Source: a virus. From it: a stretch of 28,157 nt of DNA. The notes under the pieces are model-generated. The model ran no database searches. It saw nothing but the letters and a program-made list of their open reading frames with translations, and was not told where the DNA came from. The DNA is taken from the IMG/VR virus record IMGVR_UViG_3300030103_003250, positions 1-28,157 of that record; one strand, written 5' to 3'. The position numbers and the translations under genes are program-made. Shown piece by piece: positions 1 through 28,157 of this stretch (position 1 is its first letter; each line of letters starts with the position of its first letter).

Positions 1-165
1 TGGGAACAGGAGCATCTATCTAATGGTAGATATACTCTTGAAATGGTCAGAATTGATGACAAAGTTAAAGAAGTCATTACAAAGATCAAACTGGAAGAAG
101 CAGTTATTGCCCACAAGCAGAACACAATTGAAGGTGCTGCTCCACAAGTTTCAGTAGCTACTTAA
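1..165 (+). CDS. 3' end of an unidentified phage gene (partial)
   Basis: Open reading frame 1 runs from the window edge to a TAA at 163-165, giving the last 54 residues of a protein that begins outside the window. The tail is charged and probably helical (for example VRIDDKVKEVITKIKLEEAV) and ends in a small-residue stretch, SVAT. It precedes a leader region and a probable decoration gene, so an upstream head-module protein (capsid, scaffold or similar) is plausible from position. I do not recognise the family. It is accepted as coding because the frame is open to the window edge and ends just before a non-coding region. Confidence 0.6.
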   Translation, partial: WEQEHLSNGRYTLEMVRIDDKVKEVITKIKLEEAVIAHKQNTIEGAAPQVSVAT

Positions 166-212
166 TAAAAAGCTACATCGTTGGAAAAATCCAATCCACA
201 CTACAGGCTCTC

Positions 213-241
213 TTGCACTCTACTCAAAACTAATGTATAAA
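213..241 (+). promoter_or_regulatory. Possible sigma70-type promoter
   Basis: A -35-like TTGCAC (213-218) and a -10-like TATAAA (236-241) are separated by exactly 17 bp. The -10 matches 5 of 6 consensus positions and the -35 only 3 of 6. The -10 overlaps the left arm of the inverted repeat at 231-258, so a protein binding that repeat could control it. Chance matches are common in AT-rich DNA. Confidence 0.35.
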
Positions 242-258
242 AAACACACTATACATTA
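231..258. repeat. Perfect 9-bp inverted repeat in the leader
   Basis: TAATGTATA (231-239) and TATACATTA (250-258) are perfect reverse complements with a 10-nt spacer. No T-run follows, so it is not a typical intrinsic terminator. An operator or mRNA hairpin is more likely. Confidence 0.6.
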
Positions 259-260
259 AA

Positions 261-305
261 TTGAATATCGACGCGTATAGTCGACGGCCTAGAGACGATA
301 TTCAA
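261..305. repeat. Perfect 10-bp inverted repeat enclosing a palindromic core
   Basis: TTGAATATCG (261-270) pairs perfectly with CGATATTCAA (296-305), with a 25-nt loop. Inside and overlapping the left arm is a competing 5-bp pair, TCGAC (268-272) with GTCGA (280-284). The core also contains the palindromes ACGCGT (271-276) and GTCGAC (280-285). Such a structure just before a strong ribosome site could be an RNA-processing, stability or protein-binding element. Confidence 0.55.
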
Positions 306-325
306 ATAACTAGGAGGATAATAAT

Positions 326-844
326 ATGGCAAACACTACGTTTTCAGGACCGGTCATTTCTAAAAATGGTTTTATAGGTACTGGACCAGGATCAACTGTT
401 GCATTAACAGCTAATACTACATTAACTGTAAATGATCACGCAGGAAGAATCTTATTAACACAAGACGCGGATGGTATTTTTACTTTACCATCAATTAACA
501 CAAATGCTAACGGAGCTACAGCAGGCACTACAGACTACAACAATTTAAATAACATTGGTGCAAGTTTTACTTTTTATGTAGACACTACTGCAACGGATGT
601 TCAAATCGTAACTGATGGAACTGATAAGTTTACAGGTGCGGCTATGATTGCTGTAGATGATGGAGCTAAAAAAGCTTTCTTTCCAGGAGCATCAAATGAT
701 GTACTTTCTATGAATGGTACTACAAAAGGTGGAATTATTGGATCTATAGTTACAGTTACTGCTATTGAAGCAGCTAACTACTTAGTTCATAACTCACTAT
801 TGTTAGGATCAGGAACTATTGTTACACCATTTAGCGATACGTAA
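326..844 (+). CDS. Probable capsid decoration / small head structural protein
   Basis: This 172-aa protein is rich in Thr, Gly, Ala and Val, with alternating beta-type segments and very few charged residues. The pattern includes AGRILLTQDADGIFTLPSI, then a beta segment ASFTFYVDT. It has no signal peptide or membrane segment. This resembles small beta-rich capsid-associated proteins of marine phages, where a T-L-P-S/A element near the middle is common; that link is from family memory, not a search. The start is fixed by a strong Shine-Dalgarno (AGGAGG, 8-nt spacing). High expression is suggested by the elaborate leader upstream and the terminator immediately downstream. Position between head and neck genes supports a head role; a capsid fibre is the alternative. 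Confidence 0.6.
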   Translation: MANTTFSGPVISKNGFIGTGPGSTVALTANTTLTVNDHAGRILLTQDADGIFTLPSINTNANGATAGTTDYNNLNNIGASFTFYVDTTATDVQIVTDGTDKFTGAAMIAVDDGAKKAFFPGASNDVLSMNGTTKGGIIGSIVTVTAIEAANYLVHNSLLLGSGTIVTPFSDT

Positions 845-855
845 TAAATAATTAG

Positions 856-875
856 TGTGGGGCTTCGGCCCCACA
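856..875 (+). terminator. Intrinsic terminator with UUCG tetraloop
   Basis: TGTGGGGC (856-863) and GCCCCACA (868-875) form a perfect 8-bp GC-rich stem around TTCG (864-867), an exceptionally stable tetraloop. It is followed by TAAATTTT. The tail is not a pure T-run, so termination may be partial. It sits 11 bp after the decoration gene, a layout used to give that gene more transcript than the genes downstream. Confidence 0.85.
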
Positions 876-896
876 TAAATTTTAAGGAGATTAAAT

Positions 897-1220
897 ATGG
901 CAAGTAATGGAGATATACAAGCAACAAGATCAACCGCAGCAGCAGGTGCTACAGCAATAATTGAACCACCTATTAGATTAAGAGGTATTATAATTTCTTC
1001 CGATGGTGTTGGTGCAGGTGTGTTAGAACTTACAACAACTTCAAATACTGGAACTACAATATTTATTGGTGACGTTCCTTCAGGAGATGTAATTAATTTT
1101 TCATTTCCCGAAGAGGGAATTTTATTTCCAAAAGGAATTTTTTGTAAAACTAAAACTAATATTGCAGCTTACACATTATTGACGGACAAATATTCAGGAC
1201 CAGGTTTAACAGCGGGGTAA
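897..1220 (+). CDS. Small beta-rich virion protein, function unknown
   Basis: A 107-aa protein starting behind a good Shine-Dalgarno (AAGGAGA at 884-890). It is made of beta-type segments (RLRGIIISSDG, TTIFIGDVP, VINFSFPEEGILFPKGIF), ends in Gly-rich sequence, and lacks signal peptide or membrane helices. The arrangement (a conserved I-I-S strand, then V.F.FPE.G..F..G) resembles small structural proteins found in many marine phages and is similar in style to the 116-aa product at 15787-16137. It lies just after the terminator and 4 bp before the adaptor gene. A head decoration or neck accessory role is inferred from position only. Confidence 0.55.
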   Translation: MASNGDIQATRSTAAAGATAIIEPPIRLRGIIISSDGVGAGVLELTTTSNTGTTIFIGDVPSGDVINFSFPEEGILFPKGIFCKTKTNIAAYTLLTDKYSGPGLTAG

Positions 1221-1224
1221 TTAA

Positions 1225-2166
1225 ATGGCCAATACCACTTCTGGCACTACAACGTTTGACAAAACGTTTTCGATCGATGAGATAATTGAAGAAGCTTATA
1301 ACAGGCTTGGTCAATTTGACATGAGCGGTTATAATTTAAAAACCGCTCGAAGATCGTTAAACATAATGTTTCAAGAATGGGGAAATAGAGGTCTTCATTT
1401 TTGGGAAGTAGCAAATACTAATATTTCTTTAGTAAATGGTCAAAACGAGTATAAAATTTTTAGAGCAACATCTGACGGTAATTCTAATGGAGTAACTTCT
1501 ACGTTAACTGCTGCTATTGCTTCTACCACAGCAACTACAGGAATTACATTGGCTTCTATAACTAATATGCCTACTACAGGCACTATTAATGTAGGGTCTG
1601 AAAATATTTCGTACACTGGATTTAATGATTTAGAGCTCACTGGAGTAACACGTGGAGTTAATGGAACTACTGCAGCTACTCATTCAAACGGAGATGCAGT
1701 TACTAATTTTGTAAACCAAGCTACAGAAATTTTAGAATGTTCTTACAGAAACAACTCTAATGTTGATTCACCTTTAGAAAAAATAAATAGATCTCAATAC
1801 CAAGCATTATCTAACAAAACTGCAACAGGACAACCCTCACAATATTTTGTTCAAAGATTTGTTGATCATATTTTAATAACTATTTATTTAACTCCTGGTG
1901 CTAGTCAAAACGGAGATGTAATAAATTTTTATTATGAAAAAAGAATTCAAGATGCAGGGGCCTACACTAACGCAACAGATGTACCTTATAGATTTGTACC
2001 TTGCATGGTTGCAGGTTTGACTTATTATTTATCTATGAAATATGCACAACCAAGAATACAAGAAACAAAATTAATTTATGAGGATGAATTAACTAGAGCT
2101 CTAGAAGAAGATGGTTCTTCTGCTAGTGTTTACATTTCACCTCGAACCTACTATCCGAGCATATAA
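1225..2166 (+). CDS. Head-tail adaptor, P22 gp4-like, with inserted beta domain
   Basis: A 313-aa protein. Residues 15-65 carry the helical signature of gp4-like tail accessory factors: SIDEIIEEAYNRLGQ, then LKTARRSLNIMFQEWGNRG and HFW. The C-terminal part (residues 170-313) continues the adaptor fold, with PYRFVPCMVAGLTYYLSMKYA and a charged helix. Between them, at about 88-163, is an extra Thr/Gly-rich beta module ending LTGVTRGVNGTTAATHSNG, unlike the flanking helical parts. gp4-type adaptors bind the portal and extend the neck in short-tailed phages. P22 gp4 is about half this length, and the insertion explains part of the difference. The start follows the previous stop by 4 bp with only a weak ribosome site. 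Confidence 0.7.
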   Translation: MANTTSGTTTFDKTFSIDEIIEEAYNRLGQFDMSGYNLKTARRSLNIMFQEWGNRGLHFWEVANTNISLVNGQNEYKIFRATSDGNSNGVTSTLTAAIASTTATTGITLASITNMPTTGTINVGSENISYTGFNDLELTGVTRGVNGTTAATHSNGDAVTNFVNQATEILECSYRNNSNVDSPLEKINRSQYQALSNKTATGQPSQYFVQRFVDHILITIYLTPGASQNGDVINFYYEKRIQDAGAYTNATDVPYRFVPCMVAGLTYYLSMKYAQPRIQETKLIYEDELTRALEEDGSSASVYISPRTYYPSI

Positions 2167-2168
2167 CT

Positions 2169-3401
2169 ATGGGAAATTTATCAAAAGGTAGATACGCATT
2201 GTTTATTTCAGATCGATCAGGTCTAGCATATCCATATAGAGAAATGGTTAAAGAATGGAATGGTGCAAGAGTTCATACTTCTGAATACGAACCAAAGCAG
2301 CCTCAACTAGAACCTAAACCCTACACCGCTGATCCTCAAGGATTACCTCATCCAAGACCAGCAAGAACAGAATTTCCAACAACAGATTTTTTACCAAAAA
2401 ATCCATTTAGAACAACATCAAACTCAACTCAAGTTGTTGTAGACTTTCCATTTAGTGGATATCAAAATGGAGACTTTGTAAGATTCTCTGATGTAAAAAG
2501 TCCTGTAGGTGGAGTATCGATTTCTACTTTAGAATTAGAATCTTCTTTAGGAGGAAGTCTAAGTTCAACAGCTACTACAATTTCTCTAACCGATTCTTCT
2601 GCTTTTCCAAGCCAAGGTTATATTATAATTGAAAAAATAAATGCAGTTTCAGGTTTATTTGAAAATGAAACTATTTTTTATAATGGTAATGCAGGAAACG
2701 TTTTATCGAATTGTGTTCGAGGAACAGCTGCTCCTTTTAGAGGACAGACTCCCAAAAACACACCCGCAAGTGAACATGCAATTGGAGCCAAAGTATTTGG
2801 TGCTTATCCCATAACAATGGTTCCAACAGTGGTTCCACAAGCGGGACAACCTTCAACTCGTACAGAGTTTAACAGTTTTACTTTTAACCTAACCAGTAAT
2901 GCAAGTACCAGCGAAACAGGAGGCGGCTTTCAATGTTTAGCTGGACCCGTTAATAATAATTTTACTGAGTATAGAAGTGGAGTGTCGACTCCGGTTACTC
3001 CAACTCAAAATTATGCAGTCACTGTAGCCACAGGAACTTTATACATTGTAGGTGGAACAGGAAATGCTTTTTATCTTGATGGATCAAGAAACATGAGTTT
3101 ATCATTAGCTAAAAATACTGTAATTACATTTTCACAAGACAATAGCAATAATGATGGTCATCCTCTATTTATTACAACTTCTAATTCTACAAACCTTTCT
3201 ACTTTAAGAAGTGGAATAGTATCTTCGAATGTTGCTTACTATTTAGATGGTTCTAGTAATTCATCTGCTTACACCAACACAACAACTTTTAATGCTGCGT
3301 CGACAAGATATTTACAATGGACACCTTCTGTTGCAGGAACTTATTACTATGCGTGTTATATTCATGGAATAGGTATGGGAGGTATGATACAAATAACATA
3401 A
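2169..3401 (+). CDS. Modular neck/tail structural protein with C-terminal cupredoxin-like domain
   Basis: A 410-aa protein with three parts. Residues 1-80 form a conserved-looking head domain (KGRYALFISDRSGLAYPYRE, EYEPKQPQLEP) of a kind seen in marine phage structural proteins. Residues 128-211 are a beta module resembling the one inserted in the upstream adaptor (E.I.Y.G...L..C.RG...P). Residues 281-410 are cupredoxin-like: a His in DGHPLFIT (H331) and, near the C-terminus, YYYACYIHGIGMGG, supplying C396, H399 and M403. The order H...C-x2-H-x3-M is that of type-1 copper sites in plastocyanin-type proteins. There is no signal peptide, so copper would have to be loaded in the cytoplasm or after lysis. 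Copper binding is inferred; the fold may be only structural. The next gene starts within its stop codon. Confidence 0.65.
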   Translation: MGNLSKGRYALFISDRSGLAYPYREMVKEWNGARVHTSEYEPKQPQLEPKPYTADPQGLPHPRPARTEFPTTDFLPKNPFRTTSNSTQVVVDFPFSGYQNGDFVRFSDVKSPVGGVSISTLELESSLGGSLSSTATTISLTDSSAFPSQGYIIIEKINAVSGLFENETIFYNGNAGNVLSNCVRGTAAPFRGQTPKNTPASEHAIGAKVFGAYPITMVPTVVPQAGQPSTRTEFNSFTFNLTSNASTSETGGGFQCLAGPVNNNFTEYRSGVSTPVTPTQNYAVTVATGTLYIVGGTGNAFYLDGSRNMSLSLAKNTVITFSQDNSNNDGHPLFITTSNSTNLSTLRSGIVSSNVAYYLDGSSNSSAYTNTTTFNAASTRYLQWTPSVAGTYYYACYIHGIGMGGMIQIT

Positions 3402-4054
3402 TGACTTACACAGAATTAGTACAAAAAATTAAAGATTACACAGAAGTTGATTCAAATGTTTTTACATCAACTATAGTAAATGGTTTTATTGAAGACGCAG
3501 AATATAGAATATTCAGAGAAGTAGATTCAGACAATAATAGAAGATATGATACAGCAAATTTAATTGTTAATGATAGATTTATTGGCAGACCCGCAGGTTT
3601 ATTAATTGTAAGATCTGCACAAATTGTAGATTCTGACGGAAGTTCTCAACCAAATAATAGAGATTTTTTGCAGTATAGAGATACTAGTTTTATGTCAGAA
3701 TTTAATCCTACGGAAGTAACAGGAGTTCCAAAATATTACAGCTTATGGGATGAACAAAACATCGTAGTAGCTCCTACCCCTGATGCTACTTACACAATTC
3801 AATTAAATTATATCTTGAAAGAGCCTGGTTTATCTAGTACAAATGCAACTACATACATAAGTCAAAATTTTCCCAACGGTTTATTGTATGCGTGCCTAGT
3901 AGAAGCTTATGGCTTTTTAAAAGGACCCGTTGACATGCTCCAGTTATATGATAAAAAATACACTGAAGCCGTCAAAGGATTCTCAATTGAACAAATGGGA
4001 AGACGAAGACGAGATGAATATCAAGCAGGTGTTCCTCGAATAGGAAAACAATAA
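3401..4054 (+). CDS. Second head-tail adaptor / neck protein
   Basis: A 217-aa protein. The start is placed at 3401 (MTYTELVQKIKDY) because this ATG overlaps the preceding TAA by one base (TAATG), a junction used repeatedly here. The in-frame ATG at 3317 would give 84 bp of overlap with the cupredoxin domain. Features are an N-terminal helix pair (ELVQKIKDY; FIEDAEYRIFREVD), central beta strands around LLIVRSAQIV and KYYSLWDEQNIVVAPTP, and a C-terminal helix (LLYACLVEAYGFLKGP) with a basic tail. This pattern fits the phage adaptor family typified by the short-tailed SU10-like phages. It probably joins portal, adaptor and nozzle. Assignment is by pattern. Confidence 0.65.
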   Translation: MTYTELVQKIKDYTEVDSNVFTSTIVNGFIEDAEYRIFREVDSDNNRRYDTANLIVNDRFIGRPAGLLIVRSAQIVDSDGSSQPNNRDFLQYRDTSFMSEFNPTEVTGVPKYYSLWDEQNIVVAPTPDATYTIQLNYILKEPGLSSTNATTYISQNFPNGLLYACLVEAYGFLKGPVDMLQLYDKKYTEAVKGFSIEQMGRRRRDEYQAGVPRIGKQ

Positions 4055-4065
4055 GGAGATATACT

Positions 4066-4506
4066 ATGGCTATAACACAAGCGATCGCAAATGCTTTCAA
4101 AAAACAATTACTAGAAGGTGATGCAAGTTTTAAATCATCTGGTGGTGATGTTTTTAAATTAGCTCTTTATACTTCTTCAGCAGCTCTAAATTCAGCAACG
4201 ACATCTTTTACAACTTCGGGTGAAGTTAGTAATACAGGTACCTACGCTTCTGGTGGAGATAAATTAACAGGTCAAAATACATCAATTGCATCAGGTGTTG
4301 CAATTGTTGACTTTGCAGATTTATCATTTACTGGTGTAACGTTGACTGCTAGAGGGGCTATGATTTACAACACATCTTCAGCAGTTACTAATGCTACAGT
4401 TTGTGTTTTAGATTTTGGAGGAGATAAGACAGCTACTTCGGGAACTTTTACAATTCAGTTTCCAGCATTTACTACAGCAGCAGCTATATTAAGAATTTCT
4501 GGGTAA
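4066..4506 (+). CDS. Conserved phage structural protein, function unknown
   Basis: A 146-aa protein behind a good ribosome site (AAGGAGA). It matches a pattern recurrent in phages: MAITQAIANAFKKQLLEG at the N-terminus, D.FKLALYTSSA, a central TARGAMIYN, then CVLDFGGDKTATSGTFTIQF with hydrophobic ending AAAILRI. It is beta-rich without signal or membrane segments. The family is widespread and normally lies next to neck or fibre genes; its exact location in the virion is not known to me. Here it separates the adaptor from the first tail fibre, which suits a tail-attached or fibre-anchoring component. Confidence 0.6.
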   Translation: MAITQAIANAFKKQLLEGDASFKSSGGDVFKLALYTSSAALNSATTSFTTSGEVSNTGTYASGGDKLTGQNTSIASGVAIVDFADLSFTGVTLTARGAMIYNTSSAVTNATVCVLDFGGDKTATSGTFTIQFPAFTTAAAILRISG

Positions 4507-4518
4507 TAGGAGAACTAA

Positions 4519-6600
4519 ATGGCATTAGTTGTAAACGACAGAGTAAAAGAAACTTCTACCACTACTGGTACGGGTACGCTTTCTCTTGCAGGAGCAGTAA
4601 CAGGTTTTGAAACTTTTTCATCAGCGATTGGTAATACAAACACAACGTATTATGCGATTGTAAATAGTAATGGTGAATTTGAAGTTGGATTAGGAACAGT
4701 ATCAGCAGCCGCTTTGGCTAGAACTACTGTTATCTCATCATCAAACAGTGATTCAGCAGTAGACTTTTCTGCTGGAACTAAAGATGTTTTTTGCACCCTT
4801 CCAGCATCAAAAGCTGTAGTGCTAGATGCTAGTGGAAACATTGTTGCAAACAATGGAAGCAATTTAACAGCTCTAAATGCAACTCAACTTACTAGCGGAA
4901 CAGTTCCCGATGCAAGATTTCCAGCAACTTTACCTGCTCTAAACGGATCAGCTTTAACAGCCTTAAACGGAACTGCTATATCTAGCGGTACTGTAGCTAA
5001 TGCTAGACTTCCAGATCCTATAAGTGATAAAACTATTAATGCATCTAGACCATTAACTGTTAAAGGTGATGGATCAAGTGCCGATGGACAATTAATTTTA
5101 AACTGTTCTCAAAACAGTCACGGAGTAAAAATAACATCCCCTGCTCACTCAGCTAACGCAACATGGGAATGGATATTACCTGTTAACGATGGGACTTCAG
5201 GTCAAGTTTTAACTACTGATGGTAATGCATCTGCTCAATTATCTTGGACCACTCCTACAGTTGGAGATGTAACTTCTGTTGTAGCAGGTGATGGTTTAAC
5301 AGGCGGTGGAACAACAGGAGATGTAACTTTAAACGTTGCAGCAGGAAACTTAATTGACGTTCAAGCAGACCAAGTAGACGTAGATTTATCAGAATTAACA
5401 ACTTCAACATCAGACGCTGATGGAGATTTCTTTGCTGTAATAGACGCAGCAAATGCACAGAAAAAATTAACTAAAGGAAATATAGCTATTTCTGGTTTTA
5501 ATAATGATAGTGGATTCATTGATGGATCTGCTTTAAATGCCAGCAATCTAAGTTCAGGTACAATACCTGATGCAAGATTTCCTGCTACACTTCCAGCAGT
5601 TAATGGATCAGCTTTAACTAATTTAGATGCAGATGACTTAGCTTCGGGTACAGTACCTGACGCAAGGTTCCCAGCAACTTTACCTGCAGTTAACGGAAGT
5701 GCATTAACAAATTTAAATGCTTCCAATTTAGCAAGCGGAACGGTACCTGACGCAAGATTTCCAGCTACACTTCCAGCCGCAAATGGTTCTAATTTAACAG
5801 CATTGAATGCAACTAACATTGCAAGTGGAACAGTTTCAAATGCAAGACTAGATGCTCAACTTCAAGACATTGCAGCTTTATCTGCAACAAGCGGTAAAGT
5901 TATTCAAGGGGATGGTTCTAACTTTGGACTATCTGCATATACATTACCAACTTCTGATGGATCAGCAGGTAACGTTTTAACAACTGATGGTTCTGGTGCA
6001 GTTACTTTTGCAGCTCCTACAGTGGGAGATATAACAGGAGTAACAGCTGGTTCAGGTTTAACAGGTGGTGGATCTTCTGGTTCAGTTACATTAGACGTTG
6101 GAGCAGGAACAGGTATTGATGTTGCAGCAGATGCAATTTCTGTAGACGTATCTGATTTCATGACTAATGGTTCAAACAATAGAGTTTTAACTGCAGCTGG
6201 TGCAGATACAATGAATGCTGAAGCAAATATGTCTTTTGATGGATCTACACTAGATGTCACTGGTGCAATAAGAGCCACAGGAGATGTGACAGCTTTTTAT
6301 TCTTCAGATAAAAATTTAAAAGAAAATATTTCAAACATAGATAGTTCATTAGATAAAGTTTCTAAAATAAATGGTGTTTATTATAACTGGACTAAAGAAG
6401 CTCAAGAAAAACACAGTCACTTTGGTAAAGAAAAAGAAATTGGTGTTATAGCACAAGAAGTTGAAGAAGTATTACCTGAAATTGTTGCAACAAGAGAAGA
6501 TGGAACAAAAGCAGTTAGATATGAAAGACTATGTGCTTTATTAATTGAATCTGTAAAAGAACTTAAAAAAGAAATAGAAGAACTAAAAACAGGAGCCTAG
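4519..6600 (+). CDS. Tail fibre with S74 intramolecular chaperone domain
   Basis: A 693-aa fibre with a good ribosome site (AGGAGA). Residues 1-100 resemble a virion-attachment domain. A shaft follows with 30-aa repeats at residues 119-166 and 339-448, and two copies of a second module beginning VGD(V/I)T at about 248-288 and 502-546. The C-terminus from about 590 is an S74 peptidase-type chaperone domain: AFYSSDKNLKENI, GVIAQEVEEVLPEIV and a final coiled coil. The expected self-cleavage pair is S596 and K601 (Ser-x4-Lys), which would release about 98 residues after trimerisation, as in phage endosialidases and neck fibres. Receptor binding is likely on the region just before cleavage. The host receptor cannot be read from sequence. 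Confidence 0.85.
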   Translation: MALVVNDRVKETSTTTGTGTLSLAGAVTGFETFSSAIGNTNTTYYAIVNSNGEFEVGLGTVSAAALARTTVISSSNSDSAVDFSAGTKDVFCTLPASKAVVLDASGNIVANNGSNLTALNATQLTSGTVPDARFPATLPALNGSALTALNGTAISSGTVANARLPDPISDKTINASRPLTVKGDGSSADGQLILNCSQNSHGVKITSPAHSANATWEWILPVNDGTSGQVLTTDGNASAQLSWTTPTVGDVTSVVAGDGLTGGGTTGDVTLNVAAGNLIDVQADQVDVDLSELTTSTSDADGDFFAVIDAANAQKKLTKGNIAISGFNNDSGFIDGSALNASNLSSGTIPDARFPATLPAVNGSALTNLDADDLASGTVPDARFPATLPAVNGSALTNLNASNLASGTVPDARFPATLPAANGSNLTALNATNIASGTVSNARLDAQLQDIAALSATSGKVIQGDGSNFGLSAYTLPTSDGSAGNVLTTDGSGAVTFAAPTVGDITGVTAGSGLTGGGSSGSVTLDVGAGTGIDVAADAISVDVSDFMTNGSNNRVLTAAGADTMNAEANMSFDGSTLDVTGAIRATGDVTAFYSSDKNLKENISNIDSSLDKVSKINGVYYNWTKEAQEKHSHFGKEKEIGVIAQEVEEVLPEIVATREDGTKAVRYERLCALLIESVKELKKEIEELKTGA
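5533..5862 (+). repeat. Tandem 90-bp repeats in the fibre shaft
   Basis: Three full and one partial 30-residue units (core SGT(V/I)PDARFPATLPA.NGS.LT) lie head to tail. An earlier full unit plus partial unit sits at 4873-5016. Protein identity is high while codons differ between units, so this is maintained protein repetition, not a fresh DNA duplication. Confidence 0.8.
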
Positions 6601-6603
6601 ACA

Positions 6604-7464
6604 ATGGCTTTTGCTAGTAGTTCATTTTCGGAAGCGGCTTTTGCCTCAGCGGGTCCAACAGCAGTTCAAGTATCTGGTTTTACTCTTACTTCAAATCTTG
6701 GTTCTATAGCTACACAAGGTGAACTTGGAGTTGATGTTCCTGTAACAGGTTTTGATCTAACTGTTAATAATACAACTGCAATACAAGATACCTTAACTGC
6801 TTTCGCTCAAGCACCTTTTGCTACTGAGAGTCCTAGTACATTTAGCCCTGCAAATGTTGATGTAGGCATTGTATCTAATGCAGCCGTAACAGGTATTGCA
6901 ATGAGTGCTAGTTTAGGTACAGCAATAACCGGTGCTGATGCTATAATTATTCCAACTGGTTTTCCTTTAACTGCAGCATTAGGAACTGCTGTTGGTTTTG
7001 GATTAACTGAAGTTGATGTTACTGGATTTGCAATGACAGCTAATTTAGGAACTGCTCATGCATTTACGGATGTTGTAACAGAAGATGTAACTGGTATTGG
7101 GTTTAATATAAACCTAGGAAGTGTTACTGCTACACCAAACTCACAAATTGTTCCTACCGGCATTGCAATGACAATGAACGAAGGTACTGCAACATCAGCA
7201 GCAGATGCTAACACTTCTGTTACTGGAATTGCAATGAGTGCTTCTTTAGGAAGTATAGGCATAGCCTTAAATACACCGGTAGATGTAACAGGTATAGCAA
7301 TGACTATGCAGGAAGGAACCGCTACTGCACCAGATTCTCTTGCTATATTAACAGGAATTGCAATGACAATGACTGAAGGAAGTATTAAAGGACCAGTTAT
7401 ATGGAATCCAGTGCCTACCGGATCAGCTCCAATAACTCCTCCTGGTTGGAAAGAAGTGGCTTGA
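6604..7464 (+). CDS. VTG-repeat virion protein, probably fibre or tail accessory
   Basis: A 286-aa protein with a ribosome site (AGGAG) inside the end of the preceding fibre gene. After a short N-terminal segment it consists of about ten copies of a module beginning (V/P/L)TG(I/F).(M/L)T, spaced mostly 20-24 residues apart from residue 23 to 260, ending in a Pro/Trp-rich tail. There is almost no positive charge and no membrane segment. Such regular short beta modules suit an elongated solenoid or fibrous stalk. It sits between two S74 fibres, so a role in the adsorption apparatus is the natural inference. I do not recognise a characterised homologue. Confidence 0.55.
   Translation: MAFASSSFSEAAFASAGPTAVQVSGFTLTSNLGSIATQGELGVDVPVTGFDLTVNNTTAIQDTLTAFAQAPFATESPSTFSPANVDVGIVSNAAVTGIAMSASLGTAITGADAIIIPTGFPLTAALGTAVGFGLTEVDVTGFAMTANLGTAHAFTDVVTEDVTGIGFNINLGSVTATPNSQIVPTGIAMTMNEGTATSAADANTSVTGIAMSASLGSIGIALNTPVDVTGIAMTMQEGTATAPDSLAILTGIAMTMTEGSIKGPVIWNPVPTGSAPITPPGWKEVA
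6670..7383 (+). repeat. Tandem VTG-module repeat array
   Basis: About ten degenerate units of roughly 60-72 bp, each encoding a core such as VTGIAMSASLGTA or VTGIAMTMQEGTA. Two subtypes interleave: one with a LG(T/S) end and one with an EGT end. The latter is concentrated in the last third. Confidence 0.7.
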
Positions 7465-7509
7465 TTTTAAATAAAAATAAAATAAAATGAAATATTAAGG
7501 AATTAAATT

Positions 7510-8457
7510 ATGGCAAATGCAACTTCAGCTAATTTAAAATTAACAGTCCAAACAACCGGAGAAAACTCAGGAACTTGGGGACAATTTACTAACACTAACC
7601 TATTAATATTAGAGCAAGCCATTGGTGGCTATGCAGCTGAAGCATTAAATGCAACAACAGGTGCAACTTTACTTTTTTCAAATGGAGTTTTATCTAACGG
7701 TAAAAATCAAGTATTAAAACTAACAGGAACTATAACTACTAACGTTAATGTAATAATTCCTGATTCAATTGAAAAAACTTATATTGTAGAAAATGCAACA
7801 AGTGGTGCCTTTACAGTAACTTTTAAAACTTCTTCAGGGACTGGTTTTACTTTTGGAACAACAGAAAAAACTCATGCAATACTTTATTCTGATGGAACAA
7901 ATATTGTTGAAGTAATAAATAACACAAGTAATTTACAAGCTTTAGCTGACGTAGCTGTTACAGATGGAAATTTTATAGTAGGAAATGGAACTACTTTAGT
8001 AACAGAAAATGGATCAACAGCCAGAACTTCAATTGGTTTAGGAACTACAAATGATGTACAATTTGATTCTTTTGGAGTCGGAACTTCTGCTTCTGGAACA
8101 ACAGGAGAGATAAGAGCTACTAATGATGTCACTGCTTTCTATTCTTCAGATGTTGCACTCAAAGAAAATATTGTTAATATACCAGATCCATTAGAAGCCT
8201 TGAAAAAATTAAATGGAGTTTTATTTGATTGGAAAAAAGATTACTTAGATTCAAGAGGCGGAGAAGATGGCTATTTTGTTAGAAAAAAAGATGTTGGAGT
8301 TATAGCTCAAGAAGTAGAAAAAGTATTACCGGAAGCTGTGGCTCAAAGAAAAGATGGAATTAAAGCAGTAAAATATGATAGACTAACTTGTTTATTAATA
8401 GAAGCGGTAAAAAATTTATCGGAAAAAGTAGAAACTTTAAGTAAGGAGAAAAATTAA
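7510..8457 (+). CDS. Second, shorter tail fibre with S74 chaperone domain
   Basis: A 315-aa fibre. The N-terminal part (LKLTVQTTGENSGTWGQFTN at 9-28) is a phage fibre domain seen at the base of many marine-phage fibres. The middle (about 60-200) is beta-rich with a short shaft. The C-terminal S74 domain starts near residue 209 with AFYSSDVALKENI and contains GVIAQEVEKVLPEAV and a terminal coiled coil. The expected Ser-Lys pair is S213 and K218. Its C-terminal module is clearly paralogous to that of the fibre at 4519-6600, down to the lead-in RAT.DVTAFYSSD, while the N-terminal parts differ. Two S74 fibres imply two fibre trimers, or a fibre and a branch. A 45-bp gap with an AAGGAA ribosome site precedes it. 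Confidence 0.82.
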   Translation: MANATSANLKLTVQTTGENSGTWGQFTNTNLLILEQAIGGYAAEALNATTGATLLFSNGVLSNGKNQVLKLTGTITTNVNVIIPDSIEKTYIVENATSGAFTVTFKTSSGTGFTFGTTEKTHAILYSDGTNIVEVINNTSNLQALADVAVTDGNFIVGNGTTLVTENGSTARTSIGLGTTNDVQFDSFGVGTSASGTTGEIRATNDVTAFYSSDVALKENIVNIPDPLEALKKLNGVLFDWKKDYLDSRGGEDGYFVRKKDVGVIAQEVEKVLPEAVAQRKDGIKAVKYDRLTCLLIEAVKNLSEKVETLSKEKN

Positions 8458-8458
8458 T

Positions 8459-9514
8459 ATGGCTGTTCCAAGTACAAACGTAACACTTACAAGTATTCAA
8501 ACTGAATTTGGAGGATCTAATCCTATTCAATTATCTGAATATTATTCAGGTGGAAGTAACGTACCTGCAACATCACCCGCTCCTAATGGACCTATTCCAA
8601 GTTCAGGGCAAATTTCTGTAGGTCAATTTAGAGCTGCAGTAAAACAAGTTTCAGTTTCTGCTGATTATTTAATTATATCTGGTGGAGCTGGTGGAGCAGC
8701 GCCAAACGGCGGAGGCGGAGGAGCCGGCGGTATGAGATTTTCTAATTATGGTCCTTCCCCATTAAATACTGGCACAGCAATGACACTTGTAGGTGGAACT
8801 ACTTATCCTGTAGTGGTTGGTGCTGGCGGAAGTAATTCAGGTTATGTACCTTCTTTTACTGGTACTAGAGGATCAGATTCAATTTTTAACCCAGGCGGTT
8901 CTGAAGGAACTACTAAAATTACTACTGAAGGTGGTGGTTTTGATGTTCAACCCGATGGTCCTGATGCAGACGGAGGATCAGGTGCTGGACGTAATGGTTG
9001 GCATGGCAATCCTGGAGGCACAGGAAACACACCTCCTTTTAGTCCACCTCAAGGAAATGATGGTGGTTCTGCTGGACCACAAGCAGCAAGCGGTGGCGGT
9101 GGCGGAGCCTCAGCAGCTGGAAATGCAGGAGGCGGCGGTTCCGGAGGAAATGGCGGTGACGGAGTAGCTGTAAATATTACAGGTTCACCTGTAACTTATG
9201 CTGGAGGTGGCGGATCAGGAAGTGATTCCAGAGGATATAGTTCAAGACAGGGTTCTGGAGGTGCTGGCGGAGGCGGAAGCGGAAATGGCGGAGCTGGACA
9301 AGCAAACACCGGAGGCGGTGGAGGCGGCGGATTTTATAGCCCAGGTGGTGGCGCACAATCAGGAGCTGGTGGTTCTGGTAGAGTACAAATAAGAATACCG
9401 GCAGCAAATGCACCTTTAGTAAGTGTAACTCCTGGTACAAACAGTGTTGCGACTCACCCAGGTGGGGATAAAATAGCAACTTTTACAGTAAGTGGAAATT
9501 TAGTTTTAGCGTAA
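8459..9514 (+). CDS. Glycine-rich tail adhesin
   Basis: A 351-aa protein with a ribosome site AAGGAGA. The N-terminus (PSTNVTLTSIQTEFGG, then a QISVGQFR element near 51-57) is a small virion-attachment domain common in marine phages. From about residue 69 (DYLIISGGAGG) to 313 (GGSGRVQIRI) it is glycine-rich with repeated GGGG and GGGSGG runs, of the type forming polyglycine-II bundles in phage adhesins such as T-even gp38. The last 40 residues are an ordinary beta segment. It lies at the distal end of the fibre cluster, which fits a receptor-recognition tip. Such domains vary quickly and could set host range. Confidence 0.7.
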   Translation: MAVPSTNVTLTSIQTEFGGSNPIQLSEYYSGGSNVPATSPAPNGPIPSSGQISVGQFRAAVKQVSVSADYLIISGGAGGAAPNGGGGGAGGMRFSNYGPSPLNTGTAMTLVGGTTYPVVVGAGGSNSGYVPSFTGTRGSDSIFNPGGSEGTTKITTEGGGFDVQPDGPDADGGSGAGRNGWHGNPGGTGNTPPFSPPQGNDGGSAGPQAASGGGGGASAAGNAGGGGSGGNGGDGVAVNITGSPVTYAGGGGSGSDSRGYSSRQGSGGAGGGGSGNGGAGQANTGGGGGGGFYSPGGGAQSGAGGSGRVQIRIPAANAPLVSVTPGTNSVATHPGGDKIATFTVSGNLVLA

Positions 9515-9518
9515 TATT

Positions 9519-9905
9519 ATGGCACATTTTGCAGAATTAGATAGTAATAACAAAGTTATAAGAGTCGTTGTTGGAGACAACAATGATGTTGAGGCTAATG
9601 GTGGAGATCAATCTTTAACTGCAGCTCAACATTTTGAAACAGTAGTACCCTTTACTGAGAATGGTGTTAAGTGGGTTCAAACTTCTTACAATAGAAATTT
9701 TAGAAAAAACTTTGCTGGTATAGGTCATACTTATGACGAAACTAACGATAGATTTATCCCCGAACAACCTTTTCCTTCATGGTCATTAGATGGCGATGGA
9801 GATTGGCAACCACCATTTCAACCACCTGATCAAGATCAATATTATGAATGGGATGAAGATGCTTATCAAGCAGACAATACTCAAGGTTGGATACTAAGAG
9901 GTTAA
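9519..9905 (+). CDS. Conserved marine-phage protein of the fibre region
   Basis: A 128-aa protein recognisable by MAHFAELDSNNKVIRVVVGDN at the N-terminus and a centre with WVQTSYNRNFRKNFAGIGHTYD followed by F.PEQPFPSW. The end is acidic and rich in Trp, Pro and Asp. This family is common in cyanophages and pelagiphages, usually near fibre genes; its biochemical role is unknown to me. No signal peptide or membrane segment. Its stop codon overlaps by 4 bp with that of the oppositely oriented oxygenase gene, so it closes the first structural block. Confidence 0.65.
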   Translation: MAHFAELDSNNKVIRVVVGDNNDVEANGGDQSLTAAQHFETVVPFTENGVKWVQTSYNRNFRKNFAGIGHTYDETNDRFIPEQPFPSWSLDGDGDWQPPFQPPDQDQYYEWDEDAYQADNTQGWILRG

Positions 9906-10408
9906 ATATTTTCGTACCAAGAGGGTATGGTATATCTTTTACCTTTCTTAACTTCTAAGACCCCGTGCATATTTGTTTCATTACTTTTAAATAAAATGCA
10001 ACTTAAAGCTTTCATCTTGAAGGTTTGATTTTCAAAAAACAATTCTCCACCTTCATAGTTATCATTTAAATAAATTAATGACGAAAAATCCATAAGGTTA
10101 TTTACTTCTTCCGCTCTATCATTGTGAAAAACCATGCTGTCTTTTGGTAGCCAACGACATAATCTCATGTGTTGCCAAGACTTAGTTTTAGTTTTAAATA
10201 AATGATCTATAAAATAAATATTCTTGTAAGCATAATAATTTAATAAATCTTTTGCTTTGCCTTTTTTTATATGGGGAAGATGTATATTTCTATGACGATG
10301 TTCTTCTCTGTCATCGTAACAAAGATGTGTATTTTTATCAAAGAAAGACATTAACATTTTTGCATCTTTTTTATCGATAAAGTTTTCTATTATATGTCTA
10401 ACAGTCAT
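9902..10408 (-). CDS. 2OG-Fe(II) dioxygenase, prolyl-4-hydroxylase-like (array member 6)
   Basis: A 168-aa protein and the last gene of the minus-strand array. It has the double-stranded beta-helix signature: iron ligands H95 and D97 (FHNDR), the YEGGELFF strand at 118-125, distal iron ligand H148 (NMHGV) and R158 ten residues later for the 2-oxoglutarate carboxylate. It has about 90 residues before the HxD motif and no extra domains. The start overlaps the upstream gene by 11 bp. Family enzymes hydroxylate proteins, small molecules or nucleic acids using O2 and 2-oxoglutarate; the substrate here is unknown. The complete metal and co-substrate set argues for an active enzyme. Confidence 0.82.
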   Translation of the reverse strand: MTVRHIIENFIDKKDAKMLMSFFDKNTHLCYDDREEHRHRNIHLPHIKKGKAKDLLNYYAYKNIYFIDHLFKTKTKSWQHMRLCRWLPKDSMVFHNDRAEEVNNLMDFSSLIYLNDNYEGGELFFENQTFKMKALSCILFKSNETNMHGVLEVKKGKRYTIPSWYENI

Positions 10409-10952
10409 ATATCCTATCTAAAAACTTATATTTAGCAGTGACTTTATTTATAAATATAACTAGTCTTAATGTTTCTAAATCTGTAAACTCGGTAACACCA
10501 TGAAATTTATTGGCATCATAAAGTAATAAACTATTAAAGTTATTAGAAACAACTACTTGTTTTTTTAAATCTTTATTATAAATAGTCGTGCCAGATTTTT
10601 CACAAATTGTTTTATTTAAATATATAACACCTGCAATTTCAACTCTGTTATCTTTGTGTATATGTGTTTCTTTTCTTTTCCATTTTTTAAAATCAGAAGG
10701 TTTAGTTTTATGAAATTGAATGGAAGCACTTTCCCAGAAAACCTGTTGTAATCTATATTCATAATAAACAGAGATTATCTTATTCATTATAAAACTATGT
10801 AGCTCTGGATTTATTTTATGAAAAGACTCTGACCTAACACCAGGCCAATTTTCATCATCTTTAGCTCTAGACCATTTTACTTTTTTTAAAAAATCGAAAA
10901 TTAATTTAGTATCCTTAAAAAAATTTTCAACAACTATAGTTGGATAAATCAT
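10398..10952 (-). CDS. 2OG-Fe(II) dioxygenase, DUF6445-like (array member 5)
   Basis: A 184-aa protein. Its N-terminal part contains NWPGVRSESF (35-44), reminiscent of the DUF6445 oxygenase group. Catalytic elements are H99 and D101 (HIHKDN), AGVIYLN, GTTIY, then H151 (KFHGV) and R163. The Arg is 12 residues after the distal His, slightly longer than in its neighbours, and the usual GGE strand is replaced by SGTTIY. Its start overlaps the preceding gene by 4 bp (ATGA), implying translational coupling. Substrate unknown; related marine-phage and bacterial proteins are mostly uncharacterised. Confidence 0.78.
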   Translation of the reverse strand: MIYPTIVVENFFKDTKLIFDFLKKVKWSRAKDDENWPGVRSESFHKINPELHSFIMNKIISVYYEYRLQQVFWESASIQFHKTKPSDFKKWKRKETHIHKDNRVEIAGVIYLNKTICEKSGTTIYNKDLKKQVVVSNNFNSLLLYDANKFHGVTEFTDLETLRLVIFINKVTAKYKFLDRIYDC

Positions 10953-11611
10953 TTAGGTCTTTTAAATTCACCTGGTAAACCTAAGTGGGGTCTTCCATCA
11001 AATAAATTTTTATCGGATCCTTTAGAAGCAGCATTATTGTAATGTAGAAATACTTGTATGCATTCTTCTCCTTCAAAAGGTTCTCTCCAATGTTCTAATT
11101 CATTACCTCTGTAGATTAACATATCACCAGGGTGTAAAGTAATTTTTTTACCTTTAGGTGCATTAGGTTTGATAAGATTCTTTTGTTCATCAATAACAAA
11201 ATCTTTACCCGTAGGATCTAAATATATTGGCCAAGGTTCTCCACCTAAATTAAGTGTAGTAGATATCTCACAACTAAATCTATCTTTGTGTCTTTTTAGA
11301 ATATCTCCTTTTTTGTATATTCTTCCGTAAGAATAATTAGGAGTAAGCTTTAAACCTGTTTTTTTCTGCATTAAAGGAAGTAATTCAACAAGTAAAACTT
11401 CCATTACTAGGTCAGCATAACAAGAGTAAGTATTTGGCACCTGACCATCTTCCCATGTTCCATACATAGAATCATAAGGAGATATAAATCTTTCTGTAAA
11501 TAAAGTGTTTGCAACCTGTCTTTTAAAAGTAAAATATCTTTTACAAAAATAAGCCATTGGTTCACTTAAAGCTTTTTTAATTACTTGGTATTTATTTTTT
11601 TTAAAACTCAT
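10949..11611 (-). CDS. 2OG-Fe(II) dioxygenase, cyanophage-type (array member 4)
   Basis: A 220-aa protein, the longest of the array. The metal site is visible as H108 and D110 (KRHKDRFSCEISTTLNLGG) and H174 (ELEHWREPF), preceded by LHPGDMLIYRG, a typical strand before the distal His. Unlike the other five members, no Arg lies about ten residues after the distal His; that stretch reads EGEECIQVFLH. The 2-oxoglutarate carboxylate must be bound differently or the cofactor pocket has changed. Its own ribosome site (GGAAAGGAA) in a 12-bp gap makes it the only internal gene not overlapped by its upstream neighbour. The type is familiar from cyanophage genomes, but the substrate is unknown. Confidence 0.78.
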   Translation of the reverse strand: MSFKKNKYQVIKKALSEPMAYFCKRYFTFKRQVANTLFTERFISPYDSMYGTWEDGQVPNTYSCYADLVMEVLLVELLPLMQKKTGLKLTPNYSYGRIYKKGDILKRHKDRFSCEISTTLNLGGEPWPIYLDPTGKDFVIDEQKNLIKPNAPKGKKITLHPGDMLIYRGNELEHWREPFEGEECIQVFLHYNNAASKGSDKNLFDGRPHLGLPGEFKRPK

Positions 11612-11623
11612 TTGTTCCTTTCC

Positions 11624-12193
11624 TTAAATAAATTTAGGTCCTTTTAAAAATAGTGTTAAACTGTTTCTCTCTCCTTTAGTTACAGGAGAAACTTTATGAT
11701 GTATAAAAGATCTAAACATTAACATAGAGCCAGGTTTATTAAATTGTGGTATACTAAACTCATCACCCATAAACATTGAAAAATCACCCCCTTTGTAGGA
11801 TTCGGTAGATAAATTTATTAAGACTGTTAACTTTATATCATAACTACTATTTACGACTCGATCACAATGCCAATTGTAGCTAGCCTGTTTACTTGAATTA
11901 TAAATATTAAAATTTAAAAAATCATATGAATTTTTAGGAAAAAGATTAAATCCAAAATGATAACTGTTTATTGCATACGCTCTATCTACTACATGATCTA
12001 ATTTATTTGCTAATTTAGAATAAAGTATCTGTTTACAATTTAGATTTTTTTTAGATTTACCCATAACATCTGTAGCTTCTAGATTTTTTGGTTCAATCTG
12101 GTCATATTTAGAGTTTATAGTTTTTACTAAAGATTTAATTTCAGCAGGTGAAAAAACTTTATCCCAAAACCAATAATTATTTTGTGCACTCAT
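11624..12193 (-). CDS. 2OG-Fe(II) dioxygenase, PKHD-like (array member 3)
   Basis: A 189-aa protein with H109 and D111 (YNWHCDR), the YKGGDFSMF strand (133-141), H166 (SFIHHKVSPV) and R176 (GERNSL). The distal block aligns closely with that of the neighbouring gene at 12193-12819 (SF.WH.V.PV.KG.RNSL), so these two are the most similar pair in the array. No signal peptide; probably cytosolic. It starts inside the stop of the previous gene (TAATG, one-base overlap). Substrate unknown; protein or peptide hydroxylation is typical of PKHD-type enzymes. Confidence 0.84.
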   Translation of the reverse strand: MSAQNNYWFWDKVFSPAEIKSLVKTINSKYDQIEPKNLEATDVMGKSKKNLNCKQILYSKLANKLDHVVDRAYAINSYHFGFNLFPKNSYDFLNFNIYNSSKQASYNWHCDRVVNSSYDIKLTVLINLSTESYKGGDFSMFMGDEFSIPQFNKPGSMLMFRSFIHHKVSPVTKGERNSLTLFLKGPKFI

Positions 12194-12819
12194 TATTTAA
12201 AAGGCCATCCTAAATTCCAAATCACTAAAGAGTTTCTTATTCCTTTTTTTACAGGACATACCCTATGCCAAACAAAAGAAGGAAATACCACAATGGAACC
12301 CCTAGGTAATATTTCTAAACATTTTTGAATATTTTTATTTTTACTTACAGTGGGTTTATTAAAATTAAATTCTAGTTCGCCACCTTTGTATTCATCAGGA
12401 TCAGTCAAAGAACAAGTTACAGATAATTTTCTAATTTTACCGTGTTCAATATCATTGGGTTTATTGTAAGGTCTAACATCAGAATCACAATGCCAATCAT
12501 AAAATTGTCCTGGTTTGTATGTAGTAAATTGGCAAGACTGCATATAGTCCCATTCATAATTCCAACCAGCTTCTTTATTTGCTCTATGTATGTAAGGTCT
12601 TATTTCTTTATATATCCATTCATCATTCAACCATACTACTTGTGATTTTCTAACTTTCTGTAAATTTTTTAATTCTTTTTTAGAAATAAATTTTTTATTA
12701 GTGTAGGTACCTGTAAGAGCAATTTGTTGTTGTTGACTTTTACCATATCTAATAAGGTCATCACAGAACCTTGGAGTTAAAGCTGACTTAAAATAATAAT
12801 AATAATTGTGTAACAACAT
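12193..12819 (-). CDS. 2OG-Fe(II) dioxygenase, PKHD-type (array member 2)
   Basis: A 208-aa protein with the most canonical motifs of the set: H110 and D112 (FYDWHCDSD), KLSVTCSLTD, YKGGELEFNF (144-153), LPRGSIVVFPSFVWHRV with H185, and R195 (GIRNSL). It ends shortly after in NLGWPFK. N-terminal helices (about 1-90) are typical of PKHD/PiuC-like hydroxylases. Coupled to its upstream neighbour by a one-base TAATG overlap. It and member 3 look like an old duplication that has diverged strongly outside the active site. Confidence 0.86.
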   Translation of the reverse strand: MLLHNYYYYFKSALTPRFCDDLIRYGKSQQQQIALTGTYTNKKFISKKELKNLQKVRKSQVVWLNDEWIYKEIRPYIHRANKEAGWNYEWDYMQSCQFTTYKPGQFYDWHCDSDVRPYNKPNDIEHGKIRKLSVTCSLTDPDEYKGGELEFNFNKPTVSKNKNIQKCLEILPRGSIVVFPSFVWHRVCPVKKGIRNSLVIWNLGWPFK

Positions 12820-13307
12820 TACTTTATATAATTAAAGTTTATAGCTACTCTTACATTTTGATCCGTGCAACTAGTCCCTGTGTGACTTTCACCACAATCA
12901 AATTCTATATATTTATTCTCTTCACTTTTAACAATTTTTTTATTTTTAAATTTAGTATATCCATCGTTAGTATTTACATATAATATACCTGTAGTTATCT
13001 TCTCATAATTATCATAGTCTGTATGATAACCATGCTCAATATGATTGTCCGTTTTAGTTATAAGATTAGCTTTAACTCTTAAAAGACTTAAAGGATTTAT
13101 TTTATCTAATACAGGTTTTATCAATCTAAAGTAATTAGAATTAATTACATCGTTAGCGTAGAAACAATGGGTGAACTGAAATACACCAACAGCATCTTTT
13201 TCTGTATTTACCCCTTGATTATAGTACCAAGAAAAATCAGCGCTCATTAGATTATCTTGTAACACTTTAAATTGATCTTTCGGCAATAAATTTTTATATA
13301 CTTTCAT
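12819..13307 (-). CDS. 2OG-Fe(II) dioxygenase, marine-phage type (array member 1)
   Basis: A 162-aa protein and first gene of the minus-strand operon. Visible site: H95 and D97 (EHGYHTDYD), TGILYVNTNDGYTKF (106-120), H142 (GESHTG) and R153 (NVRVAINFNY). The NTNDGYT strand is characteristic of a 2OG oxygenase subgroup found in marine phages. It lacks the GGE motif of the PKHD members, so the array contains several subfamilies, not one recently amplified gene. There is no Shine-Dalgarno before the ATG, and the candidate promoter would leave only a few leader bases. Substrate unknown. Confidence 0.8.
   Translation of the reverse strand: MKVYKNLLPKDQFKVLQDNLMSADFSWYYNQGVNTEKDAVGVFQFTHCFYANDVINSNYFRLIKPVLDKINPLSLLRVKANLITKTDNHIEHGYHTDYDNYEKITTGILYVNTNDGYTKFKNKKIVKSEENKYIEFDCGESHTGTSCTDQNVRVAINFNYIK
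13272..13300 (+). promoter_or_regulatory. Candidate plus-strand promoter inside the first oxygenase gene
   Basis: TTGATC (13272-13277) and TATATA (13295-13300) are 17 bp apart; an overlapping TATACT at 13297-13302 is a better -10 with 19-bp spacing. It would give a leader of about 40 nt for the gene at 13349 and restart transcription of the nozzle block after the inverted cassette. Evidence is sequence likeness only, in AT-rich DNA. Confidence 0.3.
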
Positions 13308-13319
13308 GATAAAAAGTTT

Positions 13320-13347
13320 ATCTTAATTAAATTAAAAAAATTGTCAA
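13320..13347 (-). promoter_or_regulatory. Candidate promoter for the oxygenase operon
   Basis: Read on the minus strand, a perfect TTGACA (13347-13342) is followed after 16 bp by TAAGAT (13325-13320), matching 4 of 6 at the -10. The predicted start would be about 6 nt before the ATG at 13307, so the message would be nearly leaderless, which agrees with the absence of a Shine-Dalgarno. Confidence 0.45.
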
Positions 13348-13348
13348 T

Positions 13349-13681
13349 ATGAGTATTTTAGAGGATTTTTCCAAACATCTAGATTCTATTGAATTTCCTT
13401 CAGAAAAAACTTCTTGGAATATAGCAGGAGTTATAAAAGGACAAAATGGTTTTTATAAATTTGATGTAAGAAATATGTTTCAACTTAATCCAAAAGAAAA
13501 AGCTCAAAATGGTAAAGTCACCAGTAAGGCAGATAAGATGGTTTTAGATATAAAAAATCAATACATAATCATAGATTTAGAAGAGCTTCATGGGTATTTA
13601 AAACAAAATGACCTTAAAAAAGTATATGTAGATGATTTGATATCTAGTTTAGATTGGAATATTATACTACCAAAAAATTAA
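13349..13681 (+). CDS. Hypothetical protein between oxygenase array and nozzle
   Basis: A 110-aa soluble protein, Lys/Asp-rich. It begins MSILEDFSKHLDSIEFPSE, has a central IAGVIKGQNGFYKFDVRNM, then VLDIKNQYIIIDLEELHGYL and a hydrophobic LDWNIILPK ending. No motif I recognise, no signal or membrane segment, and no Shine-Dalgarno before the ATG. It is divergent from the oxygenase operon across 41 bp and is followed after 22 bp by the nozzle gene. Good reading-frame integrity and A/T-rich codon use like its neighbours support it as a real gene. Its place at the edge of the inserted cassette could make it part of that cargo or a small regulator; neither can be shown. Confidence 0.55.
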   Translation: MSILEDFSKHLDSIEFPSEKTSWNIAGVIKGQNGFYKFDVRNMFQLNPKEKAQNGKVTSKADKMVLDIKNQYIIIDLEELHGYLKQNDLKKVYVDDLISSLDWNIILPKN

Positions 13682-13703
13682 AAAGTTTATATAATAAAAA
13701 CCT

Positions 13704-15626
13704 ATGCTTCAAAAACTTAATTTTAAACCAGGATTTGACAAACAAGTCACAGAATCAGGAGCTGAGTCTATGTGGACAGACGGAGATTTTGTTAGATTTA
13801 GGTATGGACTGCCTGAAAAAATAGGTGGTTGGAGTCAACTAACTACTAATAACAAAACTTTGCCAGGAGTAGCAAGAGCACAACATGCTTTTAGTAGTAT
13901 TGCCGGTGAAAAATATGTAGCAATTGGTACGTCTCAAGGTTTATTTTTATACTATAACGAAGAATTTTTTGACATCACTCCTTTAGATGATGATGTTATT
14001 ACAGGAGCTACCTTTGATGCATCGACGGGTTCTCCAACAGTTACTGTAAATAAAGTATCTCATGGATTACAAAATGGTAGATACGTAAAATTTAGTTCAG
14101 TCACAGTTCCAACAGGATCAGGTTATGCTATAGCTGATTTTACAGACAATACTTTTGAAGTATTAAATAAATCTAATAATACCTTTCAAATTACAATGCC
14201 TTCTAATTCAGCTGGAACTACATCCGGCACTGGTTCTGCACAAATTGATCCGTATGAAATTGTTGGTCCTACTTTTCAAACTGCTGGTTTAGGTTGGGGT
14301 ACATCTACGTGGGGATCAAGCACATGGGGAACGGCAAGCTCAACAAGTAATGTAATTCTAGATCCAGGTATTTGGAGTTTAGACAACTTTGGTCAAATAT
14401 TAATTGCTACAATAAATAACGGTAAAACATTTACTTGGAATGCAGGAGCTGTAAGTCCAAGAAGTACACGAGCAACAGTAATGACAGGTGCTCCTACCAA
14501 ATCAAGATTAACTCAAGTATCCGATAGAGATAGACATGTGTTTCATTTTGGAACTGAAACAACTATTGGTGACTCAACAACTCAAGATCCAATGTTTATA
14601 AGATTCTCTAATCAAGAAGATTTTAATACCTATCAGCCAACATCTACCAATACTGCAGGTACTTTTAGAGTGGATAAAGGTAATGAAATTATGGGAGCTA
14701 TTTCAGGTAAAGATTATACATTAGTTTTAACAGATACGTCTGCATATGTAATTCAATTCGTTGGTCCACCATTTACTTTTTCTGTAAGACAAGTTGGCAC
14801 TAACTGTGGATTGATTGGACAGAACGCAATAAGTTATTCTGACGGTAAAGTATTTTGGATGTCAGGCGAAGGTGGTTTTTTTGTTTTTGATGGTACTGTA
14901 AAAAGTATACCTTGTTTAGTAGAAGACTTTGTATTTACAACTAATGGAGATCATTTAGGAATTAACTATAGTTCAAATCAATTAGTATATGCAGAACATA
15001 ATTCTTTGTATACAGAGATTAACTGGTTCTATCCTAAAGCAGGTTCTTCTCAAATAGATAGATGTGTTACTTATAATTACACAGAAAATTTATGGACTAC
15101 AAGTTCGTTAGCCAGAACTAGTTACATAGATCAAGGTGTTTTTGATTTACCTTTTGCTACTGAATATAATAAAACAGCGCTACCTAATTTTCCTATACAG
15201 GGTATTACAGCAACGTATGGAGCATCTACATACTACGAACATGAAAAAGGAGTGGATCAAATTAACAGTTCAGGTACAACGTCAATTGATGCATTTATAC
15301 AATCTGGAGATTTTGATATAACTAATACTAACAACATAGCTAATCTAGCTGGAGATGGAGAATTTATTATGTCAGTTAAAAGATTTATTCCAGACTTTCA
15401 ACTGTTAGAAGGTAATTCTAAAATTACTTTGCTTATAAATGATTATCCTAACAACACTGCCTCTAGTTCACCTCTTGGACCATTTACCGTTACTTCAACT
15501 ACAGACAAAGTAAATACGCGGGCACGAGGAAGATTAGTAGCACTTAAAATAGAAAACGATGCAGTCGGAGAAACTTGGCGTTATGGAACTTTTAGATTAG
15601 ATGCAAAACCAGATGGAAGAAGATAA
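13704..15626 (+). CDS. Tail nozzle / hub protein, P22 gp10-like
   Basis: A 640-aa beta-rich protein. The opening MLQKLNFKPGFDKQVTESGA, then MWTDGDFVRFRYGLPEKIGGW, is the hallmark of a large marine and enterobacterial phage family of nozzle/tail-hub proteins that close the short tail and retain packaged DNA. The middle has propeller-like motifs (RDRHVFHFG; GKVFWMSGEGGFFVFDG). An extra domain at about 105-180 (SHGLQNGRYVKFS, then NNTFQITMP) is a mobile beta module also seen in other phage structural proteins. A second beta domain lies near the C-terminus. No Shine-Dalgarno is evident. It follows the adaptors in function but is displaced from them by fibres and the oxygenase cassette. Confidence 0.75.
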   Translation: MLQKLNFKPGFDKQVTESGAESMWTDGDFVRFRYGLPEKIGGWSQLTTNNKTLPGVARAQHAFSSIAGEKYVAIGTSQGLFLYYNEEFFDITPLDDDVITGATFDASTGSPTVTVNKVSHGLQNGRYVKFSSVTVPTGSGYAIADFTDNTFEVLNKSNNTFQITMPSNSAGTTSGTGSAQIDPYEIVGPTFQTAGLGWGTSTWGSSTWGTASSTSNVILDPGIWSLDNFGQILIATINNGKTFTWNAGAVSPRSTRATVMTGAPTKSRLTQVSDRDRHVFHFGTETTIGDSTTQDPMFIRFSNQEDFNTYQPTSTNTAGTFRVDKGNEIMGAISGKDYTLVLTDTSAYVIQFVGPPFTFSVRQVGTNCGLIGQNAISYSDGKVFWMSGEGGFFVFDGTVKSIPCLVEDFVFTTNGDHLGINYSSNQLVYAEHNSLYTEINWFYPKAGSSQIDRCVTYNYTENLWTTSSLARTSYIDQGVFDLPFATEYNKTALPNFPIQGITATYGASTYYEHEKGVDQINSSGTTSIDAFIQSGDFDITNTNNIANLAGDGEFIMSVKRFIPDFQLLEGNSKITLLINDYPNNTASSSPLGPFTVTSTTDKVNTRARGRLVALKIENDAVGETWRYGTFRLDAKPDGRR

Positions 15627-15790
15627 TGGCTAAAATAACTAATTACATACCTGAACCTCAACCAGAATATAGTCCTGAAAACCAAAGACAAATACTTGAG
15701 TCATTAACTACATTACAAAATCAACTTAATTTTTCTTTTCAAAATGACTTGAAAGAAGAAATAGATGCATATAACTACTTTCTATCATGA
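15626..15790 (+). CDS. 54-aa conserved-type small phage protein
   Basis: A short gene starting in the nozzle stop codon (TAATG) and ending in an ATGA overlap with the next gene, so it fills the gap exactly. The product (MAKITNYIPEPQPEYSPENQ, then a helix with LTTLQNQLNFSF and a DAYNYFLS end) is soluble, with a Pro-rich N-terminus and an amphipathic helix. Perfect overlaps at both ends argue strongly that it is translated. Small proteins of this look occur beside nozzle genes in marine phages, by memory. A small tail accessory or assembly factor is plausible. Confidence 0.7.
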   Translation: MAKITNYIPEPQPEYSPENQRQILESLTTLQNQLNFSFQNDLKEEIDAYNYFLS

Positions 15791-16137
15791 CAATACAGTA
15801 TAAAAATCAAGGTTTTAAACAAGCTGATACGGCTAAAGCAACGGTGCTTACCTGTCCTACTGATGCAACTATAATAGTAAAAAGTGTTTATTGTGCAAAC
15901 AATGATGCATCTTCAGCTATTGTAGTAAACATGAATTTTGTTGACTCATCAGATTCTAGCACTGAGTATGAATTTTTTAGAGATGACGTAGCAGCTAAGT
16001 CGCAAGTAAATGCCTCACCTCAAGGCTTGAATTTAGAAGCAGGAGATGCTATAACTGTGCAAGCAGCTACAGGCAGTAATAAAATACAAGGCCTAATAAG
16101 TTATGCTTTAATAGACAGGTCACAACAGAATGGATGA
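15787..16137 (+). CDS. Small beta-sandwich virion protein
   Basis: A 116-aa protein. It begins MTIQYKNQGFKQADTAK, with beta segments ATVLTCPTDATIIVKSVYCAN and GLNLEAGDAITVQA, and ends GLISYALIDRS. The layout (N-terminal strand, central hydrophobic strands, L..GD.I.V...) is that of small accessory structural proteins in marine phages and resembles the product at 897-1220. No signal peptide or membrane helix. Translationally coupled at both ends: ATGA with the 54-aa gene and an 8-bp overlap with the following gene. Probably a minor tail or head component; no specific role can be given. Confidence 0.55.
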   Translation: MTIQYKNQGFKQADTAKATVLTCPTDATIIVKSVYCANNDASSAIVVNMNFVDSSDSSTEYEFFRDDVAAKSQVNASPQGLNLEAGDAITVQAATGSNKIQGLISYALIDRSQQNG

Positions 16138-16354
16138 TATATTAAAAATTGATTGTACAACAACAATAGTTCTAAGAAATACTAGAACTAATAAAGTATA
16201 TAAAGATGAATCAGAGAAAGATGCCGATATAGCTGATCCTAACACTGAGACAGTTGCAGATCATATTGCACAAGATCTTACAGTGGTAGTATCACCGAAA
16301 GGTTTAAACATGTTACAGAAAGCAATGAATGATAATAAGAAATCAAACACCTAA
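16130..16354 (+). CDS. 74-aa conserved marine-phage protein
   Basis: A small soluble protein beginning MDDILKIDCTTTIVLRNTRT, with a KVYKDESEKDADIADPNTET segment, then DHIAQDLTVVVSPKGL and a basic tail. The pattern of a strand, K-V-Y, an acidic helix, D.NT.T, HI.QD..V.V is one I associate with many marine phages, always without a known function. It overlaps the upstream gene by 8 bp and the glycosyltransferase by 26 bp. Such long overlap suggests co-translation. A virion or accessory protein is the best guess. Confidence 0.6.
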   Translation: MDDILKIDCTTTIVLRNTRTNKVYKDESEKDADIADPNTETVADHIAQDLTVVVSPKGLNMLQKAMNDNKKSNT

Positions 16355-17276
16355 AGGTGGAACTGAATTACAATTAGAATTTTTAAATAAATACGTAGAT
16401 AAAAAATTATTAGATCAAGTTCAAATCTGTACTTCTATACCAGGTAAAATTCCACTAGATCCTAACAAAGTAAATATACTTTGGCAAAAAAATTCATACG
16501 ACCAACCTAATTTATATCCTTGGTTTAAAAATAAAGCTAATCATCATAGATACGATTGGTATGTATTTAATAGTCATTGGAACCATGAAAAATTTAGAAT
16601 GATGTTTGGTCTACCTACTGAAAAATGTATAGTCATTAAAAATGGTATAGAGAAAATAGAACAATCAAAACCTTATGTAAAAGGACAACCTATAAAAATA
16701 ATACATCAAAATACTCCTTGGAGAGGTTTATCTGTTTTACTAGGTGCAATGCAGTTAATTAAAAACCCATTAATTACTTTAGATGTATATTCTTCTTGTG
16801 AAGTTTATGGCAAAGATTTTATGGAAAAAAATGACCATAATTATAAAGCACTTTATGATCAAGCAGAGTCTTTACCTAATGTAAATTACATTGGTTATAA
16901 GTCTAATGAGTACCTTAGAGAAAATATAAAAAATTATAATATGTATGTATATCCAAGTATATTTGAAGAAACTTCATGTATATCTTTACTAGAAGCAATG
17001 TCAGCGGGACTTTACAGCATTGTGACAAACTATGGAGCTCTATTTGAAACAGGCGCAGAATTTCCAATGTACATTCCGTATGACAGTGACTACAAAGCTT
17101 TATCTGAAAAATTTGCTTATGGAATTGACGCTGCTGCTCAAACACTTCATGAAAAAGTAATACAAGATCATTTAACTACTCAATCTAACTATGCTCAGTT
17201 TTATTATTCTTGGAATAAACAAGCTACCTCATGGACTAGATTTTTACAGGGAGCAATTAATGTCAAAGCCAAATGA
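16329..17276 (+). CDS. Glycosyltransferase, GT4-like (GT-B fold)
   Basis: A 315-aa enzyme. The N-terminal GG loop (TPKGGTELQ at 7-15) is right at the start, so the ATG at 16329 is supported even though it overlaps the previous gene. An NG motif (VIKNGIEKI near 102-110) precedes the C-terminal Rossmann domain, which contains YPSIFEETSCISLLEAMSAG with the nucleotide-sugar E-x7-E pair E214 and E222. The N-terminal domain is short compared with bacterial GT4 enzymes (usually 350 aa or more). It likely transfers a sugar from a nucleotide donor; the acceptor could be virion protein, host surface glycan or modified DNA. Coupled to the GT-A gene downstream (17-bp overlap). Confidence 0.75.
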   Translation: MIIRNQTPKGGTELQLEFLNKYVDKKLLDQVQICTSIPGKIPLDPNKVNILWQKNSYDQPNLYPWFKNKANHHRYDWYVFNSHWNHEKFRMMFGLPTEKCIVIKNGIEKIEQSKPYVKGQPIKIIHQNTPWRGLSVLLGAMQLIKNPLITLDVYSSCEVYGKDFMEKNDHNYKALYDQAESLPNVNYIGYKSNEYLRENIKNYNMYVYPSIFEETSCISLLEAMSAGLYSIVTNYGALFETGAEFPMYIPYDSDYKALSEKFAYGIDAAAQTLHEKVIQDHLTTQSNYAQFYYSWNKQATSWTRFLQGAINVKAK

Positions 17277-18195
17277 ACCAATATGGTTTAATACAGATAA
17301 AGCAGTAACGCCTAACGAAGATACTTATCAAACAATTAAAACTAATAAAGTAGATTCAGAAAATGTTACAGAAATAAATATAGGAGAACAATCTCCTTAT
17401 AGAGTAATGGTATGTACTCCATGTCATAGTGATGTTAGTATGCATTATTGTCAAGCTGTTTTAAAATTTCAACAAGCATGTTGGGCTAAAAAAATACAAG
17501 TTAGTTTTACATTATTGAAATCATCTCTCGTTACACAAGGTAGAAATTTATGTGTTGCTGAGATGTTAAGTCATGAAGATAACTATACCCATCTTTTATT
17601 TATTGATTCTGATATTGATTTTAACTCTGAAACTATTTTTAAAATGTTAGATTTTGACAAAGATATAATTAGTGTTCCTTACCCTATGAAAATACTGAGT
17701 TGGGATAAAATATGGAGAAGACTTAATTTAAAAGAAAATGCAGTTACTAACGCTAATGATTTAGCTAAAGCGGGTTTTACCTTTCCAGTTAAAATAGAGG
17801 ATCCTAATTCAATAACCGTGGACCGAGGACTTATGGAGATAACTCATGCACCTACTGGATGTATGTTAATTAAAAGAGAAGTGTTTGAAAAAATGATTAA
17901 AGAATATCCTCATTTAGAAATATTTCAACCAACCAATATTAATGGTAAAGAAGAGAAAAAAGATAATATGTACAATTTATTTGATACACTTCATGACCCT
18001 GTTACTAAACGTTACTTTGGAGAAGACTTTGGATTCTGTCAAAGGTGGGTAGATATAGGAGGTAAGGTGTACGCCTATATAAATGAGTACATAACACATG
18101 TAGGAGAATACTCTTATTGTGGTCGTTTTAGAGATGATTTAGAACAAGCAACAAAGCCTGTCAAAGCAGTTGACGAGTCTAAAAAAATCAAATAA
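17260..18195 (+). CDS. Glycosyltransferase-like protein, GT-A type, marine-phage family
   Basis: A 311-aa protein. The start at 17260 is preferred because a GGGAG ribosome site lies 6 nt upstream; the in-frame ATG at 17191 would lengthen the overlap with the GT4 gene. After a 48-residue lead, RVMVCTPCHSDVSMHYC begins a GT-A-like domain. The DxD motif is HLLFIDSDIDF (D116, D118), preceded by SLVTQGRNLCVAEML. Later elements are APTGCMLIKREVF, GEDFGFCQRW (catalytic-type acidic residues near 255-256) and a late metal-type His in THVGEY (H280). Phage proteins of this type are usually annotated as glycosyltransferases without known substrate. Together with the GT4 gene it suggests a two-step glycan. 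Confidence 0.72.
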   Translation: MSKPNEPIWFNTDKAVTPNEDTYQTIKTNKVDSENVTEINIGEQSPYRVMVCTPCHSDVSMHYCQAVLKFQQACWAKKIQVSFTLLKSSLVTQGRNLCVAEMLSHEDNYTHLLFIDSDIDFNSETIFKMLDFDKDIISVPYPMKILSWDKIWRRLNLKENAVTNANDLAKAGFTFPVKIEDPNSITVDRGLMEITHAPTGCMLIKREVFEKMIKEYPHLEIFQPTNINGKEEKKDNMYNLFDTLHDPVTKRYFGEDFGFCQRWVDIGGKVYAYINEYITHVGEYSYCGRFRDDLEQATKPVKAVDESKKIK

Positions 18196-18251
18196 AGTAC
18201 AACTTTTACAGGATTTCTACGCCTGCTTAACAGTATAAATATATTTAAATT

Positions 18252-19967
18252 ATGGCGATATCTAGATCTTTAATGAACAGACAATTACAAGCAGACGGTG
18301 GAATAATGCAAGTTGCACCCAGAGAGAAATTTGGCTTAGGTAGTAAACTTAAAAAGTTTGTTAGAAAAATTATACCTAATGAAGTAGCAGAAATTGCAAC
18401 AAAAGCAGCACCATTCGTTGCACCATTCAACCCGGCAGTTGCAGCAGCAATGTCAGGACTTGGTAGTTTTGATAAAACAGGACGTCTTGGAGACTCTTTA
18501 AAATCTGCTGCTTTAAATTATGGACTTGGCCAAGCTGCAAGATACGCAGGCGGTGCAGGATTTCAAGGCAATCCTTTTGCTGCAGATGGCGGAGCATTTA
18601 GAGGTGGATTAGAAGGATTTAAAGCAGGATTTAGTTCTCCTTTTGGAGCTCAAACAGGATTTAAATTAGGAGAACCAATTGGAGAAGTTCAAGGTCTTGA
18701 TACTACAATTCCTAAACAAAAACCTAATGTTTTATCAATTAATGATGATGTTGTATCTTCTGGAGGATCTGCAATGGATTCATTTAAGTCCATTGTAAGT
18801 TTTGATACATCTCCAACACAAAAAACAGATGCAGCATTTGATCTTTTAAAAAGAGGAAGTAAAGCTTTATTTACAAATAAAGATGGGTCTATTGACAAAG
18901 CCGCAGTAATGGCAGCAGCAACCGCTGCAGCATCTTATGCGGAGGCTTTAGCTTTAGCTAAAGATCAAGGGGTTGATCTAACAGAAGAAGAGTATAACCA
19001 AGCACAAGCAGATGAAAAAAAAGAAGAGTATGCAGGTTACTTACAAAATTTCTTTGGTGGTAGAAAAGACGGTGGCAGAATAGGATTCGAGTCTGGTGCT
19101 AACGAAATAATAAAAACACAATTACTAGAAGAGATTATGCCTGAACAAGATGGTGAGGAAATGATTATAATCATGACAGAAGATGGTCCAGTAAGAGTTA
19201 AAAAATCTGATTACGAATCAATGCCTGGAATGTTTATGGATACTACTACAGGATTCGGTGCTAACATTAAAAGAGTAGATAGAAAATTTGGTTCACCAAA
19301 AGAAGGTGAGTCGGAAATAGGTATTATGTCAATCGACGTTGAAGCAGGTGACGATGAAGACATGGAAGATATGGATATGGCTGCAGGTATTAATTTTAGC
19401 AGACAAGAAAAATCATATTTATTTAGAAGACTTGGTGGTGCTGGTGGATCAGATAGATCTTACACTATGCCTAACCTGTACAGAATATTAAGTAACCCTG
19501 GTAAATATCCAGAAGATGCAGCAGTGTTAAAAGAAATTGCTGTTATGGGTCTTGGTAAAAAAGACGGCGGAAGAATAGGTTACGCTAAAGGTGCTAACAG
19601 AGTATCAGAACTATTAATTTTAAGAGATGAAAAAATTAGTCAAGGAGAAGATGTATCTGACATTGAAGCAGAGATATTTCAATTAACAGGTAAAACATTT
19701 AGATCAGTGGGTGGTATAAGTGATATACCAACAGGTAAGATTAGAAAAAATAATGCTGGTGTAGTTGAAAGAGACTACAGAGATGAAGGTGGTTTTGTAC
19801 CAGTCGGTATTAAAGAAAGAGCCGATGATGTACCCGCTATGTTATCTAAAAATGAATTTGTAATGACTGCTGATGCTGTACGTGGTATAGGTAATGGTAG
19901 TGTCGAAGAAGGTTCTAAAAAATTATACAACACAATGAAAAAAGCAGAACAAGTAGGTAAAGCATAA
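18252..19967 (+). CDS. Internal virion / ejection-type protein with DGGRIG motifs
   Basis: A 571-aa protein. A basic N-terminus (SKLKKFVRKIIP near 31-42) precedes an Ala/Gly-rich helical region. Two copies of a short motif, KDGGRIGFESGAN (272-284) and KDGGRIGYAKGAN (437-449), divide the chain. Further DGG elements occur at 15-17 and 112-114. An acidic stretch, GDDEDMEDMDM, lies at 366-376. The C-terminus (GGFVPVGIKERADDVPAML, then SKNEFVMTADAVRGIG) is a block found at the end of many phage internal or tail proteins. It begins the five-gene set after a 56-bp gap lacking a Shine-Dalgarno. DNA-ejection or internal scaffolding is inferred from context. Confidence 0.6.
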   Translation: MAISRSLMNRQLQADGGIMQVAPREKFGLGSKLKKFVRKIIPNEVAEIATKAAPFVAPFNPAVAAAMSGLGSFDKTGRLGDSLKSAALNYGLGQAARYAGGAGFQGNPFAADGGAFRGGLEGFKAGFSSPFGAQTGFKLGEPIGEVQGLDTTIPKQKPNVLSINDDVVSSGGSAMDSFKSIVSFDTSPTQKTDAAFDLLKRGSKALFTNKDGSIDKAAVMAAATAAASYAEALALAKDQGVDLTEEEYNQAQADEKKEEYAGYLQNFFGGRKDGGRIGFESGANEIIKTQLLEEIMPEQDGEEMIIIMTEDGPVRVKKSDYESMPGMFMDTTTGFGANIKRVDRKFGSPKEGESEIGIMSIDVEAGDDEDMEDMDMAAGINFSRQEKSYLFRRLGGAGGSDRSYTMPNLYRILSNPGKYPEDAAVLKEIAVMGLGKKDGGRIGYAKGANRVSELLILRDEKISQGEDVSDIEAEIFQLTGKTFRSVGGISDIPTGKIRKNNAGVVERDYRDEGGFVPVGIKERADDVPAMLSKNEFVMTADAVRGIGNGSVEEGSKKLYNTMKKAEQVGKA

Positions 19968-20854
19968 TGGCAGATACAACTACATATACTAGACGAGCTC
20001 CGTATATTGAAGGCGCTCAAGAAAATTATATTGATTTATTAACACAACAAGTTGGTAGAGCTCCAGGCACTGCTGGTGTACCAACTTTAGGGGAACTCGG
20101 ACCACAGATTGCAGGTCAAAACGTTTTAACTCAGGCTGCTCAACAACAAGCAGCGACTCAAGCAGGGTTAGGTCAATTAAGTTTTGGAGCAGATGGAGCT
20201 GTTACAGGTGTGGGTGCTGGAACAGGAGTTGCGGGATACCAACCTTTTTTAGATCAAGCAGCAGCTTATTCAGGTCCACAAGCTTTTCAATCTTTTATGT
20301 CCCCTTATCAACAACAGGTAATAGATACCACTCTACAAGAATTTGATACTCAGACCGCACAAGGTGTGCCACAACTTGCAGCGAACGCTATCAACGCTGG
20401 AGCTTTTGGTGGAGGTAGAGAAGGTGTGGCTCAAGCTCAGTATGCATCTGATGCTGCACAAAATAGAGCTTTACTACAAGCAAAATTATTAGGTCAAGGT
20501 TTCACTCAAGCAAATCAATTAGCACAAAATGCATTTGATCAGCAAAGAAATTTAGCATCACTACAACCATCATTAGCGGCTTCAGGTGTACAACAATTAG
20601 GTGCAGCCGGTACAGGAAACTTAGCTTACCAACAAGCACAATTAGATGCAGCACAACAAAGAGCACAATTAGCGTACAATGAACCATTAAGTAGACTTAA
20701 TGCTTTTGGATCAGGGATAGCAGCTCAAGTAAGTGGAGCACCAACAACTACAACTACAACTACTTTGGGTGGAGCAGGAACTGTTGGACCATTATCACAA
20801 GCGTTATCTGCTGGATTAAGTGCTTATGGTTTAGGAAGTATTTTTGGAGGTTAA
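19967..20854 (+). CDS. Internal virion / DNA-ejection protein
   Basis: A 295-aa Ala/Gln-rich protein. Key features are FMSPYQQQVIDTTLQEFD (105-122), then GAFGGGREGVAQAQY, followed by long Gln/Ala-rich helices with AQLDAAQQRAQLAY. This Y-Q-Q-x-V-(I/V)-D / GAFGG-x-R block is typical of ejection proteins in pelagiphages and other podoviruses. It ends with a Thr run and a glycine-rich LSAGLSAYGLGSIFGG tail that could insert into membranes. It starts in the stop codon of the previous gene (TAATG). A role crossing the cell envelope during DNA entry is expected by analogy with T7 gp14 or P22 gp7/16/20. Confidence 0.65.
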   Translation: MADTTTYTRRAPYIEGAQENYIDLLTQQVGRAPGTAGVPTLGELGPQIAGQNVLTQAAQQQAATQAGLGQLSFGADGAVTGVGAGTGVAGYQPFLDQAAAYSGPQAFQSFMSPYQQQVIDTTLQEFDTQTAQGVPQLAANAINAGAFGGGREGVAQAQYASDAAQNRALLQAKLLGQGFTQANQLAQNAFDQQRNLASLQPSLAASGVQQLGAAGTGNLAYQQAQLDAAQQRAQLAYNEPLSRLNAFGSGIAAQVSGAPTTTTTTTLGGAGTVGPLSQALSAGLSAYGLGSIFGG

Positions 20855-20857
20855 ATA

Positions 20858-22321
20858 ATGTATTTTAAAAGACCATCCTTTAGAAGAGGCGGATCAACTG
20901 GTATAGAACAACTTACACCTAGAGTAAAAGCTAACATGGGTTTTCCTAACTTTGGTATAAGTTATGCGGACGGTGAACCTCAAGTTTTAAAAATGAGATC
21001 TCGTCCTCGAAAAGAAGGTAAAGGTATATTGGATTTGATATTAGGAGAGAGATATACAGATCCTAATTATGTTTCACCTTTTTTAAAACCAGACTCGCCT
21101 TTCTTTTCTAACAAGACAGGTTTTGAGTTTTTAACACCAGGTGGCAGTACAGGTAGCACTACTTTCATGACTAGTGAAGGTCCAAAGGTTGTTGAAAATA
21201 TTGAAGACATTAAAATAACATCAGACTCTGATGATTTAAAAGATACCGCAGTAACTGGTGTAGTAAGACCAGGACGTGGAGTTTCTTATGATGTAAAAGA
21301 AACTGAAATAGATACTACGGGTGCAGGTACAGGTGCAAACAAAGAAGATATTTTAACAAGTGAACTTTCTATGAAAGATGCAATTAGTGATGAAGTAGAT
21401 ATTCTTAAAGACTTATTAAAAAACACTGGAATGAGCAAAGGTGAAAAAGCTTTACTACTTTCTAAAGCTATTGGAACTCCAGGAACAATAAAAGATAAAT
21501 TAGATGTGGGTGCTAAAGAAGCTCTTAAATATAAAGCAGAAGAAAGAAAACAAGACAAGGCTATAATTTTAACTGCGTATAAAAATTACAAAGCTACGGA
21601 GTTAGCGAACGGTAAAAAGAATGACAAACAAAAACAAGTTGAAACATACGTAAATTTAAAGAGACAAGCAGGAGATAAAAGACCACAAAGAGAATTAGAA
21701 CTTGAGGCTATTGAAGTAGTTTACAAACCGAGAACAATATCTCCCGCTGATGCTAACGTAGAAATAGGTGCAGCAGAGTTTAGAACAGCAGGTGGTGCAA
21801 CAAGAGTAGGACAATTACAGGCGGACATTGCAAAATATTCAAAAAATTTAAATTTAAAAGGAGCTAAAGAAAAAGTGGAACAAGCAAAAGCTGAATTAAC
21901 TTTATTAGCAAAATCCTTAAGTGCGGCAGGAGCAGAAAAATTAATAGATCTTTATAATCTTAGAGAATATTTACAAGATGGTGGCAGAGTCAAAAGAGCA
22001 ATTGGTACTCCAGAAACAGGAGAGACTGATATAAGTGTAGTAGATGAAAGTATTGTTACTCCTACAGGAGAAGAAAAAATTGAAGCGACTGAAGTAACTG
22101 CTGCAGAAAATGTAGACCCCATGCAAGAAGTACCTGTTATGGATTTTTCTACATTAAGAAATAGATTACCAAAAGAAATAACAGACGACATTGTACAGCT
22201 ATTGGCTAACAGCAAAGAAGCTTTACAAGATTTTTATTATTTAAATAATCAACAAGATGTCAGTCGATTTAATACCAAGTACGGAGTTAATTTAATATTA
22301 CCACCATCGGTATTGGCATAG
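20858..22321 (+). CDS. Internal virion protein, function unknown
   Basis: A 487-aa protein preceded by a strong ribosome site (GGAGGT). The N-terminus (MYFKRPSFRRGGSTGIEQL) is basic and Gly-containing. The centre is charged and helical (K/E-rich, about 160-390), and a LQDGGRVKRAIG element echoes the DGGRIG motif of the first gene in this set. An acidic, Thr/Val-rich segment (ETDISVVDESIVTPTGEEK) follows, ending in a compact helix. No catalytic motif or membrane segment. Context and shared DGGR motif support an internal virion role; I recognise no family. Confidence 0.55.
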   Translation: MYFKRPSFRRGGSTGIEQLTPRVKANMGFPNFGISYADGEPQVLKMRSRPRKEGKGILDLILGERYTDPNYVSPFLKPDSPFFSNKTGFEFLTPGGSTGSTTFMTSEGPKVVENIEDIKITSDSDDLKDTAVTGVVRPGRGVSYDVKETEIDTTGAGTGANKEDILTSELSMKDAISDEVDILKDLLKNTGMSKGEKALLLSKAIGTPGTIKDKLDVGAKEALKYKAEERKQDKAIILTAYKNYKATELANGKKNDKQKQVETYVNLKRQAGDKRPQRELELEAIEVVYKPRTISPADANVEIGAAEFRTAGGATRVGQLQADIAKYSKNLNLKGAKEKVEQAKAELTLLAKSLSAAGAEKLIDLYNLREYLQDGGRVKRAIGTPETGETDISVVDESIVTPTGEEKIEATEVTAAENVDPMQEVPVMDFSTLRNRLPKEITDDIVQLLANSKEALQDFYYLNNQQDVSRFNTKYGVNLILPPSVLA

Positions 22322-22330
22322 GAGGATTCC

Positions 22331-25300
22331 ATGGATTGGAAAGAGCTATCTCAAATTCCAGTGTTTTCAGAATCACAAGATGTTGCAACAGCCGCTCAAG
22401 GTGAAACAACTATTGGTGATTATGCTTTAGATATATTTAGAGCACCTATAGGTGGTATTAGCGATGCCTTACAAGGTTTGGTTACATTAGGGGTACTACC
22501 TTTTGATATGCTAACCGACAAAGATCTTACAGGAAAGATAGATGCTTTTTTTGATGCCGCTCCTATTTTAAATTTAGAAGCTAAAACAGGTCTTGGACAA
22601 ATCGTTCAAACCATAACTCAATTTGGTGTACCTTTAGGTGTTGCATCTAAAATAGGTAGAGCAATTCCTCTTTTACAAAAAGCAGGACAAACTACAGCGC
22701 TTTCAAGTCTTCCAACCGTTGGAGCCAAAGGTGTAGAGATTGCACGAAGAGCAGGTTACTGGGGAGCGTTAGGTGGAGCAACGGATATTGCAGTTAGTGT
22801 ACCAACTAAGAACGTTGTCTTGTCTGACATGCTTGGTATAACGGAAACACCGGATCTTGCATCAGCTACAGGTAAAGAATTAGCCGTAGAAAAAATGAAA
22901 CAAAAATTAAAGTTTGGAGCTGAGGGTGCGGTAATTGGTGGAGGCGTTGCAATGTTACCTGTCGCAGGCGCAGTGGGTAAAAAACTTTTAGGACCTGTCT
23001 ACAATAAAGTAATTGATCCAGCAGGTAGCGCTGTATTTAGACAACTAGATAGCAAAATTTTAAATCCTTTAACTAAAGTAATAGCGGGTACAGGTAAAGA
23101 AGGCACTTTTTTAACCAAAGGTGTAACTACACTAGGTAAGAAAAAAGACAAAGCTAAACAAACTATTTATAATAAATTAGATATACCAGATCCAGGACAA
23201 TGGGCTTTTTTTAATACTAAAGGAGGTACCTTTGGTCAAGCGGTAGCAGGCAAACTAAGTAAAATAAAAGAATATTTTGGCTCTGCAGGTTTAATGTCTA
23301 AAACATTAAAAAATGAAGGAGACAAGGTAACCGGAAAATTAGAAGCTATTACTAAAAAATTTAATCGTAAAGATGAAATGATTAATACAAAACTTTATAA
23401 CGTTGTTACTAAATTTAAAACTAATATATTTGATAAAGCTACTAATAGTCGAGGCTATAGAAACATTACGGATGAGCTTACTAGAGAACGAAATAAAATA
23501 ACAGATTACATTATAACTCCTGATAGAAAAGGAGCTGCTGAAAAATTAAAATTAGTTAATCCTGCAGTAAGACAAGAAGCTAAAGACATTAAACAAATGT
23601 TAAAAGAATCCAATATGTTGGTAGGAAATTTATTTGGCAACTCTCCAATTAAATCTTTTAAAACGTTAGCAGGTTTAAAAATGAATGATGCAGATAATTT
23701 CTTTAAACAAAGGTTAGCTTCTTTTAACAACAGTAAATTTGAATTTGATGTTAATGGACCAGCTGCTGCAGGAGCAAGAAAAGAATTAAAAAGAACTATT
23801 CTTTTAAATCAAAACATGAGGCCTAAAAATATTTCTTTTAAAGAAGCTAGAACATTAAAAGATAAATTAGCAAAAGGTAGAAAATTAAACGCTAAAGAAA
23901 CAGAGTTTAATAAACTGTTAGACGCTGAAGTTAAAACTAGAATGCAAGGATTAAAAAGTGCAGTCATTAATGCAGGAGCTAATCCAGTTAAATACTTTAA
24001 TGCAATTGGTAGAGCAATCGGTAAAGATGTAAAAAAAGTAGACGATGTTTCTGATGAAATTAGAAATTTTCTATCTACTCCTAAAGGTCAAAAAGAAGCT
24101 ATTAATGATTTTAGTCCTGTCCTGGACACAATTATATGGAATAACAAACAAGTTTATCAAAGACAATATTTTGATCTTATAGAAGATCAATGGATGAAAA
24201 ACGGTTTAGTTTTTAAAAACATTTTAACAGACGACGCGGCTTATCAAGATGTTTTAAGAAGAGGTATTGATCCAACTCGTTTAACAAAAATTACAGCTCG
24301 TACAAATGCAGGTATAAATTCCATAGATGATTTTGCATTAGACTCTAAGTTTTTTAGAAATGAAAAATTAAGAAAACCTAAAGAAGGACAAGTTGCTAAA
24401 GCGGATACTTATTACACATTGCCAGAAATAGCTAACGCTATCCAAGGAGTTAAAAGTAATTTTGATAATTTATTTGACGTTCCTATTTATTCTAACTTAA
24501 TGAAATTTAAAGCGGGGGGTCAAATTTCTAAAACAATTTTCTCACCAATGACTCAAGTAAGAAACGTAACTACTGCATCTTTCTTTCCACTAGCGAGTGG
24601 TTTGATAGGTAGTCGTAGTTCAGTATCACAAGCATTTAGAGATATATTTGAAGATATATTTCAAAGTGGGAAATTTGATCCTAAAATGTTTGATGAATGG
24701 ATGGACTCTAGTGTCACTAGAGGGATTATTGATCAAAGTATTCAAGTTAATGAGATGAAACGTTTAGCAGAAAGAGGAGTGAAAGGTCTTTTAAATGTAG
24801 AGGACTTTATGAAAAATCCAACAGTTAAAAAATTTGTTGATGTCTATCAAGGTGGAGATAACATTTGGAAAGTTTACTCTGATAGATTTTATCAGTCAGC
24901 TCTTAAACAAGCGTTTGGTGATCCAAAAGCTACACCTGCTAAAGTATTAGATCAAGTTAGAAACTGGTATAAAACTGTAGCCAAAGAAGATTTTATAGAG
25001 ATTAGTTCTATTTCTGGAAAACAAAAAACGGCTCAAGAAGCTTTAGAAGAAGTGTCTGCTTATTTGGTAACTAATACTATTCCAACTTATAGTAAAGTTC
25101 CTAAAGCAATACAAACTTTAAGAGATTTACCTTTAGGAAACTTCATAGCTTTTCCTGCTGAGATATTAAGAACAGGTGGAAATTTAATTACTTTAGGTGC
25201 AAGAGAATTAACTAGCACTAATCCTTACATTAGACAAATGGGAGCTCGTAGATTGATTGGAGCGAGCGCAACATTTGGTGGTATAGGCACAGTCATTGGT

Positions 25301-26629
25301 GGAACCGCTCAAGCTATTACAGGAGTAACAGATGAAATGATGCAAAAAGCAAGAAGCTTTGTTCCTCAATATGAAAAGAATGCAACTTTAATTCCATTAA
25401 GTTCTCCAGATGCTGATGGTGTATTTAAATATTTTAATTTCTCTTACTCTAATCCTTATGATTTTTTAGTTAGACCTATTAATGCTGTTGTTAATGCTTA
25501 TGGTAGAGGTGAATTAAATCAAGACAACGCAGGGACATTTGCTTTTAATGCGATAATAGGAGATCAAGATAATCCAGGAGCCTTTAGAGAATTCTTTGCT
25601 CCCTTTATTGCAGAGTCTATTGGTACAGAAAGATTTACTGATGTTTCTCCTATACTTGGAAGAGGAGGTGAAACTGCAAATGGCAAAACAATATATAGAG
25701 ATACCGATTTATTAGGAGAAAAATTAGCTAGAAGTCTAGAACATATTATAGGTGGATTAACTCCAGGAGCTTTTAGTTCTGCACAAAAAATATGGCAAGG
25801 GGCTAGTGGACAATTTACAGATTATGGTACTGGAAGAGACACTCGAGATGAAATAGTAGCATTAATGTCTGGTTTAAGAGTACAAGAAATTAAACCTAAA
25901 CAAAGTATGCCTTTTATTATTTCTTCTTACAGACAAGATGAAAGAAATGTTTCGCAAAAATTTAGTAGTTTAGCTTACTCAACAAATGTTTCACCTGAAA
26001 GAAAAGTAGCTGCTTACCAAGAGTGGATGAAAAATTCTTTTATATCTCAAAGAAATTTAAAAAATACGATAAATGATGCTTTGGATTTAGGAGTATCTAC
26101 TAATGAAATAAGACAAATATTAACGGATCGTTTAGGAAATAAAAATAGAGTCGAAGCTCTTTTAAGAGGAAGATTTGTAGCTCCTACTCCTAGTCAATCT
26201 AGATTAGAATCTTCTATTCAAAGGTTAGAACAAGAAAATTTAAATGCATCTTTAAGCTATGAAATTGCTATGGACCTTGTAAATGATACATGGCAATCGT
26301 TAAGAAGAGACAATAATGGGTTTGATTTAGATCTTGGATTAGAAGCTTTTATTGAAAGTATGAACTTATCTGTAAGTCCAGACTTATTTTCATTACGAGA
26401 ATTACCGGCTAAAGCTTCAAGTTTAGGTGTTCAAGAAACAACTGATACTCCTGCAGTTTTATCAGTTGATCCTGCTTTAACAACACCTGTAAACAATACA
26501 ATAGTCAATAATCAAATGGCTACAGCCAATACATTAGGGGCTAGATATTTAGGTGGAATAAACTATAATAGAATGAACACTGCACAAAAAGCAGATTACG
26601 CAGATAAGGTATTTAAAACAACAGTATAA
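22331..26629 (+). CDS. Giant internal virion / ejection protein
   Basis: At 1432 aa this is the longest gene in the window, with a strong ribosome site (AGGAGG). The N-terminus has an amphipathic segment (DYALDIFRAPIGGISDALQG, 30-49) and a Gly/Ala hydrophobic stretch near 195-222. The long middle is Lys-rich and helical. A second glycine-rich hydrophobic stretch lies near 970-1000 (GASATFGGIGTVIGG). A block near 1162, TDYGTGRDTRDEIVALMSGL, followed by KPKQSMPFI, looks conserved in large phage virion proteins. I see no lytic transglycosylase or peptidase motif, unlike T7 gp16. Size, membrane-seeking segments and position fit a core ejection protein that spans the envelope during infection. Confidence 0.65.
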   Translation: MDWKELSQIPVFSESQDVATAAQGETTIGDYALDIFRAPIGGISDALQGLVTLGVLPFDMLTDKDLTGKIDAFFDAAPILNLEAKTGLGQIVQTITQFGVPLGVASKIGRAIPLLQKAGQTTALSSLPTVGAKGVEIARRAGYWGALGGATDIAVSVPTKNVVLSDMLGITETPDLASATGKELAVEKMKQKLKFGAEGAVIGGGVAMLPVAGAVGKKLLGPVYNKVIDPAGSAVFRQLDSKILNPLTKVIAGTGKEGTFLTKGVTTLGKKKDKAKQTIYNKLDIPDPGQWAFFNTKGGTFGQAVAGKLSKIKEYFGSAGLMSKTLKNEGDKVTGKLEAITKKFNRKDEMINTKLYNVVTKFKTNIFDKATNSRGYRNITDELTRERNKITDYIITPDRKGAAEKLKLVNPAVRQEAKDIKQMLKESNMLVGNLFGNSPIKSFKTLAGLKMNDADNFFKQRLASFNNSKFEFDVNGPAAAGARKELKRTILLNQNMRPKNISFKEARTLKDKLAKGRKLNAKETEFNKLLDAEVKTRMQGLKSAVINAGANPVKYFNAIGRAIGKDVKKVDDVSDEIRNFLSTPKGQKEAINDFSPVLDTIIWNNKQVYQRQYFDLIEDQWMKNGLVFKNILTDDAAYQDVLRRGIDPTRLTKITARTNAGINSIDDFALDSKFFRNEKLRKPKEGQVAKADTYYTLPEIANAIQGVKSNFDNLFDVPIYSNLMKFKAGGQISKTIFSPMTQVRNVTTASFFPLASGLIGSRSSVSQAFRDIFEDIFQSGKFDPKMFDEWMDSSVTRGIIDQSIQVNEMKRLAERGVKGLLNVEDFMKNPTVKKFVDVYQGGDNIWKVYSDRFYQSALKQAFGDPKATPAKVLDQVRNWYKTVAKEDFIEISSISGKQKTAQEALEEVSAYLVTNTIPTYSKVPKAIQTLRDLPLGNFIAFPAEILRTGGNLITLGARELTSTNPYIRQMGARRLIGASATFGGIGTVIGGTAQAITGVTDEMMQKARSFVPQYEKNATLIPLSSPDADGVFKYFNFSYSNPYDFLVRPINAVVNAYGRGELNQDNAGTFAFNAIIGDQDNPGAFREFFAPFIAESIGTERFTDVSPILGRGGETANGKTIYRDTDLLGEKLARSLEHIIGGLTPGAFSSAQKIWQGASGQFTDYGTGRDTRDEIVALMSGLRVQEIKPKQSMPFIISSYRQDERNVSQKFSSLAYSTNVSPERKVAAYQEWMKNSFISQRNLKNTINDALDLGVSTNEIRQILTDRLGNKNRVEALLRGRFVAPTPSQSRLESSIQRLEQENLNASLSYEIAMDLVNDTWQSLRRDNNGFDLDLGLEAFIESMNLSVSPDLFSLRELPAKASSLGVQETTDTPAVLSVDPALTTPVNNTIVNNQMATANTLGARYLGGINYNRMNTAQKADYADKVFKTTV

Positions 26630-26631
26630 TT

Positions 26632-27669
26632 ATGACAATAGATAAAAGAATAAATTTTAGAGGCGGCGGAATGGATATGGGTAATACCACAAATAGAGCT
26701 ACAAGTGCCTCTATGGCAAATACCCCAAGTCGAAGTAGAAGCACAAGCACAGGCACGGGTGGAAGCTCTGGAAATCTTGGCGGAGGTGGAGGTGGACAAG
26801 GTTCTGATTACAGAGAATATAAACCACCAACGGCACCCACTTACACTGCTGACACTATAGATTTTAAACCTGTAACAGGTGCTGACTTTCAAAGATCTCA
26901 AAATGAATTTATAAATAATTTAAATATAAATAATGCTTCTAGATTTACACCCACTCTTTTTAATAGAACATACAATCCCGTTACTTTAGATACAGTTGGT
27001 TCTAGAAATCAATTACCGGGTTTGAATAGTGGGTTAGGTGCTCTTTTAGGTTTTGCTACAGGTATCCCTTTTAATTTATTGGCATCCGGTAAAAGAGGCA
27101 TGAAAAATGTAAATAATTTTATGGGTAATTTAAGAGAAGATTTTACGGGTTATAGAACTCAACAAGAATATGATGACGCTAGACAAAATAGAATTAATCT
27201 TAAAAGAATTAATACAATACAAAATACTTTAGATAGAAAATATCCAGATGGAGATTATAGTAATACTGATTTAGATGAAAGACTTGCTGATTTAAAACAG
27301 AGTATGGGAATTCTTGACGTTACAACAGTTAATGAAGTAGAAGATAGACCAACTCAAACTTTTAGTTTTGATTCCACCGGATTTAATAACAGAAATCAAC
27401 CTACAGGTATAGAACAGGTATATAATTTTAGTGACATAGATAATCAAGTAGCAGAACTAACAGCTAAACAAAAAGCTTTTATAGATAGTCAAAGAGCTGC
27501 AATTGAATATGGAGCTCAAACTCCTCTACAGGTGTATGAAAAAATAACTAATCCTAGTAAAAATATTTATGATGATGGATATTTTGGATATGGTGCACAA
27601 GAACCAACTACTTTAGAAGAGTATAATAATTATCTTAAAAGTATTGGACTAAATCAAAGAGCGGTATAA
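26632..27669 (+). CDS. Internal virion or tail-tip protein, function unknown
   Basis: A 345-aa protein starting 2 bp after the giant gene. The N-terminal 60 residues are low-complexity: NFRGGGMDMG, then Ser/Thr/Arg and a GGGGGGQG run. A Pro/Tyr segment (EYKPPTAPTY) follows, then an ordinary region with LGALLGFATGIPFNLLASG, a moderately hydrophobic stretch, and a charged helical part with DLDERLADLKQSMG. The C-terminus is acidic. No enzyme motif. Completes the internal-protein set and is coupled by TAATG to the small membrane protein that follows. Confidence 0.55.
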   Translation: MTIDKRINFRGGGMDMGNTTNRATSASMANTPSRSRSTSTGTGGSSGNLGGGGGGQGSDYREYKPPTAPTYTADTIDFKPVTGADFQRSQNEFINNLNINNASRFTPTLFNRTYNPVTLDTVGSRNQLPGLNSGLGALLGFATGIPFNLLASGKRGMKNVNNFMGNLREDFTGYRTQQEYDDARQNRINLKRINTIQNTLDRKYPDGDYSNTDLDERLADLKQSMGILDVTTVNEVEDRPTQTFSFDSTGFNNRNQPTGIEQVYNFSDIDNQVAELTAKQKAFIDSQRAAIEYGAQTPLQVYEKITNPSKNIYDDGYFGYGAQEPTTLEEYNNYLKSIGLNQRAV

Positions 27670-27848
27670 TGGCTAGAAAATCTGCATTAGAGAAAATAGA
27701 ATCTCATGAAAAACTTTGCAGAATTATGCAGAAGCAAACATTCGAGCAAATAAAAGAAATGCAAGAAAGAATAAAAAGATTAGAGTATTGGATAGTTGGA
27801 GGCATGGGTGCTGTACTTTTAACTTTACTTATGGATATGTTGAATTAG
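27669..27848 (+). CDS. 59-aa coiled-coil/single-membrane-helix protein, holin candidate
   Basis: A short gene starting in the stop codon of the previous gene (TAATG) and ending in TAG at 27846-27848. The first 40 residues are a charged heptad-like helix (ALEKIESHEKLCRIMQKQ; IKEMQERIKRLEY). Residues 41-59 are a membrane helix, WIVGGMGAVLLTLLMDMLN. A coiled coil followed by one C-terminal membrane segment is the layout of XhlA-type holin-associated proteins. No endolysin is visible in this window to confirm a lysis cassette, so a virion membrane-associated protein is the alternative. Exact coupling and position as the last gene of the late strand support it as a real gene. Confidence 0.6.
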   Translation: MARKSALEKIESHEKLCRIMQKQTFEQIKEMQERIKRLEYWIVGGMGAVLLTLLMDMLN

Positions 27849-28054
27849 TGACAGATACATCCCATTAAATTACCACTACCATTATTCATAACATGAACAT
27901 TATAAGGCGCATCATAATATGTTGCAAGATACAGTCTTAGAATATCACAAAGATCAAAACAATCTACTTCTGATAATAACTCTATTCCTTTTGTCATTTC
28001 TTTTGTAACAGAAACTAAACTATACAAACCATCATTTAATAATATTAAATCCAT
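27845..28054 (-). CDS. 69-aa hypothetical protein downstream of helicase
   Basis: Encoded on the minus strand, starting 10 bp inside the end of the helicase gene with a GGAGAGG ribosome site upstream of the ATG. The product begins MDLILLNDGLYSLVSVTKEM and contains three Cys (DCFDLCDILRLYL; MGCICH) and a His at the very end, giving a possible CxC..H cluster tail (GCICH). No membrane segment or known motif. It closes the leftward replication-side block, its stop overlapping that of the holin candidate by 4 bp. Confidence 0.6.
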   Translation of the reverse strand: MDLILLNDGLYSLVSVTKEMTKGIELLSEVDCFDLCDILRLYLATYYDAPYNVHVMNNGSGNLMGCICH

Positions 28055-28157
28055 TGTTTTAATTCCTCTCCCATAACTTCACTGGCTATATTAATTTTTT
28101 TACGTAAAGCTTTTACAATACGTTCATCTACAGTTTTTTCAGCTATAATATCAATAT
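28045..28157 (-). CDS. SNF2-type helicase, C-terminal end (partial)
   Basis: Reading leftward from the window edge, the frame starting at 28155 gives 36 residues: IDIIAEKTVDERIVKALRKK, then INIASEVMGEELKQWI and a TAA at 28047-28045. The pattern I.AE.TVDE.I...L..K......VMGE matches the end of the second RecA-like domain of SNF2/DEAD-like helicases, where a (G/K)T(V/I)DE motif follows motif VI. Most of the gene lies outside the window. Phage helicases of this type act in replication or recombination, so this marks the start of a leftward early/replication module. Confidence 0.7.
   Translation of the reverse strand, partial: IDIIAEKTVDERIVKALRKKINIASEVMGEELKQWI

Follow-up and report, generated by a model that had tools for sequence, protein, structure and literature searches.

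Six divergent 2OG-Fe(II) oxygenase genes form one operon at the tail-fiber locus of an HTVC023P-type pelagiphage

Which substrates would a phage oxidize with six different oxygenases encoded side by side? 2OG oxygenases are among the most frequent auxiliary genes in marine phages, and the DNA analyzed here, a viral stretch of 28,157 nucleotides (the window), carries six of them in a row (P1–P6). By its virion genes and their order, this 28-kb fragment belongs to an HTVC023P-type pelagiphage, whose relatives infect the ocean's most abundant bacteria. Its 640-amino acid virion protein shares 67% identity with HTVC027P and 57% with HTVC023P, and it is flanked by the same neighbors as in these phages. 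The array lies inside the virion/tail module, a placement given by an earlier sequence-only reading and borne out by the flanking genes in the window and in HTVC023P-type relatives.

The ORF coordinates agree in every detail with the minus-strand operon described in that reading: the six ORFs span positions 9902–13307, with overlaps of 11, 4, 1, and 1 bp and a single 12-bp gap. They form one operon with its own candidate σ70-type promoter, on the strand opposite to the virion genes, and the TTGACA element is kept in 9 of 10 related environmental arrays. The array is not an assembly artifact, because matching gene sets occur in other contigs. All six genes are found in L325 (identical or nearly so) and in L326 (93–99% amino acid identity), and L327 and L001/L332 carry at least five of them and part of a sixth, cut off where the contig stops. 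The six-gene order recurs in independent viral contigs.

Table 1. Features of the oxygenase operon and its surroundings in the window.
Feature	Position	Strand	Remarks
Tail-fiber-type protein	7510..8457	+	phrog_8215
Gly-rich tail-associated protein (28% Gly)	8459..9514	+	phrog_2295 family (family median 31% Gly); favored candidate substrate
phrog_7759 protein, no assigned function	9519..9905	+	convergent with P1; most frequent neighbor of 2OG arrays
P1, last operon gene, 168 aa	9902..10408	-	2OG-FeII_Oxy_3 (PF13640); phrog_2297 "DNA endonuclease"; H95, D97, H148, R158
P2, 184 aa	10398..10952	-	DUF6445/phrog_1644 ("minor coat protein"), sub-threshold PF13640; H99, D101, H151, R163
P3, 220 aa	10949..11611	-	2OG oxygenase fold, no Pfam match; phrog_2954; H108, D110, H174, Gln186
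P4, 189 aa	11624..12193	-	2OG-FeII_Oxy_3 (PF13640); H109, D111, H166, R176
P5, 208 aa	12193..12819	-	2OG-FeII_Oxy_3 (PF13640), PKHD/PiuC-like; H110, D112, H185, R195
P6, first operon gene, 162 aa	12819..13307	-	2OG oxygenase fold; phrog_274; H95, D97, H142, R153
Candidate operon promoter, TTGACA-N16-TAAGAT	13320..13347	-	σ70-type; ends immediately before the P6 start codon
110-aa protein, no assigned function	13349..13681	+	separates the array from the backbone gene; divergent orientation to P6
Backbone virion gene, site marker	13704..15626	+	phrog_3287; annotated "stabilization protein" in relatives

By profile and fold, it is nearly certain that all six proteins belong to the 2OG-Fe(II) oxygenase class. 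The HxD…H iron ligands named earlier are all present and 92–100% conserved in family alignments, that of P1 consisting of only three near-identical sequences. Because 21% of unrelated ORFs of comparable length (261 of 1214) also contain a loose HxD/E…H pattern, the motif by itself is weak evidence, and the weight of the assignment falls on profile and fold. With the background rate measured in these ORFs, chance motif matches were rejected as an explanation. The profile and structure check that had been proposed placed P1, P4, and P5 by PF13640 (above the cut-off in a Pfam search) and P3 and P6 by predicted fold. In the same search PF13640 fell below threshold for P2 (E = 2e-4) and P6, DUF6445 was above the cut-off for P2, and P3 had no match. 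P3 and P6, the hardest cases, are the two proteins that were folded; their AlphaFold models (pLDDT 86.9 and 91.2, respectively) match 2OG oxygenases by Foldseek. P2 probably joins the class through its profile matches and its HMM–HMM similarity to P6 (probability 96). The six fall into three remote groups, {P1, P4, P5}, {P2, P6}, and {P3}, in line with the at least three subfamilies first suspected.

The 2OG-binding Arg/Lys position, 9–12 residues past the distal His, is occupied by Arg in five proteins, as previously stated, the exception being P3 with its invariant Gln-186. Some 2OG enzymes supply the 2OG-binding Arg/Lys from another position. The P4H of Pseudomonas putida, PHD2, and the PKHD-type PiuC share the fold and iron triad of the window proteins, but identity is low (about 10–16% for P3 and P6) and their substrates are not transferable. 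We infer that the six are non-redundant hydroxylase-type enzymes dependent on 2OG, Fe(II), and O2.

All six genes are under purifying selection (dN/dS mostly 0.03–0.2), which supports the earlier view that selection keeps them and rejects pseudogene decay. In the phylogeny of the class formed by P1, P4, and P5, the latter two lie in separate clades, each with relatives from other phages. Together with the sequence identities, the tree rejects recent local duplication, as had been argued from the divergence of the genes. Among isolates, the closest relatives of P4 belong to T4-like pelagiphages, where they reside in the replication module.

Six such genes in pure tandem had seemed exceptional, a judgment that does not stand: equal or larger sets occur in published phages. 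At the HTVC023P-type tail-fiber locus, as in T4-like phages, arrays of three to nine 2OG-type genes are common, and PMC9599517 had already described co-located 2OG genes for HTVC023P-type phages. In our query-driven sample, environmental contigs contain up to nine 2OG genes in a row, the counts for L111, L284, and L299 possibly being one too high each through a profile match to the HTVC023P gp64 family. This family (65 members) sits beside many arrays, has no Pfam or PHROG match, and aligns to P6 with an HHalign probability of 57–72.

Among cultured phages, the Pelagibacter phage Mosig EXVC030M (genes 55–60) and HTVC008M (gp68–72) carry six and five consecutive 2OG genes, respectively, on the minus strand near tail-fiber/neck genes. 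Both share with the window the P5- and P3-type members and the P5-before-P3 order, and Mosig also has a P6-type gene; in contrast to the window virus, they are T4-like myoviruses, and their remaining members are phrog_81/Oxy5 and related types rather than P1, P2, and P4. The cyanophages S-RSM4 (132–142) and S-SM1 (051–061) possess nine oxygenase genes among eleven. These arrays, in S-RSM4 located between tail-fiber and head-neck genes, include P1-, P5-, P6-, and P3-type members, but are larger, interrupted by two unrelated genes, and found in phages of cyanobacterial hosts. In HTVC027P, HTVC023P, and 023Pt_psg01 the array site is that of the window, upstream of the phrog_3287 gene, whereas only three or four adjacent genes with other members are present (three minus-strand 2OG genes in HTVC027P). 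The array is a bounded experimental target in cultured pelagiphages.

New here is the order of the members: in all 115 clusters left after dereplication, the P3-type gene is preceded by a P5/P4-type gene. Counted by case, such an upstream partner of the P3-type gene is present in 214 and missing in 7. The window array, with at least three neighboring same-strand 2OG genes, follows the P5-before-P3 order, and P4 occupies the middle slot, which is more often filled by a phrog_81 type. A fused family, phrog_3531, joins one P3-type half to one canonical 2OG half. Where the backbone virion gene is present (186 loci), 2OG genes lie at most eight genes upstream of it in 165; the families found alongside are phrog_7759, Gly-rich tail proteins of phrog_2295, and tail fiber/collar proteins. 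T4-like arrays are sited between tail-fiber and neck/terminase genes. Array make-up is correlated with the tail-side neighbor genes (partial Mantel r = 0.23, p = 0.010, corrected for backbone divergence), a weak signal from a single test that physical linkage could also produce; for genes on the other side the values are r = −0.20 and p = 0.97. These comparisons show the array to be an accessory cassette. Its core keeps one order, P5-type, third enzyme, P3-type, and around it other oxygenase genes are gained, lost, or swapped. The window operon is a local version of this tail-fiber-locus cassette, which has comparable sites in T4-like marine phages.

Such arrays are undercounted because P3-type genes (phrog_2954) carry the name "ferrochelatase" and P6-type genes (phrog_274) "DNA endonuclease V." Neither sequence profile nor fold supports P3 as a ferrochelatase, and we reject this function: a ferrochelatase Pfam match is absent in the window P3 and in 35 of 35 relatives, and no ferrochelatase is among the PDB sequence matches of the P3 profile at E ≤ 1 or its best 50 PDB fold matches. 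The best 50 viral fold matches include one S-SM1 protein named ferrochelatase, itself a P3-family member. Sequence and fold likewise reject P6 as T4 endonuclease V (DenV), which is absent from its PDB sequence matches (E ≤ 1) and its best 50 PDB fold matches. PDB sequence searches with the two profiles yielded nothing useful; the nearest solved folds of both proteins include many prolyl hydroxylases. For P3, the highest-ranking fold is that of Pseudomonas P4H, whose structure with bound EF-Tu has been solved as well, and the ribosomal oxygenases NO66 and MINA53 are among the further matches of P3. For HTVC023P-type pelagiphages, PMC9599517 lists the P3-type genes as ferrochelatases and describes its 2OG genes as "not adjacent." In PMC9599517 and in the abstract of PMC11561400, ferrochelatase and 2OG oxygenase are counted as separate co-occurring functions, and two published ecological inferences depend on the ferrochelatase name; reassigning phrog_2954 to the 2OG oxygenases alters how the claims made there on viral heme/iron metabolism are to be read.

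The P3 family also has bacterial relatives, described here for the first time, in which H-x-D…H is retained. A few of them, from Mucilaginibacter and Methylomonas, adjoin lasso-peptide-cyclase-like genes and a canonical 2OG gene. CanE is a known lasso-peptide 2OG hydroxylase (PMC8498205). Array location and this bacterial context of P3 incline us towards protein or peptide substrates.

We give an even chance to the reading that the array is an exchangeable cassette whose enzymes hydroxylate proteins or peptides, their targets being the neighboring tail proteins. The operon enzymes would hydroxylate side chains of tail/virion proteins from adjacent genes, mainly the Gly-rich tail protein and the tail fibers, with separate enzymes for separate residues or segments. 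The hydroxyls may alter adhesin stability or receptor-binding chemistry, or alternatively serve as acceptors for the product of a nearby glycosyltransferase gene. Because of their order, their near-obligate linkage, and the fused family, P3 and P5 are predicted to share one target, working in succession or as a pair. Collagen-like substrates were rejected, since no collagen-like repeats or long Gly-X-Y runs were found in the tail/virion proteins. Our literature search found no experimental precedent for phage tail hydroxylation and no phage member of these 2OG families with a demonstrated substrate. Somewhat less probable is a broader reading in which marine phages from unrelated families horizontally exchange a modular hydroxylation cassette of the tail locus with an ordered P5-X-P3 core, combinatorial tail hydroxyls would diversify host recognition, and the "viral ferrochelatase" would be a cassette member unrelated to heme.

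Several observations run against a tail target: the replication-gene setting of the P4 relatives in T4-like pelagiphages, the absence of the usual 2OG-binding Arg in P3, the rarity of an Asn-synthase-like gene at bacterial P3 loci (5 of 49), and the lack of collagen-like repeats in the tail proteins. Transcribed antisense to the virion genes from a host-type promoter, the operon need not be co-expressed with the tail genes late in infection. Such a promoter permits early expression, which would also suit hydroxylation of host proteins (translation factors, ribosomal proteins) during takeover, as would the matches of P3 to NO66, MINA53, and the P4H known in complex with EF-Tu. Yet the array site is tied to tail genes, and array make-up differs among relatives and follows the tail-side genes; conserved host targets would not explain this variation, and we regard them as improbable. 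Some members may instead be non-catalytic fold relatives retained for binding or assembly, as the Gln of P3 and certain array members of other phages without a clear HxD/E…H match could suggest; the invariance or near-invariance of H-x-D…H in each family, bacterial P3 relatives included, makes this unlikely.

2OG enzymes can use DNA as substrate, a role in DNA repair has been suggested for cyanophages (PMC3037559), P1 and P4 are weakly similar to Oxygenase-NA, and P4 has its relatives in replication modules. Modification of phage DNA or nucleotides, or repair of alkylated DNA, is nevertheless very unlikely: none of the six proteins matches a TET/JBP or AlkB family, the genes are found at the tail locus, and the fold does not support the "endonuclease V" name of the P6 family. 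An equally slim chance attaches to the tailoring of a small phage-encoded RiPP-like peptide in place of large virion proteins, which the lasso-cyclase-like neighbors of bacterial P3 relatives would suggest, but for which no cyclase, protease, or precursor-like partner was identified in the window, in a survey that covered small ORFs only lightly. Least probable is a metabolic effect put forward for cyanophages (PMC3037559; PMC9602691), in which 2-oxoglutarate drain or succinate production shifts host nitrogen signaling or energy, since a drain would not require six divergent enzymes in conserved order, and their divergence under purifying selection points to separate prime substrates.

The six minus-strand ORFs at 9902–13307 agree to the base and residue with their description in the sequence-only reading and are transcribed in the order P6, P5, P4, P3, P2, P1. 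All six products fall in marine-phage families (PHROGs). Because 21% of unrelated ORFs in this size range also have a loosely defined HxD/E...H motif, the motif alone does not prove that they are 2OG-Fe(II) oxygenases (2OG). Therefore, we modeled P3 and P6 on alignments of viral relatives (35 and 15 sequences, respectively). Both models assume the 2OG-oxygenase fold (pLDDT 86.9 for P3 and 91.2 for P6). For P3, the 50 top-ranking PDB structures are 2OG oxygenases, among them P. putida P4H, PHD2, and HygX; for P6, most of the 50 are PHD2-type prolyl hydroxylases. With moderate TM-scores (∼0.4–0.7), the assignments hold at fold level. The Pfam profiles and the two folds show that the proposed enzyme class was right.

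Positions, family names, and Pfam matches of the features discussed
Feature	Position	PHROG name or annotation	2OG-FeII_Oxy_3 (Pfam)
P1	9902–10408 (−)	DNA endonuclease	above cut-off
P2	10398–10952 (−)	minor coat protein	sub-threshold
P3	10949–11611 (−)	ferrochelatase	no Pfam match
P4	11624–12193 (−)		above cut-off
P5	12193–12819 (−)		above cut-off
P6	12819–13307 (−)	DNA endonuclease V	sub-threshold
Overlapping virion genes	2169–3401, 3317–4054		
Glycosyltransferase gene	16329–17276		
Gene overlapping it	17191–18195	phrog_1574	
P4-like, HTVC008M gp117	L338:2480–3040		
P4-like, Mosig gene 8	L337:2495–3064		
Family embedded in cyanophage arrays	L088:7941–8642, L087:11317–12018	phrog_33749 (S-SM1 copy)	
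HTVC023P gp64 family	L083:8549–9052 (gp64), L085:10208–10711		no match (Pfam, PHROGs)
Mosig 53–54	L090:3651–4887	phycocyanobilin:ferredoxin oxidoreductase, haem oxygenase	

The three iron ligands are 92–100% conserved in the family alignments, that of P1 comprising only three near-identical sequences. In P3, Gln-186 replaces the arginine at the usual 2OG-binding position and is retained in nearly all relatives, viral and bacterial. Profile–profile comparison yields the groups P1/P4/P5, P2/P6, and P3, in line with the at least three subfamilies claimed earlier; P3 is tied to the other two by fold and motif only. P2 is probably of the 2OG type, given its sub-threshold Pfam match and its grouping with P6.

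The array is real and maintained and is in all likelihood expressed as one unit. The complete set recurs in identical order on L325 and L326, two viral contigs; further contigs carry five and a cut sixth, and dN/dS versus relatives is mostly 0.03–0.2 for each gene. On the minus strand, the 41-bp gap ahead of P6 contains TTGACA-16-TAAGAT. Nine of 10 related environmental arrays retain TTGACA, with a variable spacer; it is missing from the viral locus L250 and from HTVC027P. The −10 element ends 12 nt ahead of the P6 start codon, so that the predicted leader is very short.

Among 139 dereplicated clusters of at least three genes, P5/P4-type genes precede P3-type genes in 115/115 and phrog_81-type genes in 85/94. 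The most frequent layout is P5-type, phrog_81-type, P3-type; the window has P4 in the middle position, with P6 ahead of the core and P2 and P1 behind it. Common descent adds to this order, yet T4-like myoviruses show it as well as podovirus-like pelagiphages. In a tree built by a quick method, with open deep forks, P5 groups with pelagiphage P5 genes, P4 forms a separate clade with full support, and P1 branches at another place; this separation upholds the earlier view that there was no recent amplification. P4-like genes also occur away from tail arrays, in the clamp-loader/RegA region of T4-like pelagiphages. Judging from these sequence relationships, the array is put together from old lineages.

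The 640-amino acid protein adjoining the array shares 67% identity with HTVC027P and 57% with HTVC023P, and the surrounding gene order is the same in both. By these two measures, the window is a genome fragment from a pelagiphage of the HTVC023P type. HTVC027P carries three minus-strand 2OG genes at exactly the same site, whereas HTVC023P and 023Pt_psg01 carry three and four, respectively, on the plus strand. 2OG genes lie ≤8 genes upstream of the phrog_3287 virion (backbone) gene in 165 of 186 loci, 38 of the 165 with opposite-strand members, counts that differ from population frequencies in that the loci were retrieved with array genes as queries. Together with the phage comparison, this marks the site, next to the tail-fibre genes, as a slot whose content can be exchanged. 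Elsewhere in the window, 85 bp are shared by two virion genes in different frames; the second may in fact begin at a more internal start codon.

Six such genes in a row had been called remarkable, but these arrays are common and partly published, and our neighborhood survey, for which clustering, HHalign, Pfam, and PHROGs served to widen the 2OG families, found equal or larger sets. Mosig equals the window with six consecutive genes, HTVC008M has five, S-RSM4 and S-SM1 have nine among eleven, and the longest environmental arrays (L285 and L308) have nine consecutive; S-SCSM1 carries 24 genome-wide (PMC9602691). HTVC023P-type phages have eight non-orthologous types, co-located (PMC9599517). One uncharacterized family is embedded in both cyanophage arrays, and the Mosig array is directly followed by two genes annotated for bilin and haem enzymes. 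The HTVC023P gp64 family (65 members, 167–172 amino acids), directly upstream of many arrays, matches the P6 profile with an HHalign probability of 57–72 and is possibly an additional divergent 2OG member or a cupin.

In PMC9599517, the 2OG genes were called not adjacent, with ferrochelatases as partners. If P3-type genes are 2OG oxygenases, this "ferrochelatase" is itself an array member, and its constant 2OG neighbor is thereby accounted for. A headline result of an ISME J study (PMC11561400) likewise takes phrog2954 as ferrochelatase. In the "ferrochelatase" profile phrog_3531 (362 positions), one half is P3-type and the other canonical 2OG, which suggests fused P3–2OG proteins in some phages. 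What this analysis adds is the reassignment of the families named "ferrochelatase" and "endonuclease V" to the 2OG oxygenases, the invariable order of the core, the conservation of the promoter, and a model, open to testing, in which the array enzymes would hydroxylate tail proteins.

Location, covariation with tail-side genes, and the bacterial context of P3 point to protein or peptide substrates made near the array. Its neighbors are phrog_7759, tail-fibre/collar proteins, and a tail family rich in glycine (median 31%). With backbone divergence accounted for, array similarity still follows that of tail-side genes (r = 0.23, p = 0.010), one weak test whose signal could arise from physical linkage; genes at the opposite flank give no such correlation (r = −0.20, p = 0.97). 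Bacterial P3 relatives (62 genome loci, some probably phage contigs) share the invariant residues of viral P3. In two Mucilaginibacter loci and one Methylomonas locus, the relative stands, along with a canonical 2OG gene, next to an Asn-synthase gene whose best NCBIfam match, below cut-off, is lasso-peptide cyclase; CanE is a known lasso-peptide 2OG hydroxylase (PMC8498205). Among 49 bacterial-type P3 loci, 5 have an Asn-synthase-like gene and 14 a second 2OG gene. A less likely alternative is that the array is expressed early and acts on host targets, since its antisense promoter is of host type and allows early expression. For hydroxylation of tail proteins, subsequent glycosylation is conceivable, given a glycosyltransferase gene ∼3 kb from the array. 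This gene overlaps its neighbor by 86 bp.
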